Positions 1-55,045 of a DNA stretch of 55,045 nucleotides are shown here, in pieces; the stretch's first letter is position 1; every line of letters begins with the position of its first letter. This stretch comes from a virus. The DNA is taken from the IMG/VR virus record IMGVR_UViG_3300006790_001053, positions 1-55,045 of that record. The stretch is one strand, 5' to 3'. Below the pieces are notes generated by a model. It saw only the letters and a list, made by a program, of their open reading frames with translations. It had not been told where the DNA came from and did no database searches. The position numbers and the translations under genes were made by a program.

Positions 1-3000
1 GTAACTAAGTTTAGTGTGTTCGCAGTTAATCCTAACAATCTAGTAGTACCATTAACATCTAAAGTATATTGTGGTGTTGTGGTGTTAACACCAAAATTAT
101 TGATGTTTGTAAAATAAGCGTCTGGTGTTCCAGTGTCTGCTTTAATTTCAAACTTCTTTGTGTAAACATTAAGATTATCTGCAGTATACATTTGTATACC
201 GTCATTAGCGTCATTAGGTCCTGGACCACCGTATAGTTTTAAAGGCCAATTACCACTTGATTGAATATCATGAATATCTCTTATATTACCACCCCCAAAG
301 TCCATAACCGCACCAGTACCACCGTAACCACCATTAAAAAGAAATATATCACCTGTAGTTGTATTTAAATTAAGTCCTGGATAACTTCCACTAGGATAAC
401 TACCTATCCCACCAGTGGAACCTATCATCATATTCGCACCTGTAGTACCTACTTGTATGTTTGGTGTACTATAGTTAAAGTTGTTTCCTCTTTGGTTTAT
501 TTCTAACTCTTGACCACTAGTAGAGTTTATTGTAACAAAACCATCACCTACACCATTGTTAACAGTAAATCCTGTCATAATGTTAATAGATGAATTAAAT
601 GATGTACCATCATTGTTACTTATCGTAAATGTGTTAGCGTCATTGTATGTAAACCCTGTTACAAATGTGTTGGTATCAGGAGTGATTCCACTTACTGGTC
701 TATATTCTACTTCACCTGTACTACTATTTCTTACTAGTATATCAGTTGCGGAATTATTAAGGGTTGGTGTGGTTGTTAAGAAAGCGGTTTGTGCGGATAG
801 TACACCATCTATAATAGTATCACTATCTATATATGTATCATATCCAGCATTACCAACAAATACTCTATCTTGATTGTCTACACCTATTAAAGATACGTTT
901 ACATCTGCAACCGTTCTACCTTGTAAGAAATAAGAATTATCTCTTATATTGATATGTCCGTTAAATACATCTATTGCTGAGTTTGATGTAATACTAGTGG
1001 CTGTTAATGTATTAAGTGTTGTATCGTCTGTAACATTTAAGTCACCATTAATGGTTAAACCACTCATTTGGTTAATAGTAGAACTAAGTGAACCACCATT
1101 ATCATCAGTTATTGTAAATGTATTATTATCGTTATATGTAAATCCTGTAGTAGTAATACCTACTTCTGTTCTGATAACTTCTTGTGGTGTATCATTACCA
1201 TTACCAACCCATAAGTAATCCTTTGTTAAATTTGGTAAACCAGCGGTTCTAGCAGTGTTAAATATAAATAACTGACCATCTATAGTACCAATCTTTAATA
1301 CCTTAGCAATTCTTTGTATTTGTGTATTCGTTCCTGACGGTCTAAACTTAGTTAATCCACCATCAGTTTTTGCCATATAAAGAACATCATTAACTTCCCA
1401 TGTTTCACCAAATGGGTTAACAACTGTTGTAGCACTTGAGGTATCTAATCCAGATATTTTACCAAAAGTAACAATTGGGTAAACTCCAGCGTTGTCAAAA
1501 TCTTCTGCGGTAAAACCAATCACAGGCATTGTGGTTGCGGTTGTTGCGTTTGCTAATTCTACCTCATGAATATCATCATCAAAACCAACAATATAAACTG
1601 GACAACCTTTATCTATTGTACCCGCACTTCCTTTCTTACCCCATATTGTAACCTCACCTAAATTACCATATTCTTCACCAGAAACCCATTGGTTAGTTAC
1701 AGCGTCAAAGTATAATAATTCACCTTGATATGTATTATCTGGTGTTGCTGGTATATTAATTGTCACATCATCTAAATCATTTAAAGTTAATCCTGTAAAA
1801 GTTGTTGCGGAAAGAGTATCAACTACTAACGTACCATTAATAGTTAATCCTGTCATTGTATTAATAGATGTACTTAAATCAACACCGTCATTTCTTTCTA
1901 TTGTTAATGTATTAGCGTTATTGTAAGTGAATCCTGTAACAAAAGTATTATTATCAGCTGGTATTGTTACATCTATTTTAATTTGATTTGTAGATGGATT
2001 ACTTAAACTAACATTTGTACCTCCAGTTAAGAATAATACATCTGTACCATCGTTTCTAGTAACAGTTGCTTGATTAGAACTAAATGTTGTTCCCGTAACA
2101 AAAGTATCGTTATCTGTAATACCAGTTAAACCACTACCATCACCAACAAAGGTACCATTAAATGTACCACCATTAAATGTTGTAGCTGAAATCGTACCCG
2201 ATGTTGCTATATCAAAAGTGACTGCACTCAATACAGAAGCTAAATCAATACTATCTACCGAGGCATCAAAAGTAGAACCATCATTTTGTGATATTGTAAA
2301 TGTGTTAGAACTAAAACTAAAATCATTTACAAATGTATCTGTGAGTCCTGTAATATTGAAAGGTGTAAATCCATCGTTACCTGTGATTTGTATAATAACC
2401 TCACTACTACCACTTGATGGTGATTGTGTTACTGTTCCTCCTGTACTAAAAGTGTCATTAACATTAATACTACTTAAATCCAATGTATAGTTAGTACCAT
2501 CGTTTTTTGTAAAAGTAACTGAAGCATTTACATTATCGTAAGTCGCTCCTGTTGTAAAGGTATCCTCAAAAGGTAAAGTTCTAGGTATACCATCAGAATT
2601 TTTATAAAATAAACCTATGGTTCCAGAATTATCTGAATCTGTAGCTGAAACAGAAACGGTACCTCCAGTTACATATGTGTCTAAGTCAGTGGTAAACCCT
2701 GTGATAATTACAATACCATTTTGTCTTTCTAATGTAAGTGTTCCACTATTTAAAGTACCACCAGTCACATAATTATCATCAGTAGAAATACCAGTTAAAT
2801 TAGAACCATCACCAAAATAAGTTGTAGCAGATACAGAACCATTAACAGTTAAGCCTGTCATTGTATTAATTGAAACTGATAAATTTACACCATCATTTCT
2901 AGATATTGTAAACCTATTTGAATCATTGTAAGTAAATCCTGTAACAAAAGTATCATTAACGTCTATTGTCGATAAATCTAAAGTATATGAATTACCATCA

Positions 3001-4211
3001 TTTCTGTTAAACGTTGCTAACGCTGTTTCATTATCGTAAGTCGCTCCAGTTGTAAATGTATCAGTAACACCTGTAATATTAACAAAACTACCATCTTGTC
3101 TTAAAAGAGATATAATATCTGTAGAATCACTATAACTACCCGCAACAACAAAATTGTCGGTGACACCTGTAATGTCTATTGTAACCGCATCATTTCTACT
3201 TAATGTTATTGTGTCCGTAGTAGGGTTATATGTTCCCCCTGTAACATATGTGTTCATCGAAGGTGGTAAAGATACATCTATCTTAACTAAATCACCTACG
3301 GTAGAAACGGTTGTGTTTGAACCACCAGAAATAGTTCTGAAGTTTAATGTAGTTCCACTTTTATCTTTGAAAAGTTCATTAGCTCCACCCACATTATTAG
3401 CAGAGTCTATTTTACCATCTAATATTGTCTGAGTATTAGCAGTATATGTATTAAATGTTGTAACATTAGTTTTACCACTCAATAGGGGTAATAAATCTAC
3501 ATTATAAAAATTAATTCCTTGAATGTTGTTATCGAACCTTAACTCTGTACCACTTAGATAGGCATCGGTAGTGTAAGAGTCTGTCATTCCTGTGGTAAAC
3601 CCACTAACCTCAAAAGTACCTCCACTAGTATTAGTATAAGTTACTATTCCAGTACTAGGATTGTAGACACCACTAACAACATAGACATCTGTAGCTAAAG
3701 AAGCTAAATTAGTTACTAAATCTGGTTGTCCTTCGTTTTGTTTTATTGTTAAATCATATGTTGAGGTATTGAATGTAAATCCTGTAACAAATGTGTCTTG
3801 TGATGTCGCACCAGTTATGATAGAAATAACATCTCTATATTTAACTTTTCCTGTAACACTATCACGAGCTAATATCTGTGTTAGTGTATCGTCTCTTTCT
3901 ATAGTGGTAATAGTTTCACCACTTAAAAATATCATTTCATCATGTACCGTTATTGGAGAACAACCAAAAATGTTAGACGTATGTATTCCTGTACAAGCAG
4001 ATATAATACCATTAAAGAAAACTTCACCAGAATTATAAAATGTGTTACCATTAAGGTCTACACTATCATCACAACCAGATATGGTCTCAACGAAAGTTGT
4101 TCCAGAACAAACATAGAAATCTCCTGTAGCACCCGTAACAGAACCACCTCCACCACTAGGTTCAACAACAAAATACTTTACAACATCTGGTCCACAATTT
4201 TTATTACTCAT
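1..4211 (-). CDS. Very long tail fibre protein, 3' end outside window
   Basis: An uninterrupted minus-strand frame of about 1400 codons starts with ATG at 4211 and runs off the left edge. I read it directly at the start, near 560-600 and at 1-120, and it stays in one frame without stops. The protein is rich in Gly, Thr, Asn and Ser and consists of imperfect beta-rich repeats around a core like DTFVTGFTYN, then TFTISNNDGTSFN, then INxMTGLTVNG. A different, non-repetitive module lies near 1250-1700 (residues about 840-990; contains WGKKGSAGT and VGNGND), resembling a domain found in marine phage particle proteins. The last visible stretch (NNFGVNTTTPQYTLDVNG) is typical of the region just before an intramolecular chaperone of the S74 type, so such a domain probably lies beyond the edge. 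The start overlaps the stop of the upstream gene (TGATG). Tail fibre or long appendage is inferred from repeat character, size and virion-gene context. Confidence 0.85.
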   Translation of the reverse strand, partial: MSNKNCGPDVVKYFVVEPSGGGGSVTGATGDFYVCSGTTFVETISGCDDSVDLNGNTFYNSGEVFFNGIISACTGIHTSNIFGCSPITVHDEMIFLSGETITTIERDDTLTQILARDSVTGKVKYRDVISIITGATSQDTFVTGFTFNTSTYDLTIKQNEGQPDLVTNLASLATDVYVVSGVYNPSTGIVTYTNTSGGTFEVSGFTTGMTDSYTTDAYLSGTELRFDNNIQGINFYNVDLLPLLSGKTNVTTFNTYTANTQTILDGKIDSANNVGGANELFKDKSGTTLNFRTISGGSNTTVSTVGDLVKIDVSLPPSMNTYVTGGTYNPTTDTITLSRNDAVTIDITGVTDNFVVAGSYSDSTDIISLLRQDGSFVNITGVTDTFTTGATYDNETALATFNRNDGNSYTLDLSTIDVNDTFVTGFTYNDSNRFTISRNDGVNLSVSINTMTGLTVNGSVSATTYFGDGSNLTGISTDDNYVTGGTLNSGTLTLERQNGIVIITGFTTDLDTYVTGGTVSVSATDSDNSGTIGLFYKNSDGIPRTLPFEDTFTTGATYDNVNASVTFTKNDGTNYTLDLSSINVNDTFSTGGTVTQSPSSGSSEVIIQITGNDGFTPFNITGLTDTFVNDFSFSSNTFTISQNDGSTFDASVDSIDLASVLSAVTFDIATSGTISATTFNGGTFNGTFVGDGSGLTGITDNDTFVTGTTFSSNQATVTRNDGTDVLFLTGGTNVSLSNPSTNQIKIDVTIPADNNTFVTGFTYNNANTLTIERNDGVDLSTSINTMTGLTINGTLVVDTLSATTFTGLTLNDLDDVTINIPATPDNTYQGELLYFDAVTNQWVSGEEYGNLGEVTIWGKKGSAGTIDKGCPVYIVGFDDDIHEVELANATTATTMPVIGFTAEDFDNAGVYPIVTFGKISGLDTSSATTVVNPFGETWEVNDVLYMAKTDGGLTKFRPSGTNTQIQRIAKVLKIGTIDGQLFIFNTARTAGLPNLTKDYLWVGNGNDTPQEVIRTEVGITTTGFTYNDNNTFTITDDNGGSLSSTINQMSGLTINGDLNVTDDTTLNTLTATSITSNSAIDVFNGHINIRDNSYFLQGRTVADVNVSLIGVDNQDRVFVGNAGYDTYIDSDTIIDGVLSAQTAFLTTTPTLNNSATDILVRNSSTGEVEYRPVSGITPDTNTFVTGFTYNDANTFTISNNDGTSFNSSINIMTGFTVNNGVGDGFVTINSTSGQELEINQRGNNFNYSTPNIQVGTTGANMMIGSTGGIGSYPSGSYPGLNLNTTTGDIFLFNGGYGGTGAVMDFGGGNIRDIHDIQSSGNWPLKLYGGPGPNDANDGIQMYTADNLNVYTKKFEIKADTGTPDAYFTNINNFGVNTTTPQYTLDVNGTTRLLGLTANTLNLV

Positions 4212-5251
4212 CAGACTATCATTAAACCGTTTAATACAATCTCCGCCGTTTTATTTGAATCGGTTTTGACTATTGTTATTTCTATTGTATCATCGGACTC
4301 AACACCGAAAGGTATCGATACTACCGATCCATTCTTATAAATAGTGTAAGCATCTATGTTATTTGTATCTATTGTTGTAAAATTAGTTTTATTATCTGTA
4401 TTGAATCTTATACTAGTTGGTGCACCAGGTAAAAATTGTATCACACACTTCAAACTTTTATCATCTGAAGTATCATCTTTAATAAATCTAGTGATGTTTC
4501 TAGGTTTTTTACTATCTAATTCAGTTGTTACAAAGACTCTACTAATAGCTGGTTTAACCTCAAACTCTTCAGTATCTACTAGATAACCCATTAATTTCAT
4601 CTCATAACTTTGAACGTAGTATCTTTTACCATTCAAATCATCTATTTGACTTTCATCACCAATAGCCTCTAACATTATTGGGAAATAGTGTCCTTTGATA
4701 TTAACATATGCTTGAGCTGAAGCAAATGTTTGTAGTATTTTTTTAGTTAGTTGGTTTAGTTCTCTCATCCTAAAAGTGAAAAACCTAACAGTATAATACA
4801 TATCGATACCAACTGGATTAGGTATCCCATATATATCAGCTCCTTTTCTATTACCATCCCAAACTGGTATTTGCATATAAGGAAACTCTTTTCTTACAGG
4901 TATTTTGAAATCTGCTGGATTTGTACCCATTTCTGGATTAGGTCTCCTAACTATAGATACAAAAGGTATTTTTATATTTTTATACTTGTCACTAGTTTTC
5001 CATGTTTTAGCAAATTCATTCCATCTTTGTAATGTCAAAAAATGTACAGGTATTTTATTACCTTCTATTGTAATCTCTAAATCATCGTTAACAAACTCAA
5101 CAAACCCTTTATCCAAATCATCAATAGCTACCTCTCTAGGCAGAAACTGTTTGTTTTGGTCTAAAAATTGGTCAGTCCAATTCTTTGGTCCATCATAAGG
5201 GTCTGTAACCTTTATATCTATATCTTTTTTTCTTTTTTTAGGTAAAGACAT
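4211..5251 (-). CDS. Candidate tail sheath stabiliser / completion protein (T4 gp15-like)
   Basis: 346 residues starting ATG at 5251. The N-terminus is charged (MSLPKKRKKD). The middle (about residues 60-250) follows the pattern I know from T4 gp15: a short beta segment with IPVHF, a stretch IKIPFVSIVRR, then PVGIDMYYTVRFFTFRMREL followed by a helix ending in LQTFASAQAY, then a segment ending in YEMKLMGYLVDTEEFEVKPA, which parallels the gp15 segment in which the protein describes its own symmetric interface. The C-terminal 100 residues are an extra beta-rich extension compared with the 272-residue T4 protein. It lies between a gp14-like gene upstream and the giant fibre downstream, with 1-base overlaps on both sides, so translation is probably coupled. 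The family match is by recalled pattern only; a generic neck or baseplate protein is the alternative. Confidence 0.45.
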   Translation of the reverse strand: MSLPKKRKKDIDIKVTDPYDGPKNWTDQFLDQNKQFLPREVAIDDLDKGFVEFVNDDLEITIEGNKIPVHFLTLQRWNEFAKTWKTSDKYKNIKIPFVSIVRRPNPEMGTNPADFKIPVRKEFPYMQIPVWDGNRKGADIYGIPNPVGIDMYYTVRFFTFRMRELNQLTKKILQTFASAQAYVNIKGHYFPIMLEAIGDESQIDDLNGKRYYVQSYEMKLMGYLVDTEEFEVKPAISRVFVTTELDSKKPRNITRFIKDDTSDDKSLKCVIQFLPGAPTSIRFNTDNKTNFTTIDTNNIDAYTIYKNGSVVSIPFGVESDDTIEITIVKTDSNKTAEIVLNGLMIV

Positions 5252-5769
5252 TAATAGTTTGGATTAAATTCATTTTCATCAGCTGTAGTACACACAACGG
5301 TTCTATAATAACCTTTGTACCCAAGCCTAGTATGTTGGTTATCAGAAAATATCTTACCGTCATCCACAACGGTGAAGTATTTAATATTATCTTCTCTATC
5401 TGAGTATCCTATGTAATCACCATAAGTGATATCCACTTTTAATTCCTCTAAATGGTCAACAAAAACAGTGAAGGTAAAGTTACCATACTCTTCTATTCTA
5501 CCATATCCTTCTGAGTAAGCTTTAGATTCGGACTGTTCTAGTTGAGGTCTGACTTTTATTTCTACTGGTGGATGGAATCTAATCTCTTGTGTACTAGACT
5601 CACCATAGACATCATCTGTTTGACTTTTAATCCTATCAACTCTAAATAATACCACAGTAAAATTTAAATCACCCTCAACAAATTCACGAGCCATTTCATT
5701 CTCTAAATTAAAATCCATATAATCGTAGAATCTATGTAATCTTGAAATTGGGAATTTCTTTTTACTCAT
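5251..5769 (-). CDS. Candidate neck protein (T4 gp14-like)
   Basis: 172 residues. An upstream TTG at 5799 is open in frame, but the ATG at 5769 (MSKKKFPISRL) is preferred because a late-promoter motif occupies 5784-5792, inside the longer reading. The protein has the feel of T4 gp14: a line with VVLFRVDRIKSQTDDVYGE early, then EEYGNFTFTVFVDHLEEL, then GDYIGYSDREDNIKYFTV, and an ending with Tyr and Arg. T4 gp14 is part of the neck that seals the filled head and receives the tail. It is the first gene of a three-gene minus-strand unit that continues with a gp15-like protein and a giant fibre. T4 gp14 is larger (256 residues), so this is a tentative family call. Confidence 0.4.
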   Translation of the reverse strand: MSKKKFPISRLHRFYDYMDFNLENEMAREFVEGDLNFTVVLFRVDRIKSQTDDVYGESSTQEIRFHPPVEIKVRPQLEQSESKAYSEGYGRIEEYGNFTFTVFVDHLEELKVDITYGDYIGYSDREDNIKYFTVVDDGKIFSDNQHTRLGYKGYYRTVVCTTADENEFNPNY

Positions 5770-5783
5770 AAATAAATTTTTTA

Positions 5784-5792
5784 TATAAATAT
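5784..5792 (-). promoter_or_regulatory. Late-type promoter motif ATATTTATA before the gp14-like gene
   Basis: Exact ATATTTATA on the minus strand, 14 bases before the ATG at 5769. Same motif and spacing as before many other virion genes in this window. Promoter role is inferred. Confidence 0.65.
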
Positions 5793-5849
5793 CATCCAAA
5801 CACCTATTTCATTTATTTTTATTTCATTTTCTATTATATTTAAGTAGTT

Positions 5850-7676
5850 ATGTTAGATGCTAATAAACTAAAAAACAGAACTACCTTATTAAAATTAGAA
5901 AAATATGAAGGTAGTAATGAATATCTACTGTCTCTAAAAGAAAAATTAGAAGAGGAGGGTTCATTTGTTATATCACCATCTTTGGCGGAATATATTGAAA
6001 AGAATTTTAACAAAGACCCCAAAGAAGTTAACAAAGTAGTTAGTATCACAGATTTTTTCGGTGAACAACTGAAAGAAAAGTTTGATTTAAATCACATACC
6101 AGAAAAAATATTAGTAGAAACCGTTTTAGGTGATACTGAAAAAAGCTACCATGTTAAAGGTAAAGTTTTTAAAAATCAAAAATACTCACCAATATTCTAT
6201 GTCCCAAAGACACAAGTATTTGAAAATCTATGGGAAAAGAATATAGAGGTTAATGTAGATTTCGATAAATACCAAGAAAAAGATAGGAGAGGATGGAGAG
6301 CCTTTAAACACCAAGAAGAAGGTATTAAATTCCTATTAAGTAAAGATAAATGTATATTGGGGGATGATATGGGTCTAGGTAAGACTTATCAATCCATAGT
6401 TTCAGCTTTAGAATTAAACGCTCAAAAAATATTGATTGTTTGTCCAGCTAACGCTAAAATAAACTGGTTTAGGGAAATATCTAATTTTGTTCCAGAAGAA
6501 GACATATCTATTTTAAAGACTGGTCATTGGAATCCTAAAAGATTTACCATTATAAATTATGATATACTTAAAAACTTTCACACATTAGTAGATGGTAGAA
6601 AAAAATATCAGGAGTGGGAAATAAATAGACACTTAGTTGATGAGGGGTTTGATTTGGTTATTATGGATGAAGCACATATGGTCAAAAACCCAAAAGCTAA
6701 TAGAACTAAAATAATGAATCAAGTAACCAATAAGATAGAAAAAAGATGGTTACTAACTGGTACCCCTATAGCTAATAGACCAATGGACTTTTTTAATCTA
6801 CTTAGTTTATGTGAATCACCCGTTACCTCTAGTTGGAAATACTACGCTTTTAGATACTGTGATGGGAAGAAGTTCAGAAAAAAAACCAAAGCGGGTAGTA
6901 TGAGAGATATATGGGTTACAGATGGTGCTTCTAATCTAGAAGAACTACACGAAAGAACTAAAAGTTTAATATTAAGAAGAAAGAAAGAGGACCACTTAGA
7001 TTTACCACCCAAAATAGTTGCTCCATATTATGTAGAGATAGACGACATGAACCAATACTCTAGAGTTTTCGATGAGTATTTAGAATGGGCTAAATCTGAA
7101 GGTAAGAGGTTAGGTACTGGTAGACACATGGTAGAATTGGTAGTTTTAAGAAAGTATTTAGCTTTGGAGAAAACAAAACAAACTATAGAATTAGCAGAAC
7201 AGGCAATAGAGAATGGTCAAAAGGTTATTATATTCACTAACTTCACACACTCTTTTGATGCACTCATGAATCATTTTGGTAGATTGGCAGTAGGTCACAA
7301 TGGTAAAATGAATTCTACAAGAAAACAAGACTCCATAGATAGATTTCAAGAAGATGATAGTGTTAGAGTTTTCGTGGGTAACTTAATATCTGCTGGAACA
7401 GCAATTACACTAACTAAAGCTGAAACGGTTATTATGAATGATTTAGATTTTGTACCAACCAATCACGCTCAAGCAGAAGACAGAGCTTTTAGGATAGGTC
7501 AGAATAAAACAGTTAATGTCTATTACCCAATAGCTGAAGGTACTATAGATGAAATGATGTTTAAGATTCTAGAAAAGAAAAGAAAGATTATTGATACTGT
7601 AGTGGGTGACGAACATGTTTCAATGAATATTGAAGATGATTTATTCGGTGAATTATTAGATGGTTATTTTGATTAA
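5850..7676 (+). CDS. SNF2-family DNA helicase/translocase
   Basis: 608 residues. All superfamily 2 helicase motifs of the SNF2 type are visible: Walker A GDDMGLGKT at about residue 171, motif Ia VCPANAKINW, DEAH box at about 273, motif III LTGTPI, motif V GNLISAGTAITLT, and motif VI QAEDRAFRIGQ near 540. The roughly 150-residue N-terminal part has no recognised motif. The motif VI wording and compact size are closest to the SMARCAL1/HARP-like branch, which reanneals or remodels branched DNA; in a T4-like phage this could fill the role of UvsW in fork remodelling, which is inference. The gene stands alone on the plus strand, diverging from the gp14-like gene. It lacks the late motif upstream; an AT-rich TTCTATTATATTT lies at about 5828-5840. 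Its stop overlaps the stop of the convergent gene by four bases. Confidence 0.92.
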   Translation: MLDANKLKNRTTLLKLEKYEGSNEYLLSLKEKLEEEGSFVISPSLAEYIEKNFNKDPKEVNKVVSITDFFGEQLKEKFDLNHIPEKILVETVLGDTEKSYHVKGKVFKNQKYSPIFYVPKTQVFENLWEKNIEVNVDFDKYQEKDRRGWRAFKHQEEGIKFLLSKDKCILGDDMGLGKTYQSIVSALELNAQKILIVCPANAKINWFREISNFVPEEDISILKTGHWNPKRFTIINYDILKNFHTLVDGRKKYQEWEINRHLVDEGFDLVIMDEAHMVKNPKANRTKIMNQVTNKIEKRWLLTGTPIANRPMDFFNLLSLCESPVTSSWKYYAFRYCDGKKFRKKTKAGSMRDIWVTDGASNLEELHERTKSLILRRKKEDHLDLPPKIVAPYYVEIDDMNQYSRVFDEYLEWAKSEGKRLGTGRHMVELVVLRKYLALEKTKQTIELAEQAIENGQKVIIFTNFTHSFDALMNHFGRLAVGHNGKMNSTRKQDSIDRFQEDDSVRVFVGNLISAGTAITLTKAETVIMNDLDFVPTNHAQAEDRAFRIGQNKTVNVYYPIAEGTIDEMMFKILEKKRKIIDTVVGDEHVSMNIEDDLFGELLDGYFD

Positions 7677-8068
7677 CAGACTATTTTAGAATTAACAAAA
7701 CTATCCATAACATTTATAAACAACTCCTCGTAAATAGGTAAAATTAAAGAACATCCATCACTAAAAGTATCTATTTTAAACTCACCTTTATAAACACCAG
7801 CCGTATTTACCTCTCTCTTTTTAAATTTATAACCGAGATAATACTCTTGTTGTCCTGTTAAACAATTATCATTTTCGACTGGAATTATTAGAGCTGGTTG
7901 ATTGAAGACCTTATATCTACCAGTCTCTACATTTAACATTGAAAAAGTTATTGCAGCGTTCTCTAATTCTTCGAATATTTTTTTATAATCATTCCTACCA
8001 TCATTGATTACTTTCATTTGTAGAATAGGTAGTTGTGAGTTTTTTCTTATAAAGAAGTTTTGTGCCAT
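7673..8068 (-). CDS. Small virion-associated protein, possibly baseplate (Ig-like fold)
   Basis: 131 residues, starting MAQNFFIRKNSQLPILQMKV. No family is firmly recognised. The layout (a polar N-terminal strand with a LPILQMKVIND segment, then a line listing variable contents AITFSMLNVETGRYKV, and later YYLGYKFKKREV ... GVYKGEFKID) resembles the N-terminal baseplate-attachment domain seen in BppU-type tail proteins of other phages, where an Ig-like domain docks receptor-binding proteins. It is preceded by an exact late-promoter motif, supporting a structural role. Its stop codon overlaps the stop of the SNF2 helicase gene on the other strand. Function remains inferred. Confidence 0.55.
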   Translation of the reverse strand: MAQNFFIRKNSQLPILQMKVINDGRNDYKKIFEELENAAITFSMLNVETGRYKVFNQPALIIPVENDNCLTGQQEYYLGYKFKKREVNTAGVYKGEFKIDTFSDGCSLILPIYEELFINVMDSFVNSKIVC

Positions 8069-8080
8069 CTTTTATTTTTA

Positions 8081-8089
8081 TATAAATAT
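8081..8089 (-). promoter_or_regulatory. Late-type promoter motif before gene 7673-8068
   Basis: Exact ATATTTATA on the minus strand, 12 bases before the ATG at 8068, followed by an A-rich leader without a Shine-Dalgarno sequence. Confidence 0.7.
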
Positions 8090-8099
8090 GTTTTAAAAA

Positions 8100-8483
8100 T
8101 TAATTATCAAACTTATTAAAGAAGAAAGTAAAAGACAAACCAAAAATGACTCTAGCTATTATAACAAATAAAAGACACTCCATTTTAGTATTACAAGGTA
8201 TGAAAATAAAATATATACCAGCAAAGATAAAGAATGTTCTTAATAGTTTGAATAGATGCCAAGCGTCAGTAAACCCAACCAATAAACTTTTAGATAAGAA
8301 AAATTTTTCTCCAGCTAATGGGTCACCATTTTTATATTTATTACGCCAAGACTGTCTAGGGTCCCAAAATAACTGATTCTTAAAATCTTTAAAAATAGTA
8401 GAATCATAATGGAATTGTATTTTATCCATTACAGCTTCACAAATACCAGAAATTAAAAACAATAAAAATCCAATGTAAATCAT
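8100..8483 (-). CDS. Small membrane protein, unknown function
   Basis: 127 residues. A hydrophobic segment begins at residue 1 (MIYIGFLLFLISGICEAV), followed by a polar, Trp- and Lys-rich middle (residues about 25-75, with WDPRQSWRNKYKNG), then one or two hydrophobic segments (about 80-118, RTFFIFAGIYFIFI and LLFVIIARVIFGLSF). This predicts two to three membrane spans and a short cytoplasmic or periplasmic loop. Not recognised. It has its own late-type promoter motif and lies beside a second small membrane protein and a glycan locus. Possible roles include lysis or superinfection exclusion, but nothing in the sequence decides this. Confidence 0.75.
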   Translation of the reverse strand: MIYIGFLLFLISGICEAVMDKIQFHYDSTIFKDFKNQLFWDPRQSWRNKYKNGDPLAGEKFFLSKSLLVGFTDAWHLFKLLRTFFIFAGIYFIFIPCNTKMECLLFVIIARVIFGLSFTFFFNKFDN

Positions 8484-8494
8484 ATCTTTTTATT

Positions 8495-8503
8495 TATAAA
8501 TAT
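8495..8503 (-). promoter_or_regulatory. Late-type promoter motif before gene 8100-8483
   Basis: Exact ATATTTATA on the minus strand, 11 bases before the ATG at 8483. The site is extended to ATATTTATAAATA, so it also contains the classic T4 late box TATAAATA in the same direction. Confidence 0.7.
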
Positions 8504-8514
8504 CTTGTGGGGGG

Positions 8515-8877
8515 TTATAATTTAGGTTCCCAATCAAAAGGTTTACCATTTATACCCCTAAAAGCTTTCTTTTCGTATTCTTCCATTTCATCCCAAGTCT
8601 GTGGTTGTAATTTAAAATAAATCCAAGTCACAGGTATAAACACCCAACAAGAAATAAAAGGGAATGCCCAATTCTCATTACCTTTAGAGTATAAAATATA
8701 AGATGTTATAAATGCTATTAACACCATATAGGTTATTGGGTGTAGTTTAAACATGAAAAATTTTTTATTCTTTTCTGGATGTATGATAGGTCTATATAAG
8801 TTAAACAATACTCTTCTTATCTTTTTATATCCATTAGGATGTTTTACTAATAATCTTTTTATTCTTTCTTTTTTCAT
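8515..8877 (-). CDS. Small membrane protein, unknown function
   Basis: 120 residues. The N-terminal 45 residues are strongly basic (MKKERIKRLLVKHPNGYKK). Two hydrophobic segments follow (ITYMVLIAFITSYILY at about 48-63 and FPFISCWVFIPVTWIYF at about 72-88), separated by a short polar turn, and the protein ends with an acidic, polar tail of about 30 residues. This predicts a two-span inner-membrane hairpin with both ends in the cytoplasm. It is 10 bases downstream of the SGNH hydrolase gene and so is probably the last member of the glycan operon that starts at 12616; no late motif is directly upstream. No family recognised. Confidence 0.75.
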   Translation of the reverse strand: MKKERIKRLLVKHPNGYKKIRRVLFNLYRPIIHPEKNKKFFMFKLHPITYMVLIAFITSYILYSKGNENWAFPFISCWVFIPVTWIYFKLQPQTWDEMEEYEKKAFRGINGKPFDWEPKL

Positions 8878-8887
8878 TTTTTTTTAT

Positions 8888-9586
8888 TTACAGTATATTA
8901 TTTTTTAAAAAATTAAAAATGTGTTCTGACTTTTTGAGGTGAAAATCACCAGAAGCACCACCATCAGAATATTTTCTATCTAAATAACCATCTACATCTA
9001 AATGTTCTTTATAAACATCAATAAAAATAAAATTATTTTGTAAACAGTTATTTTTAATTAATTCATTGAAGTATTGATAATATTTTTTTCTTTCCTCATC
9101 CGAACCAATACAAGATACGTGACCAGCAATATCTAAATATTTTTTCTGTGTCGGTGGTATAATATTGTATACACAAATTTTCTTCAAATTTTTATTTAAT
9201 TTATTTATTTCTCTTTTTATAGCGTAAAAATAATCGTCAACAATTGGTTTAATGACTTCTTTATAAGATTTTTCATCATTAACATATTTGTGTATGTGAG
9301 ACCTACAATCTATTTCACCAAAACTAAAAATTAAAATATCACCGTCACATATATCAAAATTACCAATGTCAAACCTATCAAAATCTTGTTTATTAAAAGT
9401 GTAACACAAAGTACCAGCGAAAGAATATGATTTTATAAACATATTATCTACCCATTGTTCATTCAAATCTAACCCAGTATTTCCATCATAAGTTTGTTTG
9501 TTTGTATTAGAGTGAAAATCAATCCAACCATGAAGAGCATGACTATCACCAACGGTTACAATTTTATTATTAATTACTTTTTTCAT
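8888..9586 (-). CDS. SGNH/GDSL-type hydrolase-like protein
   Basis: 232 residues from ATG at 9586; a longer reading to 9730 would overlap the upstream gene by 128 bases and adds a non-conserved hydrophobic stretch, so the internal start, 16 bases after the upstream stop, is preferred. Block I is VGDSHALHGW near residue 11 (Ser nucleophile), a block III-like segment is FSFGEIDCRSH in the middle, and the C-terminal block V is SGDFHL (Asp and His). SGNH enzymes remove or transfer acyl groups, often O-acetyl on polysaccharides. The gene follows three GT32 glycosyltransferases, which suggests acyl tailoring of the same glycan. A related protein (GDSH, FGEPSCR, DPIH) is encoded at 43034-43690 in the second glycan operon. 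Confidence 0.75.
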   Translation of the reverse strand: MKKVINNKIVTVGDSHALHGWIDFHSNTNKQTYDGNTGLDLNEQWVDNMFIKSYSFAGTLCYTFNKQDFDRFDIGNFDICDGDILIFSFGEIDCRSHIHKYVNDEKSYKEVIKPIVDDYFYAIKREINKLNKNLKKICVYNIIPPTQKKYLDIAGHVSCIGSDEERKKYYQYFNELIKNNCLQNNFIFIDVYKEHLDVDGYLDRKYSDGGASGDFHLKKSEHIFNFLKNNIL

Positions 9587-9602
9587 TCTTTTTATTAAAG
9601 GG

Positions 9603-10508
9603 TTATAACCAACTAGATGTGAATTTATGTGATATGTATGAGTTTTTTGTAAAAGGAACTTTGCCCCAAGAACCACCACAAAAAAAATCTGAAGGTAATA
9701 TTTTAATTTTATCTGACATATTATCAACAACTATTTTAGTAAAAGCTAGAGGACCACTTTTAGATATAACATTATAATGATAATCATCTCTATTAACATT
9801 AACTGTGTTTTGTTTTATATTTACTAGAGCATCTAAATTATCCATACAGGACATAAACATTTTTAAAAATATTTCTTGTTTAGGTTCCGTTATAATAAAC
9901 CATTGTGCTATCCCTAAATTTTTATAACAAATTTTTTCATTATTTAGTAAATTTTGATCAACTTGATGCCAATCATTATGTACTTCATAGGATAAAATAG
10001 TCGATGTATTTTTAATGTCTATACTATGTCCTAAACACTTTAATGTTTTCATACCTAAATCATAGTCATAATCTAACGCAAGACTATTATCACACACATC
10101 ACCACAAAAATCCCACCGATTATCTATAATGTTTTCATTTTTTTCATAAACAAATAAATTATTATCCCTATTTTCATCTCCATGGAAATATTTATAAGTT
10201 TCATCCAGTAAAGGATCTATTTTTTTTAGTGGTAAACAATCTAAATCAGAATAAATACCACCTTCTAAATAAAGTATTAGGTATCTAAATAAATCTGATA
10301 AAACAGCTCCGACACTTATTTTTTTAATTTTTTCTAAAAATAAAGGGTAATGTTCACTAATTATATCGTAGATATCAGAATCATCATATAAAATTATTTC
10401 ATAATCATCATAAAGTTCATAATACTTATTTAAACACTCCACCCATATAGGATTTTCTATTTTATTTTTATTAGGACATGTGAAATGTATTTTTTTGGGT
10501 AGATTCAT
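9603..10508 (-). CDS. Glycosyltransferase, GT32 / DXD sugar-binding family
   Basis: 301 residues. The family signature is clear: an N-terminal PKKIHFTCPN start, a short acidic segment YEIILYDDSD, and the core SDLFRYLILYLEGGIYSDLD at about residues 70-90, which carries the DxD metal and nucleotide-sugar binding motif. GT32 members transfer a hexose or hexosamine from a nucleotide sugar. An unusual insertion (about residues 105-170) and a C-terminal segment GGSWGK are present. The gene is part of a minus-strand operon of three GT32 genes led by a DUF1796 gene, with gaps of only a few bases. Donor and acceptor cannot be predicted. Confidence 0.85.
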   Translation of the reverse strand: MNLPKKIHFTCPNKNKIENPIWVECLNKYYELYDDYEIILYDDSDIYDIISEHYPLFLEKIKKISVGAVLSDLFRYLILYLEGGIYSDLDCLPLKKIDPLLDETYKYFHGDENRDNNLFVYEKNENIIDNRWDFCGDVCDNSLALDYDYDLGMKTLKCLGHSIDIKNTSTILSYEVHNDWHQVDQNLLNNEKICYKNLGIAQWFIITEPKQEIFLKMFMSCMDNLDALVNIKQNTVNVNRDDYHYNVISKSGPLAFTKIVVDNMSDKIKILPSDFFCGGSWGKVPFTKNSYISHKFTSSWL

Positions 10509-10513
10509 TTTTC

Positions 10514-11257
10514 TTATTTTTTAGGTCTACCCTCTTTATCCAAGGTTATTTTTATATGTTCTATACCAGTAAACTCATTTACATCAGTGACCCAACCACC
10601 TTCCCACTGACCACTATATACGTGCTCAACGTGATTATCATACAACCAATGAGAGTCGTGTACATACATAACCTCATTTTTATATTCAATACAATACTTC
10701 TTCCTATCCCCACCAATAAAAGTGGTTAAATTATTTTTTCTTAAATAATCCTCAATAGATTCTGTAAAAACTTTAGGTCCAGTTAAGTTATGTACCATAT
10801 GTTCATACTTAAAGTCATCACATTCTTTAATTCTTTTAACAGACTCATCTATCACACTTTTTAATAGAGGACTCCCTTTGGGTGCTGCGAAAACCCATTG
10901 ACATAAAGCCTCGTCTTGTGGGTATTCTGTGGTTAATATTAAATCAGATTCTTTTTGAAATAGTGAATCTAAATCATTCCCTATGAATATTGTATCCATA
11001 TCAGCGTATATACCACCATAATGATATATAACACAATATCTCCATAAATCAGCTTTCATTATTGGTAATGGTAAATTATGGTAAACTTCGTATATATCAT
11101 TAAAATTAGCTTTCATAAAATCATCCGCCTTTTGGTCACTATAAAAAATATGTTCGTAACCATCGATATCCCATGATTGATAGCAATCAAATAATCTATC
11201 GTTGTCCATAACGTAGTCTATTGATTTATGTGTTTGATATATTTTTTTTGGTATCAT
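10514..11257 (-). CDS. Glycosyltransferase, GT32 / OCH1-like
   Basis: 247 residues, the most canonical of the four GT32 proteins here. It starts MIPKKIYQTHKS, as OCH1-like enzymes do (IPKxIHQTW), and has the core KADLWRYCVIYHYGGIYADMD at about residues 68-88 with an intact DxD. Later segments VFAAPKGSPLL and LTGPKVF are also typical of the family. It overlaps the upstream GT32 gene by four bases (ATGA) and is followed after five bases by the next. It presumably acts in the cytoplasm on a lipid-, protein- or virion-linked acceptor. Confidence 0.9.
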   Translation of the reverse strand: MIPKKIYQTHKSIDYVMDNDRLFDCYQSWDIDGYEHIFYSDQKADDFMKANFNDIYEVYHNLPLPIMKADLWRYCVIYHYGGIYADMDTIFIGNDLDSLFQKESDLILTTEYPQDEALCQWVFAAPKGSPLLKSVIDESVKRIKECDDFKYEHMVHNLTGPKVFTESIEDYLRKNNLTTFIGGDRKKYCIEYKNEVMYVHDSHWLYDNHVEHVYSGQWEGGWVTDVNEFTGIEHIKITLDKEGRPKK

Positions 11258-11985
11258 TTATTATATATTTTTTTATCTCTATGTAATTCTGAATAATGTG
11301 GTTTATTAGTGTCATGATATAAATATTTACCATGATTTATAGTTCTAGTTTTTATGATTTTTTTACTATCACCACTAAAAATATTTTCGTAACAAATAAA
11401 ATCATCATTACCAGAGTCATCACCAAACCTTTTAAACTCAAAACCTAATTTATAAATAATATCATTAGATTCTAACAATTCTCTAAACATAATAGGTCCT
11501 GTTGGATTAAAGGAACTACACCCATAATAATCTGATTCTATGTTTTCTATTATTTTTTCTATGGCTTTTAAATAAATTTCATTTTTAGGTTTTGAGGCCA
11601 TAAAAGCTATTTCAACCCCCCTCTTCTCAACACAAGGGATATAACCACCCTCAACTAATATGAAATCATCTTTTTCGAAATCTATAAAGGTATTTATGGG
11701 TTCAATGAATGTTTGTGTTAAATCACTCCAAATACCACCTTTTTGATAAAGTATACAATACCTAAATAAATCTGCTTTGTAAGCTGATGGTACTAACGAA
11801 TTATAAGCTTTTAAAACTCTATTATTAAAATTTTTTGTAATGAATTCTAAACATTGTGAATCATCAAAATAAATTAAATCACATTCTGGATTTTCATTTA
11901 TGGTTTTATTAAAAATAACTTTTATTTCATTTGGTAAGTTATCTTCACTAAATGGACCAGTTTTATATATTATGTTAGGAATCAT
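11254..11985 (-). CDS. Glycosyltransferase, GT32-like with altered DXD motif
   Basis: 243 residues. The fold signature is intact: MIPNIIYKTGPF at the start, YKADLFRYCILYQKGGIWSDLT near residues 68-90, and a later NPTGPIMF. The DxD motif, however, reads DLT: the second acidic residue, normally a metal ligand, is Thr. The same change occurs in the plus-strand paralogue at 13249-14043 (DMT), so it is a shared feature of a subgroup rather than a sequencing slip. The enzyme may use another residue or have changed donor specificity. It overlaps the DUF1796 gene upstream by 11 bases. Confidence 0.85.
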   Translation of the reverse strand: MIPNIIYKTGPFSEDNLPNEIKVIFNKTINENPECDLIYFDDSQCLEFITKNFNNRVLKAYNSLVPSAYKADLFRYCILYQKGGIWSDLTQTFIEPINTFIDFEKDDFILVEGGYIPCVEKRGVEIAFMASKPKNEIYLKAIEKIIENIESDYYGCSSFNPTGPIMFRELLESNDIIYKLGFEFKRFGDDSGNDDFICYENIFSGDSKKIIKTRTINHGKYLYHDTNKPHYSELHRDKKIYNK

Positions 11986-12616
11986 TATTTATTTTAAATA
12001 ATTGATTAAATATTTCAAAAAAGTATTCATTGTCCTCATAGTATCCATAACCTAAACCATGATTATCCCCTTTTGTGTATAATTCAAAAAAAGTAACATT
12101 ACCTATTTCTGTTATCTCATGTTTTAAGTCTTTATTGTTTGGGTAATTAATATGACATAATAAATGGTGGTTTTGAGTTATTTCCGATAAAACTTTATTT
12201 AGTTCAAAAATATCAGACATCAATGAATCATCCATTTTATTATCTAAATTCTTATAAGAACATATAAATAATTTTTTATCTTCTATTTTTATGAACTCCC
12301 TAAACCTATCAACACACCTAACATAATAATCGTAGTCTACCTTTTCTCTGGGGTTCTTATGGTTGAAAAAATTTTTATGATATAAAGAATGTCCTGCTTG
12401 TCTTCCTTCATGGTCTGGTACATAATCATGTATATCCACATAATAATTAGGGTTTAAAAAGTCTTGAAAATCGTTTTTTAATATCTCTGTGGTAAATTTT
12501 GGTGTAGTAAATAGCCAATCGAAAGGTAAGGCTCTGTCTCTAACTTTTATCATATTAAGTAAAGCTGCTGAAAAACAGTAATTACCTATTGAACAAGCGT
12601 GTTTAAATTGAGTCAT
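11975..12616 (-). CDS. DUF1796-family putative papain-like cysteine peptidase
   Basis: 213 residues. The N-terminus carries the family signature: ACSIGNYCFSAALLNMIKVRDRALPFDWLF, here given in parts as SIGNYC, then RDRALPFDWLF. A His-rich segment HEGRQAGHSLYHKNFF follows near residue 70, and a later LCHINYP could supply the His. DUF1796 proteins were predicted by others to be cysteine peptidases and are often encoded beside glycosyltransferases, but their true function is uncertain. The gene is the first of a minus-strand operon running to about 8515 and has a late-type promoter motif 19 bases upstream. The conserved Cys is present in SIGNYC. Confidence 0.75.
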   Translation of the reverse strand: MTQFKHACSIGNYCFSAALLNMIKVRDRALPFDWLFTTPKFTTEILKNDFQDFLNPNYYVDIHDYVPDHEGRQAGHSLYHKNFFNHKNPREKVDYDYYVRCVDRFREFIKIEDKKLFICSYKNLDNKMDDSLMSDIFELNKVLSEITQNHHLLCHINYPNNKDLKHEITEIGNVTFFELYTKGDNHGLGYGYYEDNEYFFEIFNQLFKINNDS

Positions 12617-12635
12617 TTAAAATTTTTCTATATAA

Positions 12636-12644
12636 TATAAATAT
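12636..12644 (-). promoter_or_regulatory. Late-type promoter motif before the DUF1796/GT32 operon
   Basis: Exact ATATTTATA on the minus strand, 19 bases before the ATG at 12616. It is the left half of a divergent pair with the plus-strand copy at 12677-12685. Confidence 0.65.
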
Positions 12645-12676
12645 CTAAAAAATTTTGATTATTCGTTTATCATAAA

Positions 12677-12685
12677 ATATTTATA
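12677..12685 (+). promoter_or_regulatory. Late-type promoter motif before the J-domain gene
   Basis: Exact ATATTTATA on the plus strand, only three bases before the apparent GTG start at 12689. If transcription starts a few bases after the motif, the mRNA would be leaderless or translation would begin further in. Confidence 0.6.
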
Positions 12686-12688
12686 AGT

Positions 12689-13243
12689 GTGAACGATAAA
12701 ATAAAAAAATTACAGATACAAAAAGTAATACAAGAGTATAACTTACTAATTACCGATTATGAATTAAAAAATAATATGGTAGAAGAATATAGAGAAGAAT
12801 TTTTAAAAGAAACCTTCACTGAAGACAAGACCAATAACCAAAGTACAGACAGTACACCCAAAAAAGAAGAGGTTAAAATAAAAAGTGAAGAAATATCTAA
12901 AGAAACTAAAGATAAAATAAAAAAAATATATAGGGAAATTGTCAAACAAACCCATCCAGATAAGGTGGATTCCGAGGTCTTAAACAATTATTATTTAGAT
13001 GCAACTAGAGCTTACGACTTAAATGATGTTTTAGAATTATACATTATTTGTGAAAAATTAGATATAGATGTAGAAATATCTGAATTAGAATTAGAGTTAT
13101 TTGATAAATTGATAGAGATAAAAAGAAATAAAATAAAAAGAATAGAAGACTCTTTTATATGGGTTTGGATTAATGCTAAAACGGAAGAACAAAAACAAGA
13201 AATAGTAGATAGATTTATAACATTTTCTAGAAATAATAGGTAA
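12689..13243 (+). CDS. J-domain (DnaJ-like) protein
   Basis: 184 residues from a GTG start. Residues about 70-110 form a compact J domain: IKKIYREIVKQTHPDKVDSE contains the diagnostic HPD loop, followed by a helix ATRAYDLNDVLELY. The N-terminal third is a charged coiled-coil-like helix, then a low-complexity linker (NNQSTDSTPKKEE), and the C-terminus is an acidic helical tail. J domains stimulate the ATPase of host DnaK/Hsp70; phage J-proteins can redirect the host chaperone to replication or assembly. A start at the next in-frame ATG (12776) would keep the J domain and is possible because the promoter motif lies so close to the GTG. The next gene begins six bases after its stop. Confidence 0.8.
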   Translation: MNDKIKKLQIQKVIQEYNLLITDYELKNNMVEEYREEFLKETFTEDKTNNQSTDSTPKKEEVKIKSEEISKETKDKIKKIYREIVKQTHPDKVDSEVLNNYYLDATRAYDLNDVLELYIICEKLDIDVEISELELELFDKLIEIKRNKIKRIEDSFIWVWINAKTEEQKQEIVDRFITFSRNNR

Positions 13244-13248
13244 TCAAA

Positions 13249-14043
13249 ATGTCCAAAATATTAACATACGAAGAATTTATAAAAAAACACAACAAGGTAA
13301 ACATATTTGTTGGGGAGATACCTAAAATAATATTTAGAACTGGTAAGTGGAAATTAGAAAACATACCAGATGTGGTCATGGATATATATGAGGAATGTAT
13401 GGAAACTAATCCTAATCACGATTTTGTTTATTTTGATGATGATAATTGTGTCACCTTCATCAAAGAATTCTATCCAGAATATATGTCATACTATAATAAA
13501 TTAATACCCACAGCTTATAAAGCTGATTTGTTTAGATATTTGTTACTCTACAAATATGGGGGTTGTTATGGTGATATGACACAAGAAATTTATGTACCAT
13601 ATGACGAATTGTGTGAGGATTTTGAAAGAGTTTTTTGTAGGGATAGTTTAAGTAATACCTTGGGTTTATATAACGCTTTAATGTGTGTAAAACCACTAGA
13701 TTCTGTGGTTTATGAGGCTCTAGAAATATCAAAAAAAAATATAGAAGAAGAAAATTACACAAATTGTACTTTAGGTATAACTGGACCAGTAGCTTTAGGA
13801 CAAGCATTTATGAGAGTTTTTAGAGATTCTACTGTTGGTCGTAATATTAAATTAAAAGAAAATAATGACTCATTAATATTAAATTTTAGGTTAGATAGTC
13901 AAGGTGAGAAAATGATTTTTGATGAAAGGAAAATAAAAGTTGTTGGTAAACCTAAAATTGAAAATCATCTTGATTTGTTGTACGATAAAAATAACATACA
14001 TTACCACTTCTTGTGGAATGATAGAAAAGTATTTAAAAAATGA
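13249..14043 (+). CDS. Glycosyltransferase, GT32-like with altered DXD motif
   Basis: 264 residues. It has a 20-residue N-terminal extension before EIPKIIFRTGKW, then FVYFDDDNC, and the core YKADLFRYLLLYKYGGCYGDMT at about residues 87-108. As in the minus-strand paralogue at 11254-11985, the DxD is DMT. A later segment LGITGPVALGQAF fits the family. The two DxT proteins are more alike (KLIPTAYKADLFRY versus SLVPSAYKADLFRY) than either is to the DxD pair, so they form a distinct subgroup. The gene follows the J-domain gene and overlaps the DUF2827 gene by four bases. Confidence 0.85.
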   Translation: MSKILTYEEFIKKHNKVNIFVGEIPKIIFRTGKWKLENIPDVVMDIYEECMETNPNHDFVYFDDDNCVTFIKEFYPEYMSYYNKLIPTAYKADLFRYLLLYKYGGCYGDMTQEIYVPYDELCEDFERVFCRDSLSNTLGLYNALMCVKPLDSVVYEALEISKKNIEEENYTNCTLGITGPVALGQAFMRVFRDSTVGRNIKLKENNDSLILNFRLDSQGEKMIFDERKIKVVGKPKIENHLDLLYDKNNIHYHFLWNDRKVFKK

Positions 14044-15218
14044 AAATAGGAATAACATTAGGTTTAAAATCTAATACAGAATCAATATGGACTAACGGAA
14101 TAAAACAAAATGTCTTAATGTTAGTAGATTTATTAAAAAGGTCTAAAAAAAATTATGAAATATGTATACTCAATATATTTGACGTAGATTTTACAGAAAA
14201 ACCCTACTACTTAAAAGATATAGACATCTTCTATGTAAAAGATAAGTTTATGGAAATGGATTTAATAATCTCAATGGGAGGTCAAATATTAGATTCTGAT
14301 TTAAAAAAGTTTAGAGAGAGTGGTGACAAAAAAGTTGTTTCATATAAATGTGGTAATAACTATGTTTTAACTATGGAAGAAATACTTTTCGGTGAGAGTA
14401 AACATGGGGGTGAATACGAACAAGAAATAGATGAGTTATGGTACGTACCCCAACAAGACGAGGTTAATAGTGGTTATTATAGAACATTACATAGAACCAA
14501 CGCTCTTACAGTCCCATTTTTATGGAACCAAAAATATCTACACGAAAAAACAATAGAGATTGAGTCTGGTTTTAGAAAGGGTTTATATAAGAAAGGTTGG
14601 CAATACGACAACACCAAAAAAGAAAAAATAATTGGTATTATGGAACCTAATTTAAACATAGTTAAGTTTTGTTTAATACCTACTATGATTGTTGAAGAAT
14701 GTTATAGGGGTGAAATAGGTCAGAAATATATTGATAAATTAAGAATAACAAATGCTAATAAATTAAAAGATAATAAATTATTTATGTCATACATAAAAAC
14801 ATTTGATTTATTTAGAGATAAAAAAATATCTGCTGAAGCTAGATACCAAACAGCTTACGTCCTAACCCAACATCTAGATATCTTAGTTTGTCATCAAATA
14901 CTAAACCCACTTAATTATCTTTATTTAGATGCTGCCTATTTAGGTTACCCAGTTCTACATAACGCCTATATGTGTAAAGACTTAGGATATTACTATGAAG
15001 GTTCAGACACAAAAGAAGGGGCTAAAATGTTGTCTCACATACTAGAAAATCATGACAAAAATTTAGATTCTTATAATGAAAAGAATGATTTAGTCCTACA
15101 AAGATACCATACGGAAAATGAGAAACTAATAGAAGCTTACGATACTTTAATAGAAAATTTATGGAAAGGTGGTAATGAAGATTTAATATATAATTACGAA
15201 ACTAATTTATATAATTAA
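14040..15218 (+). CDS. DUF2827-like protein, probable GT-B glycosyltransferase
   Basis: 392 residues. The opening MKIGITLGLK followed by ESIWTNGIKQNVLMLVDLL matches the DUF2827 pattern (a basic start, then SIWxNGIxQN, then a helix). This family is known from bacteria and some phages and is thought to be a GT-B glycosyltransferase. The C-terminal part (ILNPLNYLYLDAAYLGYPVLHNAYMC, about residues 281-306) looks like the donor-binding half of a GT-B fold, where a conserved acidic residue and a Gly-Pro turn bind the nucleotide. It overlaps the GT32-like gene by an ATGA and its stop overlaps the convergent GT4 gene by four bases. Confidence 0.75.
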   Translation: MKIGITLGLKSNTESIWTNGIKQNVLMLVDLLKRSKKNYEICILNIFDVDFTEKPYYLKDIDIFYVKDKFMEMDLIISMGGQILDSDLKKFRESGDKKVVSYKCGNNYVLTMEEILFGESKHGGEYEQEIDELWYVPQQDEVNSGYYRTLHRTNALTVPFLWNQKYLHEKTIEIESGFRKGLYKKGWQYDNTKKEKIIGIMEPNLNIVKFCLIPTMIVEECYRGEIGQKYIDKLRITNANKLKDNKLFMSYIKTFDLFRDKKISAEARYQTAYVLTQHLDILVCHQILNPLNYLYLDAAYLGYPVLHNAYMCKDLGYYYEGSDTKEGAKMLSHILENHDKNLDSYNEKNDLVLQRYHTENEKLIEAYDTLIENLWKGGNEDLIYNYETNLYN

Positions 15219-16330
15219 TCTATGTTTGGGTCTAAGTCCGAATCCATTCTAAATTTACTGAAATAGTTATCATATCTTTTTTGTGCTAGCTCTCTAATTT
15301 TTATTTCTCTTTCTTTAACTTCTTCAGAAACAATATCTAATAGTTTATCATATTCTTTCATCACATTTTTTTGACTATATTTACTATAATCTTGGTCTTT
15401 ATTGAATTTATACTCACCTTTGAATACTTTTCTTAAGGCCTTCTTATATTCACTATAATCAGTATCTTCCCATTTAGATTCTTTAGAATAAATCCATGTA
15501 TTGTCTGGGTTTCCTAATAAATCTATTTCTTTAGTGGGTAATAAAATTGAGTTTTCTTTATTTACAAAATCTTTATAACCACTGATTTTAGTATCTAAAG
15601 TGATTATATCTTTCTTTAATACAATAGCATTTAATAATGGGATACAAAAACCTTCCATATGTGATAAACAAATATAACAATCTATACCCCTTTCCAATGA
15701 GTATAAATACTCCTTGGGTAATCTCTTATTTAAAAATATGACTTCTGGTCTTTTTGGGTATTTTTTTAATATTTTTTTAATATCTAATAACCTATCTTTT
15801 GGTATTTCATTTAACTTTATTAATAACCTAACATTATCTTCTTTGGTAAACTCCTCTAAAAAATATTTTAATATACCTTCAATATTTTTCCTAGCTATAC
15901 CAGTAGATTCAGTATAAAACGTATATTTTTTTTCATCAAAAATACTATTGAAAAATCCATTGTCTTTTTTTAATAAGTCTTCATCATAGTAATTAGGTAT
16001 TACCTTTATTGGTTTAGTAACACCACATTCTTCTAGGAGTTTTTTATTAACACTAGAGGGGGTTACTATGTGATGAAATGTGTTGATGTTTGTTGTAATA
16101 CCAGAATTAATAACTGTACCATCCAAAGGTTGTATTAAAACTTTTCTATGAAAAATAAAATCGACAAAGTCGTGTATGTGGTTCATAATTAATATATCAC
16201 CATTAGTGGTGTTTACAACATTATATTTTTTTTTAAAATTTTCTTTTAGGTCCTCATTTATTTTTAATAAACTTTCACCTCTTCTGGACCATATCATTAA
16301 ATCTTGTTTTTTTTCTTTTTTCACAGACAT
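15215..16330 (-). CDS. Glycosyltransferase, GT4-like (GT-B fold)
   Basis: 371 residues. The C-terminal half has the GT4 donor-site signature: YICLSHMEGFCIPLLNAIV (about residues 215-233) with the Glu and Gly that bind the nucleotide-sugar phosphates, preceded by a FLNKRLPKEYLYSLE segment corresponding to the helix before it. A line FYTESTGIARKNIEGILKYF marks the hinge between the two Rossmann-like halves, and a charged C-terminal helix of about 40 residues extends the protein. It is a monocistronic late unit with a motif 10 bases upstream, and ends convergently with the DUF2827 gene. Substrates unknown. Confidence 0.85.
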   Translation of the reverse strand: MSVKKEKKQDLMIWSRRGESLLKINEDLKENFKKKYNVVNTTNGDILIMNHIHDFVDFIFHRKVLIQPLDGTVINSGITTNINTFHHIVTPSSVNKKLLEECGVTKPIKVIPNYYDEDLLKKDNGFFNSIFDEKKYTFYTESTGIARKNIEGILKYFLEEFTKEDNVRLLIKLNEIPKDRLLDIKKILKKYPKRPEVIFLNKRLPKEYLYSLERGIDCYICLSHMEGFCIPLLNAIVLKKDIITLDTKISGYKDFVNKENSILLPTKEIDLLGNPDNTWIYSKESKWEDTDYSEYKKALRKVFKGEYKFNKDQDYSKYSQKNVMKEYDKLLDIVSEEVKEREIKIRELAQKRYDNYFSKFRMDSDLDPNID

Positions 16331-16340
16331 AGTTTTTTAT

Positions 16341-16349
16341 TATAAATAT
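16341..16349 (-). promoter_or_regulatory. Late-type promoter motif before the GT4 gene
   Basis: Exact ATATTTATA on the minus strand, 10 bases before the ATG at 16330. Confidence 0.7.
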
Positions 16350-16376
16350 TAATATATTATTTAATGTTTAAAATAA

Positions 16377-16404
16377 ATATGGGGGTACTTTCATACCCCC
16401 ATAT
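16377..16404 (-). terminator. Intrinsic terminator after the repeat-fibre gene
   Basis: Perfect 11-bp stem (ATATGGGGGTA / TACCCCCATAT) with a 6-base loop, followed in the minus direction by TTATTTT. It lies 37 bases past the stop of the 1109-residue fibre gene and just before the late promoter of the next gene. A second perfect 7-bp inverted repeat, TATCTAA / TTAGATA (16424-16440), abuts the stop codon. Confidence 0.75.
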
Positions 16405-16440
16405 CGTTTCCTCAGAAATTAATTATCTAATAATTAGATA

Positions 16441-19400
16441 TTAATATCCGTAACCATTATAAGATATTTCTGACTGGTATCGTACACCATAAATAGTGTA
16501 TGTATCAGTAGTTCTACCGTTATAGTTTAATTTGATAGCACCTACTGGTTCTCCAGCAGCTGGTTTAACATCCAATGAAATTGTACTTGTAGCTATAGTC
16601 CAATCCACTCCCTCAACAAGAAGTTGACCGTTAAGGAATACTTGAATTGTATTTTGTTTCTGTTGATAATTCATTTGGAATCCTATCATATCACCATTTT
16701 GGTTAAGAGCTGGACTCATTACGTATGCCTTTTGAAGGTGATTGTCCTCTAATCTAGTTAAGTGATTAGTTACCTCAGAGAAAGAATCCATTGCTGTGAA
16801 ATCTGTATTAGAGATTATATCAGTAATTTTAGATTCTAAAGAAGTATCACCCTCTTCTCTTGCAGTAACTTCATCAGCTAAATCAGAAGTTAACGTATCG
16901 ATTGAAGCTTGTAACGTAGCGTCAGTAGCAATCCTTGCAGACTCTTCTGTAACTAACTTAGAATTAACATCAGCTAATTCAGCGTCATGTTTAACCTCTA
17001 AAGATGTTACAGCTGATTGACGAGCAGTAATCTCATCAGAGACTTGTAACTCAACATCAGTCTTCGCACTTAAGATAGCGTCACTCATGTCAGTTCTAAC
17101 CGCAGTGTCAGCAGCTTCTCTAGCAGCAACCTCATCAGCGATAGCTGTATTGATTGAGTTAACAGCCGCTAATAAAGCGTTGTCATTCTCTAAATCAACT
17201 TCCTCAACGAAAGATACTATCTCTTTGAATTGGTCTAGGTCGATTGAAGCTCCAGATAGGATAGCGTCAATTCTTCCTTTTTCAACGTCAATGTTAGACT
17301 GTAAAGTAGCGTCAGCAGCAACTCTTGAAGATGCTTCAGATGATACATCAGAGTTAATCTTAGCAGTTAATGCTTCGTCTCCAGCAACTCTTAAAGATGC
17401 TTCAGAAGATACATCAGCATCAATCTTAGTAGCTAAAGATGTGTCAGCAGCTACTCTAGCAGATGCCTCAGACGACATGTCTGAATCAATCTTAGCCTCT
17501 AAAGATGCGTCACCTGCTTCTCTAGCAACCACCTCGTTTGACATATCAGTGTCAATCTTAGTAGCTAAAGATGCGTCACCAGCAACTCTCGCAGATGCTT
17601 CAGAAGATACATCAGCATCAATCTTAGTCTCTAATGAAGCGTCATTAAATAATCTGAAATCAGTTTCATTTGATAAATCAGCTTCTAAAGATGCGTCAGC
17701 GGCTTCTCTAGCAGCTTTCTCAGTTGATACGTCAGCGTTAATTTTAGCCTCTAATAAAGAATCAGCAGCTTCTCTAGCAGACTTCTCAGATGACACATCA
17801 GTGTCAACCTTAGTAGCTAAAGATGCGTCACCAGCAACTCTTGCTGATGCTTCAGATGACATATCAGAATCTAACTTAGCTTCCAGTGAATTATCACCAG
17901 CAACTCTAGCAGATGCTTCAGATGACATATCAGCGTCCATCTTAGTCTCTAATGAGATATCAGCAGCTAATCTAGTAGATGCTTCAGATGATACGTCTGA
18001 ATTGATTTTGTTCTCTAATGAACCTTCAGCAGCAATCGCTCTCGCTTCCTCAGCGTCAACGTCAGCAATTCTTGAAGATACCTCATCAGCAACAACTTGT
18101 GCTAATGAAGCTTCAGCAGCTAATGCTCTTGCTTCCTCAGCGTTAACGTCAGCAACTCTATCAGCAATCTCGTCAGCTAATTTAGTATCTAAAGAACCTT
18201 CAGCAGCAATTGCTCTAGTTTCCTCAGCGTTAACGTCAGCGATTCTATCAGACACCTCATTGTTTAATGCTGTATCTAATGATAATTCAGCAGCTTCCGC
18301 TCTAGATACCTCAGCAGATAAGTTAGCGGCTTGGTTTAAGTCGTTAGCAACTCTGTCAGAGATTTCGTTATCCAAACTAGTTTGTAAAGCTTGGTCACCA
18401 GCAGTTCTATCAACAATCTCTTGTGAAATTGCCGCGTCATGTGCTTGGTCAGCAGCTAATCTAGAAGATGCTTCACCAGCTAATGCTGTGTCTAATGAAG
18501 ACTCAGCAGCTTCAGCTCTAGCAACCTCAGTTGATAATGATGCTTCTAATGAAGAATCACCAGCGATTCTTGAAGATACCTCAGAAGATACCGCTGCGTC
18601 ATTTGAAAGGACGTATGCTGCAAATGCTTGGTCGTTCTCAGTATCAACAGAGTTGATTAAAGTAACGATTTCAGCGAATGAATCAGCGTCAGCAGTTGAT
18701 GCACTTAAGATAGCGTCAATTCTTCCTTTCTCAACATCGATGTTAGACTGTAAAGTTCCATCAGCAGCTATTCTAGCAGCTTCCTCAACACCAATCTTAG
18801 TGTTTAAAGAACCTTCAGCAGCAATTGCTCTAGCTTCCTCAGCGTTAACATCCTCAATTCTGTTAGATGTCTCAGCCGCGATAGCGTCAGCGTTAGCAAC
18901 CTCAGCAACCTGTGCTCTAGAAGACTCAGAATCAATATTAGCTTGAAGTGTTGATACGTCAGCAATATGTTCTGCTTCTAAAGTGTCGATGTTATTCTGT
19001 AAGGTAGTGTCAGCAGCTAATCTAGAAGATGCTTCAGCAGCGTCTCCAGCGATTCTAGCAGATGCTTCAGCTGATACTTCACTATCAACTTTAGCGTCTA
19101 AAGTGTCGATGTTAGACTGTAAAGTAGCGTCAGCAGCTTGTCTAGCAGCAACTTCAGTTGACATTTCCTCATCATGAGCTACTTGTAAAGTACTCACTTT
19201 AGCGTCTAATGATGCGTCTCCAGCAATTCTGTTAGAGATTTCAGATGACATCTCACTGTCGTGTCTTGACTCAAAAGTGTCAATGTTAGACTGTAATTGA
19301 TTGTCAGCTGCTGCTCTAGCAGTTGCTTCAGCCGTATCAGCCGCTTCTCTTTCTGACTTCTCGTTAGATACATCAGCATTAACTTTTGTAGTTAATGATA

Positions 19401-19770
19401 AATCACCAGCTTCTCTAGCTGCTTTTTCAGTGGATACATCAGTGTCAATCTTTGACTCTAATGATGCGTCTCCAGCTACTCTGTCTGATGTTGCCGCATT
19501 ATACACAGAAGTTGTGTAAGCATACTGTGCGTCATCACCAGCAACTCTAGCAGATGCCTCAGACGACATGTCTGAATCAATCTTAGCTTCTAATGAATTA
19601 TCACCAGCAACTCTAAAAGATGCTTCAGCAAGGTCTGCTGCGTTTAAGTTTGCTAAATCGTCTACTAATCCAGGTAAATCTCCTTTTACGATACCACTTG
19701 GTTCAACGATTTGAGCGTTGTTTAAAATTAAATCTGACTGTCTATTTAATACTATTTTAGTATTTGCCAT
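16441..19770 (-). CDS. Fibre protein of 22-residue coiled-coil-like repeats
   Basis: 1109 residues. A short N-terminal head (MANTKIVLNRQSDLILNNAQ), which probably attaches to the virion, is followed by about 900 residues of repeats built on SSEASARVAGDASLATKID, which recur every 22 residues (two hendecads). Such a period suits a trimeric, nearly straight coiled coil. Two non-repeat modules with DVEKGRIDAILS and DxENDxA are duplicated near residues 340-390 and 805-860. The C-terminal 110 residues form a different domain with IQVFLNGQLLVEGVDWTI, like tail-fibre tips. The gene has its own hairpin terminator but no late motif directly upstream. Ala- and Asp-rich codon use makes it visibly less AT-rich than its neighbours. 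Fibre or whisker is inferred. Confidence 0.85.
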   Translation of the reverse strand: MANTKIVLNRQSDLILNNAQIVEPSGIVKGDLPGLVDDLANLNAADLAEASFRVAGDNSLEAKIDSDMSSEASARVAGDDAQYAYTTSVYNAATSDRVAGDASLESKIDTDVSTEKAAREAGDLSLTTKVNADVSNEKSEREAADTAEATARAAADNQLQSNIDTFESRHDSEMSSEISNRIAGDASLDAKVSTLQVAHDEEMSTEVAARQAADATLQSNIDTLDAKVDSEVSAEASARIAGDAAEASSRLAADTTLQNNIDTLEAEHIADVSTLQANIDSESSRAQVAEVANADAIAAETSNRIEDVNAEEARAIAAEGSLNTKIGVEEAARIAADGTLQSNIDVEKGRIDAILSASTADADSFAEIVTLINSVDTENDQAFAAYVLSNDAAVSSEVSSRIAGDSSLEASLSTEVARAEAAESSLDTALAGEASSRLAADQAHDAAISQEIVDRTAGDQALQTSLDNEISDRVANDLNQAANLSAEVSRAEAAELSLDTALNNEVSDRIADVNAEETRAIAAEGSLDTKLADEIADRVADVNAEEARALAAEASLAQVVADEVSSRIADVDAEEARAIAAEGSLENKINSDVSSEASTRLAADISLETKMDADMSSEASARVAGDNSLEAKLDSDMSSEASARVAGDASLATKVDTDVSSEKSAREAADSLLEAKINADVSTEKAAREAADASLEADLSNETDFRLFNDASLETKIDADVSSEASARVAGDASLATKIDTDMSNEVVAREAGDASLEAKIDSDMSSEASARVAADTSLATKIDADVSSEASLRVAGDEALTAKINSDVSSEASSRVAADATLQSNIDVEKGRIDAILSGASIDLDQFKEIVSFVEEVDLENDNALLAAVNSINTAIADEVAAREAADTAVRTDMSDAILSAKTDVELQVSDEITARQSAVTSLEVKHDAELADVNSKLVTEESARIATDATLQASIDTLTSDLADEVTAREEGDTSLESKITDIISNTDFTAMDSFSEVTNHLTRLEDNHLQKAYVMSPALNQNGDMIGFQMNYQQKQNTIQVFLNGQLLVEGVDWTIATSTISLDVKPAAGEPVGAIKLNYNGRTTDTYTIYGVRYQSEISYNGYGY

Positions 19771-19812
19771 AATTATTTTTTTTTAACAAATTATTAAACA
19801 CCCTCTTGTGTT

Positions 19813-19833
19813 AAAAATCCAATTTAGATTTTT
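19813..19833 (-). terminator. Possible weak terminator hairpin after gene 19913-20494
   Basis: Seven-bp AT-rich inverted repeat AAAAATC / GATTTTT with a 7-base loop in the 142-base gap between two minus-strand genes. A second short inverted repeat, AACAC / GTGTT, lies at 19797-19812. The rest of the gap is A/T tracts without an ORF. Confidence 0.35.
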
Positions 19834-19912
19834 ATTTGTTATTCAAATTTTAATTTTAATTTTTTTTATTTTTTATTTAATTTTAATATTAATAGTTATC
19901 TAGTTTTTTTTA

Positions 19913-20494
19913 TTACTTTTCTTCTGCAGTCCAACCATGTTTCTCACTCAACATCGTCCCAGTCTTAGAATATTCTACATCAGCTAATGGGTCGTAATTC
20001 TGAACATCTCTCGCCTCTATTTCAGTCACTTGGTCGATAAGTTTCATAGCGTTAGACTTTAATGTTTGACTATTCATTCCCTCCATTAAAGTTCCTCCTG
20101 CTACACTATTGATAAAATTTAATTTTGATTTATATATTTCTTCTATTAATTGACCTTCCTTATCTTGTGGAGCATTGTTTCTTTTGGTATTCAACTCAGC
20201 TCTTCTCACATTTAAATCAGATATTAAAGATTCAAACCTACTAGTCTCTTTAGTTGTTTCTTCAGTTAATTTAGAATTTAATCTTTTAACGGCTTTCTTA
20301 TTATCACCATCTAACTTAGAAATCTTATTAATAAGGACTTCTTGTTTTCTATGTGAATCTTCTAGTTCTCTTTTTCTGATGAGAACATCATCCATCACTT
20401 TATTAACATTTTTAACATCTTCCTCATACTGTTGTACCTCTGTAAGTTTTCTTTTTTCTGATACACTGTCTGATTTTTGACTGTATTTTTCCAT
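19913..20494 (-). CDS. Coiled-coil protein, probably virion-associated
   Basis: 193 residues, highly charged. Residues about 15-115 are almost uninterrupted heptad-like helix (KVMDDVLIRKRELEDSHRK, then LNSKLTEETTKETSRFESL), followed by a short less-charged segment FINSVAGGTLMEGMNS and an acidic tail. It shares its style, and the SxxxKRxL-type helices, with the N-terminal coiled coil of the next gene upstream (20529-22571), so the two could pair. No family recognised. It sits inside the block of fibre genes, with an A-rich leader and no late motif. Confidence 0.65.
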   Translation of the reverse strand: MEKYSQKSDSVSEKRKLTEVQQYEEDVKNVNKVMDDVLIRKRELEDSHRKQEVLINKISKLDGDNKKAVKRLNSKLTEETTKETSRFESLISDLNVRRAELNTKRNNAPQDKEGQLIEEIYKSKLNFINSVAGGTLMEGMNSQTLKSNAMKLIDQVTEIEARDVQNYDPLADVEYSKTGTMLSEKHGWTAEEK

Positions 20495-20528
20495 GTTTTA
20501 TTTTTTTTTTATTTTATTGTTATTTTAT

Positions 20529-22571
20529 CTAATCTCCTCGAAAAGGAATTCGATAAGATATAGTATGTACTGTATCTTCATCACCTATAGGTGATGAAAG
20601 GGTTGTAGTCCAACTAATACTGTCATTACTAAATTGTCCTATTTGAATACCTACTCTATAGCTTTCTTCTCCTGTTTCCTCGTCTACAATTACCTCTTGT
20701 GCAACAAAAGCATTACCTGTTTTTGCCATTGGGTCTGGTGAAATTTTCCAGCCTCCAATTCTTAATTGGGTGACGATTGCAGGATTTTCTTTATCACCAT
20801 TTGATTCTCCAGCAGCAGTTGCATCAACAGCAAGACCGGACAACTTACCTCGTATAAAACTGTATGAGTATGTACCTCCATCAACAAGATGTACGGCTGT
20901 ATTTTCACCGTCTTCTTGAATTACTTCCCAAGTAACTGTCCATTGAGTGTCTTCACCACCTTCTTCTTCTGATGGTTCAGAGAAACTTAACATCTCGCCT
21001 TCAGGACCTTCTAAGAATGCTGTACCTTGAATTAATACTGATTCGTTAGAAGATCCGTCCCCGTTCGTTGTAACTTTGACAACATCAAGTCCTTCTACAC
21101 CTGTTCTAATTTGATATGAAGTAGCTGGTCCTGAAGTAAAGGTTAAGATATTTCCAAGTTTCGCAGTTTCTACAACTTCACCTGGTATTTTCGCTAAGCC
21201 ACCTTGCTGTTGTAAACCGTATGTACCTGTAGATTTAATATGGTTTTCTAACTCATCTCCACCATCTCCAGTGCTTCCACCTTCAAGTGAATTATACCAT
21301 GTAGAACTTACAGCATATACGTATCGGTCTTCCATAGCATACGGTGAATCAAATCCTTGAGACAACGTAATTTTGTAAACATTGCCCATAAATAGTGTAA
21401 ATTCTGGTGACATAAATTGTTCAAAATCTGATGCGCTTGTTTGTATTGACTGTGATTCTCCAAGTTCTGGATGAACAAAGTTAACTCTCCATACTCCATC
21501 ATTAACCAGTTTCAAGTAACCTCCTTTAGAATCTGGTTGAGAAGTCACAGCTCCGTCTGATTGAGGATTACTTTCCATATAAACTCCTCCTTCACTTTTA
21601 AATGATTGGAATGAAGCGATTGTTGAATCAATACTTCCATTAGTATCATATAGATAAACGTAATCTTCAAGAGGATGGTCTGATTTTAATCCATCTCCTG
21701 GTTTATCAGCATCTTCTCCAGAATCGTAAGTAATTGTAAATGTTTCAATTGCTTTTACAATATCAATATTAAAGGTCATTTCAGTACCTTCACCAAACCC
21801 ATCTACTGTTATCCACTCTGCCATTCCGTATCCTTCCCAATAAGGGTGTCTGAATTCAAAGGTACCAGGTTTTGCAGTATTTGGTCTTAACTGAAAATCT
21901 CCAAATACTAGATATCCATTCTCATTTGGAGAAAGATCTGTAAATGTTCTCTGAGATCCTTTAGTATTACTGTACGTGGCGTTGTACGAAGCTGGTGGAT
22001 CAAAGAAGTGACCAGTCGTAGGTTCTACAGCTGTACCACCATCCATTTCTGCAGCTTTTTTAGATTCTTCTAGAATTGTTTGATTTTCTTTTTTAACGTC
22101 TCTATTTAGTACCGATTCCTGCATTTTGGTTATTTCAGATCTTAATCTATTGTATTTATCTGTATAAGATTTAAAGCTAGATTTTTCAATCACCTCTACT
22201 GAAACAGTTTCAATAGAAGTAACACCGTTTTCTACTTCTAATAATTTATCGTTGATAACTGTTCTAATGATATCAGCTTTTGATACCTCAGCGTTTAATT
22301 CCGCTTCAATCTTTTCGATTTCAGAACTTCTACCACCATCTAAATTCTGAGCAGATTTACTTAAATTTGATTTTCTGTTGGTAAAGTCTTTATCTAATTC
22401 TTGTGATTTAATGAGAATATCTTTTTGTTTGTTTATTGTAGATTCCATATCATTAAGATATTCGTAGTATTGTATTGTCTCACTGTTGAAATCCTTTAAA
22501 AAGGTTTCCATTTGTGCGGGTGTAAGAATTTCCAAAGACCAATCCTTTTTGTTTTGTGTTCTCTCTTCCAC
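20529..22571 (-). CDS. Large virion protein: coiled-coil N-terminus plus beta-rich domains
   Basis: 680 residues starting at GTG 22571. Residues 1-180 form a charged coiled coil (ETIQYYEYLNDMESTINKQK, KDILIKSQELDKDFTNRK). From about residue 185 onward the sequence is beta-rich with few helices (ATGHFFDPPASYNATYS, TFEFRHPYWEGYGMAEW, VYLYDTNGSIDSTIASF) and ends in three related strand-rich segments. Base composition of the second half is clearly higher in G+C than its surroundings (some 60-base lines reach about 40 %). No family was recognised; a tail or decoration protein with carbohydrate-binding-like sandwiches is the best guess. A candidate RNA and two late-motif copies lie just upstream. 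Confidence 0.7.
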   Translation of the reverse strand: MEERTQNKKDWSLEILTPAQMETFLKDFNSETIQYYEYLNDMESTINKQKDILIKSQELDKDFTNRKSNLSKSAQNLDGGRSSEIEKIEAELNAEVSKADIIRTVINDKLLEVENGVTSIETVSVEVIEKSSFKSYTDKYNRLRSEITKMQESVLNRDVKKENQTILEESKKAAEMDGGTAVEPTTGHFFDPPASYNATYSNTKGSQRTFTDLSPNENGYLVFGDFQLRPNTAKPGTFEFRHPYWEGYGMAEWITVDGFGEGTEMTFNIDIVKAIETFTITYDSGEDADKPGDGLKSDHPLEDYVYLYDTNGSIDSTIASFQSFKSEGGVYMESNPQSDGAVTSQPDSKGGYLKLVNDGVWRVNFVHPELGESQSIQTSASDFEQFMSPEFTLFMGNVYKITLSQGFDSPYAMEDRYVYAVSSTWYNSLEGGSTGDGGDELENHIKSTGTYGLQQQGGLAKIPGEVVETAKLGNILTFTSGPATSYQIRTGVEGLDVVKVTTNGDGSSNESVLIQGTAFLEGPEGEMLSFSEPSEEEGGEDTQWTVTWEVIQEDGENTAVHLVDGGTYSYSFIRGKLSGLAVDATAAGESNGDKENPAIVTQLRIGGWKISPDPMAKTGNAFVAQEVIVDEETGEESYRVGIQIGQFSNDSISWTTTLSSPIGDEDTVHTISYRIPFRGD

Positions 22572-22645
22572 AATTATTTTTTTTATTAATTATTATTCTA
22601 TGCTCTTTCGCACAAAAAAATTAAACCCATAATTTTAGTTTTGAT

Positions 22646-22653
22646 TATAAATA
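22646..22653 (-). promoter_or_regulatory. Late-type promoter motif upstream of gene 20529-22571
   Basis: TATTTATA on the minus strand, 74 bases before the GTG at 22571. The leader would contain a short TGC/GCA hairpin closing a GAAA-containing loop around 22600-22612. Confidence 0.45.
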
Positions 22654-22667
22654 AAAATAGTCGTATT

Positions 22668-22698
22668 GGGTAGTTTTGAAGCTAAAACAAAATTACCC
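22668..22698. terminator. Stem-loop between genes 22832-23065 and 20529-22571
   Basis: Inverted repeat of 11 bases (GGGTAGTTTTG / CAAAATTACCC) with a 9-base loop. One arm position is G-T, i.e. a wobble pair in the plus-strand RNA and an A-C mismatch in the minus. T-rich sequence follows in the minus direction. Confidence 0.5.
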
Positions 22699-22784
22699 AC
22701 TAGATATTTTATATTAATTTAAATTGGAAATATATATTTATATATAGATATTAATATTTGAATGGTTTTCTCCCATTCTTTTTC

Positions 22785-22793
22785 TATAAATAT
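22785..22793 (-). promoter_or_regulatory. Late-type promoter motif at head of the 22.6-22.8 kb gap
   Basis: Exact ATATTTATA on the minus strand with no gene start within 200 bases; the nearest downstream feature is a perfect hairpin six bases away. Confidence 0.5.
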
Positions 22794-22831
22794 GTAGGTT
22801 TTCGGAAAAAGTCAAAAAATTTAAAAAAAAA

Positions 22832-23065
22832 TTATAAATTATATAATAAATTTTTCAAATTCTTTATAGAATTAGCGTATAAAAGTGGTTCACATGACCC
22901 CGCCTCATTTAAATAATTAGTAACTTCTTTTACTATTTCATCCGTTCTTTCGAATATAAAAGTTGCTTTACCCTTGTTTTTCTCAACCACCATTTTAAAC
23001 CCTTTAAGCTTTAAATAAGCAGTTAAATATAAATCTGATGTTGTATATTTATTCTCTCTTTCCAT
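22832..23065 (-). CDS. Small hypothetical protein
   Basis: 77 residues, starting MERENKYTTSDLYLTAYLKLKG. The predicted layout is helix (SDLYLTAYLKLKGF), strand (KMVVEKNKGKATFIFERTD), helix (VKEVTNYLNEAGSCEPLLYANSIKNLKNLLYNL). This pattern matches a family of small phage proteins with a single alpha-beta unit that I recognise by feel but cannot name; it also resembles DUF5659-type proteins (a start with TSDxxLAAxLxxxGF). It has its own late motif 20 bases upstream and is followed by the candidate RNA region. Function unknown. Confidence 0.7.
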   Translation of the reverse strand: MERENKYTTSDLYLTAYLKLKGFKMVVEKNKGKATFIFERTDEIVKEVTNYLNEAGSCEPLLYANSIKNLKNLLYNL

Positions 23066-23085
23066 TTAATTGTTCTCTTTACATC

Positions 23086-23093
23086 TATAAATA
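23086..23093 (-). promoter_or_regulatory. Late-type promoter motif before gene 22832-23065
   Basis: TATTTATA on the minus strand (context CTATTTATAG), 20 bases before the ATG at 23065. Confidence 0.6.
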
Positions 23094-23124
23094 GCTAAAA
23101 TCTATAAAAAAGTCTATTTTTTTT

Positions 23125-23625
23125 TTATAAATTTTTATATCTGTAACTACATCTTATTTTAGTATTAATCATGGGTGCCTCGTTAAAAATTATTTTATTA
23201 CCATCTAACGTGTAGTCTTCCGACTCACCAATATCCTGTAATAAGCCATTTAAATAGATATGTTCACTATTCTCTTCTGGGGTATTTAATAAGACAAAAT
23301 CTGTATTAGTACCATCCACTAAACCAGTAGGTACCTCTTTATCCGAATAATTTTGTTTGAAGGTTAATTCGTCCCAATCAGATAAATCAAATACCCAATT
23401 ACTAATATTTTTTAATTTGTAATAAGTTTCACCACCATTGACACCAACAATCATCCCTGCTCTTCTTCTTTCTGCTGTAATAAGATTTAGTTCATTGACA
23501 GTACCAACATTTCTTAAACCATCGATACCATACATAGGGTCTATGACTGGATAACTATCTCTAGTATCCATTGGACTTAAGTAACCAAGTAAACCAACAC
23601 CACCAATTAAATTAAAATCACCCAT
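23125..23625 (-). CDS. Virion structural protein with fibre-tip-like C-terminal domain
   Basis: 166 residues in two parts. Residues 1-75 (MDTRDSYPVIDPMYGIDGLRN, RRRAGMIVGVNGGETYYKL; split here at 20) match a segment widely found at fibre or appendage attachment points in marine myoviruses. Residues about 100-166 (LVDGTNTDFVLLNTP, HIYLNGLLQDIG, DYTLDGNKIIFNEAP, IRCSYRYKNL) form a small beta domain common in tail-fibre proteins, with the sequence NGLLQ or NGQLL also present in the C-terminus of the 16441-19770 fibre. It lies 12 bases after the 884-residue virion gene in the same operon. Structural role is well supported, exact position in the particle unknown. Confidence 0.75.
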   Translation of the reverse strand: MGDFNLIGGVGLLGYLSPMDTRDSYPVIDPMYGIDGLRNVGTVNELNLITAERRRAGMIVGVNGGETYYKLKNISNWVFDLSDWDELTFKQNYSDKEVPTGLVDGTNTDFVLLNTPEENSEHIYLNGLLQDIGESEDYTLDGNKIIFNEAPMINTKIRCSYRYKNL

Positions 23626-23637
23626 ATCAAATTAAGA

Positions 23638-26292
23638 TTAATCACATAACCACACATCTATGTCAGCGTAAGTAGATACATATGTTCTGTATATTTTATA
23701 AATAGTTTCTTCACCACCTTCGGTTAAAGTTATTTCACCCATGTCTATCATTGGTATCGCAAATCCTACACATCCTTCATTACTATTTCTAAATAGTGAT
23801 GGTTGTTGCATCTCTTGTGGTATTAAAATAAATCCATATCCAGGACCTTCTTCTATACCAATATAAGTACTAACTGCGTGTAGACTATTTTTAATGGTTA
23901 GACTACTTAATAGAGTTTCATTAAAGGCAGACTCAATCAATTTACCATAGTAAATCGTATTATTTACTGTAGGTGGTTCTGGGTCATAATTACAAGTACC
24001 ATTATCAACTGTTGCGTTAGGATTGTAATTATTTGCCTCTGGGTCAGTACAACCTTGAATAACAACGTAATTACAAGAACCATCATCTATTGTCGCTAAT
24101 GGGTTGTAATTAGTAGCCTCTGAATCTGTACAACCTACTATAGTTCTAGGTTGTGGTGGTTCTAGATAAGTAATAAAGTCTTCTCTAACTACTTTTAATT
24201 TTGCTAGTGATATGTGTTGTGCTCTAGTAACAAGATATTCATCGGTGATTCTACTATAATCATCATCTATCACTAAACTAGTAGTACCAGAGATACTACC
24301 TTTCGGTATAGTTATTTCACAATTAGTGGCCGTAATAGGGCTACCACTAACAACACCAAATCGACAATCGAAGTTATAGGTAAAGTCTTCTGATAGTGTT
24401 TTATTTAACTCCGCAATATATTGTACATTGATAGAACCAGGTCCTATAATAGCTTTTAAATCAACACTAATTCCTAGAGTATCACTAGTTATCAATTCAC
24501 CATCTACACAAACACCACCATAGGTTACTAACGCTGGTTGAACTATTAAACTACCACCGAAGGTCTCTCTAACACAATATCTATTTGAATCTACATATAA
24601 GTTATTTCTTATTTCCATTAGATTCAATGGTTTTTTATAAAACCTTAATTGTGACAACTCACCATCGAAAGTACCAGCAAAATATTTGGCTATATCTAAA
24701 TTTTGGTCTTTAGGGTCTGGACCTCCAAATGTCTGAGATTCTAATAGTCCTTGTGAACCACCACCCCAAGATATATTATAAGGTACGCCTAATTGTTTGG
24801 AACTATATTCATTTAAAGCTCTTAGTTGTAATCCGATAAAATTATCTACTTTGTAGACCATTCTACCATTAACCCAAAACTTTAAAGTACCTGCGGGTAA
24901 ATTATTTTTAACACTGTTTTGACTGTAAGTAACTGCAATATGTGTCCAATTATCCCCACTCAATACAACAGGGTATTTAGAATAACCTTCTTCCATGGTT
25001 GTACCAGTAATAAAGAAACTTTTATTACCATTACTACTATAAGAACAATTACTACCGTCTGTTGAACCAGTTATATTACCGTCCTTATCTAATAAACAAC
25101 CATCTATTTCGTTTCCATTATCATCACACCAATACTCATAACCAGCTACAGTCATTTTTCTATAACCAATACGACCATCGGGTTTGATTCTAATACCTAA
25201 AGCATTTTCAGATAATTCATCACAATAAGTGGTGGCTGTAGTAGCTGTAACCGTACTACCAGTACAAGGATTACAACAACCCCAATCGATAAAATTGTAA
25301 TTACTTAAACTAAACCAATCTTGTCCTTCATTAGATATTATTGGTTCTTCACCATCGGGTGATAAGGGTATGATACCATCACAAGTATATAATCCTGTCT
25401 CACCAGAAAAAACATTTCTAAATTTATTTTCAGCTCTTGTCCCTATATAGAAAAGGAAACCTGTATTACCCGAAAAATTATCATTTAAACTATTATTAGT
25501 TAAACCAGAACAAGAACTATTATCCCATTTAACCCAAGTTTCCATAGACCAACCACCAGTACCAGTACTACAATCATTATTGGAAATATTAAAGTTGGTT
25601 GGCATTAAATCGTATTTGGTAGCGTCTACATCAACTTCTACATATTCATTAACAACTACTTCCTTATCACATTCAAAAGTGGTAGCGGTAACTTCTATTG
25701 GATTTGGGTTTTCAAAGTCTAGTTTGAAAAATCCTTGGTAAAATCCACCATCTAAACAAATAACATCTCCGACACTACAAGTTTTACCAGAATCATCTTT
25801 CTCTGTACAATAAGTTCCAGAATTTTGTTTAGTGGTAGTATTAGTGATATATGTCCATGGATAGTCGTACTTACCTTTAGTACCCACAGAAGTAGCATCA
25901 TTTACCGTATAACCAGTGACAGGATAAAGAATTACTTTTGTATCTGCTGTGGTGAAACTAACGGTGATTCCAGATAATCTATCATATCTACCATTATCCA
26001 CACCAGTTAAACCAAAATCACAAGTAGTAAATCCAGAACAAGGTTTTATTATTGCCTCATCCCATGTTACTAAAGATGTTAAAGAGTCACCATTAGTGGT
26101 GGTACCCGTATTATTAACATCTAACCAAAGAACTAGGTTATTGGTTACTATTTCTTTATTTGAGGTATCTTTTTTATTGGTTGCGTAATCTAAACATCTA
26201 CCTTCATTATCAGATGTAATATGAGCGTCCCAATAATTATTGTGTATTATTCTACCCTCTAAATTTTTAAAATAGTAACTACTTATACCCAT
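23638..26292 (-). CDS. Cys-rich virion protein with LamG domain and GCTDxxAxNYNP repeats
   Basis: 884 residues. An N-terminal segment (MGISSYYFKNLEGRII) and a concanavalin/LamG-type module, with WSMETWVKWDN near residue 245 and TLKFWVNGRMVYKVDNF and FDGELSQLRFYKKPLN near 495-575, suggest carbohydrate binding. Near residues 735-785 two tandem copies of GCTDSEATNYNPLATIDDG-SCNY occur (second copy GCTDPEANNYNPNATVDNG). These Asp/Asn-rich repeats with paired Cys resemble thrombospondin type 3 calcium-binding repeats and are common in secreted proteins of marine Bacteroidetes. More than 20 Cys residues are present, unusual for a cytoplasmically assembled virion protein. It is encoded between the YadA-repeat fibre and a small structural gene. 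Receptor binding is inferred. Confidence 0.8.
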   Translation of the reverse strand: MGISSYYFKNLEGRIIHNNYWDAHITSDNEGRCLDYATNKKDTSNKEIVTNNLVLWLDVNNTGTTTNGDSLTSLVTWDEAIIKPCSGFTTCDFGLTGVDNGRYDRLSGITVSFTTADTKVILYPVTGYTVNDATSVGTKGKYDYPWTYITNTTTKQNSGTYCTEKDDSGKTCSVGDVICLDGGFYQGFFKLDFENPNPIEVTATTFECDKEVVVNEYVEVDVDATKYDLMPTNFNISNNDCSTGTGGWSMETWVKWDNSSCSGLTNNSLNDNFSGNTGFLFYIGTRAENKFRNVFSGETGLYTCDGIIPLSPDGEEPIISNEGQDWFSLSNYNFIDWGCCNPCTGSTVTATTATTYCDELSENALGIRIKPDGRIGYRKMTVAGYEYWCDDNGNEIDGCLLDKDGNITGSTDGSNCSYSSNGNKSFFITGTTMEEGYSKYPVVLSGDNWTHIAVTYSQNSVKNNLPAGTLKFWVNGRMVYKVDNFIGLQLRALNEYSSKQLGVPYNISWGGGSQGLLESQTFGGPDPKDQNLDIAKYFAGTFDGELSQLRFYKKPLNLMEIRNNLYVDSNRYCVRETFGGSLIVQPALVTYGGVCVDGELITSDTLGISVDLKAIIGPGSINVQYIAELNKTLSEDFTYNFDCRFGVVSGSPITATNCEITIPKGSISGTTSLVIDDDYSRITDEYLVTRAQHISLAKLKVVREDFITYLEPPQPRTIVGCTDSEATNYNPLATIDDGSCNYVVIQGCTDPEANNYNPNATVDNGTCNYDPEPPTVNNTIYYGKLIESAFNETLLSSLTIKNSLHAVSTYIGIEEGPGYGFILIPQEMQQPSLFRNSNEGCVGFAIPMIDMGEITLTEGGEETIYKIYRTYVSTYADIDVWLCD

Positions 26293-26301
26293 ATCATTAT
26301 T

Positions 26302-28236
26302 TTATCTAACAAGATAAATAGCTATATCACTGTTAATATCTTTAATTTTTATCCATCTTGAAGGTATCTGTTGGTTTTTCAAGACTCTTATCTGACCTAA
26401 TAAACCAACAACATTCCATTCTTTCCTTTCTTTTCTAGTTTGATAGGGGATTGAAGGGTCAAACTCTGTATTTAAAACCCTTCTCTTACCCTGTTTAGTA
26501 ACGAATACTTCTTCTCCGTTTGGTCCTACATAAACATCAACATCGTATTCGTAATCTTCATATACATAATTACCCCAAACATCTTTTATATATTTTCCAA
26601 CCCATTCATCTGAGGTACCATCCTCACAATTTCCAACAATTGTGGGTTTTGATGAAATAACACCGATAGCGTTATTTGGGTCGATACATTCTTTTACTTT
26701 ACCATTATCTAATTCAACTACTGTCCCAAAAGGGATAGAAGAACCATCTACTGATTCAAAATATTCAGCGTAGTCGGCCCCAGAATTGTAAGTAGCTCCA
26801 GCACCATATATCTCACCGGCTGAATCTACTCTAAAAGCGTTAGCTCTAGCTGCTGCGGAAGTACCTCTACCTACAACTAGGTATTGGTTTGTATTACCAG
26901 TTGTATTATATCTACCCATCACGGTTTGATAATCTTCATAAGCTATGGTTCCTAGACCACTTGCGTGTGAAGCTATACCAACAGTAGTACTTATACCCGC
27001 TCTAGTACCACTCCCTTCTGAATGTGAATAATTACCATAAGTTACGGTAGAAAGACCTTCTGCGTGAGAACCTAAACCATTAGTTTCGGTACCGTCTCCT
27101 TCTGTGTGAGAATAATTTGAATTGGTTAGGGTATCCACACCTTCAGCGTGAGAAGCTTGACCAGCTGATACAGTACCATCTCCTTCTGCGTGAGAAGATT
27201 CACCACTAGCTAAAGTAGTTATACCCTCTGAATGTGAGTAGTTAGTAGTAGCACTTGTAGCTATACCTTCCGCGTGACAATAACTAGCTGTAGCAAAAGT
27301 TAATGTACCTTCACTATGTGCTCCTTGTCCACTAGCCGTAGTGGTAGTACCTTCAGCGTGTGAACTAACACCACTAGCTAAAGTACCACTTCCCTCTGAG
27401 TGTGCGTAATCACCAGATGCTACAGTTAAAAGACCTTCACTGTGTGATGCTTCACCAGCCGCAATAGAACCATTACCTTCTGCGTGTGAAGTCCCACCAC
27501 TAGCCACAGTACTATCACCCTCTGCGTGAGAATATGCATTAAAGGCAACTGTATTAATACCCTCAGCGTGTGCTCCTTCAGCACTAGCCACAGTATTAAT
27601 ACCCTCAGAATGTGAATAACGACCACTCGCGGTTGTGTTACCACCTTCAGAGTGTGATACAATACCACTAGCTGTTGTACTAAGACCTTCAGCGTGAGAA
27701 GCTTGACCAGCTGATACAGTTCCAGAACCTTCAGCGTGAGAAGATTCACCACTAGCTAAAGTAGTTATACCCTCTGCGTGAGATTGTGTTCCATAAGCTT
27801 TAGTATTTCTACCGTGAGCTAAGGAAGAGGCTCCACCAGCAATTGTTGTTCTACCCATAGAAGTAGAAGTCACACCAGAAGCTACAGTATTAATCCCCAT
27901 AGACGTAGAAGCGTAACCACTTGCTAAATTACTATCACCCCAAGCTACCGCATATTGACCAGTAGCATCAACAGTTGTGATATTACTAGATATTATATTT
28001 TCTAAATTAGTTGAACCAGAAGTCCAAAAGATACCTGGTGTGACAGCTGGTACTGATGCCCAACCCACATTACCATCTTTATCTGTAGCCGTTAAAACGT
28101 GTCCTATAGTAACATTATTGTTATATGCTAAATTACCTGTAATGATGGTGTCACCAGAAAGTGTCATAGTGTCACCACTCATTTGTTTCATATCCCTATC
28201 TTGAAATCTAGGTCTTGTATTAAAAATTGCTGCCAT
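26302..28236 (-). CDS. Fibre with YadA-like head repeats and Peptidase_G2-like self-cleaving C-terminus
   Basis: 644 residues from ATG at 28236 (MAAIFNTRPRFQ); an in-frame TTG at 28254 lies within the upstream gene and is rejected. Residues about 90-430 are some 25 copies of a 14-residue repeat of the form ASGxxSHAEGxxTV, as in YadA-like adhesin heads, which fold as a trimeric left-handed beta roll. The C-terminus (from about 440: YLVVGRGTSAAARANAFRVD, GADYAEYFE, AIGVISSKPTIVG) matches the Peptidase_G2 family of phi29 gp12-type appendages, an intramolecular chaperone that trimerises the fibre and then cuts itself off. It lies two bases after the neck gene. Receptor-binding or head fibre is inferred. 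Confidence 0.85.
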   Translation of the reverse strand: MAAIFNTRPRFQDRDMKQMSGDTMTLSGDTIITGNLAYNNNVTIGHVLTATDKDGNVGWASVPAVTPGIFWTSGSTNLENIISSNITTVDATGQYAVAWGDSNLASGYASTSMGINTVASGVTSTSMGRTTIAGGASSLAHGRNTKAYGTQSHAEGITTLASGESSHAEGSGTVSAGQASHAEGLSTTASGIVSHSEGGNTTASGRYSHSEGINTVASAEGAHAEGINTVAFNAYSHAEGDSTVASGGTSHAEGNGSIAAGEASHSEGLLTVASGDYAHSEGSGTLASGVSSHAEGTTTTASGQGAHSEGTLTFATASYCHAEGIATSATTNYSHSEGITTLASGESSHAEGDGTVSAGQASHAEGVDTLTNSNYSHTEGDGTETNGLGSHAEGLSTVTYGNYSHSEGSGTRAGISTTVGIASHASGLGTIAYEDYQTVMGRYNTTGNTNQYLVVGRGTSAAARANAFRVDSAGEIYGAGATYNSGADYAEYFESVDGSSIPFGTVVELDNGKVKECIDPNNAIGVISSKPTIVGNCEDGTSDEWVGKYIKDVWGNYVYEDYEYDVDVYVGPNGEEVFVTKQGKRRVLNTEFDPSIPYQTRKERKEWNVVGLLGQIRVLKNQQIPSRWIKIKDINSDIAIYLVR

Positions 28237-28238
28237 AA

Positions 28239-29387
28239 TTAAATTACATTCCAATGATGACCCAAAGGCCTAAATTGTAATGACTTGTTTAAGTTTTCTG
28301 CTTCTAATGCTTTTCTTTCCAACATTTTGTCTGGTCTTAGTCTTTCCAATCTATCTTTTAATCTCTCCCAAAGTTTTTCTTTATCTTCTTTAGATTCATT
28401 TAAAAGTGAGTCATAATCCATAGTAACATCTGCATCTGTTACACCTAAAGAACCACCAAACTTACCTCTAACCCTACCTAGGGTTTCTTTACACATAGCT
28501 GTGAAATAATCTCTAACCCATTGTTTAGAAGGTGTATTTAACTCGTCAAAGTCTACCACATTGACTGGTACATCTGAGGGTAGTTTTACAATATCTTTAT
28601 TATCATTAAGACATCTTTTTCTATCTTCATCATCTTTTGTTTCATAGTAATGATACCAAACCTTACTACCAGTAACATCGATACCATTCCTACCTCCGTT
28701 TATACTACCGAATATTATTCTAGAACCTGGAGGTGGTATTAAATGTAGTAATTTAGTTCCATTTGGTCCCGCGGTTATTTTATAAATTAAATCACCAGAT
28801 ATAATTCTTTGTTTTAAACTGTAATCAGCATCTCTACTAAGTATATCATAAGAAGAACCTAAAAAGAAACCACCATAACCTAATCCACCAGCTCCACCAG
28901 CAAAAGGTAATTGACCAAATCCTCCACCGAATCCAGCATCACCAAACCCATAAGAGGCGTAAAGTGCGTGGTCTATCGTTGGTGGGGTTATCCATAGTAC
29001 TTCGTTAATCTCACGACCAGCAGGTATTTCATAAACTTGTTGTCCCGCTTTTACAGTTACATAATCTTTTTTAAGTTCCCAAGGACCTCTAGCTTGTAAA
29101 CCAACGATTTTAGAATAAGCGTAAGTAAAAGAATCTTCATAAGCCATTTCTTTCACTGTTAAAGCTTTAGTCAAATCTGTTGTGGTTAAATCTTTTCCAT
29201 ATAAAGAAGTCCATTGTGACTCTATTAACCACTCATTGATGTAAGAAGAATGGTCTTCGATGGAAATCTCTAGTAAAGTCTCCAACATTTCATCCTCTAA
29301 CTCAACTTTTCTTATTGGTGCTCCTAATCGATGTTTTACTTGTCTAAATAATTTTTCTCTCTCAGAATCAGATATAATTAAACTCAT
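28239..29387 (-). CDS. Candidate neck protein (T4 gp13-like)
   Basis: 382 residues. The N-terminus VKHRLGAPIRKVELEDEMLE followed by a helix matches the recalled gp13 pattern (RRLGxPVxxVEVxxxQ, then a helix), and the next segment contains WELKKDYVTVKAGQQVYEIP and later WVRDYFTAMCKETLGRVRGKF near residue 290, also typical of this family. A Gly- and Phe-rich insertion (residues about 140-170, GFGDAGFGGGFGQLPF) is peculiar to this protein. T4 gp13 works with gp14 to complete the head. Here gp13-like and gp14-like genes are more than 20 kb apart, in contrast to T4. A late motif lies 13 bases upstream of the ATG, and the fibre gene follows two bases after its stop. Confidence 0.6.
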   Translation of the reverse strand: MSLIISDSEREKLFRQVKHRLGAPIRKVELEDEMLETLLEISIEDHSSYINEWLIESQWTSLYGKDLTTTDLTKALTVKEMAYEDSFTYAYSKIVGLQARGPWELKKDYVTVKAGQQVYEIPAGREINEVLWITPPTIDHALYASYGFGDAGFGGGFGQLPFAGGAGGLGYGGFFLGSSYDILSRDADYSLKQRIISGDLIYKITAGPNGTKLLHLIPPPGSRIIFGSINGGRNGIDVTGSKVWYHYYETKDDEDRKRCLNDNKDIVKLPSDVPVNVVDFDELNTPSKQWVRDYFTAMCKETLGRVRGKFGGSLGVTDADVTMDYDSLLNESKEDKEKLWERLKDRLERLRPDKMLERKALEAENLNKSLQFRPLGHHWNVI

Positions 29388-29400
29388 TATTACTTTTTTT

Positions 29401-29409
29401 TATAAATAT
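29401..29409 (-). promoter_or_regulatory. Late-type promoter motif before the gp13-like gene
   Basis: Exact ATATTTATA on the minus strand, 13 bases before the ATG at 29387. The operon it heads may run to 23125. Confidence 0.7.
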
Positions 29410-29521
29410 GCACAACATTTATTAATCTTTCGAATTAAGCCTCTTTACTAATAATCTTATTTTACTTATTTTTATAAAAAACGAGTGGTTAAGATTAAAC
29501 CCGTCCAAAAAATCAAAACAT

Positions 29522-32395
29522 ATGGAAGAAAAAGAAATAAAACAGGCAACACCCGAAGACATTAAAAAATTTCTTGAGGGACATGATGATGAGAAATACA
29601 TCGTATCTATAGAACTAGACCAAACAGGTGATTGGTCGGTAGATGAAACAAACAAAGTATATATCGTAATAGATGACCCTAAAAAGGGTAAAAAAATAAA
29701 ATCACAAAAATTCACACCTTTTTGTTGGACCAAATCTTTAAGAGGTAGTGGTTTCTATGAAGATGACCTAGATAAAATTAGAGAAAACGCTAAAAAATTC
29801 GGTATCTATACTGAAAAACTAAAAACTGGTGATAATGAAAGGTTAGAAGATGGTTATAAGTATGTTGTAAAAACAACTGGTACTTATAGAAACTTAGTAG
29901 ATTTTTTTAGGAGAGGTGGAATCAACCCTTGGGATAGGGATAGAAGATTGGTACAAATATTACCACCAGTTGAACAATTTATGATACAAACTGGGAAAAG
30001 ACTTTTTAAAGGTTATGAAGATTATACTGAAGTACATAAATTAACTTTCGATATTGAGACCACTAGTTTGACACCAGAAACAGGTCATTGTTTTATGATT
30101 GGTATCAAGGATAATCGTGGTTTTAAAGAATTGATTACTGCTTATGATTCCAATGGTGATTATAACGAAGAGTATGAAAAAATGATGTATGAGAAATTTT
30201 TCGATATCATACACGAACTAGAACCTACTGTTATCATTGGGTATAACTCTGAGAACTTTGACTGGAACTATATTTTCCGTAGAATGGAGTTATTAGGTAT
30301 TTCAAAAACTAGTATTAAGAAATCTAAAAAGACTGGTAGGGTAACCTCCATCAACATAGAGAATGAAATAATTAAAACCAAACACCCCCTCATCGGTTGT
30401 TTTAGAAAACCTTCTACTTTGAAATTAGGTGCGGAAACAGAGGATTATGACCAAACTACAATGTGGGGTTATAATGTTATGGATACCTATCACAGAGTTA
30501 GACAAGCGATGGCATTGAATTCGAGTCTTCAAAGTGGTAGTTTGAAGTATATAGCTAAGGAAGCTGGTATTGAGAGAAACAATCGTGTTTACATTGATGG
30601 GGGTCAGTTAGGTAAGATTTGGAAAGAAAATAAAGAATTTTATTACAACCCAACATCAGGACAATGGTATTCATTAGATGGTGTTAAACCAGAACCTAAA
30701 CAAGTTAATGAAGAAATAATAGAAGGTTATGAAGATAAATGGGAAGTGGTAGATGGTAGATTCTTATTAAAAGAATATCTTAACGATGACCTTTTAGAAA
30801 CTGAACAAGTAGATGATATCTATGCACAAGCTGGATTCTTAACCGCAGCTTTAGTACCAACCAATTTTACACGTTCCATTACAATGGGTACGGCTACAAT
30901 GTGGAAAACTCTTATGATGTCTTGGTCTTATGAAAATGAATTAGCATTACCAGATATACAAGAAAAAAGAGACTTTGTGGGTGGTTTATCTAGATTATTG
31001 AAACTAGGGTTTAGTGAGAATATAGCTAAGTTTGACTACGCCTCACTCTATCCATCAATTCAATTAACACATGAGGTATTTCCCGAAGTTGATGTGTCTG
31101 GTGCCTTGAGAGCTATGTTACGTTATCTTTTAGATACTAGAAATGAATATAAGTACTTAGCGGGTAAATATTATAAAGAAGGTAATGATAAGTTAGGTAG
31201 TAAGTTTGATAAAAAACAATTACCGATTAAAATCTTTAACAACTCCGCTTTCGGTTCTATCTCAGCTCCTTATATCTTTCCTTGGGGTGATATTAACATT
31301 GGTGAGACGATTACTTGTACTGGTAGACAATACCTAAGACATATGATACAATTCTTTATTGACAGAGGTTATGACCCATTAGTTTTAGATACTGATGGTG
31401 TTAATTTCTCTTATGGTGGTAATGTTAGAAAACATACTTACATTGGAAAGGGATTACATAGATTTGTTAAAGAGGGTGAAAATTATGAAGGTATTGAGGC
31501 TGACGTAGCAGAATATAATGATAGGTTTATGCATGGAGAAATGGGGTTAGATATTGATGAAATTTGGCCAGCTACAATAAATCTATCTCGTAAAAACTAC
31601 GCCACACTGAAACCCAACGGTAAAATAAAACTAACTGGTAACACAATAAAAGGTAAAACAATACAGAAATACATCAAGAACTTCTTGAATAAGGGTATTA
31701 AAATGTTATTACAAGGAAAGGGTAAAGAATTTGTGGATTATTATAATGAGTATTTAGAAAGAATTTATAATATGGATATACCTTTAGCTGAAATAGCTAA
31801 TAAGTCTAAGGTAAAAAAGACTATTAAACAATATAAGAATAGAGGTCTTAATAAAAACAAACAACCTTTACCTAGACAAGCTCATATGGAGTTATTAATA
31901 AAAGAGGGAATTCGACCACAATTAGGTGACGAAGTTTATTATGTTAATAATGGTACTAGAAAATCACACGGTGATATACAAGTAAGAAAAAGAAAAACAG
32001 ACCCAGAAGAGGGGGTTTTAATATTCAATTCTTATTTGATTAGTAGTGAACAGATGGAAAAAAACCCAAACCTAAAAGGTGAATATAATGTACCTAAATA
32101 CGTAGAATCTTTTAATAAAAAAGTAGAGCCTTTATTGGTTGTTTTTAGAACACACATTAGGGAGTCATTATTGATAACTGACCCATCTGAAAAACAATTC
32201 TTCACAAGGAGTGAATTAGAATTGGTTAATGGTATTGCTAGTAAACCAGGTGACCAAGATGACTTAACAGAATTAATGACGATGTCTGATGAGGAAAAGG
32301 TGTTTTGGACAAAGAATAATACATCACCCAACTTCATGATTAATGATAGGTTAGGTGATGAAATAGATTCTGAAGAAGAAAAAGAGTATTTTTAG
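29522..32395 (+). CDS. Family B DNA polymerase (T4 gp43-like)
   Basis: 957 residues. The 3'-5' exonuclease motifs are present: Exo I FDIETT at about residue 177, Exo II IGYNSENFDWNYIF near 240, Exo III YNVMDTYHRV near 320. Polymerase motif A is KFDYASLYPSI at about 503, motif B KKQLPIKIFNNSAFGS near 565-580, and motif C LDTDGV near 621, with both catalytic Asp residues but Gly where T4 has Ser. The length is close to T4 gp43 (898). It is the phage replicase. It stands alone on the plus strand, divergent from the gp13-like gene, without the late motif. An element TTAAACCCGTCC lies 12 bases upstream of the ATG; a related AAACCCGT occurs before phoH. Confidence 0.96.
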   Translation: MEEKEIKQATPEDIKKFLEGHDDEKYIVSIELDQTGDWSVDETNKVYIVIDDPKKGKKIKSQKFTPFCWTKSLRGSGFYEDDLDKIRENAKKFGIYTEKLKTGDNERLEDGYKYVVKTTGTYRNLVDFFRRGGINPWDRDRRLVQILPPVEQFMIQTGKRLFKGYEDYTEVHKLTFDIETTSLTPETGHCFMIGIKDNRGFKELITAYDSNGDYNEEYEKMMYEKFFDIIHELEPTVIIGYNSENFDWNYIFRRMELLGISKTSIKKSKKTGRVTSINIENEIIKTKHPLIGCFRKPSTLKLGAETEDYDQTTMWGYNVMDTYHRVRQAMALNSSLQSGSLKYIAKEAGIERNNRVYIDGGQLGKIWKENKEFYYNPTSGQWYSLDGVKPEPKQVNEEIIEGYEDKWEVVDGRFLLKEYLNDDLLETEQVDDIYAQAGFLTAALVPTNFTRSITMGTATMWKTLMMSWSYENELALPDIQEKRDFVGGLSRLLKLGFSENIAKFDYASLYPSIQLTHEVFPEVDVSGALRAMLRYLLDTRNEYKYLAGKYYKEGNDKLGSKFDKKQLPIKIFNNSAFGSISAPYIFPWGDINIGETITCTGRQYLRHMIQFFIDRGYDPLVLDTDGVNFSYGGNVRKHTYIGKGLHRFVKEGENYEGIEADVAEYNDRFMHGEMGLDIDEIWPATINLSRKNYATLKPNGKIKLTGNTIKGKTIQKYIKNFLNKGIKMLLQGKGKEFVDYYNEYLERIYNMDIPLAEIANKSKVKKTIKQYKNRGLNKNKQPLPRQAHMELLIKEGIRPQLGDEVYYVNNGTRKSHGDIQVRKRKTDPEEGVLIFNSYLISSEQMEKNPNLKGEYNVPKYVESFNKKVEPLLVVFRTHIRESLLITDPSEKQFFTRSELELVNGIASKPGDQDDLTELMTMSDEEKVFWTKNNTSPNFMINDRLGDEIDSEEEKEYF

Positions 32396-32426
32396 TTAAA
32401 AAACTTAATTTATTAATAAATAAAAG

Positions 32427-32435
32427 ATATTTATA
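32427..32435 (+). promoter_or_regulatory. Late-type promoter motif before the 32.4-34.9 kb operon
   Basis: Exact ATATTTATA on the plus strand, 12 bases before the ATG at 32448, followed by an A-rich leader. Confidence 0.7.
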
Positions 32436-32447
32436 GATAAAAATACT

Positions 32448-33038
32448 ATGAATATTATTTTATTATCTGAATTAGTGAACAAAAATGGCTCTAAGTTAGG
32501 TGGTGATTATAAAATAGACCAAATAGATTCTATGACCACATCACCAGCTGAACCACCTCCCACTACAGATGATTTTATGAGAGCTACTAAACAAGGTAAA
32601 AGTTTATACATGTTTAGGTCTTTTTATACTGAAGATGGAGAAGAAAATAAGGATGTTAAATTATCTAAAAAAGATAAACAAAAAAAGAATCCTAAAAAAG
32701 CTAAAGTAACTAAAAAGAAGAAAAAGGCTAAAATCAAAGAAAGTGATGAAGTTAAATTAAATTCACTTATAGAAGATGTTTTCACAAAAAAAGATTTTGA
32801 CAAAGAGTTTGTTCAGAAAAAAGATATGGGTTTAGAAAGGGGTGAAATACCTAGTTTAGAATTCATAAGAGAAACAAACCCAATACTAATCAGAAAGGTT
32901 AGTGCATTAAAAGAGATTATAGAAAAAAATATATCCTCTGGTGAAGAGATAGCTGTAGTTTTAAATCATTTATTAGGATTAGATTTAAGTGATGTCCCAA
33001 ATGAATATAAAAAAATATTAAGAGATAAATTAAACTAA
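32448..33038 (+). CDS. Lys-rich late protein, unknown function
   Basis: 196 residues. A non-charged N-terminal part (residues 1-55, with SPAEPPPTTDDFMRATKQGKS) is followed by a strongly basic stretch near residues 73-96 (KKNPKKAKVTKKKKKAKIK), then a helical acidic C-terminal half (NSLIEDVFTKKDFDKEF and later ISSGEEIAVVLNHLLG). The basic patch could bind DNA or RNA, as in internal head proteins or packaging factors. It is the first gene of a late operon of small proteins and overlaps the next gene by one base (TAATG). No family recognised. Confidence 0.65.
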   Translation: MNIILLSELVNKNGSKLGGDYKIDQIDSMTTSPAEPPPTTDDFMRATKQGKSLYMFRSFYTEDGEENKDVKLSKKDKQKKNPKKAKVTKKKKKAKIKESDEVKLNSLIEDVFTKKDFDKEFVQKKDMGLERGEIPSLEFIRETNPILIRKVSALKEIIEKNISSGEEIAVVLNHLLGLDLSDVPNEYKKILRDKLN

Positions 33039-33544
33039 TGGCTAACAGTTCATTAAAAGGTAAATGTATAAAGATTGATAGTGAGTTGAAAGAACACCTA
33101 TTAAAAATATACAACGCTTATAGAGGAGACCAAAAAGTAGAAGGTTATAGTAGATTGAAAGGTCTATGTGATTCTGACGAAATAAGTTATGAACAACTTA
33201 AAAGAATTAAAAACTTTTTCGATAACTTTGAAGGTAGAAGAAATGATACCCCTTATCTTTTAAATGGTGGAACCAAAATGAAAGATTGGGTTAATATTAG
33301 TTTGAATGACCTAAGAATGGACATAGAAGGAAAGAAGAAAGCTATGAGTTCTGTCGGTATGCCAAACCAATATATAAAAACCCACAATAAAGACGGTATT
33401 AAAATGGATTCACACGATTCAGATGTAAATAAAATTTTAAGACAAGAAGGTATTTATAATATAGGAATCGTAGATTCTTTAATAAACGAAATGTATAAAA
33501 ACAAAAAATCATGGCACAAGGACAAAAAATATCACCAATCCTAA
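33038..33544 (+). CDS. Hypothetical late protein
   Basis: 168 residues, Lys- and Asp-rich and mostly helical. An N-terminal segment ELKEHLLKIYNAYRGDQKVEGY, here noted by its core LLKIYNAYRGDQ, is followed by ISYEQLKRIKNFFDNFEG and LLNGGTKMKDWVN. The C-terminal 45 residues are basic and contain several His. No catalytic motif seen. The pattern GYxRLKxLxxxxxxSYxxLKRIKNFFD is one I associate with phage proteins encoded near the terminase or portal, but I cannot assign a role. It overlaps the previous gene by one base and the next by 34. Confidence 0.6.
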   Translation: MANSSLKGKCIKIDSELKEHLLKIYNAYRGDQKVEGYSRLKGLCDSDEISYEQLKRIKNFFDNFEGRRNDTPYLLNGGTKMKDWVNISLNDLRMDIEGKKKAMSSVGMPNQYIKTHNKDGIKMDSHDSDVNKILRQEGIYNIGIVDSLINEMYKNKKSWHKDKKYHQS

Positions 33545-33861
33545 CAGATAACTCTTCAGTAGAAGATTTCGGACCAGGTGGGTTATTGAATCAATTACCC
33601 TCACTTAAAGAAACTGCTGAAACTATAAGGAAAGACAATATTAAATTTAATGAGTATAAAGATGTTGATACTCAGAGATATGAAAGTACTCATCCAAACG
33701 CTATTAGTGATGGTGACGAATATGGTAGAGGTGATGCTGGAAAAGGTGTTGGTACTAGAACCGATAAAGAAAAAGTAAAAACATTACTTTATTCTTCTGG
33801 TAACAAGTACAAACCAGGTAATGGTTACAACAATATTGATTACAATCAAGAATATTGGTAA
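33511..33861 (+). CDS. Small polar late protein, unknown function
   Basis: 116 residues, highly polar, rich in Gly, Asp, Asn, Tyr and Lys, with no hydrophobic core of note (TQRYESTHPNAISDGDEYGR, SGNKYKPGNGYNN). It resembles a disordered linker or scaffolding-type virion protein. The chosen ATG (MAQGQKISPIL) gives a 34-base overlap with the gene before it; no better downstream start exists until residue 60 or later. The next start is one base after its stop. Confidence 0.55.
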   Translation: MAQGQKISPILTDNSSVEDFGPGGLLNQLPSLKETAETIRKDNIKFNEYKDVDTQRYESTHPNAISDGDEYGRGDAGKGVGTRTDKEKVKTLLYSSGNKYKPGNGYNNIDYNQEYW

Positions 33862-33862
33862 A

Positions 33863-34228
33863 ATGAAACTTTACTCTCTATTTAAAAATCTTATATTAGA
33901 GGTTGCTAATAAGGCTGAAATAGAAGATGCAATGAATAGACGTAGAATTGTTTCTTTACGTTATGATGACGAAGAAGATCCTGGAGGAAAAGGACAAAGA
34001 TGGGTAGAAATTTATTGTTACGGTTCTTCTTTAGCTGAGAATGACATTATAAGAGTTTATCAATTAGGTGGTGATACAAAAACAATTCAACCTGGTTGGA
34101 AAACTTTCAGAACTGATAGGATTAATGGTTTTAATATATTAGGGGGTAGTTTTAACGAACCTAGAGAACTTTTTAATCCAGAAGGGGATAAAAGTATGAG
34201 TAGAGTTTATAAAATAACACAATTTTAA
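33863..34228 (+). CDS. WYL-domain-like protein
   Basis: 121 residues from ATG at 33863 (MKLYSLFKNLILEV), immediately after the previous stop; an earlier frame start at 33821 lies inside that gene and is rejected. The core NRRRIVSLRYDDEEDPGGKG followed by VEIYCYGSSLAENDIIRVYQLGG and WKTFRTDRINGFNIL follows the WYL pattern: a helix, a strand with xVxIxY, a strand ending in a ligand site, and a final FRxDRI. WYL domains bind nucleic acids or nucleotide-like ligands and regulate transcription or phage defence. Here there is no accompanying helix-turn-helix, so it may be a stand-alone ligand-binding or accessory unit. Late-operon context is unusual for such a domain. Confidence 0.55.
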   Translation: MKLYSLFKNLILEVANKAEIEDAMNRRRIVSLRYDDEEDPGGKGQRWVEIYCYGSSLAENDIIRVYQLGGDTKTIQPGWKTFRTDRINGFNILGGSFNEPRELFNPEGDKSMSRVYKITQF

Positions 34229-34230
34229 TT

Positions 34231-34788
34231 ATGAATCCAAAGTTAACCGAGATATTAAAGAAAGCTAAGGCTGTAGAACAAAGAGCTAATCAAATGGGTA
34301 CAAAAATACCTAGTGGTGGTCAAACAATGACACCAACACTAACTGAGTCAATGGGAACACAACCAACCACTATGCCACAAATGGAATTACCAACTAGTAA
34401 ACCACAACCAACGATTGATGTTAATAGTGAGGTTTACAAACAAAGAGTAAAAGAATCTAATTTACCACCAGAAATACGTAAGGCCATGTTAGATAACCCA
34501 ATACAACAAGCAGATTCACCTGGTACTTTTTCTATGAGTGAGGAAATGATAAGAGAAGTTAACCCTAACTATGGTAAACAAGTAGTTAACGAATCTACAA
34601 TCACCCCACCCTCACCAAGTAACTCTTCTGTTGATGAAAGTATGATGAGGAAAATGATAGCTGAAGAAATAGCTAAAGCTTTACCAACTATCGTAGAAAA
34701 GTATTTCGATAAAAAAATGATTCAAGAAAATATAGAAGTTTTAAAATCCTTAAAGGTTAAAAGAAAAACAACTAATAATAGAAAATAA
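34231..34788 (+). CDS. Hypothetical Pro-rich late protein with C-terminal helix
   Basis: 185 residues. A short N-terminal helix (NPKLTEILKKAKAVEQRANQ) is followed by a long unstructured, Pro-, Thr-, Met- and Gln-rich region (about residues 25-140, with TPTLTESMGTQPTTMPQMEL). The C-terminal 45 residues are a charged coiled coil (MMRKMIAEEIAKALPTIVEKYFDKKMI; core EEIAKALPTIVEKYF) ending in basic residues. Architecture resembles a scaffold, linker or internal virion protein. No family recognised. It starts two bases after the WYL-like gene. Confidence 0.6.
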   Translation: MNPKLTEILKKAKAVEQRANQMGTKIPSGGQTMTPTLTESMGTQPTTMPQMELPTSKPQPTIDVNSEVYKQRVKESNLPPEIRKAMLDNPIQQADSPGTFSMSEEMIREVNPNYGKQVVNESTITPPSPSNSSVDESMMRKMIAEEIAKALPTIVEKYFDKKMIQENIEVLKSLKVKRKTTNNRK

Positions 34789-34799
34789 AACCAATAAAA

Positions 34800-34853
34800 A
34801 TGAGAACAAAAGGATGTGGCTGTAAAGGCAGTAAGGGTAAAACCAAGAAATAA
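34800..34853 (+). CDS. Tiny Cys/Gly/Lys-rich peptide
   Basis: A 17-codon ORF, MRTKGCGCKGSKGKTKK, lies 11 bases after the previous stop with an A-rich upstream tract (AATAAAA), like other starts here. Composition is extreme: 6 Lys, 4 Gly, 2 Cys in a CGC arrangement, no acidic residue. Such content could bind a metal or nucleic acid. Length is too short for statistics, so this may be chance, but codon phase and spacing fit the operon. It is followed by an AT-rich stretch and the promoter of the next operon. Confidence 0.4.
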   Translation: MRTKGCGCKGSKGKTKK

Positions 34854-34877
34854 AAAGTTTAAAAGTTTTTTTATTTA

Positions 34878-34892
34878 CTAAAACCTTATATT
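34878..34892 (+). promoter_or_regulatory. Candidate non-late promoter element before the 34.9-45.0 kb operon
   Basis: CTAAAACCTTATATT, ending 28 bases before the ATG at 34921. A 13/15 match (CTAAACCCGTATATT) occurs at exactly the same spacing before phoH. Confidence 0.4.
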
Positions 34893-34920
34893 CTATTATA
34901 TTTTTTAAAAAATAATAGAT

Positions 34921-36240
34921 ATGGGTAAAATTAAAGTTTTAGTTCTACCATCAGATAGAACAGGTGTCTCTAAGTTTCGTTCAGTAGAGCCACACATGAA
35001 ATTACAACAATTATATGGTGATGAGTTCCATGTAGATATAATAACTGCTGGTACCATCGAATTTGATTGGGAGGATGATTCTGTTTATAAAAATTATGAC
35101 ATAGTTCATTTTCATAGAGCAATCCCCAAAAGAGTCAGTAATCAAGTAAGACAAACTTATTTAGAAGAATCATTTAGAATATTAGATAAATTAAAATCTT
35201 TAGGAATCGTCACAGTAATGGATTTAGATGATTATTGGGCTCCTACTAAAGAACACCCAGCTTATCAACTAATGGTTAGAGAAAATCTACCTCACAAAAT
35301 TAAAGAAAATTTAAAGAGAGCTGATTTTATTACAACAACTACACCTATCTTTGCTGAAGAGATACGTAAATACAATAAAAATGTAATAGTGTTACCTAAC
35401 GCTATTGACCCTTCAGAGAAACAATTCACACCGAAGAAAGAAGAAACAGATAAAGATTTAAGATTCGGATGGTTAGGTGGTTCATCACATTTTCACGATT
35501 TAAAATTAATGAGTAATGGAGTATCCCAATTCTTAAACACCTACAAAGATAGAACACAATTTGTTTTATGTGGTTTTGATACAAGAGGTAATATAACAGA
35601 AATTGATAGGAGTACTGGTCAACAAAGAACAAGACCGATTAAACCACAAGAAAGTGTATGGTCTAGATACGAAGAAATGTTTACTAATAACTTAAAATTA
35701 GTAACACCAGAATATTCAGAAATTTTAACTAAGTATGATAGAGAGAATGAAGAAAAGGCAGCTATTAAAAATGATGTATATCGTAGAGTTTGGACAGAAC
35801 CTATCACATCATTCGCTGCTAACTACAATTTATTCGATGTTTCTATGGCTCCACTTAAGGACCACACCTTCAACTTAGTTAAATCACAATTAAAAGTTAT
35901 TGAAGCTGGTTTCCATAAAAAAGCTTTAATAGCTCAAGATTTTGGACCTTATCAAATAGATTGTGTTAATCTAATAGAGAAAGGTGGAAAGATTAATGAA
36001 AATGGTAACGCAATTCTAGTTGAAAAACACAAAAACCATAAAGATTGGTTTAAAGCGATGAAAAAATTGATTGAAAATCCAGAATTAGTTGATTTATTAC
36101 AAAATAATTTGTATAATACAGTCAAAGAGAGATATCATATAGATACAGTTACCAAAAAGAGAGCTGAATTTTATAAAAGTATTCTCCAAAATAATGAAAA
36201 AGAAGTAGAACAATTAATTGAAGAAACAAATGCAGTTTAA
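34921..36240 (+). CDS. Glycosyltransferase, GT4-like (GT-B fold)
   Basis: 439 residues. It begins KIKVLVLPSDRTGVSKFR, a phosphate-binding-like loop of the GT-B N-terminal Rossmann half, and has HFHRAIPKRVS and VMDLDDYW at about residues 62-105. After the linker (FGWLGGSSHFHDL) the C-terminal half contains FDVSMAPLKDHTFNLVKS and LKVIEAGFHKKALIA near 305-340, the donor-phosphate-binding region in GT4 enzymes. It is the first gene of an operon of about fourteen genes reaching 45000, and overlaps the next gene by 11 bases. Sugar donor and acceptor unknown. Confidence 0.88.
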   Translation: MGKIKVLVLPSDRTGVSKFRSVEPHMKLQQLYGDEFHVDIITAGTIEFDWEDDSVYKNYDIVHFHRAIPKRVSNQVRQTYLEESFRILDKLKSLGIVTVMDLDDYWAPTKEHPAYQLMVRENLPHKIKENLKRADFITTTTPIFAEEIRKYNKNVIVLPNAIDPSEKQFTPKKEETDKDLRFGWLGGSSHFHDLKLMSNGVSQFLNTYKDRTQFVLCGFDTRGNITEIDRSTGQQRTRPIKPQESVWSRYEEMFTNNLKLVTPEYSEILTKYDRENEEKAAIKNDVYRRVWTEPITSFAANYNLFDVSMAPLKDHTFNLVKSQLKVIEAGFHKKALIAQDFGPYQIDCVNLIEKGGKINENGNAILVEKHKNHKDWFKAMKKLIENPELVDLLQNNLYNTVKERYHIDTVTKKRAEFYKSILQNNEKEVEQLIEETNAV

Positions 36241-36940
36241 AGTAGACAAATTATTATTTTTTGATATAGAAACAGTAAGTCAATATAACGATTTATACGA
36301 CTTACCAGAAAGAGATTTTGAAATGTGGATGAGATATTATAACTCATTTAGAAAAAGAGTTACAGAAGAATCTAAAATTACTGAATCCATGTCAGAAAAA
36401 GAAATATTCCAAGAAGTATATAGACAAACAGCGGCTTTCTTTCCAGAATTTGGTAAAGTAGCTTGTGTCTCAATGGCTTTCGTAACTAAGACTGGTGAAG
36501 TTAGATATGAGTCTTTCTATGGTGAAGATGAAATGGAAATTTTGTTAAACACTAGAAAGGTCTTTGATAAAGTAGCTTCATTAGGTTTTGATTTATGTGG
36601 TCAGAGTGTTAAAATGTTTGATATACCTTTCTTAGGTAAAAGATTCTTTATAAATGGTTTAAAGACTCCTACAATGTTTCCTACACACGAAACTAAACCT
36701 TGGGAAATCAGAGTTGTGGATACAAAAGAGGTGTGGCAATTTGGTAACAATTGGTCACTTAGTTCTTTAGATTTAGTATGTTCAGCTTTAGATATAGATT
36801 CTCCTAAGAATGGTGACGTTAAAGGAGATAGTGTAACTACTGGATATTGGGAAGGTAAACATGAAGAAATCAAAGAATATTGTGAGAGAGATGTTAAAGC
36901 TTTAGTTGATATAATAAATAAAATTAACGACTTAAAATAA
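36230..36940 (+). CDS. DnaQ-like (DEDD) 3'-5' exonuclease
   Basis: 236 residues from ATG at 36230 (MQFKVDKLL). Exo I is LLFFDIET near residue 10, Exo II is LCGQSVKMFDIPFLGKRF near 125-140, and Exo III is EYCERDVKALVDI near 218-230 with YxxxD spacing, all as in DEDDy exonucleases of the predicted PolB-associated type. Such enzymes remove 3' nucleotides during proofreading, repair or nucleotide recycling. It may act on host DNA turnover or repair since the polymerase already has its own exonuclease domain. The start overlaps the preceding gene by 11 bases, and the stop overlaps the dut start by one base (TAATGG). Confidence 0.9.
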   Translation: MQFKVDKLLFFDIETVSQYNDLYDLPERDFEMWMRYYNSFRKRVTEESKITESMSEKEIFQEVYRQTAAFFPEFGKVACVSMAFVTKTGEVRYESFYGEDEMEILLNTRKVFDKVASLGFDLCGQSVKMFDIPFLGKRFFINGLKTPTMFPTHETKPWEIRVVDTKEVWQFGNNWSLSSLDLVCSALDIDSPKNGDVKGDSVTTGYWEGKHEEIKEYCERDVKALVDIINKINDLK

Positions 36941-37518
36941 TGGCTGAAATTAAAGAACAAATACAAGAGTTAGAATATCTATTAACCCTAGATGTTTTAC
37001 ATGAAGAACAAAGAAAAGAAATTGAACAAGCATTATCTTTAATGCGTGAAGTCAAAGAACATAGAGAAGATATAAGTAAAATCAAAACTAAGTTCATCAA
37101 TAAATCAGACAATGAGAACCCAACTTACGCAAAAGAAGGGGATTCTGGTTTTGATTTAAGAGCTAATGAAGGTGGTACTTTGAGGTCTCTAGAAAGAAAA
37201 TTAGTTTCTACTGGACTTTATTTTGAACTACAAGAAGGATATGAATTACAGATTAGACCAAGAAGTGGTTTAGCTTATAAAAACGGTATAACTGTATTAA
37301 ACTCACCAGGAACAGTAGATACTGGTTATAGAGGTGAAGTAAAAGTACTTTTAGTTAATTTAAGTAACGATGATTTCACTTGGGAAAAAGGTGAAAGAAT
37401 AGCACAAGGGGTTATAACATCCAGAGTTAGTACTGATTTCGGTGAGTTAGAGGAGGTTAAAGAATTAACTGAATCCGAAAGAGGGTCTGGTGGTTTTGGT
37501 TCAACTGGTAGAATGTAA
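36940..37518 (+). CDS. dut: dUTPase (deoxyuridine 5'-triphosphate nucleotidohydrolase)
   Basis: 192 residues. All five trimeric dUTPase motifs are present: I GDSGFDLRA (about residue 67), II RPRSGLAYKNGI (about 108), III GTVDTGYRGEVKV (about 127), IV GERIAQGVI (about 155) and V RGSGGFGSTG at the end. The enzyme hydrolyses dUTP to dUMP, limiting uracil in DNA and feeding dTMP synthesis. An N-terminal extension of about 50 residues is a charged helix not found in typical enzymes. The gene overlaps its neighbours by one base on both sides. Confidence 0.97.
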   Translation: MAEIKEQIQELEYLLTLDVLHEEQRKEIEQALSLMREVKEHREDISKIKTKFINKSDNENPTYAKEGDSGFDLRANEGGTLRSLERKLVSTGLYFELQEGYELQIRPRSGLAYKNGITVLNSPGTVDTGYRGEVKVLLVNLSNDDFTWEKGERIAQGVITSRVSTDFGELEEVKELTESERGSGGFGSTGRM

Positions 37519-38012
37519 TGAGTGTTGTAGCGGTTAAAGTAACAGATAAGAAAATAACTATCGGAGCTGATAGTATATTAGTTTCTCACGGTACCACCCA
37601 AGAAAAAGATAAGTTCGCTAAACTAAACAAAGTTAACGATATTATTATTGGTGATGTGGGTGATGCTCAAGAAGGTGGTTTGTTTTTAATGTTTTGTAGA
37701 ACACGTAAACCTAGAGAAGCTTCAGTTGAAGCCATAATAGAGTTTATGTCAGAGTTCCAAGATTGGATGAAGAACAAAACTGATGAGAGTAAACTAAGTA
37801 ATGAGTATATTTTAGTTTTAGATAAAAAAGCCTTTCTTGTGGAAGGATTTTTTGTTAAAGAGATAACGGACTTTACAGCTATTGGTGCGGGTATGGACTT
37901 TTCTTTGTCAGCACTTTACTTAGGTAACTCCGTTAAAGAATCAATAAAAGCGGCTTGTCATTTATCGGTTTATTGTGAAGAACCCATTAATATAATGGAG
38001 GTTAAAAAATGA
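37518..38012 (+). CDS. HslV/proteasome-like Ntn hydrolase
   Basis: 164 residues. The fold signature of HslV is visible: MSVVAVKVTDKKITIGADS at the start, a Lys in KLNKVNDIIIGDVGDA (about residue 35-48), and FTAIGAGMDFSLSALYLG near 125-142, corresponding to the AIGSGGxxAxAA segment. After Met removal Ser would be the N-terminal nucleophile in place of the usual Thr. HslV is a peptidase that works with the HslU ATPase; phage members may form peptidase rings or act in other hydrolysis. No HslU is seen nearby. Overlap with dut is one base. Active-site identity inferred. Confidence 0.75.
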   Translation: MSVVAVKVTDKKITIGADSILVSHGTTQEKDKFAKLNKVNDIIIGDVGDAQEGGLFLMFCRTRKPREASVEAIIEFMSEFQDWMKNKTDESKLSNEYILVLDKKAFLVEGFFVKEITDFTAIGAGMDFSLSALYLGNSVKESIKAACHLSVYCEEPINIMEVKK

Positions 38013-38182
38013 TTTTTTCAGAGAGAGAAAGGGAAAAGTTGGAGTCTCGTTTAAAAAAAACTAAAATAGAATTAACCATGAGGGATAGATTAGATGGTTG
38101 GTACATAAAGTCGTTGGAAGATAAAATAAAAGAAATAGAATCTAAAATAGGATTAAAAAAACATAGTTTTAAAGATGGTTAG
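38009..38182 (+). CDS. Small helical protein (57 residues)
   Basis: A 57-codon frame begins at an ATG overlapping the HslV-like stop (ATGA) and ends with TAG overlapping the start of the next gene (ATGGTTAG). The protein is one charged helix: MIFSERERE, then RLKKTKIELTMRDRLDGWY, then SLEDKIKEIESKIGLKK. The back-to-back overlaps on both sides and the coding-like composition support a real gene. Amphipathic coiled coil, no family; could be an adapter or accessory of its neighbours. Confidence 0.7.
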   Translation: MIFSEREREKLESRLKKTKIELTMRDRLDGWYIKSLEDKIKEIESKIGLKKHSFKDG

Positions 38183-39719
38183 TGTTATTTACTCTACTAG
38201 AAAAGATAAACCAGAATTTATTGAACAAATAGAAAAAACATCTGGTGTACATAAGATAGAAATCATTCAAATTATTAATGACGGTGAAATGTCATTGACA
38301 GAGGCTTACAATAAAGGATTAGAAGAGTCTAATAATGATATTGTTGTTTTTTGTCATGATGATATTATTTTTGATACTAAAAATTGGGGCAGAAAATTAA
38401 CCTCTATTTTCAAAAAGAATCCAGAATACGGTATAATAGGTATTGCTGGTACAACTGATTTAGTAGACGGTAGATGGTGGACCTTAAAAGAATCTATGAA
38501 TGGAATAGTATCACACCAACACGAAGGTAAGAAATGGACTAATTATTATTCCAAAGACCAAGGTAATAAAATAACTGATATGGTTGTTTTAGATGGTCTT
38601 TTCTTAGCTGTAAATAAAAATAAAATAAAACATACTTTTGATGAAGATTTTCATGGATTTCATTTCTATGATATTTCTTTTTGTTTCCCAAATTACTTAG
38701 ATGGTGTGAAAGTGGGTTTAACTACACAAATAAGAGTTACTCATCTATCTATTGGAGAAACAAACAAACAGTGGGAAGGTCATAAAGTTAGATTTGAAGA
38801 AAAATATAAAGATAAGTTACCAATTAGATTAACTAATAATAAAACCTTTGAGGAGAAGTTAGAATTTAATCCTAAGAATATTGGTTTTGGTATGGTGACT
38901 TATAATGCTGAACATAGAATTAAACAAAGTGCTTTTACTGTTCCAGATTGGGTAGAAAATTTTGTCATTGTAAACGATGGTACACCATACAACGAAGACT
39001 CTTACCCCAAACACGCAAAGATAATACAACACGAAGTAAATAAATCGGTAGGAGCAGCTAAAACAACAGCTATAAATTATTTAATGAAGAATACGGATTG
39101 TGAACATATTTTCATAATGGAGGATGATATTCTAATTAAAGATGAAAAGGTATTTGAAGAGTATATAAAACACTCTCTCATATCTGGTATTAAACATTTA
39201 AATTTTGGTTTACATGGACCAGCTAACAAAAAAGATGGACAAGGTTTCACTAGTTTAGAAGATAGAAAAGATACTGAAGGTGAACCAAATCCTAGGATGT
39301 TAATACCGTATAAAAATGAAGAAGAAGATGAGGCAGATGTTACTATCGCTTTATACCCTAATTGTGTTGGGGCGTTTTCTTATTACTATAGACCTGTTCT
39401 AGAAGACATTGGTGGATTTGACCCTAATTTTAAAAACGCTTGGGAACACGTAGAACATACTTATCAAGCAATCAAAAAAGGGTATCATCCAGCTTTTTGG
39501 TATTTCGCTGATATTAATAAGAGTTGGGAGTATTTAACGGACATACCCAATTCAATAGAAGAGAGTACAATAGCTAGAACACCAACATGGAACGATAACT
39601 TTAGAAAGGGTACTTTATGGTATAAAAAGAAACATGGAGTTACCCCAACTGAAACACCTTTGGCTACAAAAGAGTTAGTCCAAAAACAATTACACGCAAT
39701 ATATCAAAATAGAGGATAA
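38175..39719 (+). CDS. Two-domain glycosyltransferase (tandem GT-A domains)
   Basis: 514 residues with two separate GT-A-type units. Domain 1 (about 1-215): MVSVIYSTRKDKPEFIEQ, then MSLTEAYNKGL, and the metal site FCHDDIIF at about residue 60, then GVKVGLTTQIRVTHLSIGE, a pattern of GT2-like enzymes that recognise a mid-sequence Asp-Asp. Domain 2 (about 235-510): NIGFGMVTYNAEHRIKQSAF, metal site FIMEDDILI near 314, and FDPNFKNAWEHVEHTYQAI near 415-440. The architecture resembles processive or alternating glycosyltransferases that add two different sugars. It overlaps the flanking genes by a few bases. Confidence 0.8.
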   Translation: MVSVIYSTRKDKPEFIEQIEKTSGVHKIEIIQIINDGEMSLTEAYNKGLEESNNDIVVFCHDDIIFDTKNWGRKLTSIFKKNPEYGIIGIAGTTDLVDGRWWTLKESMNGIVSHQHEGKKWTNYYSKDQGNKITDMVVLDGLFLAVNKNKIKHTFDEDFHGFHFYDISFCFPNYLDGVKVGLTTQIRVTHLSIGETNKQWEGHKVRFEEKYKDKLPIRLTNNKTFEEKLEFNPKNIGFGMVTYNAEHRIKQSAFTVPDWVENFVIVNDGTPYNEDSYPKHAKIIQHEVNKSVGAAKTTAINYLMKNTDCEHIFIMEDDILIKDEKVFEEYIKHSLISGIKHLNFGLHGPANKKDGQGFTSLEDRKDTEGEPNPRMLIPYKNEEEDEADVTIALYPNCVGAFSYYYRPVLEDIGGFDPNFKNAWEHVEHTYQAIKKGYHPAFWYFADINKSWEYLTDIPNSIEESTIARTPTWNDNFRKGTLWYKKKHGVTPTETPLATKELVQKQLHAIYQNRG

Positions 39720-40453
39720 TGGAAAAGAATTTTGAAACAACATTTTTAATCTCAACATTTAACAATGTTGAGTACATCGAAGAGTGTTTAGACTCAATAG
39801 AGAACCAAACTTATTTTAAAGACGGAGAAGCTAGATTCCAAGTTTTAATTGGAGTAGATGGTTGTCCCAAAACTTATGAAAAAATATTAGAAATAAAAGA
39901 TAAGTATCGTAATTTAGATGTTTATAATCTAGAGAAAAATATGGGAGCTTATATCGCTCTTAACACTTTAATACCACATATCAAATACGATAATATAATA
40001 GTATTTGGTAGTGATGATGTTATGGTACCAGAAGCCATAGATATTTTATCCAAAGTAGATAATCAATATGATATCGTTAAGTTTCTTTATAAAGTATTTC
40101 AAAACAACATACAGAATGTTGTGGCGAATGCTAGAGCCACAGCGGCTGGAGCTATTATGGTTAGAAAAAGAGTTTTTGATATGTGTGGGGGTTATCACCA
40201 CAATAGATTTTCTTCAGACTTTGAATTATTAACTAGATTACATAAATTTACAAAAACGATTAACCTAAAAGATTATATTTTTTATTATAGAGCACATCAA
40301 AAAAGTTTAACCACAACAGTTAATAAAACAAAAAGAATTCAATTCGATAATATGGTTAGGAGAACTAATTACACCAAAGATAACCTTAAAATCGACCCTA
40401 TTGTTTCTAGAATAAAAGATAGTTTTACAACTTTCAAAGAAAACGTAGTATGA
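39719..40453 (+). CDS. Glycosyltransferase, GT2
   Basis: 244 residues. Typical GT2 features: FLISTFNNVEYIEECLDSIENQT near residues 8-32, IGVDGC, NLEKNMGAYIALNTLI near 74-90, and the DxD-equivalent FGSDDVMVPEAI near 96. A later AAGAIMVRKRVFDMCGGY and FSSDFELLTRL fit the acceptor half. GT2 enzymes transfer from a nucleotide sugar with inversion. It overlaps the preceding gene by one base and the GT29-like gene by four (ATGA). Confidence 0.92.
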   Translation: MEKNFETTFLISTFNNVEYIEECLDSIENQTYFKDGEARFQVLIGVDGCPKTYEKILEIKDKYRNLDVYNLEKNMGAYIALNTLIPHIKYDNIIVFGSDDVMVPEAIDILSKVDNQYDIVKFLYKVFQNNIQNVVANARATAAGAIMVRKRVFDMCGGYHHNRFSSDFELLTRLHKFTKTINLKDYIFYYRAHQKSLTTTVNKTKRIQFDNMVRRTNYTKDNLKIDPIVSRIKDSFTTFKENVV

Positions 40454-41058
40454 TAGAAAAATTAGAACATATACAACCTAATTTAAAAATTAGTGAAAAT
40501 GTAGCTGTTATTGGTTCTAGTTATACTTTATTAAACAATCAATATGGTGAAGAGATTGATAGTTTTGATGATGTTATTAGATTTAATAGAGCTCCAATTA
40601 AGGGTTTTGAAGATCACGTTGGTACTAAAACAACTGTAAGAGCAGCTAATATTCATGTTTTTACTGGTAGACCACCAGATAGTAGATTTAATATAAAAAC
40701 ACAGAACCCAAAGTTCATAAAAAATGAAAAAAATTGTAATATAGTATGTGTTCAAAAGGTGTCAAACGCTAATAAATTTGTTCATGAAAGTTCAAAACCA
40801 TATTTTATGGATTCTATGTCATTTTTAAACAATAAATACAATCTAGGTAAAGACCCAACAGTAGGTTTTAGGATGATATACATATTAATAACTAATAACT
40901 ATAAACCCACGTTATTTGGTTTTGGTGTTAATGAATCCGATAAACCAACACATTATTGGGAAAAACTAAACCACAAATCTACTTACCATAATTTAAATAA
41001 AGAGAGAGATATTATTAAAAAATGGGTAGAAAAAGGTAAAGTTACAATAAAATTATAA
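40450..41058 (+). CDS. GT29 sialyltransferase-like glycosyltransferase
   Basis: 202 residues, matching the GT29 family across all of its sialylmotifs. Motif L (about residues 18-65): VAVIGSSYTLLNNQYGEEID, then DVIRFNRAPIKGFEDHVGTKT. Motif S: DPTVGFRMIYILITNN then TLFGFGVN (about 135-160). Motif VS: HYWEKL followed by YHNLNKERDII (about 168-188), with the conserved His and Glu. These motifs bind CMP-sugar and the acceptor. Eukaryotic relatives have about 300-400 residues; this is close to the minimal catalytic domain without transmembrane anchor. Family members transfer sialic acid, and plant members have been implicated in Kdo or related sugar transfer. It is followed directly by genes for CMP-sugar synthesis, which strongly suggests a cytoplasmic CMP-ulosonate transferase. 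Confidence 0.88.
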   Translation: MIEKLEHIQPNLKISENVAVIGSSYTLLNNQYGEEIDSFDDVIRFNRAPIKGFEDHVGTKTTVRAANIHVFTGRPPDSRFNIKTQNPKFIKNEKNCNIVCVQKVSNANKFVHESSKPYFMDSMSFLNNKYNLGKDPTVGFRMIYILITNNYKPTLFGFGVNESDKPTHYWEKLNHKSTYHNLNKERDIIKKWVEKGKVTIKL

Positions 41059-41061
41059 TAT

Positions 41062-41388
41062 ATGATTATTTATGTAGATATTGATGAGACCATTTGTAGT
41101 AAATCAGAAGATTTGGATTATAGTAAAGCAGAACCTTGGGTTGGTAGGATAGAATATATAAATGGGTTATATGATAAAGGTCACACCGTAATTTATTGGA
41201 CCGCTAGAGGTAGTGGGACAGGAAAGGATTGGTCAGAAGTGACCAAAACACAATTTCAAAAATGGGGAGTAAAATACCATGGCTTAAAATTTAAAAAACC
41301 AGTATACGATATTTTTATAGACGATAAAAATATAAATTCTTTAGATTGGGATAAATTTAAAGAAAAAACTTTATTTAATGATAAATAA
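41062..41388 (+). CDS. Small HAD-family phosphatase
   Basis: 108 residues. Motif I is YVDIDETIC (Asp 6 and 8), motif II is YWTARG at about residue 46, and motif III IDDKN at about 87, with intervening Lys residues that could serve as the HAD Lys. This compact cap-less type resembles phosphatases found in capsule and polysaccharide loci (DxDGTxC then xGHxIxxxTARG). In this operon it could dephosphorylate Kdo-8-phosphate, the job of KdsC, since KdsA is encoded just downstream. It starts three bases after the GT29 stop and its end overlaps the aldolase gene. Confidence 0.85.
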   Translation: MIIYVDIDETICSKSEDLDYSKAEPWVGRIEYINGLYDKGHTVIYWTARGSGTGKDWSEVTKTQFQKWGVKYHGLKFKKPVYDIFIDDKNINSLDWDKFKEKTLFNDK

Positions 41389-42325
41389 TAATTATAGTGA
41401 ATATATGAATTTTAATAAACCAGTATACCCACTATGCCCTTCTTTTGATAAAGAAGATAATTTCTCAATAGAGGTAGAATCTACTAAAAAATATATTAAA
41501 TTTTTAAGTGAAAATGGGGTTAACTCGATAATGACAACTGCTGGTACCTCACAATTTAATTTACTCTCAGTTGAAGAGACGCGTAAATTAAATCAGTGTT
41601 TATCTTATTTTGGTGGGAACAAAATAGTTGGTATCCCACCATTGTCTTTACAACATATTGGGGGGGAAATAAAATATTATAATAATTATTTTTCAGGTTT
41701 AGATAATGTTTTTTATCTAATATTATTTCCAGAAAGGTACTACACCAACGAACAAATTATAAAATATTTTAAACAAATAGATAGACTAAGTAATTTTCCT
41801 ATTCTAGCTCATGGTAACACATTAAAAAAAGGTTATGGTGGTACGTATATATATGAAAATGGTTTATTGAAAGGGTTGTCTAAAATACCTAAATTTATTG
41901 GTATAAAAGAAGAATCACCTACTATCGATTTCTCAATAAAAGAAATGTCTGATTTAAATTTAGAAATTATAGTTGCTGGTGGTAGTATGAGGAGGTTTTG
42001 GTGTTTAGAACCTTTCGGTGCTACTTCTTATTTGAGTGGGGTTGGTAGTTTTTTCCCTTCTCTAGAAGAATCTTTTTATGAACATTATAAAAAAAATGAA
42101 ATAGTTGAGGCTAAAAATATAATGTTGAATATAGAAAAACCTCTTTTTGATGTCTTCATGTCAATAGGTTGGCATGCTAGTATGAGGTTTACGTTACAAA
42201 AAATGGGTTTTATAAAAGACAATAGAGACCCTTTTATTGAAATTGGTGAAGAAGAAGAAAACAAAATTAATCATATAATAGAAAAAATTAAAAATTATGA
42301 AGACGTTTATTATAGGACCGTGTAG
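41378..42325 (+). CDS. DapA/NanA-family class I aldolase
   Basis: 315 residues. The (beta/alpha)8 family pattern is clear: VNSIMTTAGTSQFNLLSVEE near residue 47-65 (the GTTGE-like phosphate/carboxyl loop), then FIGIKEES near 175 with the Schiff-base Lys, and FGATSYLSGVGSFFPS near 210-226. The family includes dihydrodipicolinate synthase, N-acetylneuraminate lyase and keto-deoxy-sugar aldolases, all joining or splitting pyruvate and an aldehyde. Given KdsA, CMP-sugar and GT29 neighbours, an aldolase acting on a 3-deoxy-ulosonic acid is likely, but the substrate cannot be read from sequence. It overlaps the HAD gene by 11 and the kdsA gene by 29 bases. Confidence 0.85.
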   Translation: MINNNYSEYMNFNKPVYPLCPSFDKEDNFSIEVESTKKYIKFLSENGVNSIMTTAGTSQFNLLSVEETRKLNQCLSYFGGNKIVGIPPLSLQHIGGEIKYYNNYFSGLDNVFYLILFPERYYTNEQIIKYFKQIDRLSNFPILAHGNTLKKGYGGTYIYENGLLKGLSKIPKFIGIKEESPTIDFSIKEMSDLNLEIIVAGGSMRRFWCLEPFGATSYLSGVGSFFPSLEESFYEHYKKNEIVEAKNIMLNIEKPLFDVFMSIGWHASMRFTLQKMGFIKDNRDPFIEIGEEEENKINHIIEKIKNYEDVYYRTV

Positions 42326-43034
42326 TTTAGAAACATATGAATTATCTTATGAAGTATTAAAAAAAGTTCATCCATATATGGGTGAAAAAGATTTTTATTT
42401 TAAAGGTTCTTTTGACAAAGCAAACAGAAGTTCAATTACTGGTAAAAGAGGTCCAGGATTAGAAGAAGGATTAAACATTTTTAAACAATTAAAAAAAGAT
42501 TTTCCTGGGTTACAAACAACTACTGATGTACACGAAGTTCATCAAGTAGAGAAACTTAGTGAAGTTATTGATTTAATCCAAATACCCGCCTTTTTATGTA
42601 GACAAACAGATTTATTGGTGGAATCGGCTAAACATTTTAACAAGGTAAATATTAAGAAGGGACAGTGGATGTCACCACAAAACATGGTAAAAGGTGTAGA
42701 TAAACTAAAGACCACTAATTCCAATTGTGATGTTTGGGTGTGTGAAAGAGGTACAGCATTGGGTTATTCACAATTAATAGTAGATTTCGCATCTGTTGAT
42801 ATATTAAAAGAACATTTTGATAAGGTTATATTAGATTGTACACATTCCGCTCAATTAACAAAACCAAACGGTAGAATAGGTGGAAACCCAAAGTTAGCAG
42901 AGAGATACTTTAAAGCAGCAGAGATATTTGGGTATGATGGCGTATTTGTGGAAGCTCATCCAACACCTTCATTATCTTATTCAGACGCGGATTCAGTATT
43001 ACCATTAGATGTTATGGAAAATTTATTAAAATAA
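42297..43034 (+). CDS. kdsA: 3-deoxy-D-manno-octulosonate 8-phosphate synthase (KdsA)
   Basis: 245 residues. Strong KdsA motifs: FIIGPCSLE at residues 5-12 (PEP-binding), FKGSFDKANRSS near 36-46, RGPGLEEGL, IPAFLCRQTDLL near 99-110, INIKKGQWMSP-type segment VNIKKGQWMSP near 120-130, and DCTHSAQ near 180. The enzyme condenses phosphoenolpyruvate with arabinose-5-phosphate to Kdo-8-phosphate. Sialic acid synthase (NeuB) is excluded by length and by lack of the C-terminal antifreeze-like domain. CxxxC or CDxTHS metal residues suggest either class could bind metal. The gene overlaps the aldolase gene by 29 bases and the next gene by one. Confidence 0.95.
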   Translation: MKTFIIGPCSLETYELSYEVLKKVHPYMGEKDFYFKGSFDKANRSSITGKRGPGLEEGLNIFKQLKKDFPGLQTTTDVHEVHQVEKLSEVIDLIQIPAFLCRQTDLLVESAKHFNKVNIKKGQWMSPQNMVKGVDKLKTTNSNCDVWVCERGTALGYSQLIVDFASVDILKEHFDKVILDCTHSAQLTKPNGRIGGNPKLAERYFKAAEIFGYDGVFVEAHPTPSLSYSDADSVLPLDVMENLLK

Positions 43035-43690
43035 TGAAAATTTCTGTTTTAGGTGATAGTCACTGTAGAGTTTTTAGTAATACAAATGTATTTACACCTT
43101 TCTTTTTAGGACCTGGTAGTAAATTCAACCTAATACAAAACTCAAAAGGGATAAAAACAAAATTAAAAGGGTTATTAAAAGAGATAGGTAAAAAATATGA
43201 TTACAACATGTTAATATTTGGGGAACCTTCTTGTAGGTACCAAGTCAACAACGACCACTACATTTATAGTAAAAACTTTGAACGGTATGATGTCGTCAAC
43301 GAAGAACATCTAAAAACAATGGTAGATAGGTATGAAGATATCATTACCACTTTTAAAGATTATAATTTAATAGTTTGTGCACCAATATCTGTTTACACAC
43401 AATCTATTAAATTTTCTAATATATTCTCATCTAAAATTAAAAAAATTTGTGAAAAAAATAATATTCACTTTGTAGATATTAAAAAAGAAATTATAAACGA
43501 TGGTGGTTTTGTTGACGAAGATTATAAATCCGACCCAATACACGCATCACAAAAAGTATTAAAATTTATAGAAAAAAGTTTAAACGAAATAGATATTAAT
43601 ATAAAAATAGAAATAATTAAAACTGAAAGTTTTAAAGAAATAAAAAATAAATATAAATTTAATCAAAAATTCAATTGTTATGTATATTAA
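43034..43690 (+). CDS. SGNH/GDSL-type hydrolase-like protein
   Basis: 218 residues. Block I is ISVLGDSHCRVF (Ser at about residue 9), a block III-like segment FGEPSCRYQV is near 62, and block V DPIHAS is near 167 (Asp, His). The layout follows the minus-strand homologue at 8888-9586 (GDSHALHGW, FGEIDCR, GDFHL). In the operon of the CMP-sugar genes it may de-acylate or acylate the ulosonate or the glycan. The C-terminal 50 residues are Lys- and Ile-rich and unlike the family. It overlaps kdsA by one base and the methyltransferase by 11. Confidence 0.75.
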   Translation: MKISVLGDSHCRVFSNTNVFTPFFLGPGSKFNLIQNSKGIKTKLKGLLKEIGKKYDYNMLIFGEPSCRYQVNNDHYIYSKNFERYDVVNEEHLKTMVDRYEDIITTFKDYNLIVCAPISVYTQSIKFSNIFSSKIKKICEKNNIHFVDIKKEIINDGGFVDEDYKSDPIHASQKVLKFIEKSLNEIDINIKIEIIKTESFKEIKNKYKFNQKFNCYVY

Positions 43691-44315
43691 AAAGTTTTGG
43701 GAATCTGTATCTGAGGATTGGAGGCATTTCTCCAGTGGGCCTAAAAAAATGAAGGATAATAAAAAGAAATATATTATTAATAATGTTAACAACCATATAT
43801 TCTCAAAAATTAATAAAGATGAGATAGAAACCACGTTAGATTGGGGTTGTGGTGGTGGAATATTATCCAAAGAGATAAGTAAATTCTCTAAAGTAGGTAT
43901 TGTAGATCTAACTAAAACTAGTTTAGAGAATGCTAAAAAGTATTTAGGTGAAAAAAATTATCTTTTAGATATAGAGTTACCAAACGATATATCTGAATAT
44001 AGTTACGATGGACCTAAAGTTGACTTAGTTTTTTGTCACGCAGTTATCCAACATTTCCCCACAATAAATTATTTTGAAAAAGTTTTATCAGTGTGGGAAG
44101 ATATAAATCCTAAATATATTGCCATACAAATTAAATTAGATAATGAAACTAAAGAATGTAAAAATTACGAGAAAGAGTTTTTAAATGGTTTATTTTTTAG
44201 TGAGGATGATATCATAAAATATTTTAATGATATTAATTATAAAAATATAAGTATTGGATATAGTAAAACTTTAAATAATAAAATTAAGTTAGGTTACTAC
44301 GTTTTTAAAAAATAA
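43680..44315 (+). CDS. Class I SAM-dependent methyltransferase
   Basis: 211 residues. The SAM-binding motif I LDWGCGGGILSKEI is at about residues 53-66, followed by the acidic VGIVDLTKTSLENAKKYL (about 71-88), and motif with VDLVFCHAVIQHFP near 119-132 typical of small-molecule methylases. It is a single Rossmann domain. Lying inside the sugar operon next to the cytidylyltransferase, it likely O-methylates a sugar, which would be a tailoring step, but protein or lipid targets are possible. The gene overlaps its upstream neighbour by 11 bases and is followed after four bases by the cytidylyltransferase gene. Confidence 0.85.
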   Translation: MYIKKFWESVSEDWRHFSSGPKKMKDNKKKYIINNVNNHIFSKINKDEIETTLDWGCGGGILSKEISKFSKVGIVDLTKTSLENAKKYLGEKNYLLDIELPNDISEYSYDGPKVDLVFCHAVIQHFPTINYFEKVLSVWEDINPKYIAIQIKLDNETKECKNYEKEFLNGLFFSEDDIIKYFNDINYKNISIGYSKTLNNKIKLGYYVFKK

Positions 44316-44319
44316 AAAT

Positions 44320-45000
44320 ATGAAAAAATTATGTATTATACCAGCTAGGGGTGGTAGTAAAAGATTACCAAAAAAAAACATTAAATCTTTAAATGGTAAA
44401 CCACTAGTATTTTACACATTAGATTCAGTAATTAATTCAAAAGTTTTTGATAAAATTATTTTTACATCTGATGATAATGAAATATTAGATGTGGTTAGAT
44501 TAAATTATAGTATTAAAAATTTGAGTGTAGTTGAAAGACCAACCAATTTAGCTTCAGATACATCTAAGGTAATTGATACTGTTCTTCATTTTTTAGATGA
44601 TGATTACGAACAAACATGGTTAACGTTACCCACATCACCTTTAAAAATAGAAAAAGATTTTATTGATGCAGATAAGTTATTAACCAAGGAAGATGATTCG
44701 GTATTATCTTATACTGAAATGGAGTTTCCACCATCACTTGGGTTAGTTGTAAAAAACAATAATATCCTAGAGGATTATGACGAAACACAACCTTGGCAGA
44801 ACGGTAATTCTCGTTCACAAGACCACCCAACAATTTATAGACCTAATGGAGCTCTTTATGGTAGTTGGACACACAAACTAAAACATAATAAAAACTATTA
44901 CGTGGGTAGAACAAAAGGTTACTTTATGCCAAGAAATAGGTCAATAGACATCGACACCCAATTCGAATTTGATTTAGCAGAATTTATGTTAAAAAAATAA
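44320..45000 (+). CDS. CMP-sugar cytidylyltransferase (NeuA/PseF-type)
   Basis: 226 residues. The signature CIIPARGGSKRLPKKNIKSL with GKPLVFYTLDS at residues 5-35 is the CTP-binding loop of N-acylneuraminate cytidylyltransferases and relatives. Downstream FTSDDNEI, RPTNLASDTSKVIDTVLHFL near 75-95, and PNGALYGSW near 182 fit the NeuA pattern; the KdsB pattern (IPARxxSxRLPxK) shares part of this but normally lacks the LASD segment. The enzyme activates a sialic, legionaminic, pseudaminic or Kdo-type acid to its CMP form. It is the last gene of the operon, followed by AT-rich sequence and the phoH promoter. Confidence 0.9.
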   Translation: MKKLCIIPARGGSKRLPKKNIKSLNGKPLVFYTLDSVINSKVFDKIIFTSDDNEILDVVRLNYSIKNLSVVERPTNLASDTSKVIDTVLHFLDDDYEQTWLTLPTSPLKIEKDFIDADKLLTKEDDSVLSYTEMEFPPSLGLVVKNNNILEDYDETQPWQNGNSRSQDHPTIYRPNGALYGSWTHKLKHNKNYYVGRTKGYFMPRNRSIDIDTQFEFDLAEFMLKK

Positions 45001-45021
45001 TTTTTACTATATACTTTAGTT

Positions 45022-45036
45022 CTAAACCCGTATATT
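45022..45036 (+). promoter_or_regulatory. Candidate non-late promoter element before phoH
   Basis: CTAAACCCGTATATT, ending 28 bases before the ATG at 45065, a 13/15 match to the element before 34921 at identical spacing. The surrounding 64-base gap is otherwise AT-rich and holds no ORF. Confidence 0.4.
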
Positions 45037-45064
45037 ATTAATTATAATAAATTTTAATTAATAT

Positions 45065-45847
45065 ATGGCTAGAAGAAGAAACAAAAAGCTATCAGAAGAA
45101 GATTTTCAAGAGATACAAGAATTTGTATACAGAAAAAATCAAGAAGAGGATAAATTCCTAACCTCAACCTCAGTAAATTACAAGTGTAGAAACGAAAACC
45201 AAGGTAAACTAAGAGACTCAATTCGAAACAACGAAATAACTATTGTCTCTGGATTACCAGGTACTGGAAAAACTTATATCGCTTGTGCTGAAGCCCTTAA
45301 ATTGATAAAATCAAAACCAAGATATAAAAAAATATTGCTGGTTAAATCTATTACCCAACTAAGAGGAGAAGAACTAGGTTCCTTACCTGGTGATTTAAAT
45401 GAAAAGTTTGACCCTTACTTGGGTTCTTTCATAGATAATTTCGAGAAGATTATTGGTGAATCACTAACTAAAAAACTAAGAGAACTAGGTTTAATTAATA
45501 TTCAACCTTTAGCCTTTGTAAGGGGTAGAAGTATTGATAGCACAATTATAATTGTTGATGAGGCTCAAAATATTACTTTAGATAATATGAGAACACTTAT
45601 GACTCGTATCGGTGACAATTCAAAAATGGTTATTTTGGGTGATGTTAAACAAAAAGATTTGAGGAATAAGAAAGATAGTTCTTTAGAAGTTATCATAGAC
45701 AAATTTAATAATGTAGATAACTTTGGATGTGTGGAACTTAGAAACCCAAACGATGTGGTTAGAAACCCAATTATTAAAGTAATTGAAAGTGTCTTTGATG
45801 ACTTAGACGAAACTGTAAAAACTAAAAAAGGATTAATAAAAGGATAA
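45065..45847 (+). CDS. phoH: PhoH-family ATPase
   Basis: 260 residues. Walker A is VSGLPGTGKT near residue 63, Walker B is IIVDEAQNITLDNM near 163-172, and ILGDVKQKDLRNKKDSSLE follows near 195-215, as in phage PhoH proteins. A basic N-terminus (MARRRNKKL) and a C-terminal Lys-rich tail are present. PhoH is an ATPase, possibly RNA helicase-like, common in marine phages; its exact role is unresolved. It lacks the late motif and has the second-class element upstream, so it is probably expressed earlier. The next gene starts two bases after its stop. Confidence 0.95.
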   Translation: MARRRNKKLSEEDFQEIQEFVYRKNQEEDKFLTSTSVNYKCRNENQGKLRDSIRNNEITIVSGLPGTGKTYIACAEALKLIKSKPRYKKILLVKSITQLRGEELGSLPGDLNEKFDPYLGSFIDNFEKIIGESLTKKLRELGLINIQPLAFVRGRSIDSTIIIVDEAQNITLDNMRTLMTRIGDNSKMVILGDVKQKDLRNKKDSSLEVIIDKFNNVDNFGCVELRNPNDVVRNPIIKVIESVFDDLDETVKTKKGLIKG

Positions 45848-45849
45848 TT

Positions 45850-46527
45850 ATGAAGATAGGTGTATCAGTAGATGGTGTATTAAGAAACTTACTAAGTAAG
45901 ATAGAAGAAACACACACTAAATATTTCCCACCCCAAGAAGGTGAAAGTGAAATAGAAGTTTTAGATTATGATTTAGAAAAATGGTTAACTTTTCCAGAAG
46001 AAGAGGTTAAACAAAAAGAAATTGAGTTTAATCCAGATTTTGTTGAGGTAGAAGTTAAAGAAAAAGTAGACATCAAACTAGAAACAAAAAAAGAGAAAGT
46101 AACTATACAAGAATTTTTATATGAAAGATGTACTGTAGAGATTTTTGGTTACGCTGAAGAGTCTGTTAGTTCAGCAGTCGAAACTTTAAATCAATTAGTT
46201 ATTGATAACCCACAACACGAATTTATTATAATTAGTAGAGAGGGTGGAATGGCAATACCATCCACTTTTTTCTTTTTGGCTAAAACAAAATCTAGTTGTC
46301 CTAATATAAAGTTTGTGAAAGAATATTCAAAAGTATGGGATTATGTAGATGTTATGGTTACAGATCACCCAAAAATAATAGATACAAAACCTAATGGTAA
46401 AGTTAGTATTATAATCGACAAGGACTATAATAAAGATTTTAATCAAGATAAAATGAGGTTTAAAACTATTAAAGAAATTGACTCTGATGTCTTAAATAAG
46501 GTAGAGTCTATTTTAAATGATGATTAA
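45850..46527 (+). CDS. HAD-like protein lacking catalytic Asp
   Basis: 225 residues. The start MKIGVSVDGVLRNLLSKIEE parallels phage HAD-type proteins that begin MKIGIDIDGVLRD, but the nucleophile Asp is Ser (SVDG). Later EFIIISREGGMAIPSTFFFL and DYVDVMVTDHPKIIDTKP correspond to motifs II and III, and the usual DDNP is TDHP, so the second acidic pair is also altered. An acidic region of about 75 residues lies between (EEEVKQKEIEFNPDFVE). The fold seems kept and catalysis probably lost, suggesting a binding or regulatory role. It sits directly downstream of phoH. Confidence 0.7.
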   Translation: MKIGVSVDGVLRNLLSKIEETHTKYFPPQEGESEIEVLDYDLEKWLTFPEEEVKQKEIEFNPDFVEVEVKEKVDIKLETKKEKVTIQEFLYERCTVEIFGYAEESVSSAVETLNQLVIDNPQHEFIIISREGGMAIPSTFFFLAKTKSSCPNIKFVKEYSKVWDYVDVMVTDHPKIIDTKPNGKVSIIIDKDYNKDFNQDKMRFKTIKEIDSDVLNKVESILNDD

Positions 46528-46565
46528 GGGTTTACAAATATTAAAAATTGTTTAAATATAAAAAT

Positions 46566-46922
46566 ATGGATAGATTATTTAATATAGCTGGTGAAGAATA
46601 TTATTTGGATTTAGATAGAATATCTAATTTCTCAAAAATGGAACCTACTATAGATGAAATATTGGAAAGAAGAGAGATAGAAACTGTGTCTGGTGACACC
46701 AGAACGGAGTATGTCCAACATTTTCCCGATAATAATGGTGGTCAAATGATTGATGTTGTTAAATGGGAAACAGTTAGAGCTTTACTAGAATCTTTATTAC
46801 AAGAAAATGGTGTTATAGACGAATCTATGGGTTTTAGAAAATTGGAAGGTCAATTATCTATACCTTTTAGAATCGCCTTTAATACATTACTAAAAAATAA
46901 ATTAATAAGAAAAAATGGATAA
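46566..46922 (+). CDS. Hypothetical protein
   Basis: 118 residues from ATG at 46566 (MDRLFNIAGEEYYLDLDRIS); a TTG at 46548 in the same frame is not preferred. N-terminal half: strand-rich with EYYLDLDRISNF; middle: IETVSGDTRTEYVQHFPDN; C-terminal half: helical with WETVRALLESLLQENGVID and IPFRIAFNTLLKNKLI. Nothing catalytic seen. It overlaps the next glycosyltransferase gene by eight bases, so it may be translated jointly. No family recognised. Confidence 0.6.
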   Translation: MDRLFNIAGEEYYLDLDRISNFSKMEPTIDEILERREIETVSGDTRTEYVQHFPDNNGGQMIDVVKWETVRALLESLLQENGVIDESMGFRKLEGQLSIPFRIAFNTLLKNKLIRKNG

Positions 46923-48036
46923 TTTAAACACACAAGAAATTGTAGAAACATTAAAAACAAATCTAAAAAGACTTGAGGAGAAAGACTTCTCAATTTACTT
47001 TTTTGTGATTGACACAAACGGTGCTCCAACTGGAGCTGTTGCTAACATTTACGAACATGTAAAATTATTAACAGAGTTAGGTTATAACGCTCATATTTTA
47101 CACGAGAAAAATGAATACGCAACTAAACAAGTTGATTATATCAAATCTTGGTTAGGTGAAGAATATTCATCTTTATCACATGTATCGATAGAAGACAAGA
47201 CTGTTAAAATAAACATGACTGATATTATTATGGTACCAGAGTTATTCGCAAATGTAATGGAACAAACGGTAAACCTTCCTGGTAAAAGAGTTGTTTTCTG
47301 TCAGTCTTATGATTATATCACAGAAACATTACAACCAGGTAAAACTTGGTTAGACTACGGAATTACTGATTGTATTACAACTACTGAAAAACAAAAAGAG
47401 TATATCGATAACCTTTTCAATGAAAGAGTTAATACTAGAGTAGTACCAGTAGCCGTAGATAGTAGATTCACTAAAAATACTGAACCTAAGAAACCTATTG
47501 TGGCTATAATGACTAGAGACCAAAGAGACACTGTAAAGATATTCAAGAATTTCTACATCAAGTACCCACATTTAAAATGGATTACTTTCAGAGATATGCG
47601 TGGAATGAGTAAAGATGTTTTTGCGGAAGCATTAAAAGAGTCTTGTGTGGCTGTATGGGTAGACGATATCGCTGGATTTGGAACTTTCCCTATCGAGTCT
47701 ATGGCTTGTGGAACACCTGTAATCGGTAAACTACCAAACTTAGCAAATGGTTGGGTAACAGAAAAGAATGGTATTTGGGTAGATAATACGGTAATTATAC
47801 CAGATTTACTATCACAATATCTTCAGTCTTGGTTAGAAGACTCAGTACCATCAGATATCTTCTCAGAAATGGATGAAACGGTGGGTAATTTCACCACAAA
47901 TATCATGAGAGATTCTGTTGAGTCTGTATATACTGAATTATTCGAAAATAGAGAAAAAGAAATAAAAGAAACTTTAGCCAAATATGAGGTTGATAATGTA
48001 ACCACTGTTGGTGGTGGAGAAACAAAAAACAAATAA
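46915..48036 (+). CDS. Glycosyltransferase, GT-B / GT4-like
   Basis: 373 residues. An N-terminal half with IYFFVIDTNGAPTGAVANIYEHVKLLTELG (given by its parts GAPTGAVAN and VKLLTELG) resembles the acceptor-binding Rossmann domain; the C-terminal half has VPVAVDSRFT, PIVAIMTRDQRD and, near residue 255-275, GFGTFPIESMACGTPVIG, which is the diagnostic GT4 donor-binding segment with Glu and Gly. A charged C-terminal helix of about 40 residues follows. It overlaps the hypothetical gene before it by eight bases and is followed by a GT2 gene. Confidence 0.88.
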   Translation: MDNLNTQEIVETLKTNLKRLEEKDFSIYFFVIDTNGAPTGAVANIYEHVKLLTELGYNAHILHEKNEYATKQVDYIKSWLGEEYSSLSHVSIEDKTVKINMTDIIMVPELFANVMEQTVNLPGKRVVFCQSYDYITETLQPGKTWLDYGITDCITTTEKQKEYIDNLFNERVNTRVVPVAVDSRFTKNTEPKKPIVAIMTRDQRDTVKIFKNFYIKYPHLKWITFRDMRGMSKDVFAEALKESCVAVWVDDIAGFGTFPIESMACGTPVIGKLPNLANGWVTEKNGIWVDNTVIIPDLLSQYLQSWLEDSVPSDIFSEMDETVGNFTTNIMRDSVESVYTELFENREKEIKETLAKYEVDNVTTVGGGETKNK

Positions 48037-48039
48037 AAA

Positions 48040-48852
48040 ATGGAAACTAATTTAACGGTAATATTACCAATACTAACACTAGATGAAAAAGAAAAAGATT
48101 TATTCGCTAACGCTGTAAAAAGTATTGAGGACCAAAAAGTAAGTGTAGATAGACTATTGATAGTTGTTCCTAAAAATAGTGAAGCTAAGAAAACTTTAGA
48201 TTCTTATGACTTTACAGAAGAGATTAAGAATATAACAACAGTTGTTGAAAACGATGGTGAGACTGATTTCTGTAGCCAAGTTAATCTAGGAGTAGAAAAT
48301 TGTGAAACAGAATGGTTTTCTATTTTAGAATTAGATGATATATACTCAGCTATATGGTTCGATAATTTTGTAGAATATAGAGAACATTATAAAGAAGTTG
48401 ATTTGTTCCTACCAATCGTATTAGATGTTAATGATGAAAACAAATTCTTACACTTTAGTAACGAACCAGTTTGGGCTAGAGACTTTAGTGAAAAAATGGG
48501 ATATGTCGACTATGATTCATTATTAAACTTCCCTAACTTCCAATTATGTGGTTCAGTTGTTAGAACAGAATCATTTAAATCTGTTGGGGGTCTAAAATCG
48601 ACTGTTAAGATGTTTTTCAATTATGAATTTTTATTAAGAATGTCTTACTATGATATGAGTATGATGACCATACCAAAAATAGGTTATAAAAAATATAACA
48701 TGAGAGAGAATTCTTTATTTTGGAAATATAAAAACGATAAAGAATATTTCATGGACCCATTAGAGTCTAAATTTTGGTACAACACCTCAAAGAAAGAATG
48801 TTATTTTAAAAATGATAGAGGAATAAAATATGAGGAAGAAAATGTACAATAG
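48040..48852 (+). CDS. Glycosyltransferase, GT2-like
   Basis: 270 residues. METNLTVILPILTLDEKEKD begins the GT-A nucleotide-binding strand, AVKSIEDQKVSVDRLLIVVP follows, and the metal site is ILELDDIY near residue 104. A segment CGSVVRTESFKSVGGLKS (about 178-196) is the typical post-catalytic strand and turn. The central part lacks a canonical NxGxxxArN segment, so it is a divergent member. It is flanked by the GT4-like gene and the sigma factor gene within a few bases on each side. Confidence 0.85.
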   Translation: METNLTVILPILTLDEKEKDLFANAVKSIEDQKVSVDRLLIVVPKNSEAKKTLDSYDFTEEIKNITTVVENDGETDFCSQVNLGVENCETEWFSILELDDIYSAIWFDNFVEYREHYKEVDLFLPIVLDVNDENKFLHFSNEPVWARDFSEKMGYVDYDSLLNFPNFQLCGSVVRTESFKSVGGLKSTVKMFFNYEFLLRMSYYDMSMMTIPKIGYKKYNMRENSLFWKYKNDKEYFMDPLESKFWYNTSKKECYFKNDRGIKYEEENVQ

Positions 48853-48855
48853 GAG

Positions 48856-49629
48856 ATGTCTGAAAAGAAAACTAGGGGTAGGAAACCCAAAACAAAGCCG
48901 TATTTTGGTCAAGAACAAGAAGAGGCGGTAAGAGAATTTCTATCCCTAGGTGGTTTAGTGGAGGATGAGAATACACAAGACGGTTATCGGTGGACTGGTT
49001 CTACCGAAGATGTTATTAAAAGAGAAAGGATTTATAGAAAACATCTTAAAGACCCTCTTAATAAAATGGTAGAGAGTATTATTAGAAAATACAAATTATA
49101 CCCAAAGTCATTATCTTATGAAGATGCTCATTCAGACGCTTTATCATTCTTAATGATTAAATTTCACAAATTTAAACCATCCAAAAACAAAAAATCTTAT
49201 TCTTATTATGGTACTGTGTGTAAACATTATCTTTTAGGTAAACTAATTAAAGAAGATAAAAAAATGAAATCCATATTACCATACGAAGATTATTCAACCA
49301 CCATTGAAAACGATGAGGAAAAAAGTTATACGATAGATGATGATAACTTAGATTTAACAGTTTTCATAAAGAAAATATCTGATACAATAAAAGAAGAAAT
49401 GGAATCTAAAATATTAACTGAGAATGAGTTTAAAGTGGGTTCCTCTTTAGTTAGGATATTAGATGAGTGGGATAATATATTTAGTGATGAATCTGGTAAA
49501 AACAAAAAATATAACAAAAACCTAATTCTTTTGTATATGAGAAATATGACATCTTTAACAACAAAAGACATTAGAAACGCTATGAAAAGGTATAAAGTGA
49601 TATACCAAGTCCTAAAAAACGACCTATAA
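48856..49629 (+). CDS. Candidate late RNA polymerase sigma factor (gp55-like)
   Basis: 257 residues. N-terminus is basic (MSEKKTRGRKPKTKP). Residues about 60-140 follow sigma-70 region 2 as it appears in T4 gp55: PLNKMVESIIRKYKL, then SYEDAHSDALSFLMIKFHKFKPSK, then SYSYYGTVCKHYLLGKLIKED with aromatic residues at the expected promoter-opening positions. The remainder is acidic, ending in a basic helix (TTKDIRNAMKRYKVIYQVL). T4 gp55 directs RNA polymerase to late promoters TATAAATA. An AGGAG immediately precedes the ATG, rare in this genome. The late motif at many genes here is the likely target. Assignment by recalled pattern. Confidence 0.7.
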   Translation: MSEKKTRGRKPKTKPYFGQEQEEAVREFLSLGGLVEDENTQDGYRWTGSTEDVIKRERIYRKHLKDPLNKMVESIIRKYKLYPKSLSYEDAHSDALSFLMIKFHKFKPSKNKKSYSYYGTVCKHYLLGKLIKEDKKMKSILPYEDYSTTIENDEEKSYTIDDDNLDLTVFIKKISDTIKEEMESKILTENEFKVGSSLVRILDEWDNIFSDESGKNKKYNKNLILLYMRNMTSLTTKDIRNAMKRYKVIYQVLKNDL

Positions 49630-49643
49630 AACCCAGATTTATA

Positions 49644-49652
49644 ATATTTATT
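49644..49652 (+). promoter_or_regulatory. Late-type promoter motif (one mismatch) before gene 49667-50026
   Basis: ATATTTATT on the plus strand, 14 bases before the ATG at 49667, followed by an A-rich leader. Heads the tail/baseplate gene cluster. Confidence 0.5.
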
Positions 49653-49666
49653 AAATAAAAAACATA

Positions 49667-50026
49667 ATGGGTAGACCGAAGAAAAAAGAGGTTAAATTAA
49701 GTACTGATAGTTTTCTATCAATAGCACAAGAAGCTTATAATGAATTAGTTGAACAACGTACAACGGCGATTAGACAAATCAATGAAAATAAGAAGAAAGT
49801 CGAAATCGATGATGTTCATGATTTAGTTAATATAAATAAAGCTAATACTGATTTATTAAAACTAGTAGATGTTACCATAGATAAAAAATTATCTTTAGTT
49901 AAGTTAATAAGTCAATTAGTTTTTAAAGGTGAAGGTGTTGGGGATAGTAAAGCTAATGAACAACTATCACCAGAAGATATGGAACTTTTAAAGTCCATGT
50001 TTGAAGACAAGGGTCCCCAAGAGTAA
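49667..50026 (+). CDS. Small helical protein, possible terminase small subunit or virion protein
   Basis: 119 residues. Basic N-terminus (MGRPKKKEVKLS), then two long charged helices (LSIAQEAYNELVEQRTTAIR; VNINKANTDLLKLVDVTIDKK) and an acidic tail (LSPEDMELLKSMFEDKG). Size and coiled-coil character would suit a T4 gp16-like terminase small subunit, but no large subunit gene is seen in the window and the fit is not specific. It begins a cluster of structural genes and is preceded by a near-perfect late motif. Confidence 0.55.
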   Translation: MGRPKKKEVKLSTDSFLSIAQEAYNELVEQRTTAIRQINENKKKVEIDDVHDLVNINKANTDLLKLVDVTIDKKLSLVKLISQLVFKGEGVGDSKANEQLSPEDMELLKSMFEDKGPQE

Positions 50027-50037
50027 AAAAACTTATT

Positions 50038-51561
50038 ATGGGTTTTATTAATGACAAACAAGAACTTTTTAATGAACTTAATGGTTTAAAGACTATTGAA
50101 GAATTAGCACCCCAATTCGGACAACTACAGAAAAATTTTACTTCTGGGGTTGATTCTGTAAAATCGAAGTCTGGGAACATCGTACCTTTGTTATTGGATT
50201 TATTAAAACAATTAATAGGTAGTAATTTAAAAGATTCCTTCGATGATTTATTACTAAAAACGGATAAAATAGAAACTAAAGTTAAAAAAACCATGGTTTC
50301 TACCATAATGAAGAATACCTCAAAAAAGAAAGACTTTAATTTACAAAGTGTACAAAACCCATTATTAGAAACAAATGTTAAAAATATAGACATAGAAGGT
50401 ACCTTAAAAATAGACCCAGATACAGAAATGGGAAAATTTTATTATGGTAAAGCAGCTAAAACAGTACCTTCACTACCTGGAGAACCATCAGTAAATATTT
50501 CTGCTGAACCTGGTGGTGATTTTACTAGGTTTTTATCTGATGTCAGAAAAAATGGTTCTGGTAATTGGAAGAATATTTTAAACATAGAGTGGCCTTCTGG
50601 TGGTGAACAAATGAAAGTAAACTTGGACCAAAGTTATCAAGATGGTTCAAAAAGTTTTGAGAATTTTCTAACGGATTTTCTAGATAGTGTTAAAATACTA
50701 GATTTAGGTTTATTATTAAGTACTATTTTAGATACATTATTCGGAGCTGTTTCTTCTCTAACTGATGCTGGGTCTGAATGGTTAGAAAATAAAATGAAAT
50801 TAAAAGAATTAGTGGATAAAGTAGTGGATAAAGAAAGTTTATCTAAAAAGGGTGAACCTACAGTCTATGATACTAACTTCTTTAATTTTACTGATGAGGA
50901 AAAAAATAGAATAAATAATGCTACTAATTCTTTAACTAATGGTAATAATCTAGCTGATTTGGGTTGTGGGATATTTGAAAGTTCTGTTGATTTGAGAGAT
51001 TTTGATAGTGCTTTTAATTTATTAAATGAATCCTCACCATCATCAATAAAGAAAGGTCTAACGGAATCAACAGATAAAATATTAAAAAAATCTACAAATG
51101 GTTTAGATGAAGACAACAAAAAAACTGTTGAGTTAAATATAATATCTGAAATATTTAATAATCTAACTACTATAATCTTTAGTCAAACAATAAAACCATT
51201 TAATGTTATATTACAGCAAATAGGTGAAGGGTTGATGAATCAAGATGTTACAAACCCTATAGGTAATATTGGGGCTCCAGGTGTACAAATAAATAATAAT
51301 AGTTTGGAGAAAAGTTCTGTAGAGGATTACTTTCAAAAGTTTAGAACTTTAAATATATGTATTATAAAAGACATATATTCTACAATAGTAGAATTTTTAT
51401 TTGGTTTAGTTAAAAAAGAAATATTGGTTTTACTTAAAGTAAGAATAGAATTACTTTTAAATACACAGTTCCAAAATTACAGACTACACATAGAGAAGGC
51501 TAAAGAATTACTAAAGACCGTAACTAATTTACTTTCTTTTGTGAATAATTTAAGTGGATAA
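50038..51561 (+). CDS. Large tail/baseplate-associated protein, unknown family
   Basis: 507 residues. Alternating helical and polar regions; segments include VPLLLDLLKQLIGSNLKDSF near 50-70, SVKILDLGLLLSTILDTLFGAVSSLTDAG near 215-245 (given in two parts: ILDLGLLLSTILDTLFGAV), and a C-terminal helix pair IVEFLFGLVKKEILVLLKVRIELL. Hydrophobic helices without a clear transmembrane span suggest a membrane-interacting or coiled particle protein, e.g. a tape-like or baseplate core component. It starts 11 bases after its upstream neighbour in the same operon and precedes an OB-fold hub gene. Not recognised. Confidence 0.65.
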   Translation: MGFINDKQELFNELNGLKTIEELAPQFGQLQKNFTSGVDSVKSKSGNIVPLLLDLLKQLIGSNLKDSFDDLLLKTDKIETKVKKTMVSTIMKNTSKKKDFNLQSVQNPLLETNVKNIDIEGTLKIDPDTEMGKFYYGKAAKTVPSLPGEPSVNISAEPGGDFTRFLSDVRKNGSGNWKNILNIEWPSGGEQMKVNLDQSYQDGSKSFENFLTDFLDSVKILDLGLLLSTILDTLFGAVSSLTDAGSEWLENKMKLKELVDKVVDKESLSKKGEPTVYDTNFFNFTDEEKNRINNATNSLTNGNNLADLGCGIFESSVDLRDFDSAFNLLNESSPSSIKKGLTESTDKILKKSTNGLDEDNKKTVELNIISEIFNNLTTIIFSQTIKPFNVILQQIGEGLMNQDVTNPIGNIGAPGVQINNNSLEKSSVEDYFQKFRTLNICIIKDIYSTIVEFLFGLVKKEILVLLKVRIELLLNTQFQNYRLHIEKAKELLKTVTNLLSFVNNLSG

Positions 51562-51572
51562 AAAAAAACAAA

Positions 51573-52004
51573 ATGGCAAAAACAAATTCAAACTCATCAC
51601 TCGAAAATATAGACTTTAGTAAAGCAGTAGACGTTGTACTAGCTTTAATAAATTTATTTAAAGTACCATCATTACCCGCACCACCAGTATCAAAAAGAAT
51701 CGCATTAAGTGCAGCTCTTAGACCTGGTTTAGATTATAATAAAATAGCTGCTAATATTATAGCAGACCAATCAAAAACTGGAGCGATAGGTGGTGATAAT
51801 GATGACGGTACAGACAACATTTCTGAAAAAATGGAAATAATAAGAGTCAAACACATTTGTGAGGCTATAATAGCTGACGCTAGGGTTACAATAGTTAATT
51901 TACCTGGACAACAAATAACAGCTACTGGTGGTAACGCTGGTGGACCAGTGCAGGTATATGGTACTTCATTAACAACTAGTACTGGTTATGGGGTAATGTC
52001 TTAA
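51573..52004 (+). CDS. Small structural protein next to baseplate genes
   Basis: 143 residues. N-terminal half is helical with hydrophobic residues (FSKAVDVVLALINLFKVPSL), then PAPPVSKRIALSAALRPGLDYN, then an acidic-to-Gly linker (GAIGGDNDDGTDNISEKME), and a C-terminal helix-strand (IRVKHICEAIIADARVTIVN). Gly-rich ends and a Pro-rich turn resemble baseplate wedge or hub accessory proteins. It starts 11 bases after the 507-residue gene. No family recognised. Confidence 0.6.
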   Translation: MAKTNSNSSLENIDFSKAVDVVLALINLFKVPSLPAPPVSKRIALSAALRPGLDYNKIAANIIADQSKTGAIGGDNDDGTDNISEKMEIIRVKHICEAIIADARVTIVNLPGQQITATGGNAGGPVQVYGTSLTTSTGYGVMS

Positions 52005-52008
52005 TATT

Positions 52009-52191
52009 ATGAGTAAGATGAAAAAAATAGAAAATTTAAGTAATTCAGAATTAGAATTGTTAAAAAAACAAAAATTTGATGAGTTTGCCTCAGTTAAACA
52101 TAAAATAGTCAAAATATTTGATTATTGGCGTTCAATAGAGAGAGATTATTTAGATATAAACGAAGAACTTAACAAAAGAAATTTTAAATGA
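52009..52191 (+). CDS. Small coiled-coil protein
   Basis: 60 residues, almost wholly helical and charged (LSNSELELLKKQKFDEFAS, IVKIFDYWRSIERDYLDINEEL). It starts four bases after the preceding gene and overlaps the hub gene by four (ATGA). Its location between structural genes suggests an assembly or chaperone role for the hub. Not recognised. Confidence 0.6.
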   Translation: MSKMKKIENLSNSELELLKKQKFDEFASVKHKIVKIFDYWRSIERDYLDINEELNKRNFK

Positions 52192-53342
52192 CATTAAGAG
52201 ACAGACAATTAGGTAAGGTTAAAGCAACAGAAAAAATCGGTAATGCGAGTAAAATACCTAGTAGTGTATATCAAAATATATACATAGGTAGGGTAGTAGA
52301 TATAGAAGATCCATTAGATGAGGGTAGAATAAAAGTGAGTATAGACGCTTTAGACCAACAAAGTGATACTGAAGAAACTAAAAAGAAAAAAAATAAAACT
52401 AATAGAGGTAAAAGAGTACAAGGTGACCCAAACAACCCAAAAAATTCAACTATTTCTAATTACGGAGGTACTACAGGTAACGTATCAATCGCTGTGGAGG
52501 TCCCCAAAAAAACGATAAATGGTGAACCCGTTGATAATCAAGGTGGGTCAGATATTCCTTGGTGTGTCCCCTTATTCCCCAAACACTTACAAATAATGCC
52601 TAAAGTGGGTGAGTATTGTACTGTGATGCTTTTTCGTGGTGATAGGTCTCAATTAAACAGAGCTTGGATTTCTCCAATGGTTTCTAGTAAGAAAAATTTG
52701 TCTTATAATGATTCCACGACTGGAGCAGATAATTTAAACACTGCAGCAGCACCATCTAGTTCTAAAAATATTACAAAATCTGTAGAATTATTGAAAAGAG
52801 GTGATTTTACTGGTGGATTTCCAGAGAAATTAGATATTTCTTTAATGTCTAGAAATAATGCTGACATCGTCCTACCAACCAAAGAAGATAGAAATGGTAG
52901 GTTAAATAGTGGTGGAGAAGTTTTAATTAGAGCGGGTAAATTTTCTTTCGAGGGTGGTAACGATAATTTGTCTTTGAATAAGAAAAACCCTGGTTATTTA
53001 AGACTTAAAGTTGTTAATGAAAATGAAACCTATAGTATGTTATATTCAGATTACATAAGTTTAGTTTCATATAAAAACAGTGATGGTTCTAGTGATTCCG
53101 CTAAAGTATTTAATATAAACCCTTTATTAGAAAAGGATTTAGACATTACAAACTTTCAACAAGCTCTCTCACCTTTAGTTAGGGGAGACCGTTTAATTTC
53201 TTTTTTAAATCTAATAAAAGATTACGTTAAAAAACACAACCATCCGTATCATCAAAAACCCGCAACTAACGCAAACTCAAAAGAAGAGATTGAAAAGTTT
53301 GATTTAAATTCTATAATATCTCCAAACATTAGAATTAATTAA
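52188..53342 (+). CDS. Baseplate hub protein with OB-fold (T4 gp5-like N-terminus)
   Basis: 384 residues. Residues about 30-55 (YIGRVVDIEDPLDEGRIKVSI; central part GRVVDIEDPLDEGRIKV) and IPWCVPLFPKHLQIMPKVGEYCTVMLF near 124-150 form the OB-fold pattern seen in phage base-plate hub proteins (T4 gp5 N-terminal domain, gpV-like). An inserted Lys/Asn-rich linker sits near 62-90. The lysozyme domain of T4 gp5 is absent; the C-terminal part ends in KHNHPYHQKPATNANS, possibly metal-binding His residues. It likely helps form the central hub and spike connection. Preceded by a coiled-coil gene with ATGA overlap. Confidence 0.75.
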   Translation: MTLRDRQLGKVKATEKIGNASKIPSSVYQNIYIGRVVDIEDPLDEGRIKVSIDALDQQSDTEETKKKKNKTNRGKRVQGDPNNPKNSTISNYGGTTGNVSIAVEVPKKTINGEPVDNQGGSDIPWCVPLFPKHLQIMPKVGEYCTVMLFRGDRSQLNRAWISPMVSSKKNLSYNDSTTGADNLNTAAAPSSSKNITKSVELLKRGDFTGGFPEKLDISLMSRNNADIVLPTKEDRNGRLNSGGEVLIRAGKFSFEGGNDNLSLNKKNPGYLRLKVVNENETYSMLYSDYISLVSYKNSDGSSDSAKVFNINPLLEKDLDITNFQQALSPLVRGDRLISFLNLIKDYVKKHNHPYHQKPATNANSKEEIEKFDLNSIISPNIRIN

Positions 53343-53343
53343 G

Positions 53344-53352
53344 ATATTTATA
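53344..53352 (+). promoter_or_regulatory. Late-type promoter motif before gene 53365-54873
   Basis: Exact ATATTTATA on the plus strand, 12 bases before the ATG at 53365. Confidence 0.7.
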
Positions 53353-53364
53353 GTAAAAGACTAA

Positions 53365-54873
53365 ATGAGTGTTTATAGAACATATTTTGATAAAGATACT
53401 GTAATAGTTAGAAATTCTTGTGCTAATACTGGTAGAAACCCAATAGCAGAGGTATTCCACGGAGGTTCTTTGGATACGGATAAATTAACTTATTCTAGAT
53501 ATCTATTCAATATCGATTTATCAGATTTAATACAAAAAACAGAGAATAAACAATTATTCACTGATAAAATGACTCACCAAATAAAGTTAACTAACACATC
53601 TTGTTTTGATAAGGAAACTTATTGTAAAACAGTAGCTAGTTCATGTGGTGATGTTAAGAGAGCAACATCTTTTGACTTAATATTATTTGAGATACCAGAA
53701 AGTTGGGATGAAGGAAATGGCTATGATTATGTAGAAGCTAGTGTGGTTACTTGTGATGATGGTGATAAACCTTATTGTGAGGGAGCTGCTAATTGGGAAG
53801 ATAGAGAATTTAATACTCCGTGGTCTCAATTAGGTGTTTATACTAACCCATCAGCTTGGTATTCTGGTTCTACAACTGGTTATACTGGTACTACTGTTAA
53901 TCTAATCAAAGGGACACAACATTTTGATAGGGGTGATGAAAATTTATGTATAGACATCTCAGATTACATTAATGGGTTAATTAGTAGTGGTGTCACGGAA
54001 GCTAATTTAGGTGTGGCTTTTGAATATGGTGAAGAAAATACTCTTTTAGAAGATATTTGTTACGTTGGGTTCTTTACTAGAGACACTCAGACCGTATATG
54101 AACCGTTTATGGAGACTTTATACGATGATACTATAAAAGATGACAGAGATAACTTTATAATCAATAAGAGCAACAATTTATGTCTATATGTGAACGCAGG
54201 TGGACAAAGAGTGAACGCTTCTATCTCTGGTGTTACCATATATGACCATGAAGATGAGGTTTATGAGACAATATCACCTTCTGAAATCACACAAGTAAGT
54301 ACAGGTGTTTATTGTGTTTCTGTAAATGTACCTAAAACATCTAATTACTGTGGTAATATACAATTTTATGATACATGGAGTGGTGTTACAATAGATGGTA
54401 ATAATTTAGGTGACATAGAATTAGATTTTATCGTTAAAGAAGAAGATTCTTATTACAATATAGGTTCTAATAACAGTGCTGGAGCTTCTGGATTAGGTGT
54501 TGGTGATTCTAACAACCTTTCTATTTTTGACTATGAATTTGCTTTCACGGGAATTCAAAGAAGAGAGAAAATAAAAAGAGGTGATACTAGAAGAGTTAAT
54601 GTGATAGCTAGAATACCTTTCACATACGACCAATCACAAGCTTTAGACGGTATCTATTATAGAATATATATTAAAGAAGGTGAAACAGAAATACCTTATG
54701 TTGATTGGAATGAAGTTAGTAGAACTCCAGATGGTAATTTCTTCTTTATTGATACATCTTGGTTAATCCCTAACGATTATTACATGGAATTTAAAATAAC
54801 CTCTGGTAATGAGGTAAGAACTTATCAAGACATTATACCATTTGAAATCGTCTCTGAAAAGGATTGGTGTTAA
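53365..54873 (+). CDS. Cys-rich tail or baseplate protein
   Basis: 502 residues. The first half resembles a repeated carbohydrate-binding-like or DNRLRE-like layout: LTYSRYLFNIDLSDLIQKTE near residue 38-57, TSFDLILFEIPESWDEGNGY near 102-121, and YINGLISSGVTEANLGVAFEYGEEN near 200-225 (cited by SGVTEANLGVAFEYG). The second half contains a possible Ig-like segment (VKRGDTRRVNV-like KRGDTRRVNVIARIPF) and a C-terminal domain ending in EKDWC. About 18 Cys residues are present, several in CxxxxxxC pairs, unusual for phages. It has its own late motif upstream and a strong terminator downstream. Structural role inferred from context and composition. Confidence 0.7.
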   Translation: MSVYRTYFDKDTVIVRNSCANTGRNPIAEVFHGGSLDTDKLTYSRYLFNIDLSDLIQKTENKQLFTDKMTHQIKLTNTSCFDKETYCKTVASSCGDVKRATSFDLILFEIPESWDEGNGYDYVEASVVTCDDGDKPYCEGAANWEDREFNTPWSQLGVYTNPSAWYSGSTTGYTGTTVNLIKGTQHFDRGDENLCIDISDYINGLISSGVTEANLGVAFEYGEENTLLEDICYVGFFTRDTQTVYEPFMETLYDDTIKDDRDNFIINKSNNLCLYVNAGGQRVNASISGVTIYDHEDEVYETISPSEITQVSTGVYCVSVNVPKTSNYCGNIQFYDTWSGVTIDGNNLGDIELDFIVKEEDSYYNIGSNNSAGASGLGVGDSNNLSIFDYEFAFTGIQRREKIKRGDTRRVNVIARIPFTYDQSQALDGIYYRIYIKEGETEIPYVDWNEVSRTPDGNFFFIDTSWLIPNDYYMEFKITSGNEVRTYQDIIPFEIVSEKDWC

Positions 54874-54878
54874 AAATG

Positions 54879-54906
54879 AAAAGGTCTGATTTCTCAGACC
54901 TTTTTT
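54879..54906. terminator. Strong bidirectional intrinsic terminator
   Basis: Perfect 11-bp stem AAAAGGTCTGA / TCAGACCTTTT with TTTC loop, T-run on both sides of the stem in the respective senses. It lies between a plus-strand gene and a minus-strand gene that converge, so it can end transcripts from both directions. Confidence 0.9.
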
Positions 54907-54907
54907 A

Positions 54908-55045
54908 CTATTTACATAGTCTGTTCGCAATTTTATGTTGATAGGTATTGATTAAATCTTTATCTGTACCTAAACCTTTCATTTCTTTCTTTAAATCGTC
55001 TAGTAACTTCTCTATATTAGGGTCATCTTCTTTGGATACGTGGGA
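54908..55045 (-). CDS. Partial gene, C-terminal end only (start beyond right edge)
   Basis: The minus strand at the right edge is open for 45 codons and stops with TAG at 54908-54910. The visible peptide is charged and helical: SHVSKEDDPNIEKLLDDLKK, then EMKGLGTDKDLINTYQHKIAN, cited in part, ending RLCK. It has the look of a short regulatory or structural helix. No family can be named from the fragment. Its stop sits just past the shared terminator. Confidence 0.65.
   Translation of the reverse strand, partial: SHVSKEDDPNIEKLLDDLKKEMKGLGTDKDLINTYQHKIANRLCK

Follow-up and report, generated by a model that had tools for sequence, protein, structure and literature searches.

Introduction

What does a stretch of 260 nt without an open reading frame (ORF) do between two genes of an uncultivated phage? 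The gap lies in an IMG/VR virus record of 55,045 bp, which was analysed whole (hereafter, the window), has a G+C content of 31% and encodes a phage DNA polymerase, a helicase and PhoH. It spans positions 22572-22831, exactly the 260 bases that a preliminary description of the sequence had given, and no other gap between clear ORFs is as large; an apparently bigger one at 8878-9602 is occupied by a 280-aa ORF. That description proposed that the gap encodes a small RNA or a regulatory leader. Here, we compared the gap with the corresponding loci of related phages and conclude, with a probability of about 0.68 for the explanation including its proposed mechanism, that it encodes the 5' UTR of a presumably late phage gene, a leader that is structured and conserved.

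Results

Gene neighbourhood of the gap

All genes around the gap are encoded on the minus strand. Ahead of the gap, their order is a head-tail adaptor-like gene (weak match), a peptidase_G2/appendage gene, a LamG gene, a 166-aa gene and a 77-aa DUF5659 gene (PF18903; 22832..23065, Pfam E = 6.6e-16), the last of which is the upstream neighbour of the gap and served as synteny anchor. Past the gap, a 680-aa gene without a family match (20529..22571, with a GTG start at 22571) follows directly, then a 193-aa gene (19913-20494) and a 1109-aa tail-fibre-like gene (16441..19770, start at 19770), homologues of which come after the leader in relatives. By tblastn, the 1109-aa protein scored 54% to the relative L001 and about 30-35% to most other relatives. 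Its one family match was a weak one to phrog_13589 (unknown function), and the putative label 'fibre-like' rests on its repetitive sequence and the neighbouring genes. No relatives of the 680-aa protein were found in a viral contig scan, and none of the 77-aa anchor in a cultured-phage collection. A single 49-base weak match to a Bacillus phage was treated as chance. At the far end of the 1109-aa gene, 3' of its coding sequence, a strong 13-bp hairpin, GATATGGGGGTATGAAAGTACCCCCATATT, is followed by TATTTTAAAC (16376-16405, minus strand); this is likely the terminator of that gene's transcript and stands near the next start-proximal motif (16348).

A promoter-like motif opens the leader

The preliminary description had listed a motif, a six-base spacing, a perfect hairpin, an A/T stretch, a long stem, T-rich sequence and a second motif, all of which are present on the minus strand. 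The span that it gave, 22655-22793, ends too early: two further hairpins (H3 and H4) follow, and A/T-rich sequence then takes the leader up to the start codon at 22571.

The leader opens with TATTTATA (M1; 22785..22792, minus strand), a promoter-like and presumably late motif that is the same in all 19 leaders compared. In the sense orientation, TATTTATA occurred in 10 of 53 upstream regions (60 nt) of the window, compared to 1.1 in shuffles, and in the reverse orientation in 2 of 53 start regions. The copies in the upstream regions of the window mostly end 10-20 nt ahead of the start codon. Among 137 genes from related loci it was found 13 times near starts and twice farther off, and TATTTATT and TATTTATC were likewise enriched. 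From this enrichment we infer that TATTTATA behaves as a promoter element. It looks similar to the T4 late promoter, TATAAATA, but is not identical to it, and TATAAATA itself was not enriched (sense orientation, 2 of 53 start regions vs 1.6 in shuffles). The phage literature that we searched held no mention of TATTTATA as a late promoter. Genome-wide and in the related loci, the start-proximal motif can be written as TATTTAT(A/T/C); it mostly stops 10-20 nt short of the start codon, so near that 5' UTRs would be very short.

The leader is found in related phages ahead of one homologous gene

Loci were gathered in viral contigs with the DUF5659 protein as anchor, giving 30 and then 79. A leader with a first hairpin of the same type (H1) was present in 18 other loci (the near-copies L002 and L003 both counted), between DUF5659 and the homologue of the 1109-aa gene. 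The whole architecture was seen in 17 of these 18, L176 showing little beyond H1. In the other DUF5659 loci the leader was shorter and different, or DUF5659 was followed by another gene. On a tree of DUF5659 the long leader was clustered, with 4 changes compared to 15.7 when shuffled, on a tree that rests on 77 columns and has many unresolved forks. Two further searches added little: a pattern scan with GGTGTGAAAGAACAY returned mostly unrelated contigs and was set aside, and a search seeded with the fibre gene's N-terminus retrieved mostly loci found before.

The element occurs once per genome, ahead of the same tail-fibre-like gene in the relatives. One significant match per genome was obtained in 11 of 12 leader-bearing records, and no match with E below 0.5 in 14 short-leader records.

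Two observations on the remaining loci stand apart from this leader. Short-leader relatives (L173, L187, L195, L199, L202, L206, L241 and others) carry another conserved leader, GGGAAACATTCTGGTTCA / GGAGACATTCTGGTTCACCC, directly after the DUF5659 stop and ahead of the same fibre-like gene, which may be a second leader RNA family. In other phages (L015-L022, L205, L211, L219, L221 and L226), DUF5659 stands ahead of a conserved peptidase-like gene that carries the motif EVKHAYVDWCIFKN, and its association with the fibre gene is thus not obligatory.

H1 and H2 are conserved by compensatory changes

In the window, six bases (GAAAAA) separate M1 from H1, a perfect 6-bp hairpin, GAATGG-GAGAAAA-CCATTC (22760..22778, minus strand); across leaders, H1 starts about 6-11 nt past the inferred promoter motif. 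H1 exceeded chance in the window (p = 0.002 against shuffles), and the combined p over 17 leaders was 7e-12, a value that is too small since related sequences were treated as independent. It formed in 19 of 19 leaders despite differing sequences, with variants such as GAATGG/CCATTC, GUCGCA/UGCGAC, ACUGG/CCAGU, UUUUACC/GGUAAAA and GUGGAU/AUCCAC, and all five modelled pairs showed two-sided compensatory changes. Downstream of H1 lie a conserved unpaired linker (M2; 22747..22756, minus strand), which reads UAUUAAUAUC (UAUUUAUAU in some relatives) and is present in 18 of 19 leaders, and a conserved A/U linker, AUUUAAAUU (M4; 22716..22724, minus strand), recognised in the leader alignments. A pairing of the promoter motif with M2 (GATATT/AATATC), judged by eye, was absent in relatives and was rejected. 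The long stem-loop H2 (22667..22699, minus strand; UGGGUA.UUUUG / CAAAA.UACCCA, one mismatch) had p = 0.02 in the window and a combined p of 4e-9, again too small as kinship was ignored, and 9 of 9 modelled pairs with two-sided changes.

A covariance model built on 8 leaders found 8 more, and these 16 were used for pair statistics. Two-sided changes were observed at 14 of 14 model pairs, 86.8% of cells were paired compared to 55.7% in shuffles, and the covariation score was 0.715 vs 0.218. Sliding the alignment by 1-3 columns collapsed pairing in every case. A later alignment (A6), which also contains 7 low-scoring rows that are probably chance matches, gave similar figures (overall about 87-90% paired vs about 55%). 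Model R2 recognised two leaders that its training set did not contain: L231 at E = 0.009, and the window at E = 0.014 in the joint search and 0.0034 when searched alone. The R1 and R2 model alignments were fitted to structure, and the sequences share ancestry. Covariation of both stems in related phages had been named beforehand as the check on the proposal, and its outcome was strongly positive. Sequence comparison shows that H1 and H2 form on the sense strand.

H3 and H4 carry the structure to the start codon

H3 is a weak A/U stem, AAAAUUA / UAAUUUU (22617..22636, minus strand), and H4 a hairpin, GUGC-GAAAGA-GCAU (22600..22613, minus strand), with a conserved A-rich loop and located about 27 nt before the start codon. 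In the window alone H3 was not significant (p = 0.56); across relatives its combined p was 1e-4, which is too small as kinship was ignored. MAFFT alone misaligns H3 and H4, and arm-swap tests were used for this reason. With hand-chosen arms, the own arms of H3 paired at 89%, compared to 48% when the 3' arms were swapped, and none of 5000 shuffles was as high; for H4, arms likewise hand-chosen, the values were 97% vs 82%, also with 0 of 5000 shuffles as high. The H4 loop reads AAAGA, AACGA or a near variant. The H4 stem is GUGC/GCAU before 22571 and takes the inverted form, ACAC/GUGU, ahead of 19770 in the window and in L001. The distance from the end of H4 to the start codon is 25-32 nt in 16 of 17 leaders and 46 nt in L231, and the final 25-32 nt ahead of the start are A/T-rich and lie outside the hairpins. 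As sequence comparison shows, H3 and H4 have been kept as paired elements.

The leader is split in the window

Only in the window is the leader separated from the fibre-like gene by the 680-aa and 193-aa genes. The 1109-aa gene is immediately preceded by a second H3-H4 module, AAAAAUC..GAUUUUU followed by AACAC-AAGAGG-GUGUU (19797..19833, minus strand), which is almost identical to the L001 leader at its 3' end, and the L001 leader directly precedes the homologous gene. This match implies that the two extra genes either came to interrupt the ancestral order or disappeared from L001, and that H3-H4 stayed with the gene. The split is our best hint that H3-H4 may serve translation of the fibre-like gene and M1-H1-H2 the start of the transcript.

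Leader or free-standing RNA

The same modules can be read differently, as a free-standing small RNA of about 130 nt (H1-H2 plus a T-rich tail) with its own late promoter, the promoter of the next gene being the motif at 22646. Such a reading is consistent with a 5' edge marked by the promoter-like motif, with the good support for two stems and with the T-rich sequence after H2 in the window, as well as with the separation of M1-H1-H2 from the fibre gene in the window. On the sense strand of the window there is, however, no intrinsic terminator. Weak sense-strand terminator calls in L009 and L012 have the tails GGTTAATATT, GATTATTAAT and AATTATTAAT, which are not U-runs, and a conserved sense-strand hairpin with a U-run to end such an RNA was not found in the window, L009 or L012, with L001 showing one on the antisense strand only. 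The second copy of TATTTATA (M5; 22646..22653, minus strand), which the preliminary description had assigned to the next gene, does not fit that role either. It is 75 nt from the start codon, too far for a promoter of the kind described above, and the site reads TATTTATC, TATTAATC or TATTTGTA in the relatives' alignments, within the leader; for these reasons it was not taken as a separate promoter and is probably a conserved leader linker. H3 and H4, moreover, covary too, and their distance to the start codon is kept. We consider the small RNA unlikely, and the feature is probably not free-standing; a processed small RNA is a less likely possibility than the leader.

A 5' mRNA leader is favoured because H3 and H4 reach to a near-fixed distance from the start codon and because the same gene always follows; covarying sense-strand stems, together with a consistent place before one homologous gene in the relatives, are what would be expected of such a leader. 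Of the two possibilities raised at the outset, the regulatory leader gained from H3/H4, position and covariation, and the small RNA lost ground for want of a sense-strand terminator.

Leader or DNA element

Hairpins could also act in DNA, as a replication origin, a packaging or recombination site or an array bound by a protein at TATTTAT-like motifs, with any RNA incidental. The TATTTAT-like motifs M1-M5 do recur in one orientation with H1 to H3 between them, and the element is single-copy in each genome. Folding z-scores of the whole leader were alike on both strands and did not tell the strands apart. Wobble pairs, in contrast, were unequal: in 18 true leaders, 18 G-U pairs were counted on the sense strand compared to 6 A-C pairs (the antisense wobble), which favours an RNA read in the direction of the gene. 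A role in DNA also sits poorly with the nearly constant distance from H4 to the start codon and with an H3-H4 module that remains with the gene after the leader is split, and we regard it as improbable.

Leader or terminator

H1 as a transcription terminator, be it one read from the opposite strand or one serving the DUF5659 gene upstream, is very unlikely. A T-run does adjoin H1 on the plus strand of the window (GAATGG..CCATTCTTTTTC) and, in L001, on the antisense strand, but other relatives do not keep it, no nearby genes lie in that direction, and the one terminator found in the window scan compares with a chance expectation of 0.8. In addition, the sense-strand tail in relatives is AATTATTAATATC, and H1 is always 3' of the promoter-like motif. 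A plus-strand reading of the locus as a whole, with TATAAATA as promoter and H1 as terminator, was rejected on the absence of genes that way, the unconserved T-run and the fact that the sense motif is TATTTATA. That a short ORF or leader peptide (attenuation) accounts for the conservation is hardly credible: several leaders have ATG-TAT/CGT-CAG.. at M5, but L002, L014, L023, L026 and others have no ATG there, frames and lengths vary, and substitutions track base pairing.

Discussion

Most likely, the leader governs both how stable its gene's mRNA is and how that mRNA is translated. As a whole it measures roughly 200 bases and has up to four short hairpins. Transcription would start just past TATTTATA at 22785, giving an mRNA that opens with H1 and continues through A/U-rich single-stranded linkers, H2, H3 and H4 to the coding sequence about 27 nt later. 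H1, at or near the 5' end, may shield a long-lived late message from 5'-end-dependent decay, by analogy with known stabilising stems, while H2 and H3 would ensure that the linkers, and the zone where ribosomes land, stay open. H4, whose A-rich loop lies some 25-45 nt ahead of the start codon, is a candidate operator or recognition hairpin, again by analogy, and its partner, an RNA-binding protein of the phage or the ribosome, could tune translation. A bolder version, which we hold to be rather unlikely, is that of a new class of modular phage mRNA element. In it, repeated TATTTAT-like late promoter motifs, several with a hairpin after them (M1-H1, M4-H2, M5-H3), would give staggered stem-capped messages, and for late translation in Bacteroidetes a ribosome modified by the phage, or an RNA-binding protein of the phage, would recognise the H4 that they share.

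Structured 5' UTRs of phage genes are already known as a kind, of which this leader would be a new member. A search of the whole window against Rfam release 15, the manA, wcaG and PhotoRC models included, gave no matches at the gathering threshold, and the leader regions of L012 and the window gave only chance matches, far below threshold; no tRNA or tmRNA was found. No description of the leader was present in the open-access literature searched, coverage of which was incomplete. The closest counterparts in kind are manA, wcaG and PhotoRC-II, structured 5' UTR candidates mostly from marine metagenomes and also from T4-like cyanophages (PMC2864571), which are likewise phage-borne structured RNAs in 5' UTRs of phage genes found by covariation. 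Their sequence and structure differ from those of the leader, and their genes belong to sugar metabolism, exopolysaccharide and photosynthesis, whereas here a virion-type protein and a presumably Bacteroidetes host are concerned.

Individual hairpins have counterparts as well. In T4 gene 43, the translational operator is a conserved-loop hairpin that stands about 40 nt ahead of the start codon (PMC3014915); H4 resembles this operator in both design and position. The loops differ (AAAGA/AACGA compared to UAAC in T4), as do the stems, and H4 precedes a fibre-like gene and, unlike the operator, does not overlap the start region. As summarised in PMC3997798, stem-loops at the 5' terminus stabilise messages, an example being the ompA 5' UTR (Emory et al. 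1992, Arnold et al. 1998); H1 is alike in its place at or near the inferred 5' end of the RNA and in its conserved stem of free sequence, but the decay enzymes of Bacteroidetes differ, and the start site that puts H1 there is a predicted one. In T4 e, soc and 49, an inhibitory helix in the leader masks the ribosome site when transcripts are early and encloses the late promoter (PMC3014915). Our leader similarly combines hairpins ahead of a phage gene with presumed late promoters, but its hairpins are all 3' of the first promoter motif and its last 25-32 nt lie outside them.

The hosts of the about 18 related phages are presumed to be Bacteroidetes, and one short-leader relative is on a contig binned to a Flavobacteriaceae MAG. 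Ribosomes of Bacteroidetes do not use Shine-Dalgarno sites. In Flavobacterium johnsoniae, initiation relies not on such sites but on low structure and on adenines that precede the start (PMC6847099), and large phages that encode bS21 are predicted to infect freshwater Bacteroidetes (PMC9723584). We found bS21 in 7 of 12 leader-bearing records (those behind L001, L009, L010, L011, L012, L176 and, weakly, L005) compared to 4 of 14 short-leader records, all of which are possibly fragments, and none was seen in the window record. As short-leader records carry bS21 too, a specific link between the leader and bS21 is so far unsupported.

The leader belongs to large uncultivated phages, several of which encode bS21. 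Its fixed architecture, the set distance from hairpin to start codon and the split that nature has made in the window offer a testable handle on phage late translation in Bacteroidetes.
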